DNA of 64,000 bases, from the NCBI GenBank assembly GCA_934668375.1, contig CAKUNF010000003.1, positions 62,001-126,000 of the forward strand, written 5' to 3'. This DNA comes from an uncultured Parolsenella sp. (GTDB lineage Bacteria; Actinomycetota; Coriobacteriia; Coriobacteriales; Atopobiaceae). The position numbers were made by a program, and so were the translations under genes. Of the stretch, positions 1 through 64,000 are shown one piece after another. Below the pieces are notes generated by a model, which was not told where the DNA came from, ran no database searches, and worked only from the letters and a program-made list of their open reading frames with translations. Positions within the stretch are counted from its first letter, which is position 1. Each line of letters begins with the position of its first letter.

Positions 1-92
1 CGCAGCTCGGCGGCGTTCGAGACGTCCACCTCGCCGACGACGGACACCAGGGCGCAGCCCTCGTCGTTGGTTGTCTTGATGGAAAGGTCCAT
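1..92 (-). CDS. STAS-domain protein, anti-sigma factor antagonist-like (truncated by window edge)
   Basis: Only the first 30 or so codons lie in the window; the gene runs off the left edge. The reading frame starts MDLSIKTTNDEG and continues VSVVGEVDVSNAAELR. The G-E-V-D-V-x-N-A-x-x-L pattern is typical of the N-terminal strands of STAS domains in SpoIIAA/RsbV-type anti-sigma factor antagonists. The start is supported by a purine-rich AAGGGGAGGGG site a few bases upstream. It lies 16 bp downstream of the TPR protein gene on the same strand, so the two are probably co-transcribed. The regulated sigma factor cannot be seen. The family call rests on a short fragment. Confidence 0.6.
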   Translation of the reverse strand, partial: MDLSIKTTNDEGCALVSVVGEVDVSNAAEL

Positions 93-108
93 GTCCCCTC
101 CCCTTCCG

Positions 109-876
109 TTACTCGGCGTCCGTGGTGGCGTCCGAGCTTGTGATGGACTGCAGCTTCGAGGTGACGAAGCTCTTCATGCCGCACGTGTCGTCCGGATCGA
201 CCTCGAGCGCCTTGTTGTAGGCGTCCGTGGCCTTGTCCGTCTCGCCGGCATCCTCGTAGATCATGCCGAGGTTGGCCCAGGCGGGCGCATAGTCTGCCGT
301 GCCTGCGCAGAACTGCTCGAGCGCCGCGATGGCACCGTCCGTGTCGCCAAGATAGTACTGGCACAGCGCCCGGTTCACGTGAGCCGCGTTGGCGTCGTTG
401 CCCGCGAGGTACTCGTCATAGTAGCCCTCGGCCTTCTGGAGAAGGTCGGTCACGTGGGCCTGCTCGTCGTCCGTGCTCGCGTAGTTGCGGGCCATGTCGC
501 CCCACGTGAGGTAGTTGTTCGCGAGGTTGATGAGCGTCGCGGCGTCATCGGGATTGTCCGCGAGCTTGCTCTCGAGCGAGGAGACCGTCGAGGAGTAGCG
601 GCTGTCGAGCTCGTCCATGTAGGAGCTCGTCGTTGCCGCCTCGGAGCTGTCCGACGAGCTGCTCTGCGAACCGTCGGTCGAGCTCGACGAGGCCTGCATG
701 CCCGAGACGATGGCGGACAGCGACGGCAGCAGGATGGAGCCCACCATGATGATGGAGACGAGAATGACGGCCACGAGCACGAGCGGCCTGCGAGACGCGG
801 GGTTGACCACGCGCTCGGAGTGCTCGTCCTCAGACGAAGCCGTCTCCCTGTTATCCTTCTTGGCCTTCGATGCCAT
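109..876 (-). CDS. Membrane-anchored tetratricopeptide repeat protein
   Basis: The 255-residue product has a charged cytoplasmic N-terminus of about 30 residues, one hydrophobic segment (about 31-55), then a Ser/Asp/Gln-rich low-complexity stretch. The C-terminal half (about 110-245) contains TPR-like helical pairs: NPDDAATLINLANNYLTWGD, a second unit around ANAAHVNRALCQYYLGDTDGAI, and the clear unit APAWANLGMIYEDAGETDKA. The design is that of a surface- or wall-facing protein-interaction scaffold held by one membrane helix. It is followed closely by the STAS gene. No catalytic motif is visible and the partner is unknown. Confidence 0.75.
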   Translation of the reverse strand: MASKAKKDNRETASSEDEHSERVVNPASRRPLVLVAVILVSIIMVGSILLPSLSAIVSGMQASSSSTDGSQSSSSDSSEAATTSSYMDELDSRYSSTVSSLESKLADNPDDAATLINLANNYLTWGDMARNYASTDDEQAHVTDLLQKAEGYYDEYLAGNDANAAHVNRALCQYYLGDTDGAIAALEQFCAGTADYAPAWANLGMIYEDAGETDKATDAYNKALEVDPDDTCGMKSFVTSKLQSITSSDATTDAE

Positions 877-1111
877 GCCATGACCTTCCTGCCCGACCGT
901 TCGGACGACCCTACTTATTAGTATGTCCCCGCGTCAACCCTAGGGCCAAGTTGGACACATGGCGGACATTCTACCCCAAGCCACCAAAATACCATTCGCA
1001 CGGCAAGGGGGACGGGCCCTTCCGGCACGTCAGACGCCGGGCGGACCCGCCCCCCCTGTCATCTGTTTTCCCCTGCCACGACAGAGGAGACGCCCCTGCC
1101 ATGGCGACTGG

Positions 1112-2404
1112 CTACCTCTCGGACCTTGCCAGGCGCGCCGAGACGAGCCTCACGCAGGCAACGAAGACGTCCAAAGCGGCCCCAAGGTCCTCGAGCGAGG
1201 GATAGGACGGCGCGATGCGGATGTTCGTGTCTCGCGGGTCCTTGCCATAGGGCCACGTGGCGCCGGCTCCCGTCATCTTGACGCCCAGCTCGGCGGCAAG
1301 CGACACGATGGCCTTTGCGGAGCCCTCGGGGCCGTCGAACGAGACGAAGTAGCCACCCTTGGGGTGAGACCACGTGGCGCAGCCCAGGTCGCCGAGCCCC
1401 TCGGCGAGCTTGCGCTCCACAAGCTCGAAGCGCGGACGCAGCACGCGCGCCTGGTCGGCCATGTGGGCGCGCACGGCGGCGGCATCGGGCAGCCAGCGCT
1501 CGTGCATGAGCTGGCAGATCTTGTCGGAGCAGACGCGCTCGATGCCGAACCAGGCGCGCAGGTCGTCGGCGTCCGCGGCGCTCGCGGCCACGGCAGCGAT
1601 GCCGCTGCCCGGGAACGTCACCTTGCTCGTGGAGGCGAACTCGTAGACGAGGTCGTCGTTGCCCGCCCCGGCCACGGCGCCAAAGATCTCCAGAAGCTCG
1701 TCGGGCTCGTCGGTGAGGTCATGCACGATGTAGGCGTTGTCCCAGAAGATGCGGAAGTCGGGCGCTGCCGGCTTCAGCGTGGCCATGCGGCGCACCGTCT
1801 CGTCCGAGTAGGTGATGCCCGTGGGGTTGGAGTACTTGGGAACGCACCAGATGCCCTTGACCGTGGGGTCGGACTCGACGAGGCGGCAGACCTCGTCCAT
1901 GTCGGGGCCGTCCGGGCCCATGGTAACCGGCACGTTCTCAAAGCCGGCATTGGCGGAGACGGCAAAGTGGCGGTCGTAGCCGGGACTGGGGCAGAGGAAC
2001 TTGAGCGTCGCACGCTGGGCCTGCAGCACCTGGGGCTCGCATCCGCGCACGCCCTTCACCCAGCCGTGCAGCACGACGTCGCTCATGATGTTGAGGCTCG
2101 AGGACCCACCGAGAGTCACGTTGGCGGCGTCCACTCCCAAGATGTCCGCCATGAGGGCGCGCGCACCGGGCAGACCGTCCGGGCAGCCGTAGTTGCCCGC
2201 GTCCACGCCCCCGTCCGTGAGGTCGGAGTCGGACGCGAGGACGTCGAGCATCGGGCGGGACAGGTCGACCTGCTCGGGAGAGGGCTTGCCCCTCGCCATG
2301 TCCAGGGACAGACCCTGGGCCCTGAGCTTCTCGACGTCCGCCTCGAGCTGCGCGATCGCAGCATCGAGCTCCTCGGTGGTCATTGCCTCGTAGACGCTAG
2401 CCAT
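1112..2404 (-). CDS. Aspartate aminotransferase, subgroup Ic (PLP-dependent)
   Basis: 430 residues. It matches the actinobacterial-type aspartate aminotransferase family (fold type I, subgroup Ic), which makes glutamate and oxaloacetate from aspartate and 2-oxoglutarate. Visible landmarks are the N-terminal DMARGKPSPEQVDLSRPM block, YGCPDGLPGARALMADILG, the substrate/PLP region VPKYSNPTGITYSDE, the cofactor Asp/Tyr region FWDNAYIVHDL, the Schiff-base lysine in STSKVTFPGSG, and a late NIRIAPSYP arginine motif. The start at 2404 is chosen because GGGAG lies about 7 bases upstream; the frame stays open further upstream but has no family similarity there. It is divergent from the small gene at 2480. 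Confidence 0.88.
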   Translation of the reverse strand: MASVYEAMTTEELDAAIAQLEADVEKLRAQGLSLDMARGKPSPEQVDLSRPMLDVLASDSDLTDGGVDAGNYGCPDGLPGARALMADILGVDAANVTLGGSSSLNIMSDVVLHGWVKGVRGCEPQVLQAQRATLKFLCPSPGYDRHFAVSANAGFENVPVTMGPDGPDMDEVCRLVESDPTVKGIWCVPKYSNPTGITYSDETVRRMATLKPAAPDFRIFWDNAYIVHDLTDEPDELLEIFGAVAGAGNDDLVYEFASTSKVTFPGSGIAAVAASAADADDLRAWFGIERVCSDKICQLMHERWLPDAAAVRAHMADQARVLRPRFELVERKLAEGLGDLGCATWSHPKGGYFVSFDGPEGSAKAIVSLAAELGVKMTGAGATWPYGKDPRDTNIRIAPSYPSLEDLGAALDVFVACVRLVSARLARSER

Positions 2405-2479
2405 GTGGTCTCCCATCCGCCGTCTGTCCGATACGCTCGCGCGCAGTCTCAGATGAGTATATGCGTTACCATTGGCCGC

Positions 2480-2740
2480 ATGGAAAAGCCGCCCTACATT
2501 CCCAACTCGGACGAGTTCGGAGAGCTCCAGCGCTTCGTTGACGCGCTGTACGCCTCCGAGACCCTCGTGGACAACCTCGACGTGCAGGTCATGGCGCAGA
2601 CGTTCGACCTGCCCGAGGACCTCATCGAGGTCGTCTCCATGCTGCCGAGCGGTCTGTACGAGCGCGAGCGCCTTGCAGACCAGCTCAACTCGGCGCTCGC
2701 CGCGCACGGCTGGACGCAGCGCTTTGGCACGGTCGAGTAG
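2480..2740 (+). CDS. Small conserved hypothetical protein (86 aa)
   Basis: A short acidic protein starting MEKPPYIPNSDEFGELQRFVDALYA. It looks fully helical, with a VMAQTFDLPEDLIEVVSMLP segment that resembles a small helical or HTH-like bundle, but I do not recognise a family. The coding pattern (GC-rich third positions, no proline-arginine noise) supports a real gene, unlike the overlapping frames. No good ribosome binding site precedes either this ATG or the in-frame ATG at 2453, so the transcript could be leaderless. Only 75 bp separate it from the divergent aminotransferase, so both promoters must share this gap. Confidence 0.6.
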   Translation: MEKPPYIPNSDEFGELQRFVDALYASETLVDNLDVQVMAQTFDLPEDLIEVVSMLPSGLYERERLADQLNSALAAHGWTQRFGTVE

Positions 2741-2792
2741 CGCGCCCGGCGATACCGCCAATCAGATGGCGCCCGTCGACGCTCTCGCCAAC

Positions 2793-2824
2793 AAAAAACG
2801 GGCGCCCGCAGAGGCGAGCGCCCG
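2793..2824 (-). terminator. Rho-independent terminator downstream of nhaA
   Basis: Reading the minus strand, a 7-bp stem CGGGCGC/GCGCCCG with a 12-base loop is followed directly by six T residues (complement of 2793-2798). It lies 9 bp after the nhaA stop codon. Confidence 0.8.
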
Positions 2825-2833
2825 CAAGGAGCC

Positions 2834-4228
2834 CTAGTTCTCGGAAGCACCGTCCGCAGCCTCGGGCTTGCGCGTGGCCACGAGGATGAACACGCTGCCC
2901 ACGATGGCGCTCGCCACGGAGCACGCGAGGATGGCGCACTTGGCCGCCAGCACCTCGCCCTCCACGCTGAACGCGAGGCCCGCGATGAGGATCGACATCG
3001 TGAAGCCCAGGCCGCCCATGAGGCCCACGCCGACGATCTGCCTCCAGTCCACGCCGCGCGGCAGCTTGGCAAAGCCGATCTTCACGAGCACGAACGTCAC
3101 GCCGATGATGCCGATGGGCTTGCCGAGAAACGCGCCGAGGAACACGCCACGTGTGACCGGGTCGGCGACGATGGTCGCAGGGTCTGCCCCCACGAGACAC
3201 ACCTGCGCGTTCACGAAGGCGAACAGCGGCAGGATGACGAAGTTCACAAGCACGGAGATGGCATGCTCCACGCGCTGCAGCGGCGGGGTCACGTGGTGCA
3301 TGACGCGCTCGACGCCCTCGGCCACCACCGTGAAGTCGTGCTGGCCCAGCACGTGGGACTCGTTGTCATAGGCATCGTCGAGCACGATGGCCTTGTCGCG
3401 CAGCCAGCCGCGCAGGGAGTCGAGCTGGATGTCGGAGCGGGCCGGCAGGAACAGCGCGAGAATGACGCCGGCGAGCGTGGCGTGGATGCCGGAGTTGAAC
3501 ATGCACACCCACAGCACGAGGCCCACGACGATGTACCAGCGCGCCGAGTACACGTGGCAGCGGTGCAGCGCCGCAAGCACCACGACGCAGCCCAGCGACG
3601 CGGCGAGCCACGGGATGGACGGCGTCTGGCCGTAGAACACCGCGATGACGATGATGGCGAGGATGTCGTCGGCGATGGCGAGCGTGGAGAAGAACACCTT
3701 CGTGGCGGGCGCCACGCGGTCTCCGAGCAGCGACATGATGCCGAGCGCGAACGCGATGTCCGTCGCCATGGGGACGGCCCAGCCGTGCGGGGCGCCGTTC
3801 GCGCCGAGGTTCAGCAGCATGTAGATGATGGACGGCACGGCAACGCCGCCCACGGCCGCGAGCATGGGCAGTGCGGCCTGACGGGGACGCCTCAGCTGGC
3901 CCACCGTCATCTCGTACTTGAGCTCGATGCCCACGAGCAAAAAGAAGATGGCCATGAGGAAGTCGTTCACGAACTGCTCGAGCGTGAGCGTCGCAGACCA
4001 CGAGCCGATGCCGAGCGTCACGCCCGTCTCGAAGAAGTGGTGAACCGCCTCGTAGGCCGGCGTGTTCGCCACGATGACGGCGAGGATGGCGGCAAGCACC
4101 ATCACGGCCGCGGCTATCGTTCCGTTCGAGGTGATCTCGTGGATGGATCCGCGCTTCTCGATCCTGCGCGCAACGGCGTCGATGCCGATGATCTCCTCGT
4201 CAATGATGGACTCAGGGGTCTGGGCCAT
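2834..4228 (-). CDS. nhaA: Na+/H+ antiporter NhaA
   Basis: 464 residues with about 12 hydrophobic segments. NhaA swaps external protons for internal sodium in the cytoplasmic membrane and handles salt and alkaline stress. The family signatures are clear: FFLLVGIELKYEM in the fourth helix region, ATDIAFALGIMSLLGDRVP-like sequence (here ATDIAFALGIMSLLGDRVA), and the double-aspartate ion-binding site in LAIADDILAIIVIA, equivalent to Asp163/Asp164 of the E. coli protein. There is a roughly 35-residue acidic N-terminal extension before the first helix. It is a single-gene unit ended by the terminator at 2793. A possible -10 (TATACA) for it lies near 4335 on the minus strand. Confidence 0.95.
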   Translation of the reverse strand: MAQTPESIIDEEIIGIDAVARRIEKRGSIHEITSNGTIAAAVMVLAAILAVIVANTPAYEAVHHFFETGVTLGIGSWSATLTLEQFVNDFLMAIFFLLVGIELKYEMTVGQLRRPRQAALPMLAAVGGVAVPSIIYMLLNLGANGAPHGWAVPMATDIAFALGIMSLLGDRVAPATKVFFSTLAIADDILAIIVIAVFYGQTPSIPWLAASLGCVVVLAALHRCHVYSARWYIVVGLVLWVCMFNSGIHATLAGVILALFLPARSDIQLDSLRGWLRDKAIVLDDAYDNESHVLGQHDFTVVAEGVERVMHHVTPPLQRVEHAISVLVNFVILPLFAFVNAQVCLVGADPATIVADPVTRGVFLGAFLGKPIGIIGVTFVLVKIGFAKLPRGVDWRQIVGVGLMGGLGFTMSILIAGLAFSVEGEVLAAKCAILACSVASAIVGSVFILVATRKPEAADGASEN

Positions 4229-4287
4229 GTCACTCCGTTCTGGGCTTGTCGCCCATCTTGTGCGGGGCAGGCGGCCTCGCGTCTCAG

Positions 4288-4323
4288 AAGGGCCGCCGAC
4301 GCTCGCGTGCGCCGGCGGCCCTT
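4288..4323 (-). terminator. Strong hairpin between ppaC and nhaA, probable ppaC terminator
   Basis: An 11-bp perfect stem, AAGGGCCGCCG/CGGCGGCCCTT, sits between the ppaC stop (4446) and nhaA start (4228). The tract after it on the minus strand is only TTCTG, so it is a weak intrinsic terminator. Nothing else coding is visible in this 217-bp gap. Confidence 0.5.
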
Positions 4324-4445
4324 GGCTTGCTACAAAATGTATACCCTGCCCGAAGCGTCGGGCACAGGCGTTACCCAGCGGTTACGCAAATCATCCGCAA
4401 CTTGCGGGCAATGGCCCCGCCAAGGTCCGCTCGAGGGAGGCGGCC

Positions 4446-5372
4446 CTACTCGGCGGCAGCCAGGATCGGGGCGGCAACCTGCTTCTTGCGGGAGAGCACG
4501 CCGGGCATCCAGACGCCATCGTGCTCGTCGGCGATGCCGAGGCCCTTCTGGGCAAGCTCGGTGTCGCCCTCGAACAGGACCTGGGAGCCCTCCTCCATGA
4601 TGTCGGTGACGCACAGGACGATGCCGTCGGCCCCCTTGTCGGCGGCGTAGGCGCGCATGGCCTCGCGGATCTCGTCGATCATGCCGAGTGCACGGGTCTT
4701 GTCGACCGTCTCGTACTGGCCGATGAGGAGCTTCTTGCCGGCCGGCTCGAACATCTTGATGTCGTTGCCCACCATCTCGGCGGCCGTGAAGGAGCCGGAC
4801 GGGCGGGAGAGGAAGACCTCCATGCCAAACTTGACGGGGTCGACGCCCACCTGCTCGCCAAGCTTGGCGGCCATGGCGCGGTCCACGTCGGTGGTCGTGG
4901 GGCTCTTGAGCATGAGCGTGTCGGTCATCATGGCAGAGAGCAAAAGCTTTGCCTGGACGTCGGAGGGCTGCTGGCCGAGGACCTCGAACAGCTTGGCCAC
5001 GATGGTGCAGCTGGAGCCCCAGGGCAGGCAGATGTAGTGCAGCGGGGCGGCCGTCTCGAAGTCGCCGATGCGGTGGTGGTCAACGACGCCGGTCACGACG
5101 GCGCCCTTGAGACCCTCGACGGACTGGGCGGACTCGTTGTGGTCGGTCAGGACGACGAGCTGGCCCTCCTCGACGCTCTCGATCTGCTCGGGCTCGGCGA
5201 TGCCGGCCTCGGCGAGGAGCTTGGCGGACTCGGCGGGCAGCGCGCCCAGGGCGCAGGCCTTGTACTCGTTGCCGTCGTAGCTCACCTGGTTGAGCAGCTG
5301 GGACAGGACGACGGCGCTCATGATGGCGTCGTTGTCGGGGTTCTTGTGGCCAAAGACGTAGACCGTGCTCAT
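4446..5372 (-). CDS. ppaC: Manganese-dependent inorganic pyrophosphatase (DHH family)
   Basis: 308 residues, the usual length for family II pyrophosphatases, which split pyrophosphate to two phosphates and drive biosynthetic reactions. Metal-binding motifs are in order: FGHKNPDNDAI near the N-terminus, a DHN motif (VLTDHNESAQS), the DHH motif in GVVDHHRIGDFET, and the C-terminal SRKKQV substrate-binding motif near the end (VLSRKKQVAAPI). The start at 5372 has AAAGGAG six bases upstream; the frame extends upstream, but that part has no similarity to the family. Confidence 0.96.
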   Translation of the reverse strand: MSTVYVFGHKNPDNDAIMSAVVLSQLLNQVSYDGNEYKACALGALPAESAKLLAEAGIAEPEQIESVEEGQLVVLTDHNESAQSVEGLKGAVVTGVVDHHRIGDFETAAPLHYICLPWGSSCTIVAKLFEVLGQQPSDVQAKLLLSAMMTDTLMLKSPTTTDVDRAMAAKLGEQVGVDPVKFGMEVFLSRPSGSFTAAEMVGNDIKMFEPAGKKLLIGQYETVDKTRALGMIDEIREAMRAYAADKGADGIVLCVTDIMEEGSQVLFEGDTELAQKGLGIADEHDGVWMPGVLSRKKQVAAPILAAAE

Positions 5373-5475
5373 TGACACTCCTTTATCTGCGAGGCCCGCG
5401 AGGGCGTCTGCCGAATTCACAACACTTCATTGTACTAGCTCAGGAGCCGCGGGGACAGCTGGCCCCGCACCATTG

Positions 5476-6030
5476 TCACCGCCGCAGCAGCGCCAGGCTC
5501 TGCTCCACGAAGACCTTGTCGGCCACGGCCTCCACGCCCGCGCCCATGATGCGCGCGAGGTCGGGGGCCACCTCCGCACCCGAGGCACCAACGAGCGACA
5601 CGCTCGGCGTGTCGAGCGGCGCCCCCGCGTCAAAGCGCCGCGCCAACGCGTCCTCGAGGGCGCCTGCCAGCCCGTCGTAGGCGCTCGCCACGTTGACGCC
5701 GCGGTCGACGCATGCCTCGTACATCGCCTTTATCTCGTTGATGGAGAAGACGCACTTGAACGCGCAGACAAACGTGAGGGTGGCCACGTGACGGCGCGTG
5801 TAGCGCCGACGCTGAGGGGCGGGTACCACGCGCTGCTTCACGTAGTTGTTCACCATGGAGCCCGTGATGAGCTCCTCGCCCGGCGAGACCATGAACGCCA
5901 GGCTCTGCGAGACGAGCGTCAGCACCTGGTCGAGGTAGAGCTCGATCATCGGCATCTCGTCGACGCGCAGGATGTGGGCCTCGCGCATTCGGCGGGCCAG
6001 GGCGCGCGCATTGTCCTCGTCAAGCGTCAT
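5476..6030 (-). CDS. DUF1836 domain protein
   Basis: 184 residues. The sequence pattern, with LYLDQVLTLVSQSLAFM, GSMVNNYVKQRVVPAPQRRRYTRRHVATL and CVFSINEIKAMYE, is characteristic of DUF1836 (YkrK-like). The central NNYVK...Q...RYTRRHVA segment resembles the helix-turn-helix part of MerR-type proteins (a lone helix pair that reads tip sequence and a following R-Y-x-R wing). A DNA-binding role is therefore an inference. The start has GGGAG upstream. It is divergent from the DegV gene, and a perfect inverted repeat lies in their shared promoter region, so autoregulation is plausible. Confidence 0.75.
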   Translation of the reverse strand: MTLDEDNARALARRMREAHILRVDEMPMIELYLDQVLTLVSQSLAFMVSPGEELITGSMVNNYVKQRVVPAPQRRRYTRRHVATLTFVCAFKCVFSINEIKAMYEACVDRGVNVASAYDGLAGALEDALARRFDAGAPLDTPSVSLVGASGAEVAPDLARIMGAGVEAVADKVFVEQSLALLRR

Positions 6031-6079
6031 GTCGTCTCCCCCAGCCGTCCGGCCGTGACGGCCTCATGCAAGTTTACAC

Positions 6080-6109
6080 ATTATCGATACGTGCACATCT
6101 AGTTTTGAA
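6080..6109 (-). promoter_or_regulatory. Candidate promoter of the DUF1836 gene
   Basis: On the minus strand TTCAAA (complement of 6104-6109) and GATAAT (complement of 6080-6085) are spaced by 18 bases, about 50 bp before the gene start. Confidence 0.45.
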
Positions 6110-6117
6110 TACTAGAT
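6097..6117. promoter_or_regulatory. Inverted repeat, candidate operator between DUF1836 and DegV genes
   Basis: Perfect 7-bp arms ATCTAGT/ACTAGAT separated by 7 bases. The repeat covers the -35 of the minus-strand promoter and abuts a possible -10 (TAGAAT, 6117-6122) for the DegV gene. A regulator bound here could control both genes; which protein binds is unknown. Confidence 0.45.
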
Positions 6118-6191
6118 AGAATAGACGAGAAAGAAGCGGACGCGAGGCGGCCCAGACGCCGCCTCCCCCACCCGACACGCAAGGAGCACGC

Positions 6192-7052
6192 ATGAACGAC
6201 CAGCGCATCGCCATCCTCACGGACACGGGCACGAACGTCCCCGCGGACTTCGCCGCCGCCCATGACGTGCGCAACGTGTCGCTCGTCGTGAACTACTCGG
6301 ACGGGTCATACCGCTCGGGCGTCGACATCACGACCGACGAGGTCATCGACCGCTTCGCCACCGAGATCCCCACGACGAGCCTGCCCTCGCCCAAAGACAT
6401 CCAGACCGCGCTCGAGGCGGCGCAGGCGGACGGCTACGAGCGTGCCGTGTTCGTGACGATCAGCTCGGGCCTCTCGGCCACGAACCAGACGGTCGAGCTC
6501 GTCGCGGGCCAGATGGAGGGCTTCCCCGTCACCGTCGTGGACACGAAGAGCATCGGCGTGGCGGCGGGGCTTGTGGTCATGGCCGCCGCCGAGATGGTCG
6601 AGGCCGGCATTCCCTACGAGGAGCTCGGTCCCAGGCTCGCCGACCTCTCCGAGCACACGCGCGTCTACTTCACGGTGCGCGAGCTCAAGTACCTGCGCCA
6701 CGGCGGCCGCATCAACGAGGCCACCTATCGCCTGGGCAGCGCGCTCAACATCAAGCCCGTCTTCTACTGCGACGAACAGGGCAAGTACGCCACGGTCAAG
6801 AAGGCGCGCGGCTGGGAGAAGGCCCTTTCCGCCGAGCTTGCCTTCATCCAGGAGCAGGCCAGGAACTACGAAAAGGTCGTGTGCGCCGTGTGCTGCACCA
6901 AGGCCGAGGACCGCCTCGAGGAGCTCTCCTCGCGCATCCGCGAGACGATTCCCAACGTGGTCGACGTCGTGGAGAGCGGCATCTCGCCCGACCTCATCGT
7001 CCACACGGGCGCGAGCCTCGTGGGCATGGCCGTGCAGCCCACCTGGCGCTAG
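6192..7052 (+). CDS. DegV family fatty-acid-binding protein
   Basis: 286 residues. DegV-family (FakB-like) proteins bind a fatty acid and can present it to a fatty acid kinase. Signatures are the opening IAILTDTGTNVPADFA, PTTSLPSPKDIQTALEAA, FVTISSGLSATNQTVE, VVDTKSIGVAAGLVV, and the domain-2 motif ELKYLRHGGRINEATYRLGSALNIKPV. Length and motif order are normal for the family. AAGGAG lies 7 bases before the ATG. It is divergent from the DUF1836 gene. No FakA-like kinase is present in this window, so the partner would have to be elsewhere. Confidence 0.92.
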   Translation: MNDQRIAILTDTGTNVPADFAAAHDVRNVSLVVNYSDGSYRSGVDITTDEVIDRFATEIPTTSLPSPKDIQTALEAAQADGYERAVFVTISSGLSATNQTVELVAGQMEGFPVTVVDTKSIGVAAGLVVMAAAEMVEAGIPYEELGPRLADLSEHTRVYFTVRELKYLRHGGRINEATYRLGSALNIKPVFYCDEQGKYATVKKARGWEKALSAELAFIQEQARNYEKVVCAVCCTKAEDRLEELSSRIRETIPNVVDVVESGISPDLIVHTGASLVGMAVQPTWR

Positions 7053-7065
7053 GCCACACGCCAAC

Positions 7066-7130
7066 GGTGACAGTTTGACCCCGTCCCCAAGTGTCACGGT
7101 GACAGCTGGGGACGGGGTCAAACTGTCACC
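7066..7130. repeat. Inverted pair of a dispersed palindromic repeat (family A)
   Basis: Two copies of one element in opposite orientation back to back. Unit one (7066-7097) begins GGTGACAGTTTGACCCCG and ends GTGTCAC. Unit two (7098-7130) is its near reverse complement, ending CGGGGTCAAACTGTCACC. The pair can fold into a long hairpin. Other copies lie at 14490-14571 and 45628-45660. It sits 13 bp after the DegV stop, in the 183-bp gap before the next gene. Confidence 0.85.
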
Positions 7131-7235
7131 GTGCCCCACGTAAACAGCTCGCAACAAGCGCCGCCACACCTCGCCTCGCCCACGGAGTCCGTGCATAATG
7201 GACGCGTCGTACAAAGCGAGAGCTAAGGGGACACA

Positions 7236-8600
7236 GTGGCAATCACCGCAGAAGAGGTCGCCGAGACCCTCAACATGGTCACCGAGCAGCACCTCGACAT
7301 CCGCACGATCACCATGGGCATCAACCTCATGGGCTGCGCGGACTCCAACCTCGACCGCATGTGCACCAAGGTCTACGACCACATCACCAAGACGGCCGAG
7401 AACCTCGTGCCCGTGGCGGAGAGCCTCGAGCGCGAGTACGGCATCCCCATCGTAAACAAGCGCGTCTCCGTGACGCCCGTCGCCCAGATCGCCGCGGCCT
7501 GCCCCGACACGGACCTCGTCCCGCTCGCCCACGCGCTCGACCGCGCGGCTGCCACGCTTGGCATCGACTATCTCGGCGGCTACTCCGCCCTCGTCCACAA
7601 GGGCATCGGCGACGCAGACCGCCGCCTCATCAACTGCATACCCGAGGCGCTCGCTAGCACGAGCCGCGTGTGCTCGAGCGTAAACGTCGCGAGCCTGCGC
7701 GCGGGCATCAACATGGACGCCGTGCTCATGGTGGCCCAGACCGTGCTGGACTGCGCGCGACTCACGGCAGACCAGGACTCCATCGGTGCGAGCAAGTTCG
7801 TCGTGTTCTCCAACATGGTGGAGGACTCCCCCTTCATGGCCGGCGCCACGCACGGCTCGGGCGAGGCGGACGCCGTGATCAACGTGGGCGTCTCCGGCCC
7901 CGGCGTCATGGCCGCGGCGCTCGAGGAGCTCCCCGAGACGGCGAGCATGATGGACGTGGCCGAACGCATCAAGCAGACGGCGTTCAAGATCACGCGCGCC
8001 GGCGAGCTCATGAGCCGCGAGGCGGCGCGTCGCCTGGGCAAGGAGAAGGGCATCGTGGACCTGTCGCTCGCCCCGACGCCCGCCATCGGAGACTCCGTGG
8101 CCCGCATCCTGGAGATCATCGGCGTCGGCCAGTGCGGCGGCCCCGGCACCACGTGCGCCCTGGCCATGCTCAACGACGCCGTCAAGAAGGGCGGCGTCAT
8201 GGCGAGCTCGAGCGTGGGCGGCCTGTCCGGCGCGTTCATCCCCGTATCCGAGGACGCCGGCATGATCGATGCCGCCGAGGCAGGCGCGCTGTCGCTCGAG
8301 AAGCTCGAGGCCATGACCTGCGTGTGCTCCGTGGGCCTCGATATGATCGCCGTACCCGGCGACACCCCCGTCGAGGCCATCGCCGGCATCATCGCGGACG
8401 AGATGGCGATCGGCGTCATCAACAACAAGACCACGGCCGTGCGCCTCATCCCCGCCATCGGCAAGTCCGAGGGCGACTCGGTGGAGTTCGGCGGCCTGTT
8501 CGGCCGTGCGCCCGTCATGCACGTGAACCCAAACGCCGGCACCGTGCTCGCCCACCGCGGCGGCCGCTTCCCGGCGCCGCTCAACTCCCTCAAGAACTAG
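7236..8600 (+). CDS. DUF711/UPF0210 family protein (PFL family)
   Basis: 454 residues, the normal size of the UPF0210 family, which is structurally related to pyruvate formate-lyase but has no established reaction. Characteristic stretches are [72 protein letters not shown], and the glycine-rich end [12 protein letters not shown]. The start is a GTG preceded by AAGGGG. In many genomes this gene is paired with a small ACT-domain gene (UPF0237); no such partner is present here. The serine hydrolase follows only 22 bp after its stop. Confidence 0.9.
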
Positions 8601-8622
8601 CTCGGGAGTGGCAACCAACCAT

Positions 8623-9618
8623 ATGTCGAAATCGAACGGCACCGAGAACTTCGCGGCGGTCACGGGCATCACGCTCGCGATCGCCGCGGCGGCGTTGCTG
8701 GCCGGCAATCTCGCGGCACCCGCGCCGAGCGCAAGCAGCGGGTCACAGGCAGGGGCCGCCAGCAGCATCGAACTGCTCGCAAGCGCCCGGGAATCGGTCT
8801 CCTTCGCAGACGAGCTGCTCGACCCTCTCTCCGCACGGGCGCAGGAGAGCTCGCCCGTCGAGGTGAGCGGCGCCACGGTTGCCCCCGCCAAGCTCGCAGA
8901 CCTCGACGCCGCCATACGCGACATCGAGGCGGGCGGCCACGACGTGGGCTTTCTCATGCTCGACGTCCAGACGGGCGTCAGCGTGTCATACCATGCGGAC
9001 CGCTCGTTCTACTCGGCCAGCTCCATCAAGGGACCCTACGTCGCGAGCGTGGTGAGCAACGTCTTGGGAGACGCCGCGCAGGCGGACGGCCGCGTCGACG
9101 CCATCCTGCGCTACTCGGACAACGATGCCTATGCCTCGTTCAGAAACGAGTACGGAAACGACCCCATGCAGGCGCTCGTGGACGCCTCGGGGGCGGGGCT
9201 GCTGCCCCACGCGGGCATCACGGACGCGGTCGAGGCCGCCGCCGAGCCGCAGAGCGGCGAGAGCATCGCCGACAACCACTACGAGTTCGTGACCCCGGCC
9301 CAGATGGCCGCGCTGTGGGACCAGTGCCGCGCGTTTCTCGGCTCGGACGCACCAGGCGCGGCGTGGCTTGCCCAGGAGTTCCAGGTCCCAGAGGTCTCAT
9401 CGCTCTCCCACGTGGGGCGCGCGTGGGGCACGACGTGGGCCAAGGCGGGCTGGTACCCAGACGACGCCTCCGGCTATGCCACCACGGTGGACGCGGGTGT
9501 CGTGCGCACGCAGAAAGGGGACGTGGTCATCGTCGTCATGACCACGTCCCCCATCGACTTCCCGGCAACGGCAAGCGTCATCCTGCCCCTGCTCGAGCTT
9601 CACGAGCAACTGGGCTGA
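8623..9618 (+). CDS. Class A beta-lactamase-like serine hydrolase, membrane-anchored or secreted
   Basis: 331 residues from the ATG at 8623; a GTG at 8608 in the same frame is possible but lacks a usable binding site. A hydrophobic segment (residues about 12-30) acts as signal or anchor. The penicillin-recognising fold is indicated by the SxxK motif in YSASSIKG, an SDN motif in RYSDNDAY, and a K-A-G triad in the C-terminal strand (TWAKAGWY) in place of KTG. I see no ExxLN omega-loop glutamate, so a wall transpeptidase/carboxypeptidase-like or unknown role is likelier than antibiotic hydrolysis. It follows the DUF711 gene closely. Confidence 0.75.
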   Translation: MSKSNGTENFAAVTGITLAIAAAALLAGNLAAPAPSASSGSQAGAASSIELLASARESVSFADELLDPLSARAQESSPVEVSGATVAPAKLADLDAAIRDIEAGGHDVGFLMLDVQTGVSVSYHADRSFYSASSIKGPYVASVVSNVLGDAAQADGRVDAILRYSDNDAYASFRNEYGNDPMQALVDASGAGLLPHAGITDAVEAAAEPQSGESIADNHYEFVTPAQMAALWDQCRAFLGSDAPGAAWLAQEFQVPEVSSLSHVGRAWGTTWAKAGWYPDDASGYATTVDAGVVRTQKGDVVIVVMTTSPIDFPATASVILPLLELHEQLG

Positions 9619-9657
9619 GAGAGGGGCCCGCCAGAGGGCGCCCACTCCCGCCAGCCC

Positions 9658-10602
9658 CTAGAACTCGCCCACGAAGCGAACCTCGGGCTCGAGCGCAACG
9701 TCAAACTGGCGCTTGACCTCGTCCTGGACGTGGGAGATGACGGCGCGCACGTCCGCTGCCGTGGCACCGCCCACGTTCACGACGAAGCCCGCGTGCTTCG
9801 TGGAGACGGCCGCGCCGCCCACCTGGTAGCCCTTGAGCCCGGCGTCGGTGATGAGCTTGCCGGCAAAGTGGCCCTCGGGACGCTTGAACGTGGAGCCGGC
9901 GCTGGGCAGTTCGAGGGGCTGCTTGCTCTCGCGCGCCTCCGTGAGCTCAGCCACACGTGCGGCAACGGCGGAGGCGTCTCCCGGCTCGAGCGAGAACGTG
10001 GCGGACAGCACGACGAGCCCCTCCGTGCGCACGCGGCTCGTGCGATACCCCATCTCCAGCTCGGAGGCGGCGATCTCCTCGACGAAGCCGCTCGGCATGA
10101 GGCAGCGGACGCTCTCGAGCACGTCTGCGCAGCACCCGTCGTAGGCACCGGCGTTCATGAACACGGCGCCGCCCACGCTGCCCGGGATGCCGCAGGCAAA
10201 CTCGAGGCCCGTGAGGCCCAGCGAGGTCGCGAGCGCGGAGGCGTCGGCGATGGCGGCGCCAGCCTCGCACACGATTCTGCAGCGCTCACGTGGGTCCCCG
10301 AGCATGAGGATGTCATCAAGCGCACCGGCGCAGTCCACCATCACGCCACGGTAGCCGCCGTCACCCACGAGCAGGTCGGAGCCCAGGCCGAGAAGGAAGT
10401 GGGGCACCCCGGTGTCTCGGCAGGCGCGCACGACGCGCACGAGCTCGTCCTCGCTCGCGGGCGAGACGAACAGGTCCGCCGGGCCGCCGACCTTGAACGT
10501 GGTGTGGGCGCTCATCGGCTCGTCGCGACGCACGGCGTCGGCGCCAACGACGCTCTCCAGGGCTGAAGCGAGCGCGTCGATTCTTTCTCGGTCCTGTGAC
10601 AT
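9658..10602 (-). CDS. murB: UDP-N-acetylenolpyruvoylglucosamine reductase MurB
   Basis: 314 residues. MurB is the FAD/NADPH enzyme that reduces UDP-GlcNAc-enolpyruvate to UDP-MurNAc in peptidoglycan synthesis. Motifs seen: HTTFKVGGPADLFV (FAD site), LLGLGSDLLVGDGGYRGVMVD, GIPGSVGGAVFMNAGAY (catalytic region with the conserved Tyr), and near the C-terminus SAGSTFKRPEGHFAGKLITDAGLKG with the catalytic Ser. The Tyr loop typical of type I enzymes appears absent, which fits type II MurB. The start at 10602 is supported by AAGGAG. It is divergent from the riboflavin ECF operon. Confidence 0.95.
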   Translation of the reverse strand: MSQDRERIDALASALESVVGADAVRRDEPMSAHTTFKVGGPADLFVSPASEDELVRVVRACRDTGVPHFLLGLGSDLLVGDGGYRGVMVDCAGALDDILMLGDPRERCRIVCEAGAAIADASALATSLGLTGLEFACGIPGSVGGAVFMNAGAYDGCCADVLESVRCLMPSGFVEEIAASELEMGYRTSRVRTEGLVVLSATFSLEPGDASAVAARVAELTEARESKQPLELPSAGSTFKRPEGHFAGKLITDAGLKGYQVGGAAVSTKHAGFVVNVGGATAADVRAVISHVQDEVKRQFDVALEPEVRFVGEF

Positions 10603-10664
10603 GCCTTCTCCTTGCTGGGTTGATGCGTTGCCTTGGTTTCGTCTCGACAATCCTAGCGTACCCA

Positions 10665-10692
10665 TTGACGCCGCGGCCGCGCGTGCTAGCCT
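10665..10692 (+). promoter_or_regulatory. Candidate promoter of the riboflavin ECF operon
   Basis: TTGACG (10665-10670), a 16-base spacer and TAGCCT (10687-10692) lie just before the FMN riboswitch, at the distance expected for its transcription start. Confidence 0.5.
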
Positions 10693-10701
10693 AGACGTGT
10701 C

Positions 10702-10838
10702 AGTTTCAGGGCGGGGTGAGATTCCCCACTGGCGGTAACTGGGAGGGCACGAGCCCCCAGAAGCCCGCGACCCGCGAATGCGCGGCTGATCCGGTGAGAG
10801 TCCGGGGCCAACGGTCACAGTCCGGATGGAAGAAACGG
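10702..10838 (+). promoter_or_regulatory. FMN riboswitch (RFN element)
   Basis: The leader contains the conserved RFN blocks in order: TTCAGGGCGGGGTGAGATTC, CCCACTGGCGGT, GAGCCC, CCCGCGA, CTGATCCGGTGAGAGTCCG, GGGGCCAACGGTCACAGTCC and GGATGGAAGAAAC. These fold into the six-helix FMN aptamer. It lies immediately before ribU, whose start codon is about 10 bases after the last conserved block. Together with the ribosome binding purines GGAGGG that directly follow, this suggests control of translation start, although termination cannot be excluded. Confidence 0.96.
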
Positions 10839-10848
10839 AGGGCCACCC

Positions 10849-11463
10849 ATGGCCAATTCCACGCAGCAATCGAACGCCAACGCCCAGACGCGCGAGCACC
10901 TCGAGCTCGAGAACACGAACCGCTGGTCAACGCGACAGCTCGTCACGATGGCGCTCATGTGCGCCCTCGGCACGGTCTTCTCGTTCGTGCAGATCCCGCT
11001 CATCCCTGCCGCGCCGTTCCTCACGTACGACCCCTCGCTCGTGCCCGCCATGGTGAGCGGGCTTGCCTTTGGCACGGGCCCCGGCCTCGTCGTGGGCATC
11101 CTCACCGCATGCCTGCACGGCCTGGTCACCGGCGAGTGGGTGGGCTCGCTCATGAACGTCGTCGCCACTGTCTGCTACGTTGCGCCCGCCTCGCTCGTCT
11201 ACGCGCGCGCCCGCAGCAACGCCGGCGCCATCGGCGGCCTGGCGCTTGGCGTCGTGCTCGCCACGGCAGGCTCCATCGTCGCCAACCTCACGATCGGCGT
11301 GGCGTTCTGGTACGGCTCGGCAGACGCCATCATGCCGCTCATCCTGCCCGCCGTGCTGCCGTTCAACCTGGTGAAGACCATCCTGAACTCGGCGCTCACG
11401 CTCGTCGCGTTCAAGTCGCTCGCCGGGCTCATAGACACCGAGAAGGGCAACGGTCGCGCATGA
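10849..11463 (+). CDS. ribU: Riboflavin ECF transporter, substrate-binding component RibU
   Basis: 204 residues with about six hydrophobic segments after a 25-residue polar N-terminus. It belongs to the ECF S-component superfamily: the segment TRQLVTMALMCALGTVFSFVQIPL is the usual first helix with its alanine motif for docking on EcfT, and DPSLVPAMVSGLAFGTGPGLVVGIL is the following S-component signature. The riboflavin assignment rests on the FMN riboswitch directly upstream. Its TGA overlaps the ATG of the ATPase gene by 4 bases, so translation is coupled. Confidence 0.92.
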   Translation: MANSTQQSNANAQTREHLELENTNRWSTRQLVTMALMCALGTVFSFVQIPLIPAAPFLTYDPSLVPAMVSGLAFGTGPGLVVGILTACLHGLVTGEWVGSLMNVVATVCYVAPASLVYARARSNAGAIGGLALGVVLATAGSIVANLTIGVAFWYGSADAIMPLILPAVLPFNLVKTILNSALTLVAFKSLAGLIDTEKGNGRA

Positions 11464-13199
11464 TCGAGTGCGCAGGCGTCCACTACTCCTATGACGACGG
11501 GCACGAGGCGCTCGATGGCTTGAGCCTCGACATCGCGGACGGAGAGTTCGTGGCCGTCCTGGGCGGCAACGGCTCGGGCAAGTCCACGCTGGCGCGCCAA
11601 CTGGACGCCCTGCTCGTCCCCAGCGCCGGCACCGTGACGGTCGACGGCCTGTCCACGGCCGAGCGCAGGTATGTCTACGACATCCGCAGCCGCGTCGGCC
11701 TCGTGTTCCAGAACCCGGACGACCAGATCGTTGCCGGCATTGTCGAGGACGACGTTGCGTTTGGCCCCGAGAACCTCGGCGTGCCCACCTCCGAGTTGCG
11801 CGACCGCGTGACCGAGGCGCTTGCCGCGGTGGGTCTCGCCGGCTTTGAGCGCAGGGAGACCGCCAGCCTGTCCGGCGGGCAGAAGCAGCGCCTGGCGCTT
11901 GCCGGCGTGCTCGCCATGAGACCGCAGACGCTCGTGCTCGACGAGGCAAGCTCCATGCTCGACCCCCGCGGGCGCGCCGCGCTCATGCGCGCGTGTCGCA
12001 GACTCCACGAGCGGGGCATGACGATCGTCATGATCACGCACTTCATGGAGGAGGCCGCCGAGGCCGAGCGCGTCGTGGTGTTGAGCCACGGGCGCGTGAC
12101 GCTCGACGGCTCCCCCACCGAGGTGTTCTCGCAGGCAGACGCCCTCGCGCGCCTCGGCCTCGACATCCCCTTGCCCTATCGCGTGGGCCTCAAGCTGCGC
12201 GAGAGGATCCCGGGCGTCACGCCGCGGGTCACCATGGACGCCATGATCGGCGAGCTCCAGCGCCAAGGTGCCCAAAGGTCTTTGACACCTTTGGGCACCC
12301 TCGCCGCCCAAGATGCCCAAAGGTGTCAAAGACCTTTGGGTGCTTCGGGCGCTCCGGCGCTTGAGCTCGAGAACGTCTCGTTTGCCTACGAGCAGCACGG
12401 CGAGCCGGCGCTGCATGACGTATCGCTCACTGTCCGCACGGGCGAGCTCGTGGGACTTCTCGGCCACACGGGCTCGGGAAAGTCCACGCTCGTCCAGCTC
12501 ATGGCCGGCCTCGAACGCCCGGATGGCGGCCGCGTCCTCACGAGCGACGGCCGCGTGGGCGTCGTCTTCCAATACCCCGAGCGCCAGCTGTTCGCTCGCA
12601 CGGTCCGCGAGGACGTGGCCTTTGGGCCGAGAAACCTCGGTATCACGGGCGGGGAGCTCGCGGCCCGCGTCGACGAGGCCATCCGCGGCGTCGGCCTAGA
12701 CCCGCAGGAGGTGGGCGACGTCTCGCCCTTCGCGCTGTCCGGCGGCCAGCAGCGACGCATCGCCTTCGCCGGCGTGCTTGCCATGGAGCCGGACGTCCTC
12801 GTGTTCGACGAGCCCGTGGCGGGCCTCGACCCCCGCAGCCGCCGCGAGTTCATGCGACTGCTGCGCAAGTTGCACGGGCAGGGGCGCACCATCGTCATGA
12901 CCTCGCACAGCATGGACGACACCGCCGAGCTGTGCGGCCGCGTCATCGTGCTCTCTCGGGGCGAGAAGCTCCTCGAGGGCGCGCCCGCCGAGGTCTTCTC
13001 GCACGCAGACGAGCTCCGCCGTGCGGGCCTGGGCCTTCCCGGGGCGCAGGAGATGGCCTCGCGACTCTCGGAACTTGGCTGGCCTCTGCGCCGAGACGTG
13101 CTCTACACGCCCGACGTGCTCGCGGCCGACCTCGCCCTCTGCCTGGGAGCGAACGCAGCCGCAAGCCCCGACAACGACACCCACGGAGGTGGCCGATGA
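11460..13199 (+). CDS. Fused ECF transporter ATPase EcfA-EcfA' (two ABC domains in one chain)
   Basis: 579 residues with two complete ABC ATPase domains, which are separate genes in many Gram-positives. Domain 1: Walker A GGNGSGKST (about 35-43), Q-loop FQNPDDQIV, signature LSGGQKQR, Walker B TLVLDEASSMLD. Domain 2: Walker A GHTGSGKST (about 335-343), Q-loop FQYPERQLF, signature LSGGQQRR, Walker B VLVFDEPVAGLD. The domain-1 Walker B is followed by Glu-Ala-Ser and domain 2 by the usual Glu-Pro. The linker (about 270-295) is encoded by an inverted pair of palindromic repeats. The gene powers RibU uptake with EcfT, overlapping both neighbours by 4 bases. Confidence 0.93.
   Translation: MIECAGVHYSYDDGHEALDGLSLDIADGEFVAVLGGNGSGKSTLARQLDALLVPSAGTVTVDGLSTAERRYVYDIRSRVGLVFQNPDDQIVAGIVEDDVAFGPENLGVPTSELRDRVTEALAAVGLAGFERRETASLSGGQKQRLALAGVLAMRPQTLVLDEASSMLDPRGRAALMRACRRLHERGMTIVMITHFMEEAAEAERVVVLSHGRVTLDGSPTEVFSQADALARLGLDIPLPYRVGLKLRERIPGVTPRVTMDAMIGELQRQGAQRSLTPLGTLAAQDAQRCQRPLGASGAPALELENVSFAYEQHGEPALHDVSLTVRTGELVGLLGHTGSGKSTLVQLMAGLERPDGGRVLTSDGRVGVVFQYPERQLFARTVREDVAFGPRNLGITGGELAARVDEAIRGVGLDPQEVGDVSPFALSGGQQRRIAFAGVLAMEPDVLVFDEPVAGLDPRSRREFMRLLRKLHGQGRTIVMTSHSMDDTAELCGRVIVLSRGEKLLEGAPAEVFSHADELRRAGLGLPGAQEMASRLSELGWPLRRDVLYTPDVLAADLALCLGANAAASPDNDTHGGGR
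12269..12343. repeat. Inverted pair of palindromic repeats (family B) inside the ECF ATPase gene
   Basis: Two 27-base units, GCCCAAAGGTCTTTGACACC followed by TTTGGGC, and its exact reverse complement apart from the last base, separated by 16 bases. Each unit is itself a hairpin. The insertion keeps the reading frame and encodes the Gln/Leu/Pro-rich linker between the two ATPase domains. A related single copy is at 42910-42936. Confidence 0.9.
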
Positions 13200-13996
13200 G
13201 GAACACCTTCACGTTTGGCAGCTACGTTCCGGGCGCGTCTGCGCTGCACCGCCTCGACCCGCGCACGAAGCTGCTGCTTGGCATCGCGTTTCTCGTGCTC
13301 GCGCTGCAGGCGCGCGACTTCGCGGGGCTCGTGCCGGCCGCCGCGGCCGTGCTTGTGCTGTACGCCTGTGCGCGCATCACGCCGGCGAAGGCGATGCGCG
13401 CGCTTGCCCCCACGCTGGGGATCGTCGTGCTCGTATCGCTGCTCAGGCTCTTCACGCAGCAGGGCGGAACCGCGCTCGTGAGCTGGGGAATCATCCAGAT
13501 CAGCACGGGGAGCCTGCACGCGGCCACGCTCACGGCGGCGCGCATCACGCTCATGATGATGGGGATGAGCCTCGTCACGATGACCACGCCCACGCTCGAC
13601 CTCACGGAGGGGCTCGAGAGGCTCCTCTCGCCGCTCGCGCGCCTTGGGGTCCCCGCGCACGAGCTGGGCATGATTGCGGGCATCGCCCTGCGCTTCGTTC
13701 CACAGCTTGTCGCCGAGATGCAAGACATCAGGATGGCCCAGGCAGCTCGCGGCGCCCGCCTGGTCGGCAGCCCCGTACGAGGCGTCCGTCAGGTGTCGAG
13801 CGTGGCAGTACCTCTGATGGCAGGCGTGTTCCGCCACGCCGAGACGCTCAGCGAGGCCATGGACGCGCGCTGCTACCACGGTCAGCAGGGACGCACGAGC
13901 CTGCGGCCGCTCAAGCTCCACGGCCAAGACGCCGTGGCCGTTCTCGCCTACGTCGCCCTGCTCATCGCAACGCTGGCCATCAACGCAACTTGCTGA
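13196..13996 (+). CDS. ecfT: ECF transporter transmembrane component EcfT
   Basis: 266 residues. It forms the membrane scaffold that couples the two ABC domains to the S component. It opens with SALHRLDPRTKLLLGIAFLV, the standard EcfT N-terminus, has several hydrophobic segments, and carries both coupling motifs with the Ala-Arg-Gly signature: a first one in the form QAARGARLVG and the second as AMDARCYHG (Arg kept, Gly replaced by Cys). The ATG overlaps the stop of the ATPase gene (ATGA). This completes a four-function operon under the FMN riboswitch. Confidence 0.93.
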   Translation: MRNTFTFGSYVPGASALHRLDPRTKLLLGIAFLVLALQARDFAGLVPAAAAVLVLYACARITPAKAMRALAPTLGIVVLVSLLRLFTQQGGTALVSWGIIQISTGSLHAATLTAARITLMMMGMSLVTMTTPTLDLTEGLERLLSPLARLGVPAHELGMIAGIALRFVPQLVAEMQDIRMAQAARGARLVGSPVRGVRQVSSVAVPLMAGVFRHAETLSEAMDARCYHGQQGRTSLRPLKLHGQDAVAVLAYVALLIATLAINATC

Positions 13997-14033
13997 CGGG
14001 CTCGCCCCCGCCACACTCACGAAAGGAGACGCC

Positions 14034-14456
14034 ATGAGCGCGGACAGCAACGGACTCGAGACGGCCCTCACCTACCTCACGTCGGTCCCGGCGTGGTACC
14101 TGGCCACCTCGGTGGACGGGCAGCCGCACGTCCGGCCCTTCTCGTTTGCCGCCATACAGGACGGCAAGCTGTGGTTCTGCACCGCCACCACGAAGGACGT
14201 CTGGGACGAGCTCACCCTCAACCAGCGCTTCGAGGCCACGGCCTGGTGGCCGGGGCACGGCTGGCTCATCCTGCGTGGGCGTGCCGGCCTCGTTGACCGG
14301 GCCGACCCGTCCATGCGCGAGGCAGGCTGGCGCCACCTCGAGGGGCTGGGCGAGCACTACGACGGTCCGGACGATCCCACGCTCACGTTCTTCAGCGTCG
14401 AGGAGCCCCGTGCCTGGATCTGCAACCACGACGAGTGGCAGCCGCTCGAGCTCTAG
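14034..14456 (+). CDS. Pyridoxamine 5'-phosphate oxidase family flavin-binding protein
   Basis: 140 residues with the split-barrel flavin-binding fold. The pattern AWYLATSVDGQPHVRPFSFAAIQDGKLWFCT followed by NQRFEATAWWPGHGWLILRGRAGLVD is typical of the small PNPOx-like proteins, which bind FMN or F420 or act as reductases. AAAGGAG lies upstream. It follows the riboflavin transport operon by 37 bp, so it may be co-expressed as a flavin user; that link is an inference. The substrate is unknown. Confidence 0.85.
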   Translation: MSADSNGLETALTYLTSVPAWYLATSVDGQPHVRPFSFAAIQDGKLWFCTATTKDVWDELTLNQRFEATAWWPGHGWLILRGRAGLVDRADPSMREAGWRHLEGLGEHYDGPDDPTLTFFSVEEPRAWICNHDEWQPLEL

Positions 14457-14489
14457 CCCCCTGCGGCGGCAATCGAGCCCGACGCCGCC

Positions 14490-14571
14490 ATGGTGACAGT
14501 TTGACCCCGTCCCCAGCTGTCACCGCTCCCATGGTGACAGTTTGACCCCGTCCCCAGCTGTCACCGCTCGC
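14490..14571. repeat. Tandem pair of 41-bp units of dispersed repeat family A
   Basis: Two direct copies, 14490-14530 and 14531-14571, each beginning ATGGTGACAGTTTGACCCCG and continuing through CAGCTGTCACCGCTC. They differ only in their last few bases. Each unit can form a GGTGACAG/CTGTCACC hairpin. They fill the gap between the flavoprotein gene and the promoter of the next gene. There are only two units, and no spacer, so this is not a CRISPR array. Confidence 0.9.
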
Positions 14572-14666
14572 GCCGCGGCACCGTGTAGTTCCCTTGTTTT
14601 GCAACGCGTTGGGTTATCCTCTTCTGTACGCAAGTGACACGCAACCGCATCTCAATTGGAGCCACC

Positions 14667-15866
14667 ATGTCACGCACAGCCCAGCGCCCCACCAGGGGCG
14701 ATTCCATAGCCGGCACGAACCTCATGACCCGCCGCGCTGCCCTCAAGGCCATGCTCGGCATCACGGCCGTCACGGCCGGTCTCGTCTCCAACCCCCTGCG
14801 CGCCATCGCCGCCGAGGCCTCCCGCGAGACCACGGACGCGCTCAATTCCGCACAGGCCCAGCTCGACGAGGCCCAGGCAAAGCTCGACGCCATCTCAGAC
14901 GAGTACGTGGCCCTGAACGAGCAGCTCAACAACACCGTGAGCCAGATCGAGCAGGTCCAGGCGAGCATCGACGACACACAGTCCCAGATTGACGCCAAGC
15001 AGGCAGAGATCTCCGACAAGCAGGACGTCCTCGCCGGACGCATCTCGAGCAGCTACAAGACGGGCAACGCGGACATCCTTTCGCTCATCCTGAACTCCTC
15101 CAGCTTCGAGGAACTCTCCAACAACCTGTTCTACCTCGGCAAGATCAACGCGAGCGACGAGCAACTCATCGCGGACGTCAAGCAGGCCAAGGCCGAGCTC
15201 GATGCCCAGAAGGCCCAGCTTGAGAGCCAGAAGGCAGACCTCGAACAGCTCAAGGACCAGCAGAGCCAGGAGCTCGCCGCCGTCCAGGCCAAGCAGGACG
15301 AGGCGTCTGCCATCGTCGCGAACCTCTCCGATGACGTGCGCGCCCTCATGGAGAAGCGCGACGCCGAGATTCTCGCCGCGGCCGAGGAGGAGAAGCGCCA
15401 GGCGGCAGCCGCCGAGGCGGCCCGCAAGGCGGCCGCGGCCGCCGCGAGCTCCAACCGCGGCAGCTCGGGCGTCTCCGGCACCGTGAGCTCGGGCAACGCC
15501 AGCTCCAAGGGACAAGCCATCGTGAACGCCTGCTATCGCGTGGGCTCGCCGGGCAGCGGCCTGTGCGCCATGTGGGTCTCGCAGGTCTACAGCGCCGCGG
15601 GCCTTGGCTACCCGGGCGGCAACGCCAACAACATGTACTGGAACTTCTGCACGAGCTCCAACAAGGGGGACCTGCAGCCGGGCATGATCATCGCCGTCTC
15701 GACGTGGACGGGCACCTCCGCGGGCCGCGTCTACGGCCACGTGGGCATCTACATCGGCGGTGGCATGGTCATGCACAACGTCGGCTCCATCCAGACGATG
15801 GGACTCGACGCATGGATCAACACCTACGGCACCACCGTCACCCCGCGCTGGGGCTGGGCGGCATAG
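14667..15866 (+). CDS. PcsB-like peptidoglycan hydrolase: signal peptide, coiled coil and C-terminal CHAP/NlpC-like domain
   Basis: 399 residues. The N-terminus has TRRAALKAMLGITAVTAGLV, a twin-arginine-like signal with cleavage likely after AIA. Residues about 50-260 form a long coiled coil (AQLDEAQAKLD, SQIDAKQAEISDKQDVL) followed by an Ala/Glu-rich hinge and a Ser/Gly linker. The C-terminal 115 residues hold the cysteine peptidase motif GSGLCAMWVSQVYSAAG, PGMIIAV, and the His motif VYGHVGIYIGGGMVMHN. This is the layout of PcsB/CwlO-type hydrolases, which need activation at the division site. GGAG precedes the ATG. A candidate promoter is TTGTTT (14594) with TATCCT (14615). Confidence 0.88.
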   Translation: MSRTAQRPTRGDSIAGTNLMTRRAALKAMLGITAVTAGLVSNPLRAIAAEASRETTDALNSAQAQLDEAQAKLDAISDEYVALNEQLNNTVSQIEQVQASIDDTQSQIDAKQAEISDKQDVLAGRISSSYKTGNADILSLILNSSSFEELSNNLFYLGKINASDEQLIADVKQAKAELDAQKAQLESQKADLEQLKDQQSQELAAVQAKQDEASAIVANLSDDVRALMEKRDAEILAAAEEEKRQAAAAEAARKAAAAAASSNRGSSGVSGTVSSGNASSKGQAIVNACYRVGSPGSGLCAMWVSQVYSAAGLGYPGGNANNMYWNFCTSSNKGDLQPGMIIAVSTWTGTSAGRVYGHVGIYIGGGMVMHNVGSIQTMGLDAWINTYGTTVTPRWGWAA

Positions 15867-15882
15867 CACGCCGGCAAACACG

Positions 15883-15920
15883 GAGGGCCGCTCGCGATTC
15901 GCTCGCGGGCGGCCCCTCTC
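15883..15920 (+). terminator. Probable terminator of the PcsB-like gene
   Basis: A GC-rich stem GAGGGCCGC/GCGGCCCCTC follows the stop codon by about 17 bp. The T content after the stem is modest (TCTCAT), so the call is moderate. Confidence 0.5.
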
Positions 15921-15982
15921 ATGCGTGCGCATCACGGGTGCAACCAACCACCCCATCGCGACCGCAACCAGCCGTTCCACAC

Positions 15983-15988
15983 TATAAT
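15983..15988 (+). promoter_or_regulatory. Candidate -10 of the galE promoter
   Basis: A consensus TATAAT lies 61 bp before the galE start. No convincing -35 is seen at the right distance. Confidence 0.45.
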
Positions 15989-16049
15989 GAAAGGCTGGTA
16001 TGGACGGGCTATGCCCCATGTCTCTGAACGCCCCGGCGAAAGGACTCCC

Positions 16050-17105
16050 ATGAGCGAGAAGAAAGACCCCAAGGACACCTGCGTGCTCGTGACGGGTGGC
16101 GCCGGCTTCATCGGCAGCCACACCGTGGTCGAGCTGCTCCAGGACGGTTATCAGGTCGTCATCGTGGACGACCTCTCCAACGCCTCCGAGAAGGTCCTCG
16201 ACCGCATCGACACCATCGTGGGCGACGAGGCGGCCAAGCGCCTCTCCTTCTACCGAGCCGACGTCAACGACCGCGAGGCCCTCGAGTGCATCTTTGACGA
16301 GAACGACATCGATCGCGTGATTCACTTCGCCGGCTTCAAGGCCGTGGGCGAGTCCGTCTCCAAGCCCATCGAGTACTACACGAACAACCTGGGCAACACG
16401 CTCACGCTCGTGGACGTCATGCGCGAGCACGGCTGCAAGTCCATCATCTTCTCCAGCTCCGCCACCGTCTACGGCGACCCCGACTCCCTGCCGCTCACCG
16501 AGGCCAGCCCCAAGAAGATGGCCACGAACCCCTACGGCTGGACCAAGTGGATGATCGAGCAGATCCTCACCGACCTCCACACGGCCGACCCCGAGTGGAA
16601 CGTCGTGCTGCTCCGCTACTTCAACCCCATCGGCGCCCACCCGAGCGGACTCATGGGCGAGGACCCCAAGGGCATCCCCAACAACCTGCTGCCCTACGTT
16701 GCGCAGACCGCCATCGGCAAGCGCAGCGAGGTCCACGTCTTTGGCAACGACTACCCCACCCCCGACGGCACCGGCGTGCGCGACTACATCCACGTCTGCG
16801 ACCTCGCGAGCGGTCACGCCGCCGCACTCGCGTGGATGAACGGCCGCGAGGGCGTCGAGGTGTTTAACCTCGGCACCGGCCGCGGCACCTCCGTACTGGA
16901 GATCATCGCCGCCTTCTCCAAGGCCTGCGGGCACGAGGTCCCCTACGTCATCGACCCGCGCCGTCCCGGCGACGTGGCCGAGAACTACGCCGACTGCACC
17001 AAGGCCAAGGAGCAGATGGGCTGGGAGGCAAAGTACGACATCGACGACATGTGCCGCGACTCCTGGAACTGGCAGTCCAAGAACCCGAACGGCTTCGAGG
17101 AGTAG
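16050..17105 (+). CDS. galE: UDP-glucose 4-epimerase
   Basis: 351 residues. GalE interconverts UDP-glucose and UDP-galactose for sugar use and surface polysaccharides. The Rossmann NAD motif VLVTGGAGFIGSHTVVEL is at the N-terminus, the catalytic Ser/Tyr/Lys triad is in SSSATVYGDP and NPYGWTKWMIEQ, and family blocks LRYFNPIGAHPSGLMGEDP, NDYPTPDGTGVRDYIHVCDL and VFNLGTGRG follow. The ATG at 16050 has AAAGGA upstream; the open frame before it is not conserved. The polyprenyl synthetase gene begins 3 bp after its stop. Confidence 0.96.
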   Translation: MSEKKDPKDTCVLVTGGAGFIGSHTVVELLQDGYQVVIVDDLSNASEKVLDRIDTIVGDEAAKRLSFYRADVNDREALECIFDENDIDRVIHFAGFKAVGESVSKPIEYYTNNLGNTLTLVDVMREHGCKSIIFSSSATVYGDPDSLPLTEASPKKMATNPYGWTKWMIEQILTDLHTADPEWNVVLLRYFNPIGAHPSGLMGEDPKGIPNNLLPYVAQTAIGKRSEVHVFGNDYPTPDGTGVRDYIHVCDLASGHAAALAWMNGREGVEVFNLGTGRGTSVLEIIAAFSKACGHEVPYVIDPRRPGDVAENYADCTKAKEQMGWEAKYDIDDMCRDSWNWQSKNPNGFEE

Positions 17106-17108
17106 CTC

Positions 17109-18158
17109 GTGAGCGAGAACCTCTTCGTCGACTACCTCAAGAAGCGCCTGCCGCTCGTGGAATCCGCGCTCGACGGCGCGGCGGCACGCCCGTTCGCGGG
17201 CGCAAACGTGCCCGCCCGCGATCTCGACCGCTACCTCTACGCTCCCCTCGCGAGCTTCACCGAGGGTGGAGGCAAGCGCGTGCGCCCCGTCCTGTGTCTG
17301 CTCGGCGCCGAGGCCGTTGGCGGCGAGGCTCGCCTTGCGCTCGCGCCCGCAATGGGCATCGAGCTGTTCCAGAGCGCGGCACTCATCCACGACGACATCG
17401 CCGACGAGAGCGAGCTGCGCCGAGGCAAGCCCTGCCTGTACCTCACCGAGGGGACGGGGCTTGCCACGAACATGGGCGACCTCGCGCTCACCCAGGTGTT
17501 CGAGGTCGTTCTCGCAGACAACGCGCTGCCCGCTCAGCGCAAGGCCCAGGTCCTCGGCGAGATCGTCTCCATGGAGCGCCACACGCTCGAGGGTCAGGCG
17601 CTCGACCTGGGCTGGGCCAGGGACGGACGCTGGGACGTCACCGAGGCAGACTATCTCTACATGGTGACGAGCAAGACGGCCCACTACACGGCCGCCTCTC
17701 CGCTTGCCGTGGGCGCCGTAGCCGCCGGGGCCTCGCCCGAGGCCATCGAGGGGCTTCGCCAGGTTGGCGTGAGCGCGGGCATCGCCTTCCAGCTGCAGGA
17801 CGACCTGCTCAACCTCATCGGTGACGCCGAGGCGCAGGGCAAGGACTTCCGCAGCGACATCACCGAGGGCAAGCGCACGCTCGCCGTCGTCTACGCGCTC
17901 GCGAGCCTGGACGCACCGCAGCGCAAGGAGCTCGTCTCCATTCTCGAAAGCGGCACCACCGAGGACGACGCCCTCGCACGCGCCGTTGAGCTCATCGAGG
18001 CCGGCGGCGGCATAGCGCACTGCACGCAGCTCGCAGACCGCGAGGCAGCCCGGGCCGAGCAAGGGGCGCGCAGCCTTGCCAGCAGGGGGCTCATCACACC
18101 CGAGGCCGCCGAGCTCCTCTGCGCAATGGCGCACTTCTTCGTAAGGCGCGCAAGCTAG
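17109..18158 (+). CDS. Polyprenyl (geranylgeranyl-type) diphosphate synthase
   Basis: 349 residues, GTG start. It condenses isopentenyl diphosphate with allylic diphosphates to make longer prenyl chains. The GGGKRVRP motif binds substrate, the first Asp-rich motif is LIHDDIADESELRRGKP, and the second is FQLQDDLLNLIGD, where the last Asp of DDxxD is Asn. KDFRSDITEGKRTL follows. Chain length cannot be read reliably; the DDxxD plus preceding residues fit a farnesyl- to octaprenyl-class enzyme. It is tightly linked to galE (3 bp), and ispE of the precursor pathway lies elsewhere in the window. Confidence 0.88.
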   Translation: MSENLFVDYLKKRLPLVESALDGAAARPFAGANVPARDLDRYLYAPLASFTEGGGKRVRPVLCLLGAEAVGGEARLALAPAMGIELFQSAALIHDDIADESELRRGKPCLYLTEGTGLATNMGDLALTQVFEVVLADNALPAQRKAQVLGEIVSMERHTLEGQALDLGWARDGRWDVTEADYLYMVTSKTAHYTAASPLAVGAVAAGASPEAIEGLRQVGVSAGIAFQLQDDLLNLIGDAEAQGKDFRSDITEGKRTLAVVYALASLDAPQRKELVSILESGTTEDDALARAVELIEAGGGIAHCTQLADREAARAEQGARSLASRGLITPEAAELLCAMAHFFVRRAS

Positions 18159-18227
18159 AGTTTGACAATCTGCGGGCACATGCCCGCTCAGCCGCGGGAA
18201 ACACCCGCGACGACAAAGGAGACACAG

Positions 18228-19133
18228 ATGGAACCCATTCGTGAGGGCATGACGGGAACCGCCGTCGAGGACGTTCAGGAGCGCCTCGCCTCGCTAGGCT
18301 ATGAGATTGCCACCGAGGAGCGCTCCGGCTCCTCCTTTGGTCAGTCGACGGCAAACGCCGTGGCGCGCTTCCGTCTCGAGCACAACCTCTCGCTGACGCC
18401 CGAGGTGGACGTCGCGTGCTGGTCCGCCCTTGTCGACGAGTGCTATCAGATGGGCGACCGCACGCTCTACCTGCGCCTTCCCAACTTCCACGGCAACGAC
18501 GTCCGCTGCCTTCAGAACGCCCTCAACGTGCTGGGCTTCTCGTGCGGCGAGGTCGACGGTTACTACGGTCCGCACACCGAGGGCGCCGTCAAGATGTTCC
18601 AGGAGAACGTGGGCATGCTCGCCGACGGCATCGCCTTCTCCGACACGTTCGACGCCCTGGAGCGTCTGCGCCACGTCTGGGCCGGCAAGCCCGCCAACGG
18701 CCCGCACCCGCAGAGCGGCATGGGCTTCGCCCGCGCGGCCCTCGTGCTCGATGACGCCCACCTGGCGCTCACGGCCGAGGACCCCATCTCGCGCAACGTG
18801 GCCGGCCGCATCTGGAACATCGCGAGCGCCACGTCCGAGCACACGGGGCTTCGTCTCATCGAGAGCGCAGACGCCGCCACGGCCAGCGATGACGCGGTCC
18901 TCGTGCTTGCCACGACGCCTCGTCCCGCCGTCTCAAACGTCGCCAACGTCACCATGGTGGAGGGCGATGACCTCGCACTCCGCCTCCGCACGGCGCTCGA
19001 GAGCTCGCGCAACAAGCCGCCCGTCGTCCGCGTCGAGCTGCCAGCCGGGTCCTACGACGGGTCCTTCACGGTCAACGACTCGCAGATGCTCGCCGTCTCC
19101 CTCATCGACGCCCTCTGCACCGCGCTGGCCTAG
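18228..19133 (+). CDS. Peptidoglycan-binding domain protein (two PGBD repeats plus a degenerate C-terminal domain)
   Basis: 301 residues. Two peptidoglycan-binding repeats are visible: the first spans about 1-65 (GMTGTAVEDVQERLASLGYE...ANAVARFRLEHNL) and the second about 80-145 (GNDVRCLQNALNVLGFSCGEVDGYYGPHTEGAVKMFQ). The C-terminal half (ARAALVLDDAHLAL ... ESSRNKPPVVRVELPAGS) has the size and rough layout of an amidase_3 domain, as in actinobacterial CwlM, but I cannot find its zinc-binding His and Glu residues. No signal peptide is seen, so it may act inside the cell as a regulator of wall synthesis. AAAGGAG precedes the ATG. Confidence 0.75.
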   Translation: MEPIREGMTGTAVEDVQERLASLGYEIATEERSGSSFGQSTANAVARFRLEHNLSLTPEVDVACWSALVDECYQMGDRTLYLRLPNFHGNDVRCLQNALNVLGFSCGEVDGYYGPHTEGAVKMFQENVGMLADGIAFSDTFDALERLRHVWAGKPANGPHPQSGMGFARAALVLDDAHLALTAEDPISRNVAGRIWNIASATSEHTGLRLIESADAATASDDAVLVLATTPRPAVSNVANVTMVEGDDLALRLRTALESSRNKPPVVRVELPAGSYDGSFTVNDSQMLAVSLIDALCTALA

Positions 19134-19153
19134 CATCCTCCACGCCGGCTCGT

Positions 19154-19218
19154 GAGTGTAGCTCATCAGACACTAGACACGCCTCACGGGAGCCTATAGC
19201 GTCTGAATTGCTACACTC
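19154..19218. repeat. 65-bp imperfect palindrome (family C)
   Basis: The ends are GAGTGTAGC and GCTACACTC, with the arms extending inward as GAGTGTAGCTCATCAGACAC against its imperfect complement near TAGCGTCTGAATT. A second element of exactly the same length and ends is at 48332-48396. Both lie 20-35 bp after the stop codon of a plus-strand gene. Confidence 0.85.
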
Positions 19219-19234
19219 GGCGTTTGCGCACGAC

Positions 19235-19275
19235 AAAAAAGGCGGCTGCCACCCAATCGGATGGCAGCCGCCTTC
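19235..19275 (-). terminator. Bidirectional intrinsic terminator between the PGBD gene and clpC
   Basis: A perfect stem GGCGGCTGCCA/TGGCAGCCGCC has six T residues after it on the minus strand (clpC direction) and TTCTCTC after it on the plus strand. It fits termination from both convergent genes. Confidence 0.88.
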
Positions 19276-19299
19276 TCTCATGCAGCCCGGGGCGTTTTC

Positions 19300-21915
19300 C
19301 TAGTTGCCCGCCGTGGCAACCCCGGAGTCACCCTCCGTGCGAGGAGAGGCACCGGCAGTCGGGGCAGCCCATGTGCCCGCAGCGGCGGGAAGGTCCATGT
19401 GCTCGCGTTCCACGCGCTCGGGGATGGCCCCGGCGCCCTTGGAGAACGCAAGCTTGCCGTCTTGGCCCACGTCAACGAGCACGATGTCACCGGCTCCCCA
19501 GCCATTCTCGAGCAGCTGCTCGGCAAGCGGGTCCTCGATGAGGGTCTGGATGGCACGCCGCAGCGGACGCGCTCCATAGACCGGGTCGGTACCCTCCTTC
19601 GCGAGCAGGTCCTTGGCCGCATCCGTGAGCTCGATGGACATGCCCTGGCCAATAAGGCGGTTGCGCAGCTCGCCCACCATGAGGTCGACGATGCCACGGA
19701 TCTGGGTGCTCGTGAGGGACTTGAACACCACGATCTCGTCCACGCGGTTGAGGAACTCGGGACGGAAGAGCTTCTTGAGCTCGCCCATGGCGCGGCTCTT
19801 GATCTCCGCATCGGAGAGCTGACCGGCGCTTGCGCCAAAGCCCATGGCACCCGGCTTGGCAATCTCGCGCGCGCCAACGTTGCTTGTCATGATGATGACG
19901 GTGTTGGAGAAGTCCACCTTGCGGCCCTGGCCGTCCGTGAGCCTGCCCTCGTCCAGGATCTGGAGCAGGATGTTGAAGACGTCCGGGTGGGCCTTCTCGA
20001 TCTCGTCGAACAGCACGACGGAGTAGGGCCTGCGGCGCACGGCCTTCGTGAGCTCGCCGCCCTCATCGTAGCCAACGTATCCCGGAGGCGCGCCCACGAG
20101 CTTGCTCACGGCGAACTTCTCCATGAACTCGCTCATGTCGAACGTGATGAGCGCGTCCTGGGAGCCAAAGAGAAACTCGGCAAGCGACTTCGCGAGCTCG
20201 GTCTTGCCCACGCCGGACGGGCCGAGGAACACGAACGAGCCACCGGGGCGGCGCGGGTCCTTGAGCGGCGAGCGGCTGCGGCGAATGGCACGGGCCACGG
20301 CGCTCACGGCCTCGTCCTGGCCGATGACGCGCTCGTGCAGCACGCTCTCGCAGCGCAGGAGCTTGGAGGCCTCCGCCTCCGAGAGGTTCGAGACGGGCAC
20401 GCCCGTGATGGAGGAGACGACGTCTGCGATGACGTTCTCGTCAACCGTGACGACGTTGCCCTCCATGCGCTCGTGCCAGGCGTCCTCGAGCTCTCCACGA
20501 CGGGCGATGAGCTCCTTCTCGCGGTCGCGCAGGCGGGCGGCCTGCTCGAACTCCTGGGCGCTCACCATGTCACGCTTCTCGGCACGGACGCGCTTGAGGT
20601 CCTCGTCAACGGCGGAGATCTCCGGCGGCAGCGTCATGTTGTGGACGCGCGTGCGCGCACCGGCCTCGTCGATGACGTCGATGGCCTTGTCGGGCAGGAA
20701 GCGGTCCTGGATGTAGCGGTCAGAGAGCGTAACGGCCGCCTCGAGCGCCTCGGGCGTGTAGCGCACGTGGTGGTGCTTCTCGTAGGCGGGCTCGAGGCCG
20801 CGGATGATCTGGAGCGTGTCGGCCACGCTGGGCTCGTTGATGTTCACGGGCTGGAAACGACGCTCGAGGGCGGAGTCCTTCTCGATGTGCTTGCGGTACT
20901 CCTCGGCCGTCGTGGCGCCGATGACCTGGATCTCACCGCGCGAGAGGGGCGGCTTCAGGATGCTCGCGGCGTCGATGGAGCCCTCGGCCGAGCCCGCACC
21001 GATGATCGTGTGCATCTCGTCGATGAACAGGATGACGTTGCCGTCCTTCTCGACCTCGGCGATGACCTTCTTGAGTCGGTCCTCGAACTCGCCGCGATAC
21101 TTGGAGCCGGCGACGAGCGCGGAGACGTCGAGCGTCCAGATCCGCTTGCCGCGAAGCATGTCGGGCACGGTGCCGGCCGCAACGAGCTGAGCGAGGCCCT
21201 CGACGATGGCCGTCTTGCCCACGCCCGGATCTCCCAGGATGAGCGGGTTGTTCTTCTGGCGGCGCGCAAGCACCTGCATGACGCGCTCGACCTCGCGGTC
21301 GCGGCCGATGACAGGGTCGAGCTTGCCCTCGGCGGCAATTGCCGTGAGGTTGCGTCCGTACTGCTCGAGCATGGAGCCGTCGTCAGAGGACGAGGAGCCG
21401 CCGCGAGCAGGTCCCACGGACACGCCGTCTGGCCCGATGCGCACCTCCTGTACCTGGGGCGTGGTGTCTGCCGGGGAGTTTTGCTCGATGAGCCCATCCA
21501 CGGCATTGCGAACGGCGTCCGCAGAGACGCCCATGCGCGCAAGTGCCTCCATGGCCACGCCGTTGCCCTCGCGGACGATGCCCAGCAGCAGGTGCTCGGT
21601 GGAGATGTAGGTGGCTCCGCGGCTCATCGTCTCGCGATAGGCACCCTCGAGCACGCGCTTGGCGCGCGGGGTGAACGGGATGTGTCCGCCGGGCACGGGC
21701 TCGCTCGAGCGCTCCGTGACCTCGCGGACTGTCTCGACCGTCTCGTCATACGTGATGTCGAGGCTGGCGAGGGCCTGGGCGGCGATGCCCTCCCCCTCCT
21801 TGATGAGCGCAAGCAGGAGGTGCTCGGTGCCCACGTACATCTGGCCGAGCGAGCGCGCCTCGTCCTGAGCGATGCTCATGACCTTGCGCGCCTTGTCTGT
21901 GAACTTGTCGAACAT
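19300..21915 (-). CDS. clpC: ATP-dependent Clp protease ATP-binding subunit ClpC
   Basis: 871 residues. ClpC is the Hsp100 unfoldase that feeds substrates to ClpP. Domains in order: N-terminal Clp_N double repeat ([20 protein letters not shown]... [18 protein letters not shown]), AAA-1 with Walker [17 protein letters not shown] and [17 protein letters not shown], a UVR/coiled-coil middle region ([16 protein letters not shown]), AAA-2 with [15 protein letters not shown] and [15 protein letters not shown], and the C-terminal D2-small domain ending in a Gly/Ala-rich tail. The start at 21915 matches the family N-terminus and has GAGGGGGA upstream. Confidence 0.97.
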
Positions 21916-21992
21916 GCGAAGGTTCCCCCTCGGTCGTTCCATCAAAACCAAGGTGCCCGTGCGACCACCTGGCGGCACGGGCACTCTGTAAG

Positions 21993-21998
21993 CTTATA
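21993..21998 (-). promoter_or_regulatory. Candidate -10 of the clpC promoter next to a palindrome
   Basis: On the minus strand TATAAG (complement of 21993-21998) lies about 80 bp before the clpC start. An imperfect palindrome CCTCGCGAGAGG (22000-22011 on the plus strand) lies immediately upstream of it, a possible stress-regulator site. It does not match the CtsR, HspR or ClgR consensus that I know. Confidence 0.35.
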
Positions 21999-22029
21999 CC
22001 CTCGCGAGAGGTAGGTGATACCTCGTCGC

Positions 22030-23619
22030 TTACGATGTGTGTCTCCAGCGAGGGTCCGTGAGCGTTCGGGCAATGCCGAGACCCACCGGGAGAAACGCGA
22101 CGATGAGCACGGCGCGCACGAACCAGCTCAACATGCTTGCCGTGTCGAAGACGCACATGTAGTACATGGCGCGGTACAGGTACAGCCCCGGGACCATGAT
22201 GACGATCGACGGAACCGTAAGGGCAATCCTCGGGTAGGTGAGCCTGAGTTCGGCCACGCTGGCGAGCAGGCCCGAGACAAGCGCGCCGATGAACGCCGCC
22301 GCCTCGGGCGGGACGCCACCAGCCAGCCCAAGCGCCGGGAACAGGACGTTGAGATCGACGAGCGAGAGCCTCAGCGTGTTCGAAACGGCACCGATGCATC
22401 CCGCCGCCGCGGCCATGCGTACGGGGCTGTTGAACATAATCGAGAAACCAAAGACACCAACGAAGCTCATGAGAACGCGCAACACCGTCAGCTGCAGCGC
22501 CCCAAGCCCCTGTGGCGCAAAGTCATCCGGAGACAGGCCAACACACTCGGCGACCATCCATCCCGCGAGCGTCGCCACCACCACGATCGAGACCGCATAC
22601 GCGAGTCGCTCGATGCCGCTCCTCATGTCAAGCTTTGAGATGTCGAGCCCTGCCGTGATGAGGGGAAATCCCGGAATCACGAAGAGCATGGCCCCAATGT
22701 AGCCCTCCTTGTGGGCAAGTGCCGTGGGGTCAAGGTGCGAAAGGCCGAGAAGCGCGAGAAGATAGCACACGCACGCCACGACCACGCCCATCGCAAGGGC
22801 GCTGAACTGCCCAATCCTTTTCGAGAGCATCGTGGATCGCACAAAGTTGCCAACCCCGGCGCCAACGAACGCACCAAGCATCTCGATTGGTCCGCCGCCG
22901 AGGAGAAACACGAAGGCGCCGCATGCGGCACCAGCCGCAAGCCCTTGCTGGACGGGCCTGTAGTCTGGCTTCGTCCCCTCAACGGTCGCAAGCATCTCGT
23001 GGTACTCGTGAACTGTGAAGTTCCTGCCATACGTTTCGATCTCGCGCAGGAAGTTCTCCATCATCCAGATGCGATGGGTGTTCACGGCAGTTGTGGGCAG
23101 ACTCACGACCTCGTTGAAGATGTGGTGCCCCTCGATGCAGGTGCACTCGAACGACAGCAGGCTCAGGTCCACGTGGATGGTAACGCCAAGGACGCTCGCA
23201 ACTCGGTTCATCGTGTCGCGAACGCGCCAGGCCCCCGTTCCGCTCGCGAGCATGAGCATGCCCGTGCGGCAGATAATGGTGGACTTGTCCGCAAGGGGCG
23301 CGTCCACGGCCGGCTTGTCGCCCGCCGTCACGACGTCGCGCCAGACGGTCTTCATGTGCAGCGCGTTCGCGCGCATGCCATGGTGATGGAACAACGTGCG
23401 GCTCAGGGCGTCTGGGGCTAGGACGGGCTCCGGCCTTGCCACCCCGGACCGCTCTTCCTCATCGTCAACAAGGTCAAAGTCCTCCATCGGCTCGACCTCG
23501 CGATGGCCCGGCTCATCGTCGACGTCATCCTCGTCCTGCTCGTCAAAGAAGTTGAGGCCTTCCAGGACCTCCTCGCGCTCGACGGCATCGTCGGCAGCAT
23601 GTCGACCGAAAGCTTGCAT
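22030..23619 (-). CDS. Threonine/serine exporter family protein (ThrE-type, fused two-domain form)
   Basis: About 529 residues. An acidic, Asp/Glu-rich cytoplasmic N-terminus (about 1-80) is followed by the DUF1212/ThrE domain (CRTGMLMLASGTGAWRVRDTMNRVASVLGV, TTAVNTHRIWMMENFL) and about ten hydrophobic segments, the last four or five forming the DUF3815-like half (VPSIVIMVPGLYLYRAMYYM). Corynebacterial ThrE exports threonine and serine; transport here is by family analogy. The start at 23619 is chosen for its GGGAGG site; ATGs at 23646 and 23682 are alternatives. A candidate promoter is TTGCAA with TAGTAT around 23684-23713 on the minus strand. Confidence 0.85.
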   Translation of the reverse strand: MQAFGRHAADDAVEREEVLEGLNFFDEQDEDDVDDEPGHREVEPMEDFDLVDDEEERSGVARPEPVLAPDALSRTLFHHHGMRANALHMKTVWRDVVTAGDKPAVDAPLADKSTIICRTGMLMLASGTGAWRVRDTMNRVASVLGVTIHVDLSLLSFECTCIEGHHIFNEVVSLPTTAVNTHRIWMMENFLREIETYGRNFTVHEYHEMLATVEGTKPDYRPVQQGLAAGAACGAFVFLLGGGPIEMLGAFVGAGVGNFVRSTMLSKRIGQFSALAMGVVVACVCYLLALLGLSHLDPTALAHKEGYIGAMLFVIPGFPLITAGLDISKLDMRSGIERLAYAVSIVVVATLAGWMVAECVGLSPDDFAPQGLGALQLTVLRVLMSFVGVFGFSIMFNSPVRMAAAAGCIGAVSNTLRLSLVDLNVLFPALGLAGGVPPEAAAFIGALVSGLLASVAELRLTYPRIALTVPSIVIMVPGLYLYRAMYYMCVFDTASMLSWFVRAVLIVAFLPVGLGIARTLTDPRWRHTS

Positions 23620-23719
23620 CCGTGCCTCCCGCCTGGGGTGGCTCATTTGGGTCACTCCGCATCGGTCTCGTTCCGCGGCCATACTAGAGCTATGTTATGT
23701 AAAGTTGCAAACCTCGATG

Positions 23720-23758
23720 TAAAAAGCCCGCCGAGACCAAATCCTGGCTTCGGCGGGC
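23720..23758 (-). terminator. Rho-independent terminator downstream of lysS
   Basis: Minus strand: a stem of GCCCGCCGA/TCGGCGGGC with a loop of about 15 bases, followed by five T residues. It lies 32 bp after the lysS stop. Confidence 0.88.
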
Positions 23759-23790
23759 AAAACGGGCCTATTTGTAAAGCTGCGAGCGTC

Positions 23791-25755
23791 CTAGTACAGC
23801 TTGGCGCCAGCCGGGATGCTGTCGTCGAGCTGCAGGAGGTTCAGGCGCTCCTCGCCGTCCTCGGTGTGGATGGCCGAGAGCAGCATGCCGCAGGAGTCGA
23901 TGCCCATCATGGCACGCGGCGGGAGGTTCGTGATGGCGACGAGTGTCTTGCCCACGAGGTCCTCGGGCTCATAGAACGCGTGGATGCCCGAGAGAATCGT
24001 GCGGTCCGTGCCCGTGCCGTCATCGAGCGTGAAGTTGAGCAGCTTCTTGGACTTCTTCACGGCCTCGCACGCCTTGACCTTCACGGCGCGGAAGTCGGAC
24101 TTGCTGAACGTATCGAAGTCCACGTAGTCCTCGAACAGCGGCTCGATGGAAACCTTGGAGAGGTCGAGGGTGGGCTGCTTGTTGGCGGCGTAGGAGCTGC
24201 CCTTGGCACCAGCGGCGGCCTCCTCGGCGGCCTTGGCCTCGGCGGCACCGTTCTTGGCACCGGCCTCGGGCTTCATGTGCGGGAACAGCAGAACGTCGCG
24301 GATGGACGCCTGGTTGGTGAGGAGCATCACCACGCGGTCGATGCCGATGCCGATGCCACCCGCGGGAGGCATGCCGTACTCGAGCGCGCGCACGTAGTCG
24401 GCGTCGAACTGCATGGCCTCGTCGTCGCCCGAGTCGCGCTCGGCAATCTCGGCGTGGAAGCGATCGGCCTGGTCAACGGGGTCATTGAGCTCGGAGAACG
24501 CGTTGCCGTACTCGTGGCCGGCGATGACGAGCTCAAAACGGTGCGTCAGGCGCGGCTCGTCCTCGTAGCGCTTGGCAAGCGGACTCACCTCAACGGGGTA
24601 GTCGCAGACGAACGTCGGGTTCACGATGGACGGCTCGCCGATCTCATCGTAGAGCTCGGCAATGAGCTTGCCGGCGCCCCACTCGGGCTTGGTCTCGATG
24701 CTGTTCTCATGGCACAGCTCAACGAGGCGCTCGACGGGCGTGTCGAGGTCAACGTCGACGCCCAGCGCGTTCGAGACGACCTTCGTCATGGGGATGGACG
24801 GCCACGTGCCAGACAGGTCGATCGTGGTGCCCTGGTACTCGATCTGCTCGGGGTTGCCAATGGCGGCGTTCGCGGCCTTGATGACGCCCTCGGCGAGCTC
24901 CTTCATGCCCTCGAGGTCGCTGTAGGCACGGTAGGCCTCCATGGTGGTGAACTCGGGATTGTGGGTCTGGTCCATGCCCTCGTTGCGAAAGATGCGGCCA
25001 ATCTCGTACACGCGCTCGAAGCCACCCACGAGCAGGCGCTTCAGCGGCAGCTCGGTGGCGATGCGCAGGAAGCACTCCTGGTTGAGCGCGTTGAAGTGCG
25101 TGATGAAGGGCTTGGCCGTGGCGCCGCCCTGGATCGTCTGGAGGATGGGGGTCTCCACCTCCATGTACTCGTCGGCCTCCATGTAACGACGGAAGGCGGC
25201 GACGATGGCGGAGCGCTTGCGGAACGTCTCGCGAACGTCGTCGTTGACGATAAGGTCTACGTAGCGCTGGCGATAGCGCGTCTCCTTGTCGGAGAGGCCG
25301 TGGAACTTCTCGGGAAGCGGGCGCACGGACTTGGAGAGTAGGCGCACCGACGTCGGCGCCAGCGACAGTTCGCCGCGCTTGGTGCGCATCATGGAACCGG
25401 TGGCCTCGATGATGTCGCCCAGGTCCATCTTGCGAAGGGTCGCCATGCCCTCCTCCCCCAGGTTGTCGATGCGGCAGAACAGCTGCATCTTGTCCGTGGC
25501 GTCCTGGAGCACCACGAAAGCCACCTTGCCCTGGCCGCGCTTGGCGCGAATGCGGCCGGCGACCGTGTGGGTCTGCTCGTCCGCGTCGTCCTCGCCCAGC
25601 TCCGCATAGCGGGCGGCGAGGTCTGCCACGTGGTCGGTCACGTTGCAGTGCTCGGGATAGGGGTTGCCGCCGGCATCGATGATGGCCTGGCGACGGGCGA
25701 GACGCGTGGCGCGCTCGTCGTTGAGCGTGGCCTCGGTTGTGGTCTCCTCAGACAT
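23791..25755 (-). CDS. lysS: Lysyl-tRNA synthetase (class II) with appended C-terminal tRNA-binding domain
   Basis: 654 residues, about 150 more than a standard bacterial LysRS. The OB-fold anticodon domain occupies about 55-160 (VAGRIRAKRGQGKVAFVVLQD). The class II core has motif 2 as FRNEGMDQTHNPEFT and motif 3 as GIGIGIDRVVMLLT. After an Ala/Lys-rich linker (about 497-530) comes a domain (about 540-654) with DFRAVKVKACEAVKKSKKLLNFTLDDG, SGIHAFYEPEDLVGKTLVAITNLPPRAMMGIDSCGMLLSA (listed as landmarks in pieces: GIHAFYEPEDLVGKT, NLPPRAMMGIDSCGM), the tRNA-binding module of MetRS C-termini and Trbp111. GAAGGAG precedes the ATG. Confidence 0.95.
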   Translation of the reverse strand: MSEETTTEATLNDERATRLARRQAIIDAGGNPYPEHCNVTDHVADLAARYAELGEDDADEQTHTVAGRIRAKRGQGKVAFVVLQDATDKMQLFCRIDNLGEEGMATLRKMDLGDIIEATGSMMRTKRGELSLAPTSVRLLSKSVRPLPEKFHGLSDKETRYRQRYVDLIVNDDVRETFRKRSAIVAAFRRYMEADEYMEVETPILQTIQGGATAKPFITHFNALNQECFLRIATELPLKRLLVGGFERVYEIGRIFRNEGMDQTHNPEFTTMEAYRAYSDLEGMKELAEGVIKAANAAIGNPEQIEYQGTTIDLSGTWPSIPMTKVVSNALGVDVDLDTPVERLVELCHENSIETKPEWGAGKLIAELYDEIGEPSIVNPTFVCDYPVEVSPLAKRYEDEPRLTHRFELVIAGHEYGNAFSELNDPVDQADRFHAEIAERDSGDDEAMQFDADYVRALEYGMPPAGGIGIGIDRVVMLLTNQASIRDVLLFPHMKPEAGAKNGAAEAKAAEEAAAGAKGSSYAANKQPTLDLSKVSIEPLFEDYVDFDTFSKSDFRAVKVKACEAVKKSKKLLNFTLDDGTGTDRTILSGIHAFYEPEDLVGKTLVAITNLPPRAMMGIDSCGMLLSAIHTEDGEERLNLLQLDDSIPAGAKLY

Positions 25756-25808
25756 TCATGGCTCCTTCTGCACGGGCGGCGTCATGCGCACGCCTGGCTC
25801 CAAGACGT

Positions 25809-25844
25809 GAAAACGCCCCTCCCGCGACGGGCACGGAAGGGGCG
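25809..25844 (-). terminator. Probable terminator downstream of greA
   Basis: Minus strand: stem CGCCCCTTCC/GGGAGGGGCG followed by TTTTCAC. It separates greA from lysS in the 139-bp gap. Confidence 0.7.
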
Positions 25845-25894
25845 CGAACGGACAATGTCGCAGGCACGCGGCCCGCGAGCGAACCAATCTCGCC

Positions 25895-26371
25895 CTAGCG
25901 CGAGATTTTGACGATCGTGTAGTGGCGCGTCACGCCAGTGGGGCTCGTGACGTCGATGACGTCACCCTTGGCGTGACCCATGAGGGCCGAGCCCACGGGG
26001 CTCTCGTTCGAGATCTTGTGCTCGAGGGAGTTGGTCTCCGTGGTACCCACGATGGTGAAGGCCATCGTCTTGTCCTTGCCCTGCTCCTGGATCTCGACCG
26101 TGCAGCCGATGGAGACGGCCATGACGTGGCCGGCGCCTGCAGACACCTTGGCCGTCGAGAGGATCTTGCGAATCTCGGCAACGCGGGAGGCGTTCTTGGA
26201 CTGCTCCTCCTTGGCGTCGTCGTACTCGGAGTTCTCGGACAGGTCGCCGAAGTCGCGGGCAACCTTGATGCGCTCGATGATCTCGGCGTCGTGCTCTCCC
26301 TCGCGCCAGGCGAGCTCCTCGACGAGCTTCTGACGGCCTTCGGGAGTAAGGATGATCTCGTTGTCAGCCAT
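25895..26371 (-). CDS. greA: Transcription elongation factor GreA
   Basis: 158 residues, normal length. GreA enters the RNA polymerase secondary channel and rescues backtracked complexes by stimulating transcript cleavage. The coiled-coil tip carries the acidic catalytic pair in GDLSENSEYDDAKEEQ, flanked by ARDFG. The C-terminal FKBP-like domain includes NESPVGSALMGHAKGDVIDVTSP. It begins directly MADNEIILTPEGRQKLVEEL. It lies between tatA and lysS on the same strand but is bounded by hairpins on both sides. Confidence 0.97.
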   Translation of the reverse strand: MADNEIILTPEGRQKLVEELAWREGEHDAEIIERIKVARDFGDLSENSEYDDAKEEQSKNASRVAEIRKILSTAKVSAGAGHVMAVSIGCTVEIQEQGKDKTMAFTIVGTTETNSLEHKISNESPVGSALMGHAKGDVIDVTSPTGVTRHYTIVKISR

Positions 26372-26410
26372 GGTTCGCTTTCTTGCCTAAGGGTGGTACG
26401 TACATGCGAA

Positions 26411-26431
26411 GGCACACCGCGTGGGTGTGCC
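26411..26431 (-). terminator. Hairpin between tatA and greA
   Basis: An 8-bp stem GGCACACC/GGTGTGCC with a 5-base loop lies 7 bp after the tatA stop. The downstream minus-strand sequence (TTCGCATG) has few Ts, so it may be a partial terminator or an RNA-processing hairpin. Confidence 0.4.
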
Positions 26432-26438
26432 GGGAGTG

Positions 26439-26774
26439 CTAGTCCAGCTTGGCGCCGCAGGACTTGCAGAACTTGTTGTCGGCGGGGTTCTCGGCACCGC
26501 AGTGGCCGCAGAACTTCTTGCCGTCCTCGGCAGCCTCGACGGGGGCGTCCTCGTCGTCGGCGTCGACGTGCTCAACGACGACGTCCTCGGCCGGCTTGGC
26601 CTCGGTCGTGGCCTCGGCCTTGGCGGGCTTGTCGTCACCCTCCATACCCTCGCGAATGCCCTTGACGGTCTGACCGAAGGACTTGCCAAGCTTCGGGAGG
26701 TTCTTCGGGCCAAAGATCACGAGGACGACGATCAGAATGACGATGAGCTCAGGGGCACCCAATCCAAGAATCAT
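26439..26774 (-). CDS. tatA: Sec-independent translocase TatA with C-terminal zinc ribbon
   Basis: 111 residues. It begins MILGLGAPELIVILIVVLVIFGPKNLPKLGKSFG, the TatA/E membrane helix, FG-P hinge and amphipathic helix (landmarks: APELIVILIVVLVIFGPKNL, LPKLGKSFG). A long acidic Glu/Asp/Ala region follows. The last 25 residues form a zinc ribbon with two CxxC knuckles: FCGHCGAEN and FCKSCGAKL. TatA polymerises to form the twin-arginine protein channel; the ribbon is not a usual part. The ATG at 26774 has AGAGGA upstream. No tatB or tatC is in the window. Confidence 0.9.
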   Translation of the reverse strand: MILGLGAPELIVILIVVLVIFGPKNLPKLGKSFGQTVKGIREGMEGDDKPAKAEATTEAKPAEDVVVEHVDADDEDAPVEAAEDGKKFCGHCGAENPADNKFCKSCGAKLD

Positions 26775-27036
26775 TGTGTATTCCTCTCCGGACAGACACT
26801 CGGTCGTTTGCATACGAACTGCGGGCGCCCGTCTCGCGGTACGCCAGTGCAACTTTGAAAGTATACTAGCCCGAGCCACGTTCGTGGCCGCAAAGTTGGC
26901 TAACATGCTCCGGGCTTGCAACTTCCACGTTTGTTGCCGTCTACCCGATACGTCCGCGTTCCATGCATACGAATCTGCGAGCGTCGCGTCCGGCCATCTG
27001 GCCCCGACCACGCAACCCCACCCCGACAGGAGCCTC

Positions 27037-27885
27037 ATGACCACGGCACTCATCGCATTCGTTGTCCTCACCGTGGCGGGGCTTCTCGTCCATCTCCTGT
27101 GCATGAGGATCCTCGCCTGGCGCGGCGTCACGGTGAGGCGCACGAAGTTTGGCCTCACGCTGCTGTTCGACACCGCCGATGAGGACGGCACGCCTGTGCG
27201 CATGCTCAACGTCAACGGGGCGTTCCAGAGCGTGGCCTATGCCACCGACGAGCTGTGGAGCGAGCTTGCGTGCGAGTACCAGCGCGAGCAGGCGCGCATC
27301 GTGAGCGAGCTGCCAAGGCTCTCGCGCGTGGCCGTCATCGGGGGCGGTGGCTTCTCGTTTCCCAAGTGGCTCGTGACGCACCTGCCGCCCGTCCGCGTGA
27401 GCGTCGTAGAGATTGACGAGAAGATCATCGAGATCGCCCGGGAGTCCTTTGGGCTCGCCCGCCTCGAGCGCGAGTACGAGGGGACGGGGCGCTTCGAGCT
27501 TGCCTGCGACGACGGCTGGGCATGGCTGCGCCGACAGGGCGAGCCGTTCGACCTCATCGTGAACGAGGCGTTCACGGGCAGCAAGCCGCTGGGCCCACTC
27601 GCCTGCGACGAGGGCGCCCGCACGATCCGCGAGCACCTCACGCAAGGCGGCAGTTACCTCGCCACGCTGCGATTTCCCCTCGAGGGTCGCAAGAGCAGGA
27701 GCATGTGCGAGACCCTCGAGACGTTCGCCCGTGAGTTTGCCCACGTCTGGCTCGTACCCGAGTATCCGGACGACCCCACGCACCCCGGCAACAACACGCT
27801 GGTAGCGAGCGACATCGATCTTGTCTCGGCCGGCTGCGAGCCTCTGCGCGGGTATGAGTGGAGCGCAGAGATCACACGTTCGTGA
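27037..27885 (+). CDS. Spermidine-synthase-like SAM methyltransferase-fold protein with N-terminal membrane helix
   Basis: 282 residues. A single hydrophobic segment (about 5-28) precedes a domain resembling the spermidine synthase/SAM-binding fold: VAVIGGGGFSFPKWLVTHLP (nucleotide loop, usually GGGxG), VSVVEIDEKIIEIARESFGL (acidic residue at the end of strand 2), and DLIVNEAFTGSKPLG. In spermidine synthases the last block would be DxxxxDSSDP; here it is NEAFTG, so polyamine synthesis is doubtful. AGGAG is present about 5 bases before the ATG. Its last 14 bases overlap the 3' end of the convergent phosphoesterase gene. Confidence 0.7.
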   Translation: MTTALIAFVVLTVAGLLVHLLCMRILAWRGVTVRRTKFGLTLLFDTADEDGTPVRMLNVNGAFQSVAYATDELWSELACEYQREQARIVSELPRLSRVAVIGGGGFSFPKWLVTHLPPVRVSVVEIDEKIIEIARESFGLARLEREYEGTGRFELACDDGWAWLRRQGEPFDLIVNEAFTGSKPLGPLACDEGARTIREHLTQGGSYLATLRFPLEGRKSRSMCETLETFAREFAHVWLVPEYPDDPTHPGNNTLVASDIDLVSAGCEPLRGYEWSAEITRS

Positions 27886-28594
27886 GCGCCTCCTTGACGC
27901 TTTGCCCGAGGCGTACGACCTCGTCATACAGCACGGTGTGCTTCTCGGCAGGGTCCGAGTCCCTGTGGAAATGGCCGTAGTACCAGCGCTTGTACGAGAG
28001 CTCGTCCTCAAGCATGTCAAGGAAGTTCGTGAGGATGTCCGTCTCTGGGTGCTGCCAACCAGAAGAAGGCCACAACGTAAAGGAGAGCATGCGCGTCGAG
28101 CACGTGTGAGTGATCACGTAGTCTACCTGCCAGTTATTGGCCTCGAGCGTCGCGATGGCGTGCTCGATGTTCTCCTCGCCGGGCAGCTCCTGCGGCCACC
28201 AGTCAACGCCGGGCATGCGCAGGTCCTTGTCAACGGATGTGGCGCCGCCGAACGTGAAGATCCTCGAGCCATCCAGCTCGAAGACCTCACCGCGACAAAG
28301 GCGCCGTGGCGAGAGGCGCTGCGTGCGCCCTCCGTGCCAGTGCTCATAGGGGCGCTCGGCCCAGTGGTCATAGCGCTCATGGTTGCCATCGACGAACAGG
28401 ACCGTGTAGGGGCGCGTCTCGAGCCAGAAGATTTCGTCGCACTCCTCGTAGCCAAAGCTCCAGGGATAGCCGAAGTCCCCGGCGACGATGAGGTAGTCGT
28501 CGGGCGTGAGCTCGCCCTTGTGCTCGCAATCCCAATCGCGCAGCTTCTGCAGGTCCGCGCCGCCGTGCGTGTCTCCCGTGATGTAGACGCTCAT
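27872..28594 (-). CDS. Calcineurin-like metallophosphoesterase
   Basis: 240 residues. The five metallophosphatase blocks are present: YITGDTHGGADLQKL, YLIVAGDFGYPW, VLFVDGNHERYDHW, YVITHTCSTRM and WYYGHFHRD. These place two metal ions for phosphoester hydrolysis. The short, Trp/Tyr-rich inter-block regions resemble phage- and mobile-element-type phosphoesterases, but nothing around it is phage-like. The substrate is unknown. GGGGAGG precedes the start. It ends inside the 3' end of the methyltransferase-like gene. Confidence 0.85.
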   Translation of the reverse strand: MSVYITGDTHGGADLQKLRDWDCEHKGELTPDDYLIVAGDFGYPWSFGYEECDEIFWLETRPYTVLFVDGNHERYDHWAERPYEHWHGGRTQRLSPRRLCRGEVFELDGSRIFTFGGATSVDKDLRMPGVDWWPQELPGEENIEHAIATLEANNWQVDYVITHTCSTRMLSFTLWPSSGWQHPETDILTNFLDMLEDELSYKRWYYGHFHRDSDPAEKHTVLYDEVVRLGQSVKEALTNV

Positions 28595-28643
28595 GGTCCT
28601 CCCCTTCGACGTCAATCGGAACCATGGTAGGCAACGTCCGGGA

Positions 28644-28679
28644 CAAAAAAAACGGGGCCGCCTGTTTGGGCGGCCCCGC
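28644..28679 (-). terminator. Rho-independent terminator downstream of the PTS EIIA gene
   Basis: Minus strand: stem GCGGGGCCGCC/GGCGGCCCCG with loop CAAACA-type sequence, followed by eight T residues (complement of 28645-28652). It lies 10 bp after the crr-like stop. Confidence 0.93.
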
Positions 28680-28689
28680 ATACGAGGAG

Positions 28690-29157
28690 CTACAGCTCGG
28701 CCACGGCAGTCCGGCCCGCTTCCACGGTCTCGCCCGCAGCGACGAGCCCGTGGATGTCGGAGCCCTCGGGAAGGGACGTGGCCACCACGATGACCGTGAC
28801 GTCGAAGCCCCTCTCGGCCAGGATCGCGCGATCGAACCTCACGAGCTCGTCGCCGACCTCCACATGCTGACCCTTCTCGACCGCCGGCATGAAGGCGCCA
28901 CCGCCCGCAGCCACCGTGTCGATGCCCACGTGCACGATGAGCTCCGCGCCGTCGTCGGTGCGCAGACCATAGGCGTGGCCCGTGGGGTACATGGCCGTCA
29001 CCTCACCGGTCACCGGCGCCACCACTACGTCGCCCGCCGGCGCCACGGCGAACCCGTCCCCCATCATCTTCTGGGAGAACACGGGATCCGCGACATTCTC
29101 GATGGGAACGAACGTGCCGTCGACCGGGGTGAGCACCGCATGCGGCTCGATTGCCAT
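28690..29157 (-). CDS. crr: PTS glucose-type EIIA component
   Basis: 155 residues, a free-standing EIIA-Glc domain that accepts phosphate from HPr and passes it to an EIIBC protein. Typical blocks are VLTPVDGTFVPIENVADPVFSQKMMGDGFAV, given here as landmarks PVDGTFVPIENVADPVF and KMMGDGFAVAP, then the active-site region ELIVHVGIDTVAAGGGAF with the phosphorylated His in VHVGIDT, and VEKGQHVEVGDELV. The second conserved His is in PTGHAYGLRTDDG. GGAGG precedes the ATG. It lies 50 bp after the epimerase gene on the same strand. No EIIBC gene is nearby. Confidence 0.93.
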   Translation of the reverse strand: MAIEPHAVLTPVDGTFVPIENVADPVFSQKMMGDGFAVAPAGDVVVAPVTGEVTAMYPTGHAYGLRTDDGAELIVHVGIDTVAAGGGAFMPAVEKGQHVEVGDELVRFDRAILAERGFDVTVIVVATSLPEGSDIHGLVAAGETVEAGRTAVAEL

Positions 29158-29208
29158 GGGACCTCCTGGATACGCGCTTCGTGTAGCCCCATCGTAGCGA
29201 ACGCGCGC

Positions 29209-29919
29209 CTAGGCCGCCACGCGGCCCGGGGCCGTCAGCTCGATGCCCGTCTCCGCGAAGAACTGCGTACGGAACTCGTCGATGGCCTCGGGCAGCGTGG
29301 GCGCCAGCGAGAACAGGCCAGAGTTGCCCACGATGAGGATGTCTGCACCGGAGTTGGCGAGCACGCGGAACGTCGAGCGGTTGCAGGCCCCGTCGAGCTG
29401 GATCTTGTACTTGAGGCCGTACTCGCGGCGTAGGTCGATGGCTTGCTTGATCTTGAGGAGCATCTCAGGGATGAACTTCTGGCCGGCGAAGCCCGTGTCT
29501 ACGGTCATGATTGTGAGCAGGTCGATACGCTCCTTGTACCCCTCGATGGCCGCGAGCGGGGTGGACGGGCTCAGCACCACGCCGAACTTGCTGCCCTTCT
29601 CGGCCACGCGTCCCGACAGGCGAAACGCGTTGCGCTCGATGGTCTCCGCCTGGTAGGAGTACGTGTCCTCGGGGCCGAGTTCGAGCATCTCCGTGAACAT
29701 GACGGGGTCCTCGACCATGAGGTGCACGTCGATGGGAAGGCTACTGTGGCGGCGCAGCGAGTTGGTGAACGCCGGGCTCAAGGCCATGTTCGGGCAGAAG
29801 TGACCGTCCATGATGTCGACGTGGTAGAGGTCAAACTCGCGATCCATCACCTCGATGTCGCGCTGGACGTTCATCGGGTTCATGCACATGAGGGACGGAG
29901 CGATCTGTAGGGTGGTCAT
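29209..29919 (-). CDS. alsE: D-allulose-6-phosphate 3-epimerase (ribulose-phosphate epimerase family)
   Basis: 236 residues with the TIM-barrel epimerase fold. Metal and catalytic residues: APSLMCMNPM, YHVDIMDGHFCPNMALSP (Asp/His ligands), PIDVHLMVEDP (His), TIMTVDTGFAGQKFIPEML (catalytic Asp) and IQLDGACNRSTFRVLANSGADILIVGNSGLF, with the landmark pieces IQLDGACN and GADILIVGNSGLF. The MTVDTGFAGQKFIPEML form is closer to AlsE than to Rpe (which has MSVNPGFGGQ). GGAG precedes the ATG. Two LacI-type operators sit at its promoter. Confidence 0.85.
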   Translation of the reverse strand: MTTLQIAPSLMCMNPMNVQRDIEVMDREFDLYHVDIMDGHFCPNMALSPAFTNSLRRHSSLPIDVHLMVEDPVMFTEMLELGPEDTYSYQAETIERNAFRLSGRVAEKGSKFGVVLSPSTPLAAIEGYKERIDLLTIMTVDTGFAGQKFIPEMLLKIKQAIDLRREYGLKYKIQLDGACNRSTFRVLANSGADILIVGNSGLFSLAPTLPEAIDEFRTQFFAETGIELTAPGRVAA

Positions 29920-29956
29920 GGCGTTGCTCCAATCGATTCTTTGGTCTTGACCGTGC

Positions 29957-30001
29957 GTAATCGTTTACTCACTTTGCTCAATTGCCAGAGTAATCGTTTA
30001 C
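29957..30001. promoter_or_regulatory. Two LacI-family operators at the alsE promoter
   Basis: The 12-bp sequence GTAATCGTTTAC occurs twice exactly, at 29957-29968 and 29990-30001, 33 bp apart (about three DNA turns). It is an imperfect palindrome with the central CG of LacI-family sites. The promoter-distal copy overlaps the -10 of alsE, and the other lies downstream of it, an arrangement for repression by the adjacent LacI regulator. Confidence 0.75.
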
Positions 30002-30016
30002 GCATTCAAACGTCAA
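29987..30016 (-). promoter_or_regulatory. Candidate alsE promoter
   Basis: Minus strand: TTGACG (complement of 30011-30016), 18-base spacer, TACTCT (complement of 29987-29992). An operator copy lies between and over these elements. Confidence 0.5.
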
Positions 30017-30067
30017 TGGGTTTCTGTAAATTCACCCCCCTGGGAGTACGCCTACGAAACCTTCTCA

Positions 30068-30249
30068 TGTCATAAAACCAATCGAGTGTGCGCTCGTCAG
30101 GCTCCACGGCCACAAGCTACCCCTCCCCGCAGCCCAATTCCCGAACAAACCAGTCAAAACGTTCGGAAACCAAGCTCATATCAGGTGCACGGGCACATCC
30201 TTGAGAAGGATCGTCGCCATTCATCGCACTATCGATTGGTTTTATGACA
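30068..30249. repeat. 182-bp segment bounded by perfect 18-bp inverted repeats
   Basis: TGTCATAAAACCAATCGA (30068-30085) and its exact reverse complement (30232-30249) enclose 146 bp without an open frame. The match runs on to 25 bp with two mismatches (GTGCG shared after the core). The segment is less GC-rich than its surroundings, and inside is a smaller repeat, CCGAAC...GTTCGG. It lies in the 402-bp gap between lacI and alsE. It may be a MITE-like remnant, an invertible segment or a large RNA hairpin; no clear target-site duplication is seen. Confidence 0.75.
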
Positions 30250-30321
30250 CCAGCGAGGCGGCTCGGACATTTCATGCCTCGGGCGCCGAGCGCGCATCGC
30301 CATCAGATCCGGATTTTGAAT

Positions 30322-31374
30322 TCAGAAGAGTCTGCTGGGAGGATTCGGAGAGGCGAGCGCGTCCCCGTTTCCAGCCCGCGTGCTCTCGCGACGCACGAGC
30401 TCAACGGGAACAGTCGTGCGCAGCTTAGTCGGAGCCTCGCCGCAGATCATGCCGACAACGAGCTCGGCCGCCTTCTGCCCAAGCACCTGCGGCTCCTGGC
30501 GAATCGTCGTGACAGGCGGCCTGCCAAACCTCGCGATGGAGATGTCGTCGTGGCCGACGACGCACACCTGCCCCGGAACGTCGATGCCATGCTCGCGCAG
30601 TGCCTCAAGCGCCCCCATGGCCAGCCAGTCCGCCTGACAGAAGACGCCGTCGAAGTCACGACCAAAGTTGATGATCTCGCCCATGAGCTCGCGACCACGC
30701 CCGAACGACGTCACGGCACTCGAGCGCACGAGCGCCGAGTCAAGCTCAAGCCCCGTCTCGGCAAGCTCGTCGACAAAGCCCTGGGTTCGCAGGTGCGTAA
30801 TCGGCGAGTCCGCACGCGCCTCGATGAGCGCCAGCTTGCGGCACCCGCTCTCGATGAGCTCACGCGCGGCAAGACGGCCACTTCGCTCGTTGTCAGACGA
30901 GATGCACGCGACCTTCCCGCCCCCGTCGTCGTCCACAAAACGGTCCACGTAGACGGTGGGCACCGGTCGCTTGAGCGCACTCCTCACGTCGTCGAGGCTG
31001 TTCACGGCGATGACGCCCGCCACGCTCTGGGCGGCAAGCAGCGCCTGGCACTGGCGCTCAAGCTCAAGCGAGGCGTTCGTGTTGTAGATGACGGCGGCGT
31101 AGTCGTGCTCGAAAAGCTCCGTCTGCATGGCAAGGATCATGGACGAGAAGAACTCGTTCGCGATGTTCGGGACCATGATCCCCACCGACGCCGTTCGATG
31201 CTGGCGTAGGCCCTTCGCAAGCTGATTGGGCTGGTAGTGGCACTTCTCGATGACCTCGCGCACGCGCTTCTCGGTCTCGGGCGAGAAGCGCCCGTTCTGG
31301 TTGATGACGCGTGAGACGGTGGCGACGGACACGCCCGCCATCTGCGCTATGTCCTTGACGGTGACGCTGCCCAT
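30322..31374 (-). CDS. LacI-family transcriptional regulator
   Basis: 350 residues. The N-terminal helix-turn-helix and hinge are classic: VTVKDIAQMAGVSVATVSRV and NQNGRFSPETEKRVREVIEKCHYQPNQLAKGLR (landmarks: AGVSVATVSRVI, YQPNQLAKGLR). The rest is a periplasmic-binding-protein-like effector domain (VGIMVPNIANEFFSSMI, FDGVFCQADWLAMGALEAL, VCVVGHDDISIARFGRPPVTTI). It lies upstream of alsE on the same strand. Matching operators at alsE and a palindrome after its own -10 suggest local and self control, probably answering a ketohexose or its phosphate; the effector is inferred. Confidence 0.93.
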   Translation of the reverse strand: MGSVTVKDIAQMAGVSVATVSRVINQNGRFSPETEKRVREVIEKCHYQPNQLAKGLRQHRTASVGIMVPNIANEFFSSMILAMQTELFEHDYAAVIYNTNASLELERQCQALLAAQSVAGVIAVNSLDDVRSALKRPVPTVYVDRFVDDDGGGKVACISSDNERSGRLAARELIESGCRKLALIEARADSPITHLRTQGFVDELAETGLELDSALVRSSAVTSFGRGRELMGEIINFGRDFDGVFCQADWLAMGALEALREHGIDVPGQVCVVGHDDISIARFGRPPVTTIRQEPQVLGQKAAELVVGMICGEAPTKLRTTVPVELVRRESTRAGNGDALASPNPPSRLF

Positions 31375-31417
31375 GCCTCTCCCAATGCCTCGTCGCGAGT
31401 CTACGCTGCCAGCCTGC

Positions 31418-31437
31418 GGTAACGGTTACCCATTGTA
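31418..31437 (-). promoter_or_regulatory. lacI promoter -10 with adjacent operator palindrome
   Basis: Minus strand TACAAT (complement of 31432-31437) is followed at once by the 13-bp palindrome GGTAACGGTTACC (31418-31430). The site resembles, but is not identical to, the alsE operators, and its position would block transcription of the regulator gene. Confidence 0.55.
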
Positions 31438-31455
31438 CACGGGAGCAGAAGGACC

Positions 31456-32301
31456 CTACAGGTAGCCAAGAAACGCCTGTGCCGCCAGGCTGAGGTCGGC
31501 CGTGCGCCGTCTCACCAGGAAGAGCTCGCGATGCGCAGGCGTGGCCAGGTGCCGCACGTCCAGCTCAAACCCCGTGCGCTCGAGCGCGAGGCTCGGGAGC
31601 AGCGACACGCCAAGCCCAGCCTCCACCATGGCGAGAATCGCCGTGATGTTGCTCGTCTCGCAGTGGATGCAGGGCGCCTTGAGCTCGCGCTGGAGCAGCG
31701 GGGCCGTCTCCGTGTCCGCAATGAAGCGCTCGCCGAGAAGCGTCTCGACCGGAATGCTCGCCGACTCAGGCACAAAGTGGCCGGGCGGGGCCACGACCAC
31801 GATCTCGTCCTTGTCGTACACGGAGGAGATGTATCCCTGTTCCTCGATCCTGTTGGGAATAAAAGCCAGCTCAACGGTGCCATCGAGCAGCAGGCGCTCG
31901 GCCTCGCCGTACGTGCACTCGTTAATGCTCACCTCAACGCCGGGATGGTCTGCCGAGAAGCGCCCGAGCGGTCCGGGCAGCCGCATGGCCACGACGCTCG
32001 ACGGTGCCGCCATGCTTACGCAGCCGTCCTCGAGGGCACTCATGCGTGAGACGTGACGGCAGAGGGCGGCACTCGCGTCGCAGAGGGCACGAGCGTCTGG
32101 CAGCAGGCGCTCGCCGTCGCGCGTGAGCGAGAGCATGGGGCCATGGCGGTCGAACAGGCGCACGCCCCATGACCGCTCGAGACTCGCCACCGAGCGGCTC
32201 AGCGTGGACTGTGCCACACCAAGCTCCTCGGCCGCGCGAGACATGCTGCCCAGGCGTGCCGCGGCCTCGAACGAACGGACCTTCTGAACGCTGGACTCCA
32301 T
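31456..32301 (-). CDS. LysR-family transcriptional regulator
   Basis: 281 residues. The N-terminal winged HTH is clear: VRSFEAAARLGSMSRAAEEL and GVAQSTLSRSVASLERSWGVRLFDRHG. The effector domain follows (SINECTYGEAERLLLDGTVELAFIP, landmark ELAFIPNRIEEQGY; AMVEAGLGVSLLPSLAL). GGGGAGGG precedes the ATG. It lies downstream of the amidohydrolase gene on the same strand and upstream of lacI, with hairpins before it, so it is probably its own unit. Its target is unknown; the permease-amidohydrolase pair is the nearest candidate. Confidence 0.9.
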   Translation of the reverse strand: MESSVQKVRSFEAAARLGSMSRAAEELGVAQSTLSRSVASLERSWGVRLFDRHGPMLSLTRDGERLLPDARALCDASAALCRHVSRMSALEDGCVSMAAPSSVVAMRLPGPLGRFSADHPGVEVSINECTYGEAERLLLDGTVELAFIPNRIEEQGYISSVYDKDEIVVVAPPGHFVPESASIPVETLLGERFIADTETAPLLQRELKAPCIHCETSNITAILAMVEAGLGVSLLPSLALERTGFELDVRHLATPAHRELFLVRRRTADLSLAAQAFLGYL

Positions 32302-32370
32302 GGCCCTCCCCTACGACAGGCCGCGGGCCCCGTTGGCCCGCGGCGCACTGCCCTGTCTACCCACACGAAA

Positions 32371-32404
32371 GCTCCCCGCCGCAGACGATTCCGCGACGGG
32401 GAGC
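32371..32404 (-). terminator. Hairpin downstream of the amidohydrolase gene
   Basis: Stem GCTCCCCGcCG/CGaCGGGGAGC with a single mismatch, followed on the minus strand by TTTCGTG. A second GC-rich hairpin, GGCGGCC/GGCCGCC, lies closer to the stop, near 32490-32512. Together they may end the permease-amidohydrolase transcript. Confidence 0.4.
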
Positions 32405-32423
32405 AACGGACGAGCGAACGGTT

Positions 32424-32448
32424 GGAACAGGAGCCTGTCCCCTGTTCC
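32424..32448. repeat. Short palindromic repeat (family D)
   Basis: Arms GGAACAGG and CCTGTTCC enclose AGCCTGTCC, with the inner part itself repeating the CCTGTCC theme. Size and style match the other palindromic families of the window. It lies in the 230-bp gap between the amidohydrolase and LysR genes. Only one copy is seen here. Confidence 0.6.
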
Positions 32449-32531
32449 AGGCGAGCGGGCGGCGCAAGCAGGCGCCTTTCCCCGCCCGCGCGCGGCAGGC
32501 GGCCGAAGGGGAGGCCGCCCGCCGCCGGGCG

Positions 32532-33779
32532 CTACAGCGCGCCCTTGATGACCTTGTCGCCCTCCTTCATGATGACGTCCATGTTGTCGGGCGTGAGGTC
32601 GTGAATGTTGCGGACCACGTCGCCGCGGACGACGAGCAGGTCGGCGAGCTTGCCAGCCTCCAGCGAGCCAAACTCGTCCTCGTGATGGACCATCTTGGCG
32701 CCGTTGAGCGTGGCGGCCTTGATCGTCTCGAGCACCGGGATGCCCGCCTTGTCCACGAAGTCATACATCTCGTCGATCGTGACGTAGCCGTACGGGGTCA
32801 CGAACGAGAAGGAGTCGGACCCGATCGTGAGCGTGACGCCCAGCTCGTTGGCGCGGCGCAGGTTGGCGTAGGTGCGCTGCAGCTCGCGCTCGACCACCGT
32901 GTCGCCGGGGAACTTGGCGTTGGCCTCGGACTCCTCGGGCGGGTAGGTGGCGTACCAGGTGGGAAGGAAGCCGATCGTGGGCGTGAAGAACGTGCCCTGC
33001 TCGGCCATGAGGTTCATCGTCTTGTCGTCGAGCTCGAAGCCGTGGATGAGCTGCTCGGCACCAAAGCGCACGGAGTCGTACGCGGCGCTCACGGAGTTGT
33101 AGGAGTGGCTCCACAGCGGGATGCCCGTGAGCTTGCACTCGTCGGCCACGGCCTTGATCTCCTCGGTGCTCATGAGCTGCCTGCGACCGGAGTCCCAGCG
33201 CCAGATGCCGCCGCCCGTGGCCCAGATCTTGATGGCGTCGGGGTTCTCGCGCAGGCGCAGGCGCACGGCGTGGCGCAGCTCCCACGGTCCGTCCACCTGG
33301 TCGCCCCAGGGGTGGGAGTCCTTGCTCACCTGCAGCGGGAGCTTGTGGGAGTCGCCGTGACCGGCCGTGCGGCAGAAGCCCAGGCCCGTGGCGTAGATGC
33401 GCGGGCCCTTCATGACGCCCATGTTCACGAGGTCGCGGATGGCGATGCCGTTTCGGCCGATCTCGCACACGGTCGTGAGGCCGTGGGTGAGCGCGTCGTA
33501 GGACTGCTTGACGGCGCAGGCCTGCTTCTGGGCGGGCGTCTCGATGACCCAGTCGTTGTCATCGTCGGTGAGGTTGCCCGAGAAGTGCAGGTGCGTGTCG
33601 ATGAGGCCCGGCATGACGGTCTTGCCCGTGCAGTCCTCGACCTCGTAGCCCGCCGGCACCTCGGTGCGAGGCCCTGCGTAGGCGATCTTCTTGTCGTCGA
33701 CCAGGACGAGGGAGTCGTCCACCGGCGCCGAGCCGGTGCCATCGACGAGCCTGCCACCAACGAATGCGTACTTGCCCAT
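32532..33779 (-). CDS. Metal-dependent amidohydrolase (imidazolonepropionase/prolidase-like)
   Basis: 415 residues of the amidohydrolase superfamily, which cleaves amide bonds in small cyclic or peptide-like compounds in the cytoplasm. Metal ligands are visible: GLIDTHLHFSG (HxH), the Lys region AIKIWATGGGIW, His in PLWSHSYNS, His in LIHGFELDD, and Asp in LTIGSDSFSF. The small beta-sandwich at the N-terminus (DDSLVLVDDKKIAYAGP) is also typical. The ATG at 33779 has GGAGG upstream. It follows the amino-acid permease gene by 81 bp, so the pair probably imports and then hydrolyses one substrate, perhaps an acyl-amino acid or dipeptide. Confidence 0.87.
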   Translation of the reverse strand: MGKYAFVGGRLVDGTGSAPVDDSLVLVDDKKIAYAGPRTEVPAGYEVEDCTGKTVMPGLIDTHLHFSGNLTDDDNDWVIETPAQKQACAVKQSYDALTHGLTTVCEIGRNGIAIRDLVNMGVMKGPRIYATGLGFCRTAGHGDSHKLPLQVSKDSHPWGDQVDGPWELRHAVRLRLRENPDAIKIWATGGGIWRWDSGRRQLMSTEEIKAVADECKLTGIPLWSHSYNSVSAAYDSVRFGAEQLIHGFELDDKTMNLMAEQGTFFTPTIGFLPTWYATYPPEESEANAKFPGDTVVERELQRTYANLRRANELGVTLTIGSDSFSFVTPYGYVTIDEMYDFVDKAGIPVLETIKAATLNGAKMVHHEDEFGSLEAGKLADLLVVRGDVVRNIHDLTPDNMDVIMKEGDKVIKGAL

Positions 33780-33860
33780 GATGATTCCTCCAAACACGAC
33801 GATCCTGCTTGTTACCTGCTCTTTATTGCCTGCGCGGCATACGTGGCCGCGCATGTTGCC

Positions 33861-35312
33861 TCAGTGCCCGACTCCTGCGCCGCTGCGCTTGGACCCGAAC
33901 AGCGCCAGGATTGCGAGACCTGCGACGAGCCAGCCGATCGTGATGGCCCACTCGATGCCGGAGAGCGCCGCCGGCGAGAAGGGCACGACCATGAGCGCGA
34001 TGATGGCGAGGCCCGCGGCGATGGCGCAGCCGATGCCCACCTTGCCACCGTTGACCTTGTAGGGGCGCGGCAGGTCGGGCTCGGTGCGGCGGAGCTTCCA
34101 GCACGCAAAGCCAGCCATGGTGCAGGCAAAGATGAAGCCGAGCGAGGCTACGTTCGTGAGCGGCACGAGCATGTTGCGGCCCAGGAACGGACCCACGAGC
34201 GTGAGCACGCTCATGACGATGACGGCCTTCTTGGGCACGCCCGAGTTGGGGTCGATCTGCGCAAAGCTCTCCGGCAGCATCTCCTTGCGGCCCATGGCGA
34301 GCATGAGGCGGCTCGACGCGCCAAAGAACGAGTTCATGGGACCAAGGGGGCCAAGCGTGGCGATGACGAGCATCGCGATGTAGAAGAAGACGTTGATGCG
34401 CTCGAGCACGGCCAGCGCCGGCACGGAGCTGCGCACGAACTCATGCCAGTCCACGATGGTGCCAAAGCTGTAGATGCACACGAGATAGAACACGCCCGAG
34501 GCGAGCAGCGCGATGGCCGGGATGAGGCCGAACTTCTTCCAGTCGATGCTCTCGGACGCCTCCTCGGCCTGCTGCGGGATCGTGTCGAAGCCCGCATAGA
34601 AGAACGGGGTCATGACAAGCACGGCCACGATGCCGCCGATGAGGCTCGTCGCCTCGGTGGCGCTGCCGCCGGCAGCATCCGTCACCTGCGAGAACACCGG
34701 CATGGCGTTATCGGGCGAGCCTGTCATGAAGCTGATGACCATCGCGAGCACCATGCCCGCGAGCAGCGCCTTGGTGAGGAAGCTCGAGAGCTTGGCAGCC
34801 GCACCGGCACCGCGCAGGTTGAGGAAGATGACGAGCGCCGCAAACGCCAGCGCGATGACCGTGGGCCACAGGTAGACGTCAGCGCCCAGGATCGTGTAGA
34901 GCTTGACGCTGCGCAGCCACGCGAGCGCGGGGAACTCCGCAAAGCGGTCCGTGAGCAGCGTCGAGATGGCGATTGCCTCCCACGGGCAAAGCGGCGCGTT
35001 GCCCAAAAGCAGCATCCAGCCCGTGATGAACCCCATCTTGCGACCAAACGTGCGGTCCACGTACTCGATGATGCCGCCCGAGATGGGGATGGCGGCCGTG
35101 AGCTCACCAAAGCACATGCCGATGGGCACGAGGAACAGCGCGCCGATGGCAAACGCGATCATGGCGGGCACGGGCCCTCCGCCCAGCGCCATCCAATCGC
35201 CCACGAGCAGCACCCAACCGGTGCCGATGATTGCGCCAAAGCCGATGGTGAAGAAGTTGAACAGCGTGAGCTCCTTCTTCATGCCGCCGGCCTGGGCCTC
35301 CTTCCCTGCCAT
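33861..35312 (-). CDS. APC-superfamily amino acid permease
   Basis: 483 residues with about 12 hydrophobic segments. The first helix has the APC substrate motif GFGAIIGTGWVLLVGDW, and FGELTAAIPISGGIIEYVDRTFG is the family's second landmark (pieces: GELTAAIPISGG, YVDRTFGRKMGF). FFYAGFDTIPQQAEEASES lies in the sixth helix region. It imports an amino acid or amine by proton or sodium coupling; the substrate cannot be read. AAGGGAG precedes the ATG at 35312. The 349-bp gap to 35661 holds its promoter and that of the divergent ferredoxin-type gene; I see no gene there. Confidence 0.9.
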   Translation of the reverse strand: MAGKEAQAGGMKKELTLFNFFTIGFGAIIGTGWVLLVGDWMALGGGPVPAMIAFAIGALFLVPIGMCFGELTAAIPISGGIIEYVDRTFGRKMGFITGWMLLLGNAPLCPWEAIAISTLLTDRFAEFPALAWLRSVKLYTILGADVYLWPTVIALAFAALVIFLNLRGAGAAAKLSSFLTKALLAGMVLAMVISFMTGSPDNAMPVFSQVTDAAGGSATEATSLIGGIVAVLVMTPFFYAGFDTIPQQAEEASESIDWKKFGLIPAIALLASGVFYLVCIYSFGTIVDWHEFVRSSVPALAVLERINVFFYIAMLVIATLGPLGPMNSFFGASSRLMLAMGRKEMLPESFAQIDPNSGVPKKAVIVMSVLTLVGPFLGRNMLVPLTNVASLGFIFACTMAGFACWKLRRTEPDLPRPYKVNGGKVGIGCAIAAGLAIIALMVVPFSPAALSGIEWAITIGWLVAGLAILALFGSKRSGAGVGH

Positions 35313-35560
35313 GTCCGTCTCCCTTCTGGCGCCCTCTCGCGCCCTCGTTGCCCTCATTCTTCTCCGCGGGCCGGTTCGCACACAGCCAGGCGGCGCCCCT
35401 TTGGCCGTGAGCGGCATGCGAGGGCACGAGAGCGGGCAGCGTTTGCCCAGGCAAACATCGATTGACCGGAACGAGGCAACGCAGCCCCTGCATAATCGCT
35501 GGTAGACGCCGCAAAACTGCCTACGCATGCTTCTCGGCAAAATAAATGACGCCGCGTCAC

Positions 35561-35589
35561 TTGTATTGACCGGCCCCAGCGCGGATAAT
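35561..35589 (+). promoter_or_regulatory. Candidate promoter of the DUF362 ferredoxin-type gene
   Basis: TTGTAT (35561-35566), exact 17-base spacer, GATAAT (35584-35589), ending about 70 bp before the start codon. Confidence 0.5.
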
Positions 35590-35661
35590 CTGGCTATCGG
35601 CCGGCGCGCGGGGAATCGTGCCGGCGTGCACGTCCACGCGCACCCATAAGGAGAGGAAGCC

Positions 35662-36846
35662 ATGGAACCCTCAAAGGTGTACTTCTGCGACCTTCACACG
35701 CACATGGGAGACGGCCTGCCCAACAAGCTCAAGCGCCTCATCAAGAGGGCGGGCATCGGCCAGATCGACTTCGAGAACAAGTTCGTTGCCATCAAGATGC
35801 ACCTCGGCGAACCCGGCAACCTCAGCTTCCTGCGCCCCAACTACGCCAAGGCCGTGGCCGACGTCGTGAAGGAGCTGGGCGGCAAGCCGTTCATCACGGA
35901 CTGCAACACACTCTACGTGGGCGGACGCAAGAATGCGCTCGACCACCTTGACTCCGCCTACGAGAACGGCTTCAACCCGTTCCAGACCGGCTGCCACACG
36001 ATCATCGCCGATGGCCTTAAGGGCCTCGACGAGGTGGAGGTCCCCGTGCGCGGCGGCGAGTACGTCAAGAACGCCAAGATCGGCCGCGCGCTCATGGACG
36101 CCGACATCGTCATCAGCCTCACGCACTTCAAGGGCCACGAGCAGGCGGGCTTTGGTGGTGCCATGAAGAACCTCGGCATGGGCGGCGGTTCTCGCGCCGG
36201 AAAGATGGAGCAGCACTCCGCCGGCAAGCCCAGCGCCAACGCAGACAAGTGCATCGGTTGTCGCCAGTGCTCCAAGATCTGCGCGCACGACGCCTTCTCG
36301 TTTGACGAGACGCGCGAGCACGAGTTCGCCAACGGCCGCACGCGCGAGGTCCACGTGGCCAGCATCGACCACGACAGATGCGTGGGCTGCGGCCGTTGCA
36401 TCGCCGTGTGCAATCAGGACGCCATCAGCCCCGACTACGACGCCGCCGTCGAGGTGCTCAACTACAAGATCGCCGAGTACACGAAGGCGGTCGTGGACGG
36501 TCGCCCGAGCTTCCACATCTCGCTCGCCATCGACGTCTCCCCCAACTGCGACTGCCATGACGAGAACGACAAGCCCATCGTGGGCGACATCGGGTTCTTC
36601 GCGAGCTTTGACCCCGTCGCCATCGACCAGGCATGCATCGACGCCGTCATGGCCCAGCCCGCCCTCCCCGACACGGAGCTCACGCGCATGCAGCACAAGC
36701 TCGAGGCCGCCGGCGAGCTCGACGAGGCCCACGCGCACGACAAGTTCTACGTGACGCACCCCGACACGGACTGGAAGAGCTGCATCGACCACGCCGAGAA
36801 GATCGGCCTGGGCACCCACGAGTACGAGCTCATCGAGGTCAAGTAG
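35662..36846 (+). CDS. DUF362 domain protein with two 4Fe-4S clusters
   Basis: 394 residues. The N-terminal half matches DUF362 (VAIKMHLGEPGNLSFLRPNY, PFITDCNTLYVGGRKNALDH, ISLTHFKGHEQAGFGGAMKNLGMG). Two ferredoxin-type cysteine sets follow: CIGCRQCSKIC (about 195-205) and CVGCGRCIAVC (about 243-253). The C-terminal part (VGDIGFFASFDPVAIDQACID) is again DUF362. Such proteins occur widely in anaerobes and probably pass electrons, but the reaction is not established. AAGGAGAGGA precedes the ATG. A good promoter lies upstream, and it is a single-gene unit. Confidence 0.87.
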   Translation: MEPSKVYFCDLHTHMGDGLPNKLKRLIKRAGIGQIDFENKFVAIKMHLGEPGNLSFLRPNYAKAVADVVKELGGKPFITDCNTLYVGGRKNALDHLDSAYENGFNPFQTGCHTIIADGLKGLDEVEVPVRGGEYVKNAKIGRALMDADIVISLTHFKGHEQAGFGGAMKNLGMGGGSRAGKMEQHSAGKPSANADKCIGCRQCSKICAHDAFSFDETREHEFANGRTREVHVASIDHDRCVGCGRCIAVCNQDAISPDYDAAVEVLNYKIAEYTKAVVDGRPSFHISLAIDVSPNCDCHDENDKPIVGDIGFFASFDPVAIDQACIDAVMAQPALPDTELTRMQHKLEAAGELDEAHAHDKFYVTHPDTDWKSCIDHAEKIGLGTHEYELIEVK

Positions 36847-36862
36847 GCTCGTTGATCAATCT

Positions 36863-36931
36863 GAGGACGCGCCCTCGCCGGTCCTCGAAAAATGGGCACC
36901 CCGCGTTGCCTCCACAGGCGGCGTGGGGTGC
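36863..36931 (+). terminator. Two consecutive hairpins after the DUF362 gene
   Basis: GAGGAC/GTCCTC (36863-36886), followed by GAAAAAT, and then GCACCCCGC/GCGTGGGGTGC (36896-36931), followed by TATCATTT. Either could end transcription. The second also lies where an azlC leader would be. Confidence 0.4.
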
Positions 36932-36981
36932 TATCATTTCGACCAATTCACTCGACTCGGCCCAAAAGCTCGGTGTTTGCC

Positions 36982-37710
36982 ATGAGAAGGATCATTCCCG
37001 TCGCGCTGCCCATCATGCTCTCCTACATCCCGCTGGGACTAGCCTGCGGCGTGCTCGCGAGCAAGTGCGGCATCAACCCGGCCGTCGGCTTTTTCATGAG
37101 CGTGACCCTTCTCACCGGTAGCGGCCAGTTCATGATCTCCAACCTCTGGCTCGCGGGGCTGCCTGCCGCGTCGATCGTGGCCTCGGTGGCGGCGGTGTCG
37201 CTGCGCTTTGCGCTCTACTCGGCCTCGCTCGCCCCTCACCTCAAGAAGGCGAGCAAGCGAATGGCCCTTGCGCTCTCCTACACGCTCATAGAGGAGCCCT
37301 ACGCCGTCACGCTCGCCAAGCTCTCGGAGGGCGAGGAGAGCTGGACGTTCAGGCATGCCCTGGGGCTCAACGTCGTCGCGATTCTGACCTGGGCCGTCTC
37401 GGTATCGGTAGGTTGCGCCATAGGCTCGGCGACGGACATCCCGACCGCGCTCGCCAGCTTTGTCATGACGTCGCTGTTCATATGCCTTCTGTGGGGTCAG
37501 CTCACGAGCCGCAACAACCTCGTTGCCGCAGGTTGCGCCATCGTGACCGTCGTGATTCTCAAGCTTGTGGGCCTCTCGAGCGTGGCTGTGCCCGTCGCGG
37601 CCGTCCTCGGCGTTGCGGCGGCGTTCGTGGCGGCCGGGCACGAAGAGAATGCCTCGCAGGCAGACGCAATCGACGACCTTCCCGCCGAGAGGAGCGGTGA
37701 TGCCGCATGA
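36982..37710 (+). CDS. azlC: Branched-chain amino acid exporter large subunit, AzlC family
   Basis: 242 residues with about seven hydrophobic segments. The AzlC signatures are ALPIMLSYIPLGLACGVLAS near the start, LTGSGQFMISNLWLAG, and the SLRFALYSASLAPHLKK block. With AzlD it exports branched-chain amino acids or their analogues. The ribosome binding site is weak; a GTG nine bases upstream is an alternative start. Its stop overlaps the azlD start by 4 bases. Confidence 0.9.
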   Translation: MRRIIPVALPIMLSYIPLGLACGVLASKCGINPAVGFFMSVTLLTGSGQFMISNLWLAGLPAASIVASVAAVSLRFALYSASLAPHLKKASKRMALALSYTLIEEPYAVTLAKLSEGEESWTFRHALGLNVVAILTWAVSVSVGCAIGSATDIPTALASFVMTSLFICLLWGQLTSRNNLVAAGCAIVTVVILKLVGLSSVAVPVAAVLGVAAAFVAAGHEENASQADAIDDLPAERSGDAA

Positions 37711-38030
37711 GCGCACAGGAGTTCCTCGTCATCTGGGGCTGCACGTTCGTCGTGATGCTCTCCTGCCGCATCATCCCCGTCTTCTCGCTGCGTGGGCGCA
37801 CCCTGCCCCCGCGCGTGGTGGAGGCGCTCAACTTCATCCCTCCCGCGGCCTTCGCGGCACTCGTCGCAAACGACCTGTTCTCGCCCACGATGTTCTCGGC
37901 AGGGCTCTGGAACGGAATCTTCCCGCTCCTTGCCGCCGCCGTCGTGTTCGCCATCGCCTGGAAGACCAAGTCGCTCATGTGGTGCTGCATCGGTGGGGTT
38001 GTCGCCTATCTTGCGCTCTCACTCATCTAA
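37707..38030 (+). CDS. azlD: Branched-chain amino acid transport small subunit, AzlD family
   Basis: 107 residues with four hydrophobic segments. Typical features are the WGCTFVVMLSCRIIPVFSLRGRTLP opening (landmark CRIIPVFSLRGR) and FIPPAAFAALVANDLFS. It starts within the azlC stop (ATGA), the usual two-gene arrangement of this exporter. No gene follows in the 299 bp up to tRNA-Pro; that stretch holds a repeat pair and the tRNA terminator. Confidence 0.9.
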   Translation: MSAQEFLVIWGCTFVVMLSCRIIPVFSLRGRTLPPRVVEALNFIPPAAFAALVANDLFSPTMFSAGLWNGIFPLLAAAVVFAIAWKTKSLMWCCIGGVVAYLALSLI

Positions 38031-38107
38031 CCGGACAAGCTACCAAGAACGATGCCCATGACGATGAGACAAGCTCCCGCGCTCCTCAGGCAACCGATCC
38101 AAGCCCA

Positions 38108-38248
38108 TTTGTACAAAACGGGTCCAAATTGCACGGTTTTATGTCGCCTCTCCAACCTCTATCTGCGGTTATGCTCGTAAGTACCTCATGCGAGGCGAGA
38201 ATAACGACGTTTTGAGCCCGTTTTGTACAAACGTGCCCAAATCATGCG
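38108..38248. repeat. Pair of related repeats carrying the palindrome TTTGTACAAA
   Basis: Copy one starts TTTGTACAAAACGGGTCC (38108) and continues AAATTGCACG; copy two starts TTTGTACAAACGTGCCC (38222) and continues AAATCATGCG. They read as direct repeats of about 27 bp, and an outward CCCG before copy two also gives a perfect 15-bp inverted match to copy one. They lie between convergent azlD and tRNA-Pro. Function unknown. Confidence 0.65.
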
Positions 38249-38287
38249 TGGAACGAGAACCTCGTTACACAAGAAGGGCGCACAAAC

Positions 38288-38319
38288 AAAAAAGGCCGCC
38301 GGCAAAATGCCAGCGACCT
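38288..38319 (-). terminator. Rho-independent terminator of tRNA-Pro
   Basis: Minus strand: a 10-bp stem GGTCGCTGGC/GCCGGCGGCC (two G-U pairs) with loop ATTTT, followed by six T residues. It starts about 11 bp after the tRNA 3' end. Confidence 0.88.
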
Positions 38320-38329
38320 CAACATTCAA

Positions 38330-38406
38330 TGGTCGGGTTGACTGGATTCGAACCAGCGACCCCCGCGTCCCGAACGCGGTGCTCTACCAAACTGAGCCAC
38401 AACCCG
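38330..38406 (-). tRNA. tRNA-Pro (anticodon CGG)
   Basis: Cloverleaf: acceptor CGGGTTG/CAACCCG, D-arm GCTCAGTTTGGTAGAGC, anticodon stem CCGCG/CGCGG with loop TTCGGGA, giving anticodon CGG for the codon CCG, and T-arm CTGGTTCGAATCCAG. Discriminator A and an encoded CCA complete the 3' end. The G49-type CGGG start is usual for tRNA-Pro. Confidence 0.97.
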
Positions 38407-38418
38407 ATGCAGGAGTGT

Positions 38419-38446
38419 ATTCTACCAGACTTCTCACGCCATGCAA
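38419..38446 (-). promoter_or_regulatory. Promoter of tRNA-Pro
   Basis: Minus strand: TTGCAT (complement of 38441-38446), 16-base spacer and TAGAAT (complement of 38419-38424) with a TG extension one base before it. It ends 12 bp before the tRNA 5' end. Confidence 0.65.
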
Positions 38447-38456
38447 ACGAGAAGTT

Positions 38457-39341
38457 CTACGAGTTTGCTCGTACCCCAGCGCCACCCACGCGCGTGGCCC
38501 AGGAACGCCAGCCATGAGCCTCACACGCGCGCTCGGCGATTTGCCTCGCCGCCTCGCCGCTCTCGCACAGGGCAAACGAGCACGCGCCAGAACCCGTGAC
38601 CTGCGAGGCCATGACACCGGGCTGTGTGGCAAGCCACTCGCTCACGGCGCGAACGTCGTCGCAGAGAGACTCGGCAGCGGGCGCGAGGTTGTTGTACAGC
38701 GCCGCCGCCATCGCAGACACGTCTCCCGCCTCGAGCGCCTCGCACGCGGGCACGTAGCTCGCAGGCTGCTCGCCAGAGGCATCGAACTCGTCGTACGCCG
38801 CCTTGGTGGAGACGCCGTCGGCAGCGGGCATCACGAGCACGATGGGAGCATCGAACTCGGGAAACGTCCTCTCGAGCGCGTCGCCCGCACCCAGATAGAG
38901 GCCCGGGCGGCAGTCGAGGAAGAAAGCCACGTCGGCACCCACGCGCCTGGCAACGCGAATCACGCGATCATCGTCCGCCGCGACGCCCCAGCGCCCGGCC
39001 AGCGCGCGCAGCACGGCGCCAGCGTCTGCGGAAGACCCGCCCAGCCCCGCCTTCTCGGGAATGCGGGCCACGACGTCAATCCGCACGTTGGGCTCCACGC
39101 CCAGCGCCTCGGCAAGCATCGTGGCGGCCCGCCAGACGGTCGTCTTCTCGGGCGCAACCTCGAGCGCGGGCTCATGATGAACGATGAGCTCCGGGGCGTC
39201 CTCGACCGTCACCGTGTCATAGAGCGCCACAGGTACCATGACCGAGTCGACCCGATGATAGCCACGCTCGTCCCTGCCCTGGTGAATGCCCAGGTGCAGG
39301 TTGACCTTGCACGGCGTCTCTATGACCTGGCGGCCCGGCAT
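38457..39341 (-). CDS. ispE: 4-diphosphocytidyl-2-C-methyl-D-erythritol kinase
   Basis: 294 residues of the GHMP kinase family. IspE phosphorylates CDP-ME in the non-mevalonate isoprenoid pathway. The N-terminus has TPCKVNLHLGIHQGRDERGYH, with the substrate-binding Lys/Asn/His; the ATP loop is IPEKAGLGGSSADAGAVL; and the third motif is QVTGSGACSFAL. The gene starts 9 bp after the veg stop on the same strand. It supplies precursors for the polyprenyl synthetase found at 17109. Confidence 0.95.
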   Translation of the reverse strand: MPGRQVIETPCKVNLHLGIHQGRDERGYHRVDSVMVPVALYDTVTVEDAPELIVHHEPALEVAPEKTTVWRAATMLAEALGVEPNVRIDVVARIPEKAGLGGSSADAGAVLRALAGRWGVAADDDRVIRVARRVGADVAFFLDCRPGLYLGAGDALERTFPEFDAPIVLVMPAADGVSTKAAYDEFDASGEQPASYVPACEALEAGDVSAMAAALYNNLAPAAESLCDDVRAVSEWLATQPGVMASQVTGSGACSFALCESGEAARQIAERACEAHGWRSWATRVGGAGVRANS

Positions 39342-39350
39342 GCGCGGATG

Positions 39351-39650
39351 CTACTCCTCGGTCTCGGCGGCAACGTAGTCGAACAGGCGCTCGCCCGACT
39401 CGGCGTCAAAGAGCTCGACGGTGCCCGTGAGGACGTCGACGTACTGGTAGGACTGACGCGCCTTACGGCCACGACGCTCGTCAACCTCGAGCTGGAACAG
39501 GGACGGATAGGCCATGACGAGCGTGCCCGTGCGCTCGACGATGCGCGAGCGGCCCATGTTGGCCCTGACCTTGAGGCGCTCGCCCTGGAGGCTCGCGAGC
39601 TTCTCGTGGATCTCGTCGACCCTGTTGACGGAAGGAACTTCGGTTTCCAT
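39351..39650 (-). CDS. veg: Veg family protein
   Basis: 99 residues. The conserved Veg core is LASLQGERLKVRANMGRSRI followed by ERTGTLVMAYPSLFQLEVDE and RQSYQYVDVLTGTVELFD. In Bacillus, Veg promotes biofilm formation by acting against SinR; whether that holds here is unknown. The start at 39650 matches the family and has AGAGCAAGG close by. It is placed upstream of ispE, as veg often is in Gram-positives, and is divergent from the M24 peptidase. Confidence 0.9.
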   Translation of the reverse strand: METEVPSVNRVDEIHEKLASLQGERLKVRANMGRSRIVERTGTLVMAYPSLFQLEVDERRGRKARQSYQYVDVLTGTVELFDAESGERLFDYVAAETEE

Positions 39651-39802
39651 GCCTTGCTCTCTATTCCGCGGCACGCCAAAGGCCGGCCACGCCGGACGGC
39701 GCGGGGCAAAAACGGCAGACTACCGCACTCTGCATTCATACGAACAGCTATCGTACTGTGCGGAAAACACGCCCTCAAGGCTCGCGAGAAAGGAACCGCA
39801 GA

Positions 39803-40951
39803 ATGAACATGGAGCTTGCAGGCGCCAACGTCGCTCGCACGGACGAGACGGGCACGCTCGACCTCGCGCGCGCCACGCGCGTCATGGACAACCTCGAGAG
39901 GATGGGCATGCGACAGGTCCTCATCGCGGACCCCATGTCCATCTGGTACCTCACGGGCTACTGGAACGTTCCCTACGAGCGCTTCTATGGCCTCTACCTC
40001 GCCCGCTCGGCCAAGACGGGTGACATCGAGGCCACGATGTTCTGCAACCGCCTGTTCCCGGACGCCACGCGCACGGGCGCGCGCGTCATCACGTTCGACG
40101 ACACCGAGAGCCCCATCCCCCTCGTAGCCGCGGCCACGCGCCGCGACGAGCCGCTCGGCATCGACAAGGTACTCGCCGCACGCTGGTTGCTCCCCCTCAT
40201 GGAGGCGCGCGTTGCAAGCGAGTTTAGCCTGGGCTCACCCGCCGTCGACGGCGCCCGCTCCATCAAGGACGCACGCGAGCTCGACCTCATGCGCGCCGCC
40301 TCGGCCACGAACGACCAGGCCATGGCATGGCTGCGTGCCCAGCTGCGCGAGGGCGTCACGGAGCACGAGATCGCGAGCGGACTTCTGGCCGAGTACCGCC
40401 GCCTGGGCGCCCAGGACCACAGCTTCACGCCCATCGTGAGCTTTGGCGCCAACGCGGCAGACCCGCACCACGAGCCGGACGGCACGAGGCTGCACGTCGG
40501 CGACGTCGTACTGTTCGACGTGGGCTGCAAGCGCGACTCGTACTGCTCGGACATGACGCGCACGTTCTTCTTTGGCGCGCAGCCCGGCGAGCGCGACCGC
40601 GAGGTCTACGAGACGGTCCGCCGCGCCAACGAGGCCGCGGAGGCCATCGTGAAACCCGGCGTGACGTTTGCCGAGATAGACCTCACCGCGCGCCGCATCA
40701 TCGAGGATGCCGGCTACGGCGAGTACTTCACGCATCGCCTGGGCCACCAGATCGGCCTCGAGGACCACGAGCCCGGCGACGTCTCCTCCACCCACGACGA
40801 GCCGGTGCGCCCCGGCCAGTGCTTTTCCATCGAGCCGGGCATCTACCTGCCGGGCGAGGTGGGTGTGCGCATCGAGGACCTCGTCATCGTCACCGAGGAC
40901 GGCTGCGAGGTCATGAACGCCTATCCCAAGCAGCTCACGGTCATCGAGTAG
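39803..40951 (+). CDS. M24 family metallopeptidase (Xaa-Pro dipeptidase-like)
   Basis: 382 residues. A creatinase-like N-terminal domain (GMRQVLIADPMSIWYLTGYW) precedes the pita-bread catalytic domain. Dinuclear metal ligands are present: Asp in VLFDVGCKRDSYCSDMTRTF, His in THRLGHQIGLEDHE, and Glu residues in SIEPGIYLPGEVGVRIEDLV (landmarks SIEPGIYLPG and GVRIEDLVIV). It probably removes N-terminal residues before proline from peptides in the cytoplasm. AAAGGA lies upstream. It is divergent from veg and is followed by a hairpin shared with the convergent HAD gene. Confidence 0.92.
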   Translation: MNMELAGANVARTDETGTLDLARATRVMDNLERMGMRQVLIADPMSIWYLTGYWNVPYERFYGLYLARSAKTGDIEATMFCNRLFPDATRTGARVITFDDTESPIPLVAAATRRDEPLGIDKVLAARWLLPLMEARVASEFSLGSPAVDGARSIKDARELDLMRAASATNDQAMAWLRAQLREGVTEHEIASGLLAEYRRLGAQDHSFTPIVSFGANAADPHHEPDGTRLHVGDVVLFDVGCKRDSYCSDMTRTFFFGAQPGERDREVYETVRRANEAAEAIVKPGVTFAEIDLTARRIIEDAGYGEYFTHRLGHQIGLEDHEPGDVSSTHDEPVRPGQCFSIEPGIYLPGEVGVRIEDLVIVTEDGCEVMNAYPKQLTVIE

Positions 40952-40995
40952 CGAGCCCTCGCAGACGCGTTGCGGCGCAACCGCGCGAGAGACAC

Positions 40996-41029
40996 GAGGG
41001 GCCGGGACGCTCGTGCGCCTCGGCCCCTC
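40996..41029. terminator. Hairpin between convergent M24 peptidase and HAD genes
   Basis: Perfect 9-bp stem GAGGGGCCG/CGGCCCCTC with a 16-base loop. T tracts on both sides are weak. It may stop transcription from either direction. Confidence 0.45.
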
Positions 41030-41053
41030 TCGCTTGCCTCGCAGGGGCCCTCA

Positions 41054-41842
41054 CTACGCCCCGAGCACGTACGTCTCGATGGCCCAGGCGGCACCGTCCT
41101 CGTCGCACGGGGGCGCCACGACGTCGGCCGCGGCCTTCACGTCGTCCGCGGCCTGGCCCATGGCCACGCCCAGTCCCGCGTGCACGAGCATGTGGACGTC
41201 GTTTCCGCCGTCGCCAATGGCCATGCACTCGGCCGGCGTGATGCCCAGGCGCTCGCAGAAGGCGTCGATGGCATCTCCCTTGCCACGGCCGCGCTCCACG
41301 ACGTCCATGAACGCGGGAGACCAGCGGGCACTCTCAAGGCCGGGGATTCCCCCGAGAAGCTCGGCGTCGAGCGAGGGGTCGCAGTCCACGACCATCTGCA
41401 GCACGGGATTGGCACCCACGACGGACCAGGGGCGCACGCGTCCGTCGCGCCCGCCGCGACGAGACTGGTAGCGGCCGGACTTCTCGAGCTCCTCGGGCGT
41501 GCCGCAGAAGTAGATGTCGTCGGGCTCGGTGAACGTCACGGCAAGGCCGCGGGCCTCGCACGCGTGCGCAAAGGCAGAGACGTCGGCCGGGTCCATCGGC
41601 GACATGTGGATGAGCTCTCCGTTCGCCATGTAGCAGTACTCGCCGTTTGCCGTGGAGTAGCCGTCGAAGGGAAACATCGCGTCGACGCCGATGCCGTCCT
41701 TGTAGCGGCCCGTGACGATGAACAGCGACACGCCACGCTCGCGAGCGGCCGCAAGGGCGGCAAGCGTGCGCTCGTTCATGCGCCTCTCGTTAAAGCGGAC
41801 GAGCGTTCCATCGATGTCGAGAAAGACTGCCTTGATAGCCAA
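41054..41842 (-). CDS. HAD-superfamily Cof-type phosphatase
   Basis: 262 residues. HAD motifs: I FLDIDGTLV, II VTGRYKDG (Thr), III Lys near RGRGKGDAI, IV AIGDGGNDVHML. The C2B cap of Cof-type sugar-phosphate phosphatases lies between motifs II and III (FTEPDDIYFCGTPEELEKS). Substrate unknown. It is downstream of nagB on the same strand but a strong terminator lies between them, so it is its own unit. Confidence 0.92.
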   Translation of the reverse strand: MAIKAVFLDIDGTLVRFNERRMNERTLAALAAARERGVSLFIVTGRYKDGIGVDAMFPFDGYSTANGEYCYMANGELIHMSPMDPADVSAFAHACEARGLAVTFTEPDDIYFCGTPEELEKSGRYQSRRGGRDGRVRPWSVVGANPVLQMVVDCDPSLDAELLGGIPGLESARWSPAFMDVVERGRGKGDAIDAFCERLGITPAECMAIGDGGNDVHMLVHAGLGVAMGQAADDVKAAADVVAPPCDEDGAAWAIETYVLGA

Positions 41843-41859
41843 GCTCGCTCCCCTCGTTC

Positions 41860-41892
41860 AAAAAGGCCCGGGGCGCAACCGCGTCCCGGGTC
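41860..41892 (-). terminator. Rho-independent terminator of nagB
   Basis: Minus strand: CCCGGG outer arms with an inner GCG/CGC, followed by GGCC and then TTTTTG. It lies 25 bp after the nagB stop. Confidence 0.85.
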
Positions 41893-41917
41893 GGCAGGCC
41901 AGATGCACGCCTCGATT

Positions 41918-42655
41918 CTAGTAGAGGCCCTCGCACAGGGAGAGGGCGGCGTCGTCGCAGACGACGAACACGTTGGGGTGGAGCTGAAGGATGGAGGCAG
42001 GGCAGGTGGGAACGATCGGGCCAAAGCACATGTCGTGGACGGCCTGGGCCTTGTTCTCTCCGTTGGCGACCATGAGGATGCAGCGAGCGTTCATGATCGT
42101 CTGCGTGCCCATGGTGTAGGCCTGGCGCGGAACGTCCTCCTCCTTCTCGAACAGGCGGGAGTTGGCCTCGATCGTGCTCTCCGTGAGGTCGACGCAGTGC
42201 GTGCCCTTGGAGAACTCGTCGGCCGGCTCGTTGAAGCCGATGTGGCCGTTGCGGCCGATGCCGAGAAGCTGCAGGTCACAGTAGCCAGCCTCGGCAACCA
42301 TGCGGTCGTAGTCGGCGCAGGCGGCGTCGGCGTCGGCGTTGGCGCCATCGGGCACGTGGACGTTGGCCGGGTCGATGTTGACGTGGTTGAAGAGCTGGTC
42401 GTTCATGAAGTAGTGGTAGCTCTGCGGGTCCTCGTGCGTGAGGCCACGGTACTCGTCGAGGTTGTAGGTGCGGACCTCGGAGAAGTCCAGCGAGCCAGAC
42501 TCGTACTTCTTGATGAGGCCCTTGTAGGCGCCAATGGGCGTGGTGCCCGTGGCAAGGCCGAGCACGCAGTTGGGCTTGAGCTGGATCTGGGCGGCGAGGA
42601 TGTCGGCGGCCTTGCGGCTCATAGCCTCATAGGTGTGGCAGTTGATGATTCTCAT
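41918..42655 (-). CDS. nagB: Glucosamine-6-phosphate deaminase
   Basis: 245 residues. NagB converts glucosamine-6-phosphate to fructose-6-phosphate and ammonia. Motifs: LGLATGTTPIGAYKGL (phosphate loop), TYNLDEYRGLTHEDPQSYHYFM (catalytic Asp and the Glu/His), LLGIGRNGHIGFNEPADEF (active-site His) and a later AYTMGTQTIMNARCI. Slightly short compared with the E. coli enzyme (266), lacking the allosteric C-terminal tail, as in Bacillus NagB. AAGGGA precedes the start. Confidence 0.95.
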   Translation of the reverse strand: MRIINCHTYEAMSRKAADILAAQIQLKPNCVLGLATGTTPIGAYKGLIKKYESGSLDFSEVRTYNLDEYRGLTHEDPQSYHYFMNDQLFNHVNIDPANVHVPDGANADADAACADYDRMVAEAGYCDLQLLGIGRNGHIGFNEPADEFSKGTHCVDLTESTIEANSRLFEKEEDVPRQAYTMGTQTIMNARCILMVANGENKAQAVHDMCFGPIVPTCPASILQLHPNVFVVCDDAALSLCEGLY

Positions 42656-42958
42656 GGCGCGTCCCTTCTCTTGTGTGGCGAGGACGCGTCTTGCGCCTCG
42701 CCTGCGGCCCGCGTCGGCCGCAACCAACGTGAGACGCGGCCACCAGGGCGAGGTCGCGCAGCTATGAGGATGTCTCGCCGCGTCGGGGCCCCTGCCCGTC
42801 CATGGCGGACCGGGGCGATGCCCCAGACGTGCTTAATGATGCCGCTCGCCCACCGAGCGTTCAAGCACGATTGGGCGAGCGGCACGCAATGGAAACGTAA
42901 GGGTCGTGTGCCCAAAGGGGTCAGGCACCTTTGGGCCACTTCGGCTACAGGGCCCGCG
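42656..42958. other. Non-coding gap between nagB and rdgB with hairpin
   Basis: No gene is seen. It holds a perfect 12-bp hairpin GCCGCTCGCCCA/TGGGCGAGCGGC (42841-42883), probably ending the rph-rdgB transcript although no T tract follows, and a family B repeat at 42910-42936. A nagB promoter must lie in the left half, but I cannot place it with confidence. Confidence 0.5.
42910..42936. repeat. Single palindromic repeat of family B
   Basis: Arms GCCCAAAGG/CCTTTGGGC enclosing GGTCAGGCA, flanked by GT and CAC. The same arms and length as the pair in the ECF ATPase gene at 12269-12343, with a changed loop. It sits 22 bp after the rdgB stop. Confidence 0.8.
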
Positions 42959-43585
42959 CTACGAGAGCTGCCTCGCGAGGTCGGCAAGGGCGTGAGCTCG
43001 GTGCGAGATGGCGTTCTTCTCGGCAGGGTCGAGCTCGGCCATCGTGCGGCCGGGTGTCTCGACGGGCCAGAACAGCGGGTCGTAGCCAAAGCCGTTCTCG
43101 CCTCGCGGCTCGCGGCCGATCGTGCCTTCGCAGTCGCCCTCACCCGTGAGCACCGTGCCGTCCGGGTAGATGAGCACGACGCTCGAGTGGAAGCGGGCCG
43201 TGCGGTCCTCGTCCGCCACGCCGTCCATCTCGCGCATGAGCTTGGCGTTGTTGCGCGCGTCGTCGCCGTGGACGCCCGCCCAACGGGCGCTCATGATCCC
43301 CGGCTCGCCAGAGAGCGCGTCGACGACGAGGCCCGAGTCGTCCGCGACGGCGGGCAGCCCCGTCTCCTCGCAGGCAGCCTGGGCCTTGATGATGGCGTTC
43401 TCCGTGAACGTGTCGCCGTTCTCGACCGGGTCGGGGAACTCCCCGAGCTCGCCGAGGGCGTAGAACGTCACGCCCGGCATGACGGGCGCGAGGATGGCCT
43501 CGATCTCGGTGACCTTGTGCGCGTTGCCCGTTGCCACCACGACGGTGGCCTTGGGGTCAAGCGTGGCGATGTCAATGCTGGGCAT
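42959..43585 (-). CDS. rdgB: XTP/dITP diphosphatase (non-canonical purine NTP pyrophosphatase)
   Basis: 208 residues from the ATG at 43585. The enzyme removes dITP/XTP from the nucleotide pool. Family blocks: VVVATGNAHKVTEIEAIL (S/T-x-N-x-x-K), ENAIIKAQAACEETGLPAVADDSGLVVDAL, SARWAGVHGDDARNN, GENGFGYDPLFWPVETPGRTMAEL and KNAISHRAHAL (landmarks, in pieces of fewer than 20 residues each, such as PAVADDSGLVVDAL). AAAGGAG lies upstream. It is downstream of rph, the common rph-rdgB order; murI lies before them. Confidence 0.94.
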   Translation of the reverse strand: MPSIDIATLDPKATVVVATGNAHKVTEIEAILAPVMPGVTFYALGELGEFPDPVENGDTFTENAIIKAQAACEETGLPAVADDSGLVVDALSGEPGIMSARWAGVHGDDARNNAKLMREMDGVADEDRTARFHSSVVLIYPDGTVLTGEGDCEGTIGREPRGENGFGYDPLFWPVETPGRTMAELDPAEKNAISHRAHALADLARQLS

Positions 43586-43655
43586 GGTTGCTCCTTTGTC
43601 GAATGTGGCGGTGGCCAGAACCGGTGACAGCCGACCTTCGGCCCCGCTGTTGCCG

Positions 43656-44390
43656 CTAGGCGGAAAAGCCGGTGACCTCGTCCTGCAGGGCGCACAGGCG
43701 CGCGATGGCGGGCTCGGCCATGTCGAGCAGGTCGCCCAGCTGTGCGCGGGAGAGCGTCGAGCGCTCGCCGGTGCCCTGGATCTCCACGATGCCGCCATCC
43801 GCGGTTCCCACGAGGTTGAGGTCCACGTCCGCGTGGCTGTCCTCGGGGTAGTCGAGGTCGAGCAGGGGCACGCCGCCAACGATGCCGGCCGAGATGGCCG
43901 CAACCTGGCCCGTGAGCGGCAGGCGGCGGATCTTGCCCTGCTCCACGAAGCTCATGAGCGCGTCATGTAGGGCAACCCAGGCGCCCGTGATGCTCGCCGT
44001 GCGCGTGCCGCCGTCTGCCTGGATGACGTCGCAGTCAACCGTGATGGTGAACTCGCCGAGGTGGTCAAGGTCGCACACGGCACGAAGGCTGCGGCCGATG
44101 AGGCGCTCGATCTCCATGGAGCGGCCCTTGCGGCCCTTGTACTCGCGCTTCGTGCGGGAGGACGTCGAGGCGGGAAGCATCGCGTACTCGGCCGTGACCC
44201 AGCCCTTGCGGCTGGCGCGGCGCCACGCGGGCAGCGACTCCTCGATCGTGGCCGTGCACATGACGCGCGTGTCACCAAACTCGGCCAGGCACGAGCCGTG
44301 GGCGTTCTTCATCACGTCTCGCGTGAGCCTGACGGGACGCATCTCGTTGTTCGCGCGGCCCTCGGGGCGGCGCTCATCGGGCGTGTACAT
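43656..44390 (-). CDS. rph: Ribonuclease PH
   Basis: 244 residues. RNase PH trims tRNA 3' ends by phosphorolysis. Typical blocks: GSCLAEFGDTRVMCTATIEE, RGWVTAEYAMLPAST-like sequence (here KGWVTAEYAMLPASTSSR), REYKGRKGRSMEIERLIGRSL with phosphate-binding Arg, and DCDVIQADGGTRTASITGA. AAGGAG precedes the start. Order murI, rph, rdgB on the same strand with short gaps suggests one operon. Confidence 0.96.
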   Translation of the reverse strand: MYTPDERRPEGRANNEMRPVRLTRDVMKNAHGSCLAEFGDTRVMCTATIEESLPAWRRASRKGWVTAEYAMLPASTSSRTKREYKGRKGRSMEIERLIGRSLRAVCDLDHLGEFTITVDCDVIQADGGTRTASITGAWVALHDALMSFVEQGKIRRLPLTGQVAAISAGIVGGVPLLDLDYPEDSHADVDLNLVGTADGGIVEIQGTGERSTLSRAQLGDLLDMAEPAIARLCALQDEVTGFSA

Positions 44391-44456
44391 GGTGAGTCTC
44401 CTTCTTGCGGGCGCGCATGCGCACGCCCTGTCTGCGACGTTGTTTCAGGCATGCCC

Positions 44457-45356
44457 CTAGTGGGTGCCAAGGGCCTCGAGCGTCTCGAGCTCGATGTGCT
44501 CGATGGAGTCGAGCGGGTGCCCAAAGATGAACTTGCCCGCCACGGCAAACGAGGTGATGTCGTCAGACGTCGTGGCAAAGCGGTACTTGGGCTCGCCGCC
44601 GGCGCCAAGGTCTGCCGTCTCCGGGCCTGCAAGCTCGCCGCGGCGTTCGAGAATCTCTGCCACCTCTCGCGCCGTCTCCTCCGCCGAGCTCACGGTGCGT
44701 ACGCCCGGCCCCAGCGCGGCAGATATCTCCCTCGCCAACAGCGGGAAGTGCGTGCAGCCAAGCACGACGGTGTCCACCCCGTGGCCCAGAAGCGGCGCCA
44801 CGTTCTGGCGCGCAAGCTCGCGCACCTCGGGCGTATCGAACACCTCGGGGTTCTCCATCCAGTCATCGTGCAGGTAGGTGCCCGAGGCAAGCTCGCGCTC
44901 AACGAGGTCGACGAAGCTGCCCGCCGGGGCCTGCGTCACGCGAACGCCGGCGTCGAGGTTGTGGATGGCGCGCTCGTAGGCGCCGGAGTCCACCGTTCCC
45001 CGCGTGGCGAGCACGCCCACGCGACGCGAGCGCGTGGCTTGGATGGCGGCGCGGGCACCCGGCTCGATGACGCCGATGACGGGTACGGAGAGCGTGCGCT
45101 GGATGACGTCGAGGCCAGCCGCCGTCGCCGTGTTGCACGCAATGACGACGAGCTTCACGTCGTGCCGCTCAAGCCAGTGGCCCACCTGGCGCACGAACAG
45201 GCGGACCTCCGCCTGCGGACGCGTGCCGTAGGGGCAGCGCTTTGTGTCCCCCACGTAGTAGATGGACTCGTCAGGAAGCCTGGAGGCGACGGATCGCGCA
45301 ACGGTGAGGCCACCAAGGCCCGAGTCAAAGATGCCAATCGGCTTGCTCAAAGACAT
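44457..45356 (-). CDS. murI: Glutamate racemase
   Basis: 299 residues. MurI makes D-glutamate for peptidoglycan. It begins IGIFDSGLGGLTVARSV, then YVGDTKRCPYGTRP, the first catalytic Cys in VVIACNTATAAGLDVI, and the second in VLGCTHFPLLAREI. Length is slightly above the usual 265-285 because of a C-terminal tail (about 30 residues). GGGGAGG precedes the start at 45356. It heads the rph-rdgB group. Confidence 0.95.
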   Translation of the reverse strand: MSLSKPIGIFDSGLGGLTVARSVASRLPDESIYYVGDTKRCPYGTRPQAEVRLFVRQVGHWLERHDVKLVVIACNTATAAGLDVIQRTLSVPVIGVIEPGARAAIQATRSRRVGVLATRGTVDSGAYERAIHNLDAGVRVTQAPAGSFVDLVERELASGTYLHDDWMENPEVFDTPEVRELARQNVAPLLGHGVDTVVLGCTHFPLLAREISAALGPGVRTVSSAEETAREVAEILERRGELAGPETADLGAGGEPKYRFATTSDDITSFAVAGKFIFGHPLDSIEHIELETLEALGTH

Positions 45357-45416
45357 GCGACCTCCCCAGTGTCGCGGCGGGGCGCACGCCTCGCGACCAG
45401 AGCCCCACGATATGAA

Positions 45417-45452
45417 GTGGGCCGAGGAAGGCGGCTGCACTCCTCGGCCCAC
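45417..45452 (-). terminator. Terminator hairpin of tRNA-Val
   Basis: A perfect 12-bp stem GTGGGCCGAGGA/TCCTCGGCCCAC with a 12-base loop lies 8 bp after the tRNA 3' end; TTCATATC follows on the minus strand. Confidence 0.65.
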
Positions 45453-45460
45453 GGGTTCGT

Positions 45461-45536
45461 TGGTGGGCGATGAGGGATTCGAACCCCCGACCTTGTGCGT
45501 GTAAAGCACCTGCGCTAGCCACTGCGCCAATCGCCC
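45461..45536 (-). tRNA. tRNA-Val (anticodon TAC)
   Basis: Acceptor GGGCGAT/ATCGCCC, D-arm GCGCAGTGGCTAGCGC, anticodon loop TTTACAC with anticodon TAC for GUA/GUG codons, T-arm GGGGGTTCGAATCCC. Discriminator A and an encoded CCA are present. A possible -10, TAAACT, lies 13 bp upstream (complement of 45549-45554). Confidence 0.96.
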
Positions 45537-45627
45537 GTAAGCACCGGAAGTTTAGCACAGGCCACCGCCGGCTGGCGGCGATGGCGGCCTGGCCCGTCCC
45601 CAGCCGTCTCCCAAGCCGGCGGCGAGC

Positions 45628-45660
45628 GGTGACAGTTTGACCCCGTCCCCAACTGTCACC
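45628..45660. repeat. Single copy of dispersed repeat family A
   Basis: GGTGACAGTTTGACCCCG, continuing through TCCCCAACTGTCACC. It matches the units at 7066 and 14490 except for one loop base. It lies between tRNA-Val and the promoter of the MurE-like gene. Confidence 0.88.
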
Positions 45661-45734
45661 CGCGCGGACGCGTGACGGGCGCCGCGTATACTGGTGTCTT
45701 GTGTAGATACGCCAACAAAAAGGAGAGACGCATC

Positions 45735-47378
45735 ATGCCCTGTGCTCCCACCAGCCTGCTCGGGCTCTGCTCACTTCTCGATGACCTCAAGATCCTCGTC
45801 CAGGGGGTGTCGCCCGAGAGCGACGCACCCGTGACGGGCGCGGCCTGCGACTCCCGCTGTGTGCGCCCCGGCAACGCCTTCTTCTGCAAGGGACGGGCGT
45901 TCAAGCCCGCCTACCTCGCGTCGGCGCTCGACGCGGGCGCCGTGGCCTACGTCTGCGACGAGCGGCACGCGCCCGAACTTGCCAAGGCCGCGCCCGGGAC
46001 TCCGGCAATCGTCGTCTCCGACATGCGCCTTGCCATGGCACGCGTCTCTGCGTGCGCGTTCGGCAGGCCCGACCTCGACGTGCCCCAGGTGGGCATCACG
46101 GGCACCAAGGGCAAGTCCACGACGGCCTACATGCTGCGCTCCGTCATCGACGCGGCAGACGGCACGCGCAGCTGCGGCATCATCGGATCCATCGACACGT
46201 ACGACGGCGTGGAGGACATAGAGTCCACCAACACCACGCCCGAGGCACCCGACCTGTGGCGCCACCTCGCCAATGCCCGAGACGCTCAACTCTCCGCCAT
46301 GGTCATGGAGGTCTCGAGCCAGGCGCTCAAGTACGACCGCACGCTCGGCGTCCAGCTTGACGTCGCGGCGTTCCTGAACATCGGCTCGGACCACATCTCG
46401 CCGGTGGAGCACCCCACGTTCGAGGACTACTTCGCAAGCAAGCTGCGCATCTTCTCGCAGTGCCGTCGCGCCGTCGTGAACCTGGGCACGAGCAACGTGG
46501 AGCGCGTGCTCGACGCGGCGCACTGCGGCGGCTCAGACGGCGAAGCCCCCGAGCTCGTGTGCGTCTCCGCCGCCGGCCCCGATGCCGTCGAGTGCGGCAG
46601 CTGCGACATGGTGTTCCCCGACATCTGGGCCACCGACGTCGAGCCGCGCGGCGCCAGCCTCGCGTTCGTCGCCCACGGCACCACGCAAGACGGCCACCCC
46701 ACGAGCGACGCCGCCGAGAAGGCCTGGGAGCTGCCCGTGGTCATCAATTTCCCCGGGTTGTTCAACGTGGAGAACGCGCTCGTTGCCATCGCGTGCGCCG
46801 AGCTTCTCGGGATCGAGCGCGCCGCCATCGCCCGTGGCCTGGCGGCGTGCCGCGTGCCGGGTCGCATGGAGCTCATCGGAAAGCCAGACGCCCCGGTGCT
46901 CTGCGTGGTCGACTACGCCCACAATGCCCTCTCCTACCAGAAGTTCTTTGCCTCCATGGCCAAGGAGTTCCCCGGCAGGCGCATCGTGGCGCTCATCGGC
47001 GCGCCGGGCGGCAAGGCCTTTGAGCGGCGCGTCGAGCTGCCGCGCGAGGCCGCCCGCTGGGCGAGCCACATCATCGTGGCCGAGGAGGACCCGGGACACG
47101 ACTCCAACGAGGACATCTGCCGCGAGATGGACGCCAACGTGCCCGAGGGGTCCACGCTCGCAGACGGCACGCCCGTGACGCACGAGTACGTGCTCGATCG
47201 CCAACAGGCCGTTGCGCGCTGCCTGGACGTGGCGCTCTCCTACGGGCAGCCCGCGCTCGTGTGCCTTCTCGGCAAGGGCGACGAGACCCTCATCCACCGC
47301 GGGGACGAGTTCCAACCCATGGTGCCGGACGGAGAGGCCTTCAGGCAGGCGGCCGCCGAGCGCGGCATCGAGCTGTAG
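45735..47378 (+). CDS. MurE-like Mur ligase (UDP-MurNAc-dipeptide ligase family)
   Basis: 547 residues. Mur ligase domains in order: N-terminal UDP-binding domain (VTGAACDSRCVRPGNAFFCKG), central ATPase domain with GITGTKGKSTTAYML, TNTTPEAPDLW, AMVMEVSSQALKYDRT and FLNIGSDHISPVEHPTFEDYFASK, and C-terminal domain VPGRMELIG...VVDYAHNALSYQKF. The loop that in DAP-adding MurE reads DNPR is here EEDPGHDSNEDI, so it may add another diamino acid or have a different role. AAAAAGGAG precedes the ATG at 45735; TATACT at 45687 may be its -10. The HAD gene follows by 9 bp. Confidence 0.87.
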   Translation: MPCAPTSLLGLCSLLDDLKILVQGVSPESDAPVTGAACDSRCVRPGNAFFCKGRAFKPAYLASALDAGAVAYVCDERHAPELAKAAPGTPAIVVSDMRLAMARVSACAFGRPDLDVPQVGITGTKGKSTTAYMLRSVIDAADGTRSCGIIGSIDTYDGVEDIESTNTTPEAPDLWRHLANARDAQLSAMVMEVSSQALKYDRTLGVQLDVAAFLNIGSDHISPVEHPTFEDYFASKLRIFSQCRRAVVNLGTSNVERVLDAAHCGGSDGEAPELVCVSAAGPDAVECGSCDMVFPDIWATDVEPRGASLAFVAHGTTQDGHPTSDAAEKAWELPVVINFPGLFNVENALVAIACAELLGIERAAIARGLAACRVPGRMELIGKPDAPVLCVVDYAHNALSYQKFFASMAKEFPGRRIVALIGAPGGKAFERRVELPREAARWASHIIVAEEDPGHDSNEDICREMDANVPEGSTLADGTPVTHEYVLDRQQAVARCLDVALSYGQPALVCLLGKGDETLIHRGDEFQPMVPDGEAFRQAAAERGIEL

Positions 47379-47387
47379 GGAGCAGAC

Positions 47388-48299
47388 ATGGCCCACATCA
47401 CCTTCCCCGAAAGGCCCACCGGCGAGCTTGCCGAGCGTCTCCGCAAGGTTCGCTACGTCATCACGGACGCAGACGGCACGATGTTCACGGGAGCCAAGGC
47501 AACGGTGAACACGGCCGGCGAGCCGTGCGCCGAGCTCGTGCAGACGCTCGTGGAACTCACGCGCGCGGGCGTCTCGGTCATCCCGTGCACGGGCCGCAAC
47601 CGAGCCATGATCATGGAGGACGCCCGCGTACTGGGCTTTCCCGGGTGGATTGCCGAGATGGGCGGCGTGCTGTGCACCAAGCAGACGAGTCAGCCCGAGT
47701 GGCACTACTTCACAGGGCGCATGCCCTATGACGAGGGCTGCGGCAAGACCCCGCACGACGTCATCTGGGAGACGGGCGTCATCGACGAGATGCTCGAGCG
47801 CTGGCCCGGGCATCTCGAGACCTACCACGACAACGGAATTGGCTTCGAGTATCGCGAGGTCACGGTTGCCATGCGCGGGGACGCCCCCGAGGACGAGATG
47901 CAGGACATGCTCGACCACTGCGGGCTGCCGCTCTACCTGTCCGACAACGGGATGGTCGACCACATCTCCGGCGACAGCACGCTCGAGTGTGACCGCAGCC
48001 ATCCGCAGGGCATCCACACCTACCACGTGACGCCCGCCGGCGTGAGCAAGGGCACGGGCATCGTGCGCTTCGTGGAGCTCGCGGGCCTGGCGCCCGATGA
48101 GGTCCTTGGCGCGGGTGACTCCCCCGCAGACTGCGTGATCGCCGACGCCGTGGGCACGTTCCTGTTCATGTGCAACGGCCTCGGCCACGAGCGTGCCGAG
48201 GAGGAGCTTGCCGCGCGCGACAACATCCTCGTCTCCACGAAGCGCGCCACCGACGGCTGGGTCGCCGCCATGCGCGGCCTCCTCGCCGCCAAGGAGTAG
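47388..48299 (+). CDS. HAD-superfamily hydrolase linked to the MurE-like gene
   Basis: 303 residues. Motif I is VITDADGTMFTG, a D-x-D nucleophile pair; motif II is PCTGRNRAMI; Lys of motif III is in AGVSKGTGIVRFV; motif IV is GAGDSPADCVIADA. An insert of about 110 residues between motifs II and III forms a cap (GGVLCTKQTSQPEWHYFTG, YHDNGIGFEYREVTVAM). It resembles mannosyl-3-phosphoglycerate phosphatase-like members. A 9-bp gap to the Mur ligase gene implies co-expression; the substrate, perhaps a phosphorylated wall precursor, is not known. Confidence 0.83.
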   Translation: MAHITFPERPTGELAERLRKVRYVITDADGTMFTGAKATVNTAGEPCAELVQTLVELTRAGVSVIPCTGRNRAMIMEDARVLGFPGWIAEMGGVLCTKQTSQPEWHYFTGRMPYDEGCGKTPHDVIWETGVIDEMLERWPGHLETYHDNGIGFEYREVTVAMRGDAPEDEMQDMLDHCGLPLYLSDNGMVDHISGDSTLECDRSHPQGIHTYHVTPAGVSKGTGIVRFVELAGLAPDEVLGAGDSPADCVIADAVGTFLFMCNGLGHERAEEELAARDNILVSTKRATDGWVAAMRGLLAAKE

Positions 48300-48331
48300 G
48301 CAAGCGGCCACAAGCCGCCCGCATCGTTCGC

Positions 48332-48396
48332 GAGTGTAGCTATTCAGTCACTAATGGCCGCTTTTCTCGCCCTCCAGCGTCCGAATAGCTACACTC
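48332..48396. repeat. 65-bp imperfect palindrome (family C)
   Basis: Ends GAGTGTAGCTATTC and GAATAGCTACACTC are perfect complements for 14 bp, and the arms continue with mismatches (AGTCACT against AGCGTCC). Same length and ends as the element at 19154-19218. It lies 33 bp after the HAD stop codon. Confidence 0.88.
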
Positions 48397-48436
48397 GCGC
48401 TGCTTTAAGGCGGAAGCACCCAGCCACATACGCGAG

Positions 48437-48523
48437 GAGGCCCGGCTCCGACGTCGCGAGGCAAACATTCCGCAGCGCGCACTTTGCGCGAGGACGTTTG
48501 CATGCGATGCCGGGCCGGGCCTC
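48437..48523 (-). other. Long imperfect inverted repeat downstream of the alcohol dehydrogenase gene
   Basis: Outer arms GAGGCCCGGC and GGCCGGGCCTC, then inner matched blocks TCGC/GCGA, GGCAAAC/GTTTGC and GCGCGCA/TTTGCGCGC near the loop, give an 87-base folded element with internal bulges. It begins 25 bp after the adh stop on the minus strand. It could be a complex terminator, an RNA stability element or a structured RNA. Confidence 0.5.
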
Positions 48524-48547
48524 CGGTCAGGTCGCTATGAGGCGAGC

Positions 48548-49771
48548 TTAGAAGTCGATGTCCGTGTCGTAGTAGCAGGCCTTGAGGATCTTCTCGAAGT
48601 CGGCGGCCTTCGTCTCACGCGGGTTCTCGGGCGTGCAGGCGTCCTGCTCGGCGTTCGCGGCGATCTCGGGCAGCTTGGCGAGGAACTCCTCCTCGGAGAC
48701 CATCTGCGGGTGCTCGTCGTCGACCTTCACGCCGCCGTTGGCGTAGTCCTTGATGGACTGCGGGATGTTGAGCTGGTCGTTGAGGTCGCGGATCTTCTGG
48801 ACGAGCGCGGCGATGAGCTCCTCGTTTGTCTCGCCGGGAAGGTGCAGGATCTCCTTGGCGACGTAGGCGTAACGCTCGGCGGCACGCGGGTCCTTGGAGT
48901 TCCACTGGATGACCTTGCCGAGGTACATGGCGTTGGCGGCACCGTGGATGATGTGGCCGTTCTCGAAGGCGGCACCGGTCTTGTGGGCCATGGAGTGCAC
49001 GATGCCGAGAAGGCCAGAGGAGAAGGCGATGCCGGCGATGCACTGGGCCTCGTGCATGTGCTGGCGAGCCTCCTTGTCGCCCTCATAGGACTTGGGGAGC
49101 CACTCGACGATTTCGCGGATGCCGTGCAGCGCGTTGGCGTCGGTGAACATGGAAGCGAAGGTGGAGACGTAGGCCTCCATGCAGTGCGTCAGCGCGTCCA
49201 TGCCGGTGTGGGCGCAGAGCTTGGCGGGCATGGAGTAGGTGAGCTCGGGGTCGACGATGGCGACGTCTGGGGTAATGTTGAAGTCGGCGAGCGGGTACTT
49301 GATGCCCTTGGCGTAGTCCGTGATGACGGAGAACGCGGTGACCTCGGTAGCGGTGCCGGAGGTCGAGGAGATGGCGCAGAAGTGGGCCTTCTGGCGCAGC
49401 TCGGGGAAGGAGAACGGCTGGATGATGTTGTCGAAGGACTCCTCGGGATACTCATAGAAGACCCACATGGCCTTGGCGGCGTCGATCGGGGAGCCACCGC
49501 CGAGGGCGATGATCCAGTCCGGCTCGAACTCGCGCATGGCCTCGGCGCCCTTCATGACCGTCTCGATGGACGGATCGGACTCGACGCCCTCGAACAGCTT
49601 GACCTCAAAGCCGGCGTCCTCGAGGTCCTTCTGGATGTCCTGCAAGAAGCCGCCGCGACGCATGGAGCCGCCGCCGGAAACGATGATGGCCTTGCTGCCC
49701 TTGAGGTTCTTGACCTCGTGGCGGGCACCCTCGCCAAAGTAAAGGTCACGCGGATTGGTAAAACGACCCAT
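48548..49771 (-). CDS. Iron-containing (group III) alcohol dehydrogenase
   Basis: 407 residues. Family blocks: dinucleotide motif ALGGGSPIDAAKAMWVFYEYP, AISSTSGTATEVTAFSVITD, DPELTYSMPAKLCAHTGMDALTHCMEAYVS (landmark HTGMDALTHCMEAY), and IVHSMAHKTGAAFENGHIIHGAANA (landmark HSMAHKTGAAFENGH), which carry the Fe ligands Asp and three His. The LHLPGETNEELIAALVQKI segment near the C-terminus is shared with butanol/ethanol dehydrogenases of fermenters. It probably reduces an aldehyde with NAD(P)H during fermentation. GGAGG precedes the start. Confidence 0.94.
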   Translation of the reverse strand: MGRFTNPRDLYFGEGARHEVKNLKGSKAIIVSGGGSMRRGGFLQDIQKDLEDAGFEVKLFEGVESDPSIETVMKGAEAMREFEPDWIIALGGGSPIDAAKAMWVFYEYPEESFDNIIQPFSFPELRQKAHFCAISSTSGTATEVTAFSVITDYAKGIKYPLADFNITPDVAIVDPELTYSMPAKLCAHTGMDALTHCMEAYVSTFASMFTDANALHGIREIVEWLPKSYEGDKEARQHMHEAQCIAGIAFSSGLLGIVHSMAHKTGAAFENGHIIHGAANAMYLGKVIQWNSKDPRAAERYAYVAKEILHLPGETNEELIAALVQKIRDLNDQLNIPQSIKDYANGGVKVDDEHPQMVSEEEFLAKLPEIAANAEQDACTPENPRETKAADFEKILKACYYDTDIDF

Positions 49772-50177
49772 GTTGTTTCCTCCAATTCATGGTTCCGGCC
49801 ACCTTGGCCGGCATCCGACGGCGCGAGGCCGCCGGCTCTCCCCGTTGTGACGCACCGCAGATGCGAGCGTCCTTGCAAGACCGGCTTCCGGAGCCCCTCC
49901 GGGCGCGCCCGCCTCGCCGGCGCGGACTCAAATGCCCCGTCCCGCACCGTTCAACGTAGATTGTATCCAGCGCTTTTCTCGCAAAGTCATACCTTTCTGC
50001 GACCGTTGCAAAACCAACCGCCCGCAGAATTCCAGCTCTCGCCGATTTACAAGGACGGTTGACCTCGTTCAACTGGACATCTCGCTGAACGCGCGATACA
50101 AGCGGGCGGCGGCACCGCAATGGCACCGCCGCCTGGACTCGCTGATTGTTTGGCTGGATGAGCCGCGCCGGGCCTCG
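49772..50177. other. 406-bp non-coding gap between alcohol dehydrogenase and aminotransferase genes
   Basis: No credible gene is seen on either strand. A possible adh -10, TACAAT (complement of 49958-49963), lies about 190 bp before the adh start, implying a long leader. A terminator hairpin of the aminotransferase gene lies at 50105-50133. No Rex-type or riboswitch consensus is recognised in the leader. Confidence 0.4.
50105..50133 (-). terminator. Hairpin downstream of the class I aminotransferase gene
   Basis: Perfect 8-bp stem GGCGGCGG/CCGCCGCC with a 13-base loop, 44 bp after the stop. Few Ts follow. Confidence 0.5.
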
Positions 50178-51338
50178 CTACAGGTCTGCTGCCTCGATGG
50201 CGGCGACCGCACGGCGCAGGCCATCGGGCGGAAGCACGAGGGCCATACGCACGAAACCCTCCCCCGCCGGGCCAAAGCTCGCGCCCGGCGTCACGATGAC
50301 GCCGGCCTTCTCCATGAGCTCGGAGCAGAAGGCCACGGAGTCCATGCGTCCGTGAGGCAGGCGCGCCCACACGAACATGGAGCCGTGCGCGTTCGGGCGC
50401 TCCCAACCGATTGACTCGAGGCCGTCGCACAGGGCGTCTCGGCGCTCCTGGTACTTGCGCTCCTGTTCGCGCACGGACTCGCGCGGACCGGTGAGCGCGG
50501 CAATGGCAGCGTGCTGGATGGGCAGGAACATGCCGTAATCGCTCTGGGCGCGGAGCTTGCGCACCGCCGCGACGACGTCCGGGCGACCAACGAGGAAGCT
50601 GATGCGAGCGCCCGTGACGTCGAACGACTTCGACAGGCTGAAGAACTCGACGCCTACCTCGGACGCACCGGGATTCTCGAAGAAGCTGTGGCCCTCGACG
50701 CCGTCATAGATGATGTCGCTGTAGGCGTTGTCGTGGACGATGAGGACATCGTGCGCCTTCGCGAACTCGATGATCTGGGCGTAGACCTCGGGCGTGCCCA
50801 CCGAGCCCACGGGGTTGGCGGGCAGCGAGACGATCATGTACTTGGCGCGGTCTGCCACGTCATCGGGGATCTCGGCAACGTTGGGCAGGAAGTTGTTCTC
50901 GGCGTTGAGGGGATAGAAGGCAAGCTCGGCGCCGGCAATGAGGGCAGAGGCGCGGAACAGCGGGTAGCAGGGGTCGGGAACGAGCACGAGGTCTCCCTCG
51001 TCAACGAGGGCGGATGCCATGCGGCCCATGCCCTCCTGCGTGCCGTTGCAGCTCATGATCATGTCGGGCGTGAGGCCGGCGACGCCAAAGCGGCTCGCGT
51101 AGTAGTCGATGACGGCCTGGGTGAGATCCGGGAGGTCGTGCAGGGCGTACTTCCAGTTGTTTGAGTCCTTCGCGGCCTCGATGAGAGCATTCTTCACGTG
51201 CGCGGGCGGCTCGAAGTCCGGTGTGCCCACGGACAGGTCGATGACCTCGTGGCCAGCAGCCTCCAGCTCGATGCGCCGGGCGTTGAGCGAGGCAAACACC
51301 TCGTCGCCGAATCGGTCGAGTCGCTTGGAGAACTGCAT
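50178..51338 (-). CDS. PLP-dependent aminotransferase class I/II (LL-DAP aminotransferase-like)
   Basis: 386 residues. Visible are the N-terminal IDLSVGTPDFEPPAHVKNAL, the NPVG motif in SLPANPVGSVGTPEVY (NPTG-like), DNAYSDIIYDG with the cofactor Asp/Tyr, the Schiff-base Lys in FFSLSKSFDVTGARISF, and a C-terminal substrate Arg in VRMALVLPP. The sequence style is like LL-diaminopimelate/ aspartate-type enzymes, but the exact amino acid is uncertain. GGAGG precedes the ATG. It is separated by 84 bp from the phosphatase gene on the same strand. Confidence 0.85.
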   Translation of the reverse strand: MQFSKRLDRFGDEVFASLNARRIELEAAGHEVIDLSVGTPDFEPPAHVKNALIEAAKDSNNWKYALHDLPDLTQAVIDYYASRFGVAGLTPDMIMSCNGTQEGMGRMASALVDEGDLVLVPDPCYPLFRASALIAGAELAFYPLNAENNFLPNVAEIPDDVADRAKYMIVSLPANPVGSVGTPEVYAQIIEFAKAHDVLIVHDNAYSDIIYDGVEGHSFFENPGASEVGVEFFSLSKSFDVTGARISFLVGRPDVVAAVRKLRAQSDYGMFLPIQHAAIAALTGPRESVREQERKYQERRDALCDGLESIGWERPNAHGSMFVWARLPHGRMDSVAFCSELMEKAGVIVTPGASFGPAGEGFVRMALVLPPDGLRRAVAAIEAADL

Positions 51339-51431
51339 GGTTGAACCTCCGTGAGTGGGTTTGCGCGCCTGTTCGCGCGAGAGTACGAGGATTGATTGTA
51401 CGCCGCGAACGGACGATCCGCAGCGGCAGGA

Positions 51432-51923
51432 CTAGCCCAGGCTCGCGAGCAGGGCCTCGCAACCAGCGCGGACGTCGCGGTAGGTGTCGTCGAAGTTGCC
51501 CGTCCACCAGGGGTCGGCGACGTCTCGGACGGAGCCGTCGCGATGGCGCGGGCAAGGGCGAAGCGGCGAGTTATCGGGGACATAGGAGAGCAGCTTCACG
51601 CACTTGTGGTCGAGATCCCCCGAGAAGACGCGGTTGAGCGAGTAGCCGTTGTCCTCGTCCATGTAGACGATGAGATCCCAGTCGCCGTACTCGGACGCGC
51701 GAACGCGGCGGGCGCGGTGCCTGAGCACGGGGATGCCAACGCTTCGCAGCTTGTTGACGGTGCCGTGATGGGGCGGGTTGCCACGCTCCTCATCGCTCGT
51801 GCCCGCCGAGTCGATGACGAATTCGTCTGCAAGGCCGGCACGGTTTACGAGGTCTTGCATGACGAACTGTGCCATGGTCGAGCGGCAGATGTTGCCAAGG
51901 CATACGAACAGGATGCGATGCAT
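51432..51923 (-). CDS. Low molecular weight protein tyrosine phosphatase
   Basis: 163 residues. The P-loop is FVCLGNICRSTMAQ (C-x5-R-S/T) at the N-terminus and the general-acid Asp is in VADPWWTGNFDDTY near the C-terminus. In bacteria these enzymes often reverse tyrosine phosphorylation of capsule kinases or act on arginine phosphate; no kinase is in the window. AAGGAG precedes the start at 51923. Confidence 0.92.
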   Translation of the reverse strand: MHRILFVCLGNICRSTMAQFVMQDLVNRAGLADEFVIDSAGTSDEERGNPPHHGTVNKLRSVGIPVLRHRARRVRASEYGDWDLIVYMDEDNGYSLNRVFSGDLDHKCVKLLSYVPDNSPLRPCPRHRDGSVRDVADPWWTGNFDDTYRDVRAGCEALLASLG

Positions 51924-51983
51924 GAAGCTCCTTGGGACGGCGGCTGACGGCCAACGACCGGCCACAACAGCCCTTACTACGTT

Positions 51984-52029
51984 AAGCGCACCTAATTATC
52001 AGTCATGAGGCCAGAAATTAGGTGCGTTT
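51984..52029. repeat. 46-bp palindromic repeat (family E)
   Basis: Arms AAGCGCACCTAATT and AATTAGGTGCGTTT (13 of 14 paired) around ATCAGTCATGAGGCCAGA. It lies 38 bp after the sbcC stop. The TCAGTCA in the loop flank also appears in the family C copy at 48332. A single copy here. Confidence 0.65.
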
Positions 52030-52066
52030 GGCACGAGAAGACCCGTGGGCCAAGAATGACGGACGC

Positions 52067-55000
52067 CTACCCCTCCTCTATCCGCAGCGTCGAGCCGGTG
52101 CGTCCGCGCTCGACGACGATCTTGTGGTCGATGCTCGCGCGCAGCTCGTCGACGTGGCTGATGATGCCCACGAGCTTGTTGCTGTTCTCCGCGCCCGTGA
52201 GCGTGCGCACCGTGAGAGCGAGCGACTCTTGATCCAGCGAGCCAAAGCCCTCGTCCACGAACATCGTGTCAAGCTCGATGCCGCCGGCATGGGCCTGCAC
52301 AACGTCCGAGAGGCCGAGCGCCAGCGCAAGCGACGCCTTGAACGACTCACCGCCCGAGAGCGACGAGGCATCGCGGGGCTTGCCCGTGAACGAGTCGAGA
52401 ACATCGAGGTCAAGGCCCGTCTGAGCGGCGCCTCCGCCACTGCGCATCCCGCGATGACGCACGAGCTCGTAGCGCCCCTCCGTCATCGAGACGAGGCGCC
52501 TGTTGGCAGCCGCGAGCACGCGGTCGAACCAGCGTGCCTGCAGATACGTCTCGAAGCTCAGGCGCTGCTTGCCCGCGAGCCGTCCAGAGGCCGTACGCGC
52601 AAGCGCATCCATCTCGGCGTATTGGGCCGCGACGCTGCGGCCGCTCTCGCCGAGGCCCTCGAGCCGCCTCGCGAGCCGCGCGTTGGACTCGGCGCGCGCG
52701 GCAACGGCCGCGCGCTCGTTCTCGACCACCGTCCGAGCGTCTCGCGCCGCCGTGAGATCGGCTGAGACGCGTGCCGCGTCAACGTCCCCGCCCTGGCCGA
52801 GCCGCTCGATTCGCTCCTTCACCGCCGAGACGCGCTCCTCGAGACGCTCCACGCGTGCCCGTGCCTCGCGGAGCCCCTTTTCTGCTCGCTCGCGCGCCGC
52901 ATCAATCTCGGCGATTCGCTGCGCGATAGCCGCGGCCTGGCTCCTTGCGGCGTCCTCGCTCTCGTGCGTGAGCGATGCCCTGATGGTCCTGACCGTGGCG
53001 CCCGCATCCGCGAGCCCTGACTTTGCCTGGGCGACGGCTGCCGCGGCATCATCGCCCGCCTGCCTGAGCGCGGGAATCCGCCGCTCGAGCTCACCGGCAA
53101 GCGAGGAGACGCGGTCATGCTGGTCGATGCGAGTGCGCGCCTCATCGGCGGCCTTCTCCGCAGCGCCAAGCTCCTGCCCCCTGCGCTCGACGTCTTGGGC
53201 CGCTGCAAGCTCATCGGTCTGGGAGAGCGACGAGGCGAGCTCCTGGCACGACGCCTCGAGGGCTGCGACCTGCTCGTTCAGGCTTGCAGCGTTCTTCCTC
53301 GCCTTCTCGATCTCTTGCTCGACAGACTCGCGCTTCTTCTCCAGGTCGGCGATCTTGCCATCAAGGGCGTCGCGCTCCCTCACGTGCTTCTCGGCCATCG
53401 CCCTCGCGGCGTCAGCGCCCTCGAGCCCGCTCGACAGATCCCTTCCCTTGGCGAGGAGGTCCTCGGCCGTGCCAAGGCGCCCCTCGGCGTCCGCGAGCTC
53501 GGCGGCAGAGGACTCGGCCTTCCCCCGAGCGGCCGCGACCTCAGAGGCGGCCCGGGTTGCCTCGGCCGACGCCTTGTCGAGCGCGGATGCGGCGGCGTCC
53601 ACCTCGTCTTGCGTTGGGACCTCTCCCTCGCAGATGGCCGGATGGGGATGGCTTGTGGAGCCGCACACGGGACAGGGCTCGCCCTCCATGAGCCCCTGCG
53701 CGAGAACGCCCGCCTGGCCGCCAAGGAACGCGCGTTGCTTGGACGCATGCTCGGAGCGCGCCTCCTCAAGCGCCCGGCTCTTCTCGGCAAAGACGGCCTG
53801 GGCACGCTCGAACTCGGCGCTGTCGCTGTCTGCCCGGCGCTTTCTGCTGGTCACCTCTCGGTAGGAATCGCGCGTCTCCGCGATCATGCGCTCCAGCTCG
53901 GCATGCGCGGACCTTGCGCGCTCCAGCTCGGCCGGCGCCTCTCGCAGGGCCGTCTCCCGCTCGCGAAGCAGCTCGATCTGCCCCGCAAGCTCACCCGATG
54001 CAGCCGTGGCCTCATCAAGCCGCCCCTGTGCCCCGTTCGCCCGGGCGCGCAGCCCCTCGAGGCTCTCCTGCCTGTGCTTCAGGTCCAGGAGCGCGTCACG
54101 CGCGACCGTTGCCTCCGAGAGCAGGCGCCGCGCCTTCTCCTGCGCGGCCTCGGCACGTGCCAGATCCGCCGGCGCCCCCGCGAGCAGCTCCGCCCGCTCG
54201 CGGGCGCTCGCGAGCTCCGTTTCCGCCTGGGCAAGGTCCTCGGCGGCCTTGGCCCTGTGCCCCTCCGCCGCCTCAAGCGCCTTGCCAGCACGGGCCTCGG
54301 CCTGCAATGCCTCGCCAAGCGCGGAGAACTGCTCGAGCTCCCGCGCAATCACGGCGGCGTCACCCGCAAGGCGCCTGCGCTCGTCAGACCTCGCCTCCTG
54401 CGCCGCGAAATCCTCGCGGGCACGCGTCTCGACCTCGCTTGCCTCCGCAAGGCCGCGCTCGGCATCGGCAAGCGCAAGCCGCTGTTCCCCAAGCTGCTTG
54501 GCACGGTCTGCAAGCAGGGAAAGGCGCTCGACCTCCGCCGCCCTCCGCGAGCGCTCGCCATCGAGGCGCTCGAGCTCAGCAGCATCATCCTTGTCTTGCT
54601 CCGCGAGAAGCGCCAGTGCGTCGTCCACGTCTGGTGACTCGGAGTCCGTGAGCGCCCCGAGGCGTTCCCCGCGCTCCTCCCCCGCCACGCGAATCGTGGG
54701 AACGAGGGCGAGCAGACGCTCGCGAACGGCCTTGCTCTGCTCCTCGAGCTTGTGCCCACGCTCGTTGAGCGCGTTTTGAAAGCCAAGGTACGAGGCCGTT
54801 CCAAACAGCTTGCGCATGATGTCCGAGCGTTCCTTCGTGGCGGCCTGGAGCAGTCTGCGGAAGTCTCCCTGGGCAATCATGACGATCTGCGAGAACTGAC
54901 TGCGGTCAATCCCGAGAAGCTCGTCAATCTTCTTGTCAACGGCACGCGTCCCCGTGACGGGAGCCTCGTCCCCATGTGAGAGCGTGGCGTCTGCCAGCTG

Positions 55001-55330
55001 CGTCGCCATGCCGGTTCCGCGCTTCTTGGGACGCTCGTACTCCGGGTTGCGACGAATGACGTAGCGCTCGCCGTGATGCTCGAACTCGAGCTCCACGAAC
55101 GTCTCCGCACCCGGGGCGGCAAAGTCGCTGCGAAGGCTGCGGGCCGTGCGGTCCGAGCCGCTCGGCGCGCCATAGAGGGCAAACGAGATGGCGTCGAAGA
55201 TGGTCGTCTTGCCCGCACCCGTGTCGCCGCAGATGAGGTAGAGCCCCTCACTCCCAAGCCTCTCGAAGTCAACGGACACCTCGCCCGCATAGGGTCCAAA
55301 CGCGCTGATGGTTAGCTTGACCGGCCTCAT
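52067..55330 (-). CDS. sbcC: Nuclease SbcCD, ATPase subunit SbcC
   Basis: 1087 residues. SbcC is the Rad50-like SMC ATPase that works with SbcD to cut hairpin and protein-blocked DNA ends. Walker A is ICGDTGAGKTTIFDAISFAL at the N-terminus; two long coiled-coil arms (Glu/Ala/Arg-rich) surround a zinc hook CPVCGSTSHP near residue 550; the C-terminal lobe has the signature LSGGESFKASLALALGLSD and Walker B TMFVDEGFGSLDQ. Its start codon directly abuts the sbcD stop, so the two are coupled. Confidence 0.96.
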   Translation of the reverse strand: MRPVKLTISAFGPYAGEVSVDFERLGSEGLYLICGDTGAGKTTIFDAISFALYGAPSGSDRTARSLRSDFAAPGAETFVELEFEHHGERYVIRRNPEYERPKKRGTGMATQLADATLSHGDEAPVTGTRAVDKKIDELLGIDRSQFSQIVMIAQGDFRRLLQAATKERSDIMRKLFGTASYLGFQNALNERGHKLEEQSKAVRERLLALVPTIRVAGEERGERLGALTDSESPDVDDALALLAEQDKDDAAELERLDGERSRRAAEVERLSLLADRAKQLGEQRLALADAERGLAEASEVETRAREDFAAQEARSDERRRLAGDAAVIARELEQFSALGEALQAEARAGKALEAAEGHRAKAAEDLAQAETELASARERAELLAGAPADLARAEAAQEKARRLLSEATVARDALLDLKHRQESLEGLRARANGAQGRLDEATAASGELAGQIELLRERETALREAPAELERARSAHAELERMIAETRDSYREVTSRKRRADSDSAEFERAQAVFAEKSRALEEARSEHASKQRAFLGGQAGVLAQGLMEGEPCPVCGSTSHPHPAICEGEVPTQDEVDAAASALDKASAEATRAASEVAAARGKAESSAAELADAEGRLGTAEDLLAKGRDLSSGLEGADAARAMAEKHVRERDALDGKIADLEKKRESVEQEIEKARKNAASLNEQVAALEASCQELASSLSQTDELAAAQDVERRGQELGAAEKAADEARTRIDQHDRVSSLAGELERRIPALRQAGDDAAAAVAQAKSGLADAGATVRTIRASLTHESEDAARSQAAAIAQRIAEIDAARERAEKGLREARARVERLEERVSAVKERIERLGQGGDVDAARVSADLTAARDARTVVENERAAVAARAESNARLARRLEGLGESGRSVAAQYAEMDALARTASGRLAGKQRLSFETYLQARWFDRVLAAANRRLVSMTEGRYELVRHRGMRSGGGAAQTGLDLDVLDSFTGKPRDASSLSGGESFKASLALALGLSDVVQAHAGGIELDTMFVDEGFGSLDQESLALTVRTLTGAENSNKLVGIISHVDELRASIDHKIVVERGRTGSTLRIEEG

Positions 55331-56500
55331 CTAGAGCACCCCGATTCGCTCGAGCTCTTCCGTGACAATCGCGAGCTGCCCCTCCGTGAGCCCGCTTCCG
55401 TTCTGCTGCTCGTAGAAGTCACGGAACAGCTCGAGCGGGCTTGCGGCGTCGTCGGCGGGCGCGGCGGCGTCGGCGATGCCCGCCGCGCGCGTGCGCGCGT
55501 TGTCGTACTCGAGGCTCATGACGTTGGGGTAGACGTTGCGCAGGCGCGCCATGGCGTCCACCTCGGGGTTCTCGTCCGTCAGCACCGCATAGAGGTAGTC
55601 CTCGCGACTCGTTCCGGCGGCATCCGCCACCTCGGGCGATATGAGCCGCTCAAGCGGCCCCCGAACGCGCCGCAGGTCGTGGAGGGCAACGAGCGGAACG
55701 AGCTCGATACCCGGCTCCGTGCCGGCCTCGCCCAGCTCCACGAGCACGGCGGACTTCTCCCCGCGCCACTCGGAGAGCGAGTACTTGAGGATGGATCCCG
55801 CATAGCGCACGGCGGCGCGTCCCACGCGCTGGGGCCCGTGGATGTGGCCAAGCGCCACGTAGTCAAATGCGTCAAAGACGCTCGCGTCCACGTTGTCCAT
55901 GCCTCCCACGGACAGCTCGGAGTCGCAGCGCTCCGGCGAGACTCCGCCAGCCGTCACGAACTGGTGCGCCACGGCAACGTTGCGCACCGGTCGTCCCTCA
56001 TCGTCAACGCGCCGCAGGTCGCAGGCGTCGATTGCCACACGCAGGGCATCCGTGTAGCTCGAGATCTTCTCGTCCGGGAAGAAGTGCCGGACGGTAGAGA
56101 TGTGCAGGTAGGGAATGGGCCACACGTCCACCGCGCCGTGCTCGTCCGCAAGGCGCACCGGCTCTATGCGCCCGTCGTACACCGGTGCCACGTGGATACC
56201 CCGGCTGCCGAGAAGACCCGAGGCGTAGGCGACACGCTCCGCCGAGTCGTGGTTGCCCGGGATGATCACGGCCTGCGCGCTCGTCTGGGCAAGCTGGCCC
56301 AGGAACCAGTCCACAAGCGCCACGGCCTCGGCGCTTGGCATGGACTTGTCGTACAGGTCCCCCGCGACGAGCACCGCGTCAACACCGCGCTTCTCAACGA
56401 GGTCAACGACCTGCGAGAGCACGTGCCTCTGGTCCTCGAGCATGGAGAACTCGCACACGCGCTTGCCGATGTGCAGGTCGGCTATGTGCAGCAGCCTCAT
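55331..56500 (-). CDS. sbcD: Nuclease SbcCD, nuclease subunit SbcD
   Basis: 389 residues. Mre11-like phosphoesterase motifs: LLHIADLHIGKRV, VLVAGDLYDKSMPS, VIIPGNHDSAERVAY, VAVAHQFVTAGG and YVALGHIHGPQRVG. The C-terminal domain that contacts SbcC follows (NVYPNVMSLEYDNAR). The start at 56500 has GGGAG upstream; an in-frame ATG four codons earlier is less well placed. Confidence 0.96.
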   Translation of the reverse strand: MRLLHIADLHIGKRVCEFSMLEDQRHVLSQVVDLVEKRGVDAVLVAGDLYDKSMPSAEAVALVDWFLGQLAQTSAQAVIIPGNHDSAERVAYASGLLGSRGIHVAPVYDGRIEPVRLADEHGAVDVWPIPYLHISTVRHFFPDEKISSYTDALRVAIDACDLRRVDDEGRPVRNVAVAHQFVTAGGVSPERCDSELSVGGMDNVDASVFDAFDYVALGHIHGPQRVGRAAVRYAGSILKYSLSEWRGEKSAVLVELGEAGTEPGIELVPLVALHDLRRVRGPLERLISPEVADAAGTSREDYLYAVLTDENPEVDAMARLRNVYPNVMSLEYDNARTRAAGIADAAAPADDAASPLELFRDFYEQQNGSGLTEGQLAIVTEELERIGVL

Positions 56501-56624
56501 GACGTCTCCCAACTGATGGTTTTGCCTGTCTGGGGAATTCTAGAGCCTTATCCTGACAATAAGTGTACGCACGCGGCGAGCGGCCCTTCTGGCCGCCGCC
56601 TCAACCCACAAGGAAGCCCCCGCC

Positions 56625-57146
56625 ATGGCATTCATCGACCTCGCGCGCAGCCGCTACTCGGAGCGCCGCTTTGCCCAGACCCCCATCGAGCCCGAGAAGA
56701 TCGACCTCGTCCTCGAGGCAGGCCGGGTGGCCCCCACCGCGCGCAACAGGCAGCCGCAGCGCATCCTCGTTGTCCAGAGCGAAGAGGGGCTCGAGAGGAT
56801 CGACCGCTGCACGGACTGCCGGTTTGGCGCGCCGGCCGTTCTCGTGCTCGCCTATGACATGACCGTGGCAAGCAGGCACCCCGACGTCGTGGACTTTGGC
56901 GTCGTGGACACGAGCATCGTCGCGACGCACATGATGCTGCAGGCCAGCGAGTTGGGCGTCCACAGCTGCTGGGTGGGGCTCATCGACCCAAGCGAGCTCA
57001 GGCGCCAGTTCTCGGTCCCCGCCGACTACCGCATCATCGGCGTCATGCCGCTTGGCTATCCCAGCGAGCGCAGCCACCCCGCGTCGCTGCACAGGCGCCG
57101 CCACGACACCGGCGAGCTGTTCTTCCGCGAGAGCTACGGGGAATAG
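56625..57146 (+). CDS. Nitroreductase family flavoprotein
   Basis: 173 residues, the short form of the family. Features: opening ARSRYSERRF (FMN-binding Arg/Ser), EAGRVAPTARNRQPQRILVV (landmark APTARNRQPQRI), a four-residue-spaced Cys pair in DRCTDCRFGAPAVLV, VDTSIVATHMMLQASELGVHSCWVG and GVMPLGYPSERSHPASL. It reduces quinone- or nitro-type substrates with NAD(P)H and FMN; the natural substrate is unknown. An AAGGA lies about 10 bases upstream. Possible promoter sequence TTATCC...ACAATA lies near 56550. Confidence 0.9.
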   Translation: MAFIDLARSRYSERRFAQTPIEPEKIDLVLEAGRVAPTARNRQPQRILVVQSEEGLERIDRCTDCRFGAPAVLVLAYDMTVASRHPDVVDFGVVDTSIVATHMMLQASELGVHSCWVGLIDPSELRRQFSVPADYRIIGVMPLGYPSERSHPASLHRRRHDTGELFFRESYGE

Positions 57147-57202
57147 GCGCGTGCACGCGCCCCGTCCCAGCCCGTGGCTCGTCCGGCGCCATGGCCCGGC
57201 AG

Positions 57203-57240
57203 ACCACATAAAAGGTGGAATACCACTTATAAGTTGTGGT
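57203..57240 (+). promoter_or_regulatory. Promoter/operator-like palindromes before the XRE gene
   Basis: The AT-rich stretch has ACCAC (57203 and 57222) facing GGTGG (57214) and GTGGT (57236), with the 10-bp palindrome ACTTATAAGT between the last pair. TATAAG (57228-57233) could be the -10. Such nested repeats suit binding by the XRE regulator itself. Confidence 0.45.
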
Positions 57241-57271
57241 GCCGCCGCATGCGTCCGCACATATTGTGGGC

Positions 57272-57604
57272 ATGCCTACTTCCGACCCACATGCCACCCA
57301 GTGCGACATCGCACGCAGCCTTGCCCTGCACCTTCGCGACCTCCGCGAGAGAAGCGGCCTTACGCAGGAAGAGGTTGCCGAGCGGGCCGGCATGGCCCCG
57401 AACACCTACCAGAGGTACGAGCGCGGCGTCTCCAGGCAGGGAAAGCCCGCCAACCCAACGCTCTCGTCGCTCGTCTCGATCGCCTGCGCCTTCGACGTGG
57501 ACGTGAGGGAGCTCCTCGTGGTCGAGTACGATAGCTCCGACACGAACACACCGGAGCTGCGAGCGGCATCGGCCCGCGCCCAGCTCCCACCAGCGCAGGC
57601 CTAG
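57272..57604 (+). CDS. XRE-family transcriptional regulator
   Basis: 110 residues from the ATG at 57272. The HTH is DLRERSGLTQEEVAERAGMAPNTYQRYERG (landmarks: LTQEEVAERAGM, TYQRYERG), of the Cro/CI type. A short C-terminal segment VDVRELLVVEYDSS and a polar tail follow. No ribosome binding site is seen for this ATG or for the GTG at 57236, which would lie almost at the predicted transcription start. The genes it controls are unknown; nitroreductase upstream and queD downstream are neighbours on the same strand. Confidence 0.82.
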   Translation: MPTSDPHATQCDIARSLALHLRDLRERSGLTQEEVAERAGMAPNTYQRYERGVSRQGKPANPTLSSLVSIACAFDVDVRELLVVEYDSSDTNTPELRAASARAQLPPAQA

Positions 57605-57638
57605 CCCTCCCGGCGGCCGGCGCGCCAAGGGAGACCCC

Positions 57639-58124
57639 ATGTACGGACTACAGGCCGAGGCACACTTCGACGGCGCCCACTTCCTCACGGACTACTACGG
57701 CAAGTGCGAGAACCTCCACGGACACCGCTGGCGCGTCGTGGCCACTATCGAGGTGGAGCGCCTCCAGGACGGGCGCGGTGGCGCCGGCGAGCTGCGAGAC
57801 GACGGCACGGTTACGGACGCGGGCACGATGCGTGACATGGTCGTGGACTTCGGCGTGTTCAAGCGCACGGTCGCCGAGGTGGCCGACGAGCTCGACCACA
57901 CGTTCCTCGTCGAGGAGGGGTCGCTTGCGCCCGCCACGGTGGCCGCGCTCGAGGGCGAGGGCTTCTCGCTCACGATGCTGCCGTTTCGCACCACGGCCGA
58001 GAACCTCGCACGCTGGTTCTTCGACCGCCTTGCCGAGCGCGGCCTGCCCGTCTCGCAGGTAGAGGTGGACGAGACGCCCAACAACCGCGCCTTCTACGCA
58101 AGGGACGGTCACGTGGGCAGGTAG
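57639..58124 (+). CDS. queD: 6-carboxytetrahydropterin synthase-like protein QueD
   Basis: 161 residues. The T-fold family motifs are present: EAHFDGAHFLTDYYGKCENLHGHRW with the zinc-binding His residues (landmark CENLHGHRWRV), the catalytic Cys in KCENLHGH, MVVDFGVFKRTV and ELDHTFLVEE (His of the Asp-His-Glu set), and an acidic ETPNNRA region near the end. QueD makes 6-carboxytetrahydropterin for queuosine. No queC, queE or queF is in the window, so the pathway is not shown here. AAGGGAG precedes the ATG. Confidence 0.88.
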   Translation: MYGLQAEAHFDGAHFLTDYYGKCENLHGHRWRVVATIEVERLQDGRGGAGELRDDGTVTDAGTMRDMVVDFGVFKRTVAEVADELDHTFLVEEGSLAPATVAALEGEGFSLTMLPFRTTAENLARWFFDRLAERGLPVSQVEVDETPNNRAFYARDGHVGR

Positions 58125-58221
58125 CCGGCCGCCACCCCGAACATGCCGTGCGGCCTTTGTGGACGCGGAAGGCCCCTTGCTTATTGTCCGCAATCCGTTG
58201 CATTATGTGATTCGCGAAGTA

Positions 58222-58235
58222 CGAACACGTGTTTG
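58222..58235. promoter_or_regulatory. LexA box (SOS operator)
   Basis: CGAACACGTGTTTG is an exact match to the Gram-positive/actinobacterial LexA consensus CGAACRNRYGTTYG. It lies 20 bp before the polymerase start codon. Confidence 0.88.
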
Positions 58236-58254
58236 CAGACGGAGGCGAGGAACC

Positions 58255-59577
58255 ATGCAGGGCGCACCCCAGGCAAGCGACCCAACGGACACGGGGCGCG
58301 TCTACCTGTGCATCGACCTCAAGAGCTTCTACGCCTCCGTCGAGTGCGTCGACCACGGGCTCGACCCGTTCGAGACGGACCTCGTCGTGGCAGACACGAG
58401 CCGCGGCCCCGGCACCATCTGCCTGGCGCTCTCGCCCGCCATCAAGGCCAAGGGGCTCTCGGGCAGGCCGCGGCTGTTCCAGATCCCCAAGAACATCCGC
58501 TACCGGGCCATACGCCCCCACATGAGGCGCTACATGGAGGTCTCGGCGCAAATCTACAGCATCTACCTGCGCTTTATTGCAAGAGAAGACATCCACGTCT
58601 ACTCAATCGACGAGTGCTTCATAGACGCCACGCCCTACCTTGCGCTCTACGACACGGACGGCGTGGGCCTCGCCCGCATGCTCATGGACACCGTGCGGGC
58701 CGAGACGGGAATCTGCGCCACGGCCGGCGTGGGCACGAACCTGTTCCTTGCCAAGGTGGCGCTCGACATCCAGGCAAAGCACGAGGAGAGCCACATCGGC
58801 GTGCTGGACGGCGAGCGCTTCCGCGCCACGATCTGGCACCACCGCCCCATCACGGACATCTGGCAGATAGGCCCCAACATCGCCAGAAGGCTCGAGTGGC
58901 GCTACGGCGTGCGCGACCTCGCCGGGATCGTCGCCATGGACGAGCCGACGCTGCGCCGCGAGTTCGGCGTGAACGCCACGCACCTCATGGAGCACGCGCG
59001 CGGAATCGAGAACTGCACCATCGCCCAGATCCAGTCCTACGAGCCGCAGCGGCACTCCATCAGCGTAGGACAGGTGCTCACGCGCCCCTACACGGCGGCG
59101 GAGGCCCTCACCGTCATGCGCGAGATGGTGGACGAGGGCGTGCTCGAGCTCGTGGGCAAGCGCCTAGCCTGCGGGCACGTGTCCATATGGGCCGGCTACC
59201 ACATGACGGACCTGGACTGGGAGCTCGCGGCGGCGCACCGGGGGCCGCACGCCTCGGCCTCGCACAAGCTCGTAGCGCACACCTCGTCCCGTGAGGCACT
59301 CATGCGCGAGGTCGAGCGGCTGTGGGACGAGGCCATCGACGAGAAGCGCATGGTGAAGCGCCTCGGCCTTGGCTTTGGGGCGCTCGTTGCCGAGACGGAC
59401 GCCGAGCTCACGCTCTTCACGGACGTGGAGGCCGAGCAGAGCGAGCGACGTCTCACGCAGGCGACACTCGCCGTGAAGGAACGCTTTGGGAAAAACGCAA
59501 TCGTGCGCGGCAGGAGCTTCCGCGAGGAAGCCACGGGCCGCGACAGGAATGCGCAGGTGGGAGGCCATAATGCATAG
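58255..59577 (+). CDS. SOS-controlled Y-family DNA polymerase (UmuC/DinB-type)
   Basis: 440 residues. Y-family motifs: VYLCIDLKSFYASVECVDHG (first metal Asp, steric-gate region), VYSIDECFIDATPYL (catalytic Asp-Glu), CATAGVGTNLFLAKVALDI, and the helix-hairpin-helix region ITDIWQIGPNIARRLEWRYG. A little-finger domain follows. It performs error-prone synthesis past DNA lesions. The length and the adjacent YolD gene match the Bacillus UvrX/YqjW type rather than DinB. GGAGGCGAGGA precedes the ATG. The LexA box upstream predicts induction by DNA damage. Confidence 0.93.
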   Translation: MQGAPQASDPTDTGRVYLCIDLKSFYASVECVDHGLDPFETDLVVADTSRGPGTICLALSPAIKAKGLSGRPRLFQIPKNIRYRAIRPHMRRYMEVSAQIYSIYLRFIAREDIHVYSIDECFIDATPYLALYDTDGVGLARMLMDTVRAETGICATAGVGTNLFLAKVALDIQAKHEESHIGVLDGERFRATIWHHRPITDIWQIGPNIARRLEWRYGVRDLAGIVAMDEPTLRREFGVNATHLMEHARGIENCTIAQIQSYEPQRHSISVGQVLTRPYTAAEALTVMREMVDEGVLELVGKRLACGHVSIWAGYHMTDLDWELAAAHRGPHASASHKLVAHTSSREALMREVERLWDEAIDEKRMVKRLGLGFGALVAETDAELTLFTDVEAEQSERRLTQATLAVKERFGKNAIVRGRSFREEATGRDRNAQVGGHNA

Positions 59578-59944
59578 CAACAGACTCGGAAGCACGTCCT
59601 CGCCCGCGGCCCGCCCCGCCCACGCGTCGGACGTCTCGCAGTTCATGCCGTTCTCGGCGCTCAACGGGTACTACGACCTCGTCCGCGACCAGGAGCAGAC
59701 CGCCGAGCCCCGGCACGCCATGACCGAGGAGCGCGCGGAGCGCATATCGCGCATGCTCGCGCGGCTGCGCAAGGGAGACGCCGTCTCCGTGGTCCACTAC
59801 GCCCACAGCGCCTACGTGGCCACCACGGGCACGGTCCGCCAGGTTGACGCGACGTTCCGAACGCTCGAGCTCGCGGGGAGGGGTGCGGCCCCGGGGCCGC
59901 GCATCCTGTTCGAGGACATATGGGAGCTCGACTGGCAGCGCTAG
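59570..59944 (+). CDS. YolD-like family protein
   Basis: 124 residues. The C-terminal half, RLRKGDAVSVVHYAHSAYVATTGTVRQVDATFRTLEL followed by ILFEDIWELD (landmarks DAVSVVHYAHSAYV and RILFEDIWEL), matches YolD-like proteins, small beta-rich proteins found next to UvrX-type polymerases. The N-terminus has the typical FMPFSALNGYYDL motif. The ATG at 59570 overlaps the polymerase stop by 8 bases and has GGGAGG, so expression is coupled to the SOS polymerase. Its molecular role is not established; a polymerase accessory function is inferred. Confidence 0.87.
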   Translation: MHSNRLGSTSSPAARPAHASDVSQFMPFSALNGYYDLVRDQEQTAEPRHAMTEERAERISRMLARLRKGDAVSVVHYAHSAYVATTGTVRQVDATFRTLELAGRGAAPGPRILFEDIWELDWQR

Positions 59945-59996
59945 GGCACCGACCGCGGCGCGTACAATCGAGACAGGCACACGGGAGGGAGAGTCA

Positions 59997-60605
59997 ATGA
60001 GCAACGCCGGGGGCGAGGCCACCTACATCGAGGAGCGGCGCATGGACGCAGACCGCTTCCAGGTCTCCGCAGGGCGCCTCCACGTCAACGGTGGCGATTA
60101 TCCCTACTCGTTTCTGCGCATACGCCCCGGCGTCTGCATCCTGCCCGTCATCGGTGAGGACCCAGACGCCCGCACCGTCCTCATCAGGCAGTTTCGGCCG
60201 GCCACGAGCAGCGTTCAGGTCGAGCTGCCGGCAGGTGCCATAGACCCGGGCGAGCAACCCGCCCAGACGGCCGCCCGCGAGCTTGCCGAGGAGACCGGCT
60301 ACACGGCTCGTGAGCTTATCGACCTCGGCACCTTCCACCCCTCACCCGGCGCCACGGTAGAGACCATCCACTTGTTCCTCGCCCGCTGCGACGCCCACGC
60401 CGGCGTGGCGCACCCAGACCCCAGCGAGAGCATCCACGGGCGCGAGGCCACGCTCGCCGAGCTCGCGTCCCTCATCGCCTCCGGCGAGTTCAAGCACGGG
60501 GCGGGGTTGGCCGCCTACGCGCGCGCCGTCACGCGTGGGCTCATAGCGCCGCCCGCGGCGTCCCAGGCGACGCCGCTCACACCCCAGAAAGGAGCGAGCC
60601 GATGA
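59997..60605 (+). CDS. Nudix hydrolase (ADP-ribose pyrophosphatase-like)
   Basis: 202 residues. The Nudix box is complete: GAIDPGEQPAQTAARELAEE with TGY after it, fitting GX5EX7REUXEEXGU. The conserved L-P-A-G before it (VELPAGAIDPGE) and a downstream Pro (FHPSPGATVETIHLFLA) fit the ADP-ribose pyrophosphatase group. GGGAGG precedes the ATG. It is 52 bp after the YolD gene, and its stop overlaps the recQ start (ATGA), so it belongs to the repair cluster. Confidence 0.9.
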   Translation: MSNAGGEATYIEERRMDADRFQVSAGRLHVNGGDYPYSFLRIRPGVCILPVIGEDPDARTVLIRQFRPATSSVQVELPAGAIDPGEQPAQTAARELAEETGYTARELIDLGTFHPSPGATVETIHLFLARCDAHAGVAHPDPSESIHGREATLAELASLIASGEFKHGAGLAAYARAVTRGLIAPPAASQATPLTPQKGASR

Positions 60606-62482
60606 GCGCACGCCCCATCGACATCCTGCACCGGACGTTTGGCTACCCGACGTTTCGCCCACACCAGGAAAAGATCGTGGAGGCGGCCATCGCCGGCCGT
60701 GACGTCATGGCCGTCATGCCCACGTCTGCCGGGAAGTCAATCTGCTACCAGGTGCCGGCGCTGGCGCTTGGAGGCCTGTCGCTCGTGGTGTCGCCCCTCA
60801 TCTCGCTCATGTCAGACCAGGTCATGGCCCTGCGGGAGCTCGGCGTGCCCGCCGCATGCCTCAACAGCTCGCTTGACGCCCAGGAGCGCGAACGGGTGCT
60901 CCAGGACATGGCACGGGGACTGCTCGGCATCGCGTACGTGGCCCCGGAGCGCCTCGATGACCCGGAGTTTCTCGACGTCGTTCGCAGCCACGGCCTCAGT
61001 CTGCTCGCCGTGGACGAGGCGCACTGCATCTCGCAGTGGGGCAACGACTTCCGTCCCAGCTACCAGCGCATCTGCGACTTCATCGACGCCCTCCCCACAA
61101 GGCCGCCCGTCATGGCGCTCACGGCCACGGCCACGCGGCAGGTGCGCGAGGACATCGAGGCCACGCTCGGCCTTCGAGACCCGCTGCGCGTCGTTGCGAG
61201 CTTCGACCGCCCCAACCTCTCGTTTGCCGTGGAGCGCCCGGCGAACAGACGCGCAAAGGACGAGGCCCTGCTCGCCTTCGTGAGGGAGCGCGAGCAACGC
61301 TCGGGCATCGTCTACTGCATGAGCCGCCGTGCCGTGGAAGATGTCTGCGACAGCCTGAGAGACGCCGGCATCGCCGCGACGCGCTACCACGCCGGTCTCT
61401 CGCCCGAGGAGCGCGAGCGCAACCAGGCGGACTTCATCTATGACCGCAGCCCCGTCATGGTGGCCACGAACGCCTTTGGCATGGGCATCGACAAGAGCAA
61501 CGTGAGCTACGTGGTCCACTACAACCTGCCGCTGTCGCTCGAGAACTACTACCAGGAGGCGGGCCGCGCGGGGCGCGACGGCACAAGGGCCGAGTGCCTG
61601 CTGCTCTACTCGCCCGGAGACGTCCACACCGCGGAGTTCCTCCTGAGCCGGACGGAGCGCGCGGACCTCACGCCCGAGCAGCTCCAGGCCATGCGCGAGG
61701 CAGACGAGCAGCGCCTGCGCCAGATGGTCTTCTACGCAACGACCACGGACTGTCTGCGCTCGTTCATCCTGCGCTACTTTGGCGAGGAGGCACCCGCGTA
61801 CTGCGGCAACTGCGGAAACTGCCTTGCGGACTACGAGGAGGTCGACGAGCGCACGAACGCGCTCAAGGTCCTGAGCTGCGTGGCGCGCGTGCGCCAGCAT
61901 GCGATTGCCTGCGGCAGTCCGGCCACGAGCGTGGGCGCAGGCTCCATCGTGGACATCCTGCGCGGCTCGCGCGCCCAGAGGGTTCTCGAACGCGGCTGGG
62001 ACGGGCTGTCCACCTATGGGATCATGGCGGACGTCCCCGTGCCGCGAATCCGCGCCATCATCGACGAGCTCGTCTACCGGGAGTTCCTCACGAGAACGCA
62101 GGGGGACTACCCCACCCTTGCCCTGGCAGGGCGCGGCGCCGTGTTCATGAAGGGCGACAAGCCCTTTGTCATGCGCGTCGCCAAGGGCAAGCCCCGTGAG
62201 CCCAAGCGCGAGAGAAGGCCCCGCAGCTCGTCCGCCGAGGACCTGCCGGACCTCACGCCCGAGCAGGCCGAGCTGTTCGGGAGGCTTCGCACCCTGCGAA
62301 CGCAGCTCGCCCGCGAGCAGCAGGTGCCGCCCTACCTCATCTTCAACAACGCCACGCTCGAGGACATGTGCCGCAAGCGCCCCGCCACGCTCGACGAGCT
62401 TCTCGAGGTGTCGGGCGTGGGCGCCAAGAAGGTCGAGCGCTATGGAGAGGCGTTCCTCGAGATCATCGCAAAAGAAGGCTAG
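60602..62482 (+). CDS. recQ: ATP-dependent DNA helicase RecQ
   Basis: 626 residues. Helicase motifs: FRPHQEKIVEAAIAGRDVMAVMPTSAGKS (Walker A region, landmark MPTSAGKSICYQVPAL), SPLISLMSDQV, VDEAHCISQWGNDFRPSY (DEAH box and aromatic-rich loop), ALTATATRQVREDI, VATNAFGMGIDKSNV and YYQEAGRAGRDG. The zinc-binding cysteines are in YCGNCGNCLADYEEV, then a winged-helix RQC region and a C-terminal HRDC domain (LARLRTLR... RPATLDELLEVSGVGAKKVERYG). It starts within the Nudix stop codon. Confidence 0.96.
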   Translation: MSARPIDILHRTFGYPTFRPHQEKIVEAAIAGRDVMAVMPTSAGKSICYQVPALALGGLSLVVSPLISLMSDQVMALRELGVPAACLNSSLDAQERERVLQDMARGLLGIAYVAPERLDDPEFLDVVRSHGLSLLAVDEAHCISQWGNDFRPSYQRICDFIDALPTRPPVMALTATATRQVREDIEATLGLRDPLRVVASFDRPNLSFAVERPANRRAKDEALLAFVREREQRSGIVYCMSRRAVEDVCDSLRDAGIAATRYHAGLSPEERERNQADFIYDRSPVMVATNAFGMGIDKSNVSYVVHYNLPLSLENYYQEAGRAGRDGTRAECLLLYSPGDVHTAEFLLSRTERADLTPEQLQAMREADEQRLRQMVFYATTTDCLRSFILRYFGEEAPAYCGNCGNCLADYEEVDERTNALKVLSCVARVRQHAIACGSPATSVGAGSIVDILRGSRAQRVLERGWDGLSTYGIMADVPVPRIRAIIDELVYREFLTRTQGDYPTLALAGRGAVFMKGDKPFVMRVAKGKPREPKRERRPRSSSAEDLPDLTPEQAELFGRLRTLRTQLAREQQVPPYLIFNNATLEDMCRKRPATLDELLEVSGVGAKKVERYGEAFLEIIAKEG

Positions 62483-62629
62483 GGGCGCACCCGGGCATAG
62501 GCGCCAAGCAGCGTAGAAGGCGGCACAAGACACACGCCGGAAACCCTCATGCGCCCACGCTCGGCTACAATTTCGAACGTTAGGCTACATGCAGCGGGCA
62601 CCACGCCCGTCACACGCAAAGGAGTCCCA

Positions 62630-63958
62630 ATGCGCACTGTGAACGTTGGCATCATCGGCCTGGGCACCGTGGGCGGCGGCGTTGCCAGGCTCATCCTCAG
62701 CCACCACGACGACTACGTGGCTAACTACGACATCGACCTGGGCATCGCTCGCGCCTGCGCCCTCGACCCACAGGCCGCCCGCGCCTGCGGCATCCCCGAT
62801 GACGCCTTCACGACCGACTGGCACGACGTCGTCTCCGACCCAGCCGTGGACGTCGTCGTGGAGCTCATTGGCGGAGAGCACCCCGCCACGGAGATCTACG
62901 AGGCCGCCTTCGCGAACGGCAAGCACGTCGTGACCGCCAACAAGGCCCTGCTCGGGCGCCATGTTGAGGCACTCGCCGCCAAGGCGCGCGAGAACGGCGT
63001 CCAGCTCAAGTGCGAGGCGAGCTGCGGCGGCGGCATCCCCATCGTGAGCACGCTCGAGCGCGACCTCGTGGGCAACAAGATCCTCACGATCGCCGGCATC
63101 CTCAACGGCACCACCAACTACATCCTTTCCCGCATGGAGTCCGAGGGCGCCGACTACGCCGACGTCCTCGCCGACGCCCAGGCCAAGGGCTACGCCGAGG
63201 CGGACCCCTCCGCGGACGTCGACGGCTTTGACGCCGCGAGCAAGACTGCCATCCTCGCCTCCATCGGCTTTGGCACCCGCGTGACCACCGACGACGTCTA
63301 CCAGCAGGGCATTCGCACCATCGCCGCCGAGGACATCGCCGTGGCGCACGACCTTGGCTACACCATCAAGCTGCTCGGTATCGCCCGCAACACGCCCAAG
63401 GGCGTCGACGTGCGCGTGCATCCCACGATGATTCCGCTCGATCACCAGCTCGCGAAGGTCTCGGGCGCCATGAACGCCGTGTACGTCGTGGGCGACGCCG
63501 TGGGCGAGACGATGTTCTACGGTGCCGGCGCCGGCTCCTTCCCCACGGCAAGCGCCGTCGTGGGAGACATCATGACGCTGGCCGACCCCATCTCCAAGGG
63601 CGCAACGCCGCTGCCCGAGGCCGAGCCGTTCGCCCACACGCTGCCGCTGCGCCCCATGGACGAGCTCGAGACCAAGTACTACGTGCGCCTCACCGTGGCC
63701 GACCGTGTGGGCGCGCTTGCCGAGACGGTCAACGTCTTTGCCAAGCACGACATCTCGATCAGCCTCATCAACCAGCTCGAGGATGGCTCGGCAGACAACG
63801 AGACCTGCTCCGTCATCTTCCTCACACACAAGGCGCTCGAGAAGAACATGCAGGCCGCGGCCGCAGAGCTCGCCGAGGCCTCCTGCGTGCGCAGCGTCGC
63901 CAACGTCCTGCGCATCGAGGACACCAGCGCCTGGACCGACGGCGTCATGGCCAACTAG
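62630..63958 (+). CDS. hom: Homoserine dehydrogenase
   Basis: 442 residues, with an N-terminal NAD(P) domain (VGIIGLGTVGGGVARLIL), the NKALL/ catalytic region VVTANKALLGRHV, CEASCGGGIPIVSTLERDLVGNKI (landmark ASCGGGIPI), GILNGTTNYILSRM with the homoserine-binding residues, and DVDGFDAASKTAILASIGFG. A C-terminal ACT domain (about 355-430, RLTVADRVGALAETVNVFAKHDISI in pieces: VADRVGALAETVNVF) suggests feedback by threonine. It reduces aspartate semialdehyde to homoserine. AAAGGAG precedes the ATG at 62630; TACAAT at 62566 may be its -10. The remaining 42 bases of the window hold no feature. Confidence 0.96.
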   Translation: MRTVNVGIIGLGTVGGGVARLILSHHDDYVANYDIDLGIARACALDPQAARACGIPDDAFTTDWHDVVSDPAVDVVVELIGGEHPATEIYEAAFANGKHVVTANKALLGRHVEALAAKARENGVQLKCEASCGGGIPIVSTLERDLVGNKILTIAGILNGTTNYILSRMESEGADYADVLADAQAKGYAEADPSADVDGFDAASKTAILASIGFGTRVTTDDVYQQGIRTIAAEDIAVAHDLGYTIKLLGIARNTPKGVDVRVHPTMIPLDHQLAKVSGAMNAVYVVGDAVGETMFYGAGAGSFPTASAVVGDIMTLADPISKGATPLPEAEPFAHTLPLRPMDELETKYYVRLTVADRVGALAETVNVFAKHDISISLINQLEDGSADNETCSVIFLTHKALEKNMQAAAAELAEASCVRSVANVLRIEDTSAWTDGVMAN

Positions 63959-64000
63959 CGGACGGCTGGCAAACCGCAGCATGAAGCGGCCCGAGGCAAT

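Follow-up and report, generated by a model that had tools for sequence, protein, structure and literature searches.

The 64-kb stretch of DNA analysed here (the window) carries ecfAA', a gene for a probable fused energy-coupling-factor (ECF) ATPase whose product contains two ABC_tran stretches according to Pfam. It is placed between the genes of two membrane proteins (Table 1), the upstream one presumably an ECF S component and the downstream one, as we take it, EcfT. The linker that joins the two ATPase halves holds a pair of palindromic units, each of which is translated, in one and the same frame, as AQR-xxx-PLG. A search of the 64 kb for CCAAAGG-N4..14-CCTTTGG returned three matches (mean of 0.00 in 100 shuffles), two of them in the linker and one at 42912-42934, intergenic by the gene model. 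The single units have perfect hairpin arms of 13 and 9 nt with 7-nt loops, and together they form a longer inverted repeat with arms of 27 nt each (12271-12297 and 12314-12340), complementary at 27/27 positions (100%) and separated by 16 nt. Taken as 27-nt units in codon register, unit 1 differs from the reverse complement of unit 2 by one mismatch (100 shuffles, mean 0.00), and the start of unit 2 follows that of unit 1 by 45 nt, that is, 15 codons. The RNA of positions 12255-12355 is predicted to fold at -71.1 kcal/mol (z = -9.79).

An earlier note on this DNA had described two near-reverse-complement 27-nt units in frame in ecfAA', with a unit length and a 16-nt spacer that keep the frame through about 25 linker residues, and a related copy outside genes at 42910. 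The coordinates, the shuffles, the perfect 27-nt arms and the 45-nt spacing bear out the description of the pair; the distant copy is likewise confirmed as intergenic by the gene model, but its loop differs from those of the linker units. The arms are common to all three window copies, and the loops are different in each (TCTTTGACA, TGTCAAAGA and GGTCAGGCA).

Table 1. Genes and repeat features of the ecfAA' region and the distant copy of the unit
Feature	Position	Strand	Basis
Upstream membrane protein	10849..11463	+	ORF
ecfAA', probable fused energy-coupling-factor ATPase, 579 aa	11460..13199	+	ORF, translation, Pfam ABC_tran x2, same-form fused homologues
Interdomain linker, as surveyed, residues 256-300	12225..12359	+	Predicted model and survey definition
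REP-like unit 1, GCCCAAAGGTCTTTGACACCTTTGGGC, encodes AQRSLTPLG	12270..12296	+	Pattern and inverted-repeat searches, translation
REPIN-like inverted doublet, predicted long RNA hairpin	12271..12340		27-nt perfect arms, 16-nt spacer, RNA fold
REP-like unit 2, opposite orientation, GCCCAAAGGTGTCAAAGACCTTTGGGT, encodes AQRCQRPLG	12315..12341	+	Pattern and inverted-repeat searches, translation
Downstream membrane protein	13196..13996	+	Start read from sequence, end from ORF
Third REP-like copy, intergenic, GCCCAAAGGGGTCAGGCACCTTTGGGC	42910..42936		Pattern search, gene model

An AlphaFold2 model of EcfAA', built on an alignment of 16 sequences, has a mean pLDDT of 84.2, which falls to a mean of 69 over residues 271-280 and to under 50 over residues 280-295. 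Unit 2 and the spacer fall within the weakest-confidence part of the model, and such low values fit a flexible linker in the predicted protein.

Copies of the unit in the genus

Close homologues of the window protein from a protein search are 91, 82 and 73-76% identical to it, and a loosened form of the unit motif, [AS]Q[RGS]xxxP[LM][GD], is present in 11/11 of the closest protein rows, the window's own included. The number of units differs among these close homologues, the 91% identical protein P0002 having three (at the protein level only). In five aligned homologues at 53-57% identity both domains are kept and the motif, searched by eye, is absent. In the window units the codons CAA, AGG, CCT and TTG are used on 2/2 occasions each, against 5/20, 3/52, 1/26 and 6/71 in the rest of the gene; the same 2/2 usage of all four is found in the congener G066, where these codons are also uncommon elsewhere in the gene, and the units of a second congener, G067, give CAA 2/2, AGG 2/2, CCT 0/2 and TTG 1/1. 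This codon usage points to conservation at the DNA level rather than at the protein level.

The two congeners, each a single contig, belong to the 140 genomes searched from the family that includes G006, the genome with the locus of Olsenella uli An733. At no more than one mismatch the unit has 74 copies in G066 and 43 in G067, and a reversed-pattern control has 0. Three copies lie in the 64 kb examined of the window genome, whose total is inferred from the congeners, so that the claim of a multicopy family is based on G066 and G067. Exact CCAAAGG-N9-CCTTTGG has any match in 25/140 family genomes and more than 10 matches only in G045, G066, G067, G072 and G090, and a longer-arm version of the pattern is present in 0/9 genomes of other genera.

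Genomic context was assigned to 109 copies (74/74 of G066, 32/43 of G067, from stretches taken around its exact copies, and the 3 of the window) with our own codon model, trained on composition-filtered seeds; a previous version of this model, which had put 35/109 copies inside genes, was dropped after inspection revealed these to be largely antisense shadow ORFs. Ninety-nine copies are intergenic, one overlaps a gene end and nine are intragenic. Four of the nine lie at or near C-terminal ends, and the remaining five are in the ecfAA' linker (two in the window, two in G066 and one in G067, where the second linker unit, with two mismatches, was left out of the 109). By this gene model no copy of the sample lies in mid-gene outside the ecfAA' linker, which is filled in all three species; apart from this linker, copies in the congeners are almost exclusively intergenic. 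Counterparts of the 42910-42936 copy are found in both congeners as a unit at or beside the orthologous site, with changed loops and, in G066, a degenerate form. Two further arrangements were observed in G066: a C-terminal tail made of two translated hairpin units (TKGDGFVWHPGTKGDGFVWHP) on a predicted protein some 243 residues long (G066:C1:1182526-1183254), and a stretch intergenic by the retained gene model (G066:C1:1250224-1250372) with four hairpin units in tandem at a 42-nt period.

At the ecfAA' linker itself, the units of the window, G066 and G067 occupy the same position, near residue 270, with different loops: on the coding strand TCTTTGACA and TGTCAAAGA in the window, GGTCAGGCG and GGGCAGACG in G066, and GGACGTAGT and GCTACGTCC in G067 (reverse complement of the printed strand), the GACGTAG loop being abundant in the latter genome. 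In the window and in G067 the units form an inverted pair with a spacing of 45 nt, and in G066 both point the same way. No base-by-base alignment to an empty site was achieved.

Candidate transposases are present in both congeners, with three matches to PF01797 in G066 and two in G067, and three of these five loci were inspected. Two of them, L140 in G066 and L142 in G067, contain a RAYT-type transposase whose flanking sequence on either side is common to the two genomes, and imperfect GGGGACGGGTTC-type hairpins can be read from the sequence on both sides (the perfect-arm scan did not list them); the third has perfect AAAGGGACWGTCCCTTT hairpins as flanks. The flanking hairpins of L140 and L142 differ between the two congeners. 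None of the three inspected loci is flanked by the linker's own CCCAAAGG subfamily, and the tie between the window linker and the transposases is therefore indirect. The earlier proposal that a mobile REP/BIME-like element was recruited as protein sequence gains support from the congener copies, from their mostly intergenic position and from the inverted doublet, as well as from transposase genes flanked by a sister subfamily and from the low-confidence linker of the model. The outcomes that would have told against it, the same linker residues without a repeat or a unit with no other copies, did not occur, the motif being found in 11/11 closest rows and copies being found elsewhere.

Linkers across the family

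In 102/140 family genomes a match at E<=1e-100 covers most of P0001, and these genomes (30 + 72 loci) together with the window gave 103 ecfAA' genes, with 13.6 kb of linker and 167 kb in the rest of the genes. Inverted repeats scoring at least 14 fall within the linker in 18/103 genes and outside it in 4 (1.32 vs 0.024 per kb); at a score of at least 20 the figures are 11 for the linker vs 1 for the rest, and at 10 or more they are 31 and 45. Short-loop hairpins with arms of at least 10 number 13 in the linkers and 8 in the rest. The short-loop scans, and one imperfect short-loop scan with one match in 11 linkers, overlooked long-loop repeats that were found later. L001-L080, which include Collinsella and Eggerthellaceae, were covered by a short-loop scan only; it spanned L001-L110, with 8 not scorable, and among L001-L023 it detected linker hairpins only in L018 and L023, with 8-nt arms. 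Hairpins in the linkers of L249, L251, L254 and L261 were excluded from the REPs as they are located, by our reading, in the better-conserved start of the region.

The linkers that carry repeats do so in several forms. Eight contain two AATTGGGGACWGTCCCCAATT-type units, whose translation gives CELGTVPN-like peptides, L232 contains GATACGAAGGGACTGTCCCTTCGTATC and L269 contains CAAGACAAAAGGGACGGTTCTTTTGTCTTG. Much longer repeats are present in L203 (residues 256-301 of the open frame), where a translated inverted repeat has 50-nt perfect arms and a 33-nt loop, in L099 and L204, which share the same 79-nt palindrome in two genomes with 38-nt perfect arms and a 3-nt loop, and in L085, with 37-nt arms. 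Further members of the clade that takes in the TTGGGGAC linkers, L209, L205, L216 and L105 among them, seem by eye to have decayed or replaced units. In all, 15 of the 103 linkers were assigned to a repeat family, six more score at least 14, four more appear decayed by eye, and 78 have no recognised unit. On the question raised in the earlier note, whether linker length varies by repeat units, the number of units differs among close homologues (three in P0002), but repeats bring no rise in length: the 15 assigned linkers have a median of 39 aa and the 88 others, which include the six with a long inverted repeat, one of 42.5. As linkers with repeats are no longer than the others, it seems that the units constitute the linker and do not extend it.

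In a quick tree built without the linker, the window and its two congeners form one clade (SH-aLRT 100), far from L269. A larger clade, of 28 genes, comprises the clade of TTGGGGAC linkers, inside which the 38-nt palindromes are placed, and L232 beside it. As the 103 genes are related, counts among them are not independent events, and this placement allows at least three separate lineages to be counted, not more. The shared clade and a GGGAC core in many units suggest that the repeat families may be related to one another.

In other genera the linker is filled by other repeat families, and the three that were checked are all multicopy there. Copies of TTGGGGACWGTCCCCAA number 21-119 in seven of the eight genomes with this type in the linker (44 in G113, 119 in G105, 74 in G100, 48 in G097, 69 in G091, 34 in G118 and 21 in G006) and 5 in the eighth, G104; elsewhere there are 44 in G106, 46 in G110 and 1 in G007, and none in G021, G066 and G067. 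The unit of L269, ACAAAAGGGACGGTTCTTTTGT, searched at no more than one mismatch, has 43 copies in its own genome, G021, 3 in G022 and 0 in the 15 others searched, and that of L232, CGAAGGGACWGTCCCTTCG, at the same threshold, has 22 in its own genome, G007, 30 in G105, 1-7 in nine others and none in G021, G066 and G067. The abundance of a family in a genome does not predict its occupancy of the linker: the G007 unit occurs 30 times in G105, whose own ecfAA' linker carries another family; G106 and G110 have 44 and 46 TTGGGGAC copies, yet a different palindrome there; and the CCAAAGG pattern has 32 and 33 exact matches in G045 and G072, in whose ecfAA' linkers no such unit was found. Of the 117 copies in G097 and G091, 65 were examined for context, a sample into which the G091 ecfAA' stretch was put on purpose; 55 are intergenic and 10 intragenic, the latter comprising six at gene ends, three in the ecfAA' linker and one in a murT-gatD junction.

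A survey of flanks for the TTGGGGAC and G021 families, covering 30/35 transposase loci, found the TTGGGGAC family on both sides of transposase loci in 8/12 genomes, namely 7/8 of those with this type in the linker and G110, and, in G021, transposase loci with the G021 linker family on both sides. The finding is larger than the earlier observation: one linker holds several repeat types in several lineages.

Proposed origin and possible role of the linker hairpins

The reading that we hold to be probable is one of repeated in-frame capture, at a tolerant junction, of hairpins mobilised by RAYTs, the window pair being a REPIN-like doublet of a genus-wide multicopy REP family. RAYT-type (Y1) transposases would have moved the doublets, and most landings inside genes would have been purged; the ecfAA' junction would tolerate them because it appears unstructured and because the unit, in the frame used, is free of stop codons. 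Once a unit has landed, its arms would stay palindromic as the loops turn over, either by renewal (re-insertion, conversion or hairpin template switching) or by selection on the hairpin.

A single ancestral insertion in the genus, with loop differences produced by gene conversion or template switching and without new insertions, is a serious competitor to which we allow a little less than an even chance. It would account for the position near residue 270 shared by three species, for the alike arms and for the common 45-nt spacing of the window and G067, and the intergenic copy at 42910 is similarly matched at or beside its orthologous site. It is less easily reconciled with the different loop types (GTCAAAG, GTCAGGC and GACGTAG, the last one abundant in G067), with the G066 pair, which is not inverted, or with the three units of P0002 in a protein 91% identical to that of the window.

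It is also conceivable, although rather unlikely in our judgement, that the hairpin has a function: as a strong stem-loop in the mRNA it would slow or regulate translation between the ATPase halves and be kept by selection whichever REP family supplies it. The very stable predicted RNA fold and the persistence of very long linker repeats (arms of 50, 38 and 37 nt) agree with such a role. So does unit 1 of the eight TTGGGGAC-type linkers, which keeps 95% pairing with 4/15 pairs changed on both sides and has a covariation of 0.207 vs 0.108 in shuffles, 0/500 of them as high, in a test that relatedness weakens. Unit 2 of the same linkers, in contrast, is without covariation (83.3% paired, 342/500 shuffles as high), 78/103 linkers are without a recognised unit, and the same covariation would be expected of renewal from other copies or of template switching that corrects palindromes; the signal in unit 1 could be explained by selection, by renewal through new copies or by template switching. 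A modulation of translation by the predicted hairpin in ecfAA' mRNA, as the earlier note had suggested, is possible. Slightly less probable again is the notion of the ecfAA' linker as a docking site under selection, to which each lineage supplies its own REP/REPIN hairpin, useful as a translational pause between the ATPase halves; if it were true, selfish repeats would be interchangeable parts of a gene.

The earlier note had offered, as another possibility, that the repeat fused two formerly separate genes. REPs are normally intergenic, and both mid-gene sites, ecfAA' and murT-gatD, are junctions of two-domain single genes. The second site was found in L279 (2210-4354; G097:C3:555610-557754), a 715-aa gene in which Pfam places MurT joined to GatD, with a unit between the domains; murT and gatD are joined in one part of the family and are two neighbouring genes in G066 and G067. 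An alignment of 30 loci of best matches, 29 of which span the junction, shows an intact GGGACWGTCCC core in four (L312, L314, L316 and L328), with an inverted pair of units in L314, from G006. The other 25/29 junctions are without an intact core; some, such as L313, L317, L327 and L329, look like decayed or other units, and others, for example L315, L320 and L334, have no such look, which means that the fusion exists without a recognisable unit. Fused EcfAA' homologues are also present in Collinsella, Slackia and others, and ecfAA' fusion without recognisable units is common (a fused match in 102/140 genomes, 78/103 linkers without a unit), so the repeat probably did not cause the fusion; we regard this origin as very improbable and have set it aside for both genes. 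Finally, a chance origin of the palindromes, or conservation of AQRxxxPLG at the protein level, for which the partly conserved linker residues of close homologues could be adduced, is scarcely credible given a shuffle mean of 0.00 (100 shuffles), the rare codons in the units and the other copies between genes.

Relation to known palindromic elements

The proposed repeated capture of mobile hairpins can be set against several known systems. REPINs are inverted REP doublets that form hairpins and are tied to RAYTs (PMC3116915). The units described here resemble REPs and REPINs with their RAYTs (PMC3116915, PMC2817692) in being short palindromes in inverted doublets with predicted hairpins, multicopy and mostly extragenic. 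In both cases transposases are flanked by inverted units, here by a sister subfamily in the congeners and, in 7/8 TTGGGGAC genomes and in G021, by the linker family itself. Like a REP, the unit is a palindrome within the range of 20-40 nt, with many copies (in the congeners) and a predominantly extragenic location (99/109, own gene model), and the window pair is, like a REPIN, made of two inverted REPs that form a hairpin (27/27 arms). It differs from them in that the units lie in frame inside a gene and that the window's own subfamily flanks none of the transposases found (3/5 PF01797 loci of G066 and G067). Moreover, neither GTAG nor CGTC, the tetranucleotides of the GTAG/CGTC superfamily, occurs in the two window units or their immediate flanks.

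Other palindromes are known from coding sequence. Rickettsia palindromic elements (RPE), reportedly the subject of Ogata et al. 2000 and 2002, are one such case. According to PMC10969869, RPE are palindromic selfish DNA of about 150 bp, translated in frame within many unrelated genes; the likeness lies in that translation, and the difference in the 27-nt length of the present units and in the intergenic position of 99/109 copies, which place them outside the RPE. Perfect inverted repeats in coding sequence are also found in Nematomorpha (PMC6649704), in that case in mitochondria, and the part of this source consulted mentions neither REPs nor transposases.

Among the literature matches listed (titles and abstract starts), no report of REPs in ecfA or murT-gatD linkers and none of the recurrent filling of one linker by several repeat types was found, and the exact phrase REP-associated tyrosine transposase with coriobacteri- gave no match. 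Intragenic REPs are already known. For GTAG/CGTC REPs within ORFs, PMC3733652 reports that more than half of the inserts are dimers or groups encoding 20-30 residues and that a REP insert lies at about the same site of recB in two Xanthomonas species, and suggests that an insert may be neutral when it falls in a flexible linker. Compared with these cases, as far as that source describes them, several repeat types here fill one linker across genera, and the ecfAA' linker is nearly the sole mid-gene site in the sampled genomes. REPs have been defined as extragenic, and the intragenic cases reported in the sources consulted are for the most part dispersed among genes; what is new is the recurrence at one linker. 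One conserved junction with different repeat types in each lineage of one bacterial family amounts to a natural replicated experiment, which bears on the entry of mobile hairpins into proteins, on the making of linkers from selfish DNA and on the role of an interdomain mRNA hairpin, and the second junction, that of murT-gatD, gives a hint that such hairpins may land preferentially in fused genes.
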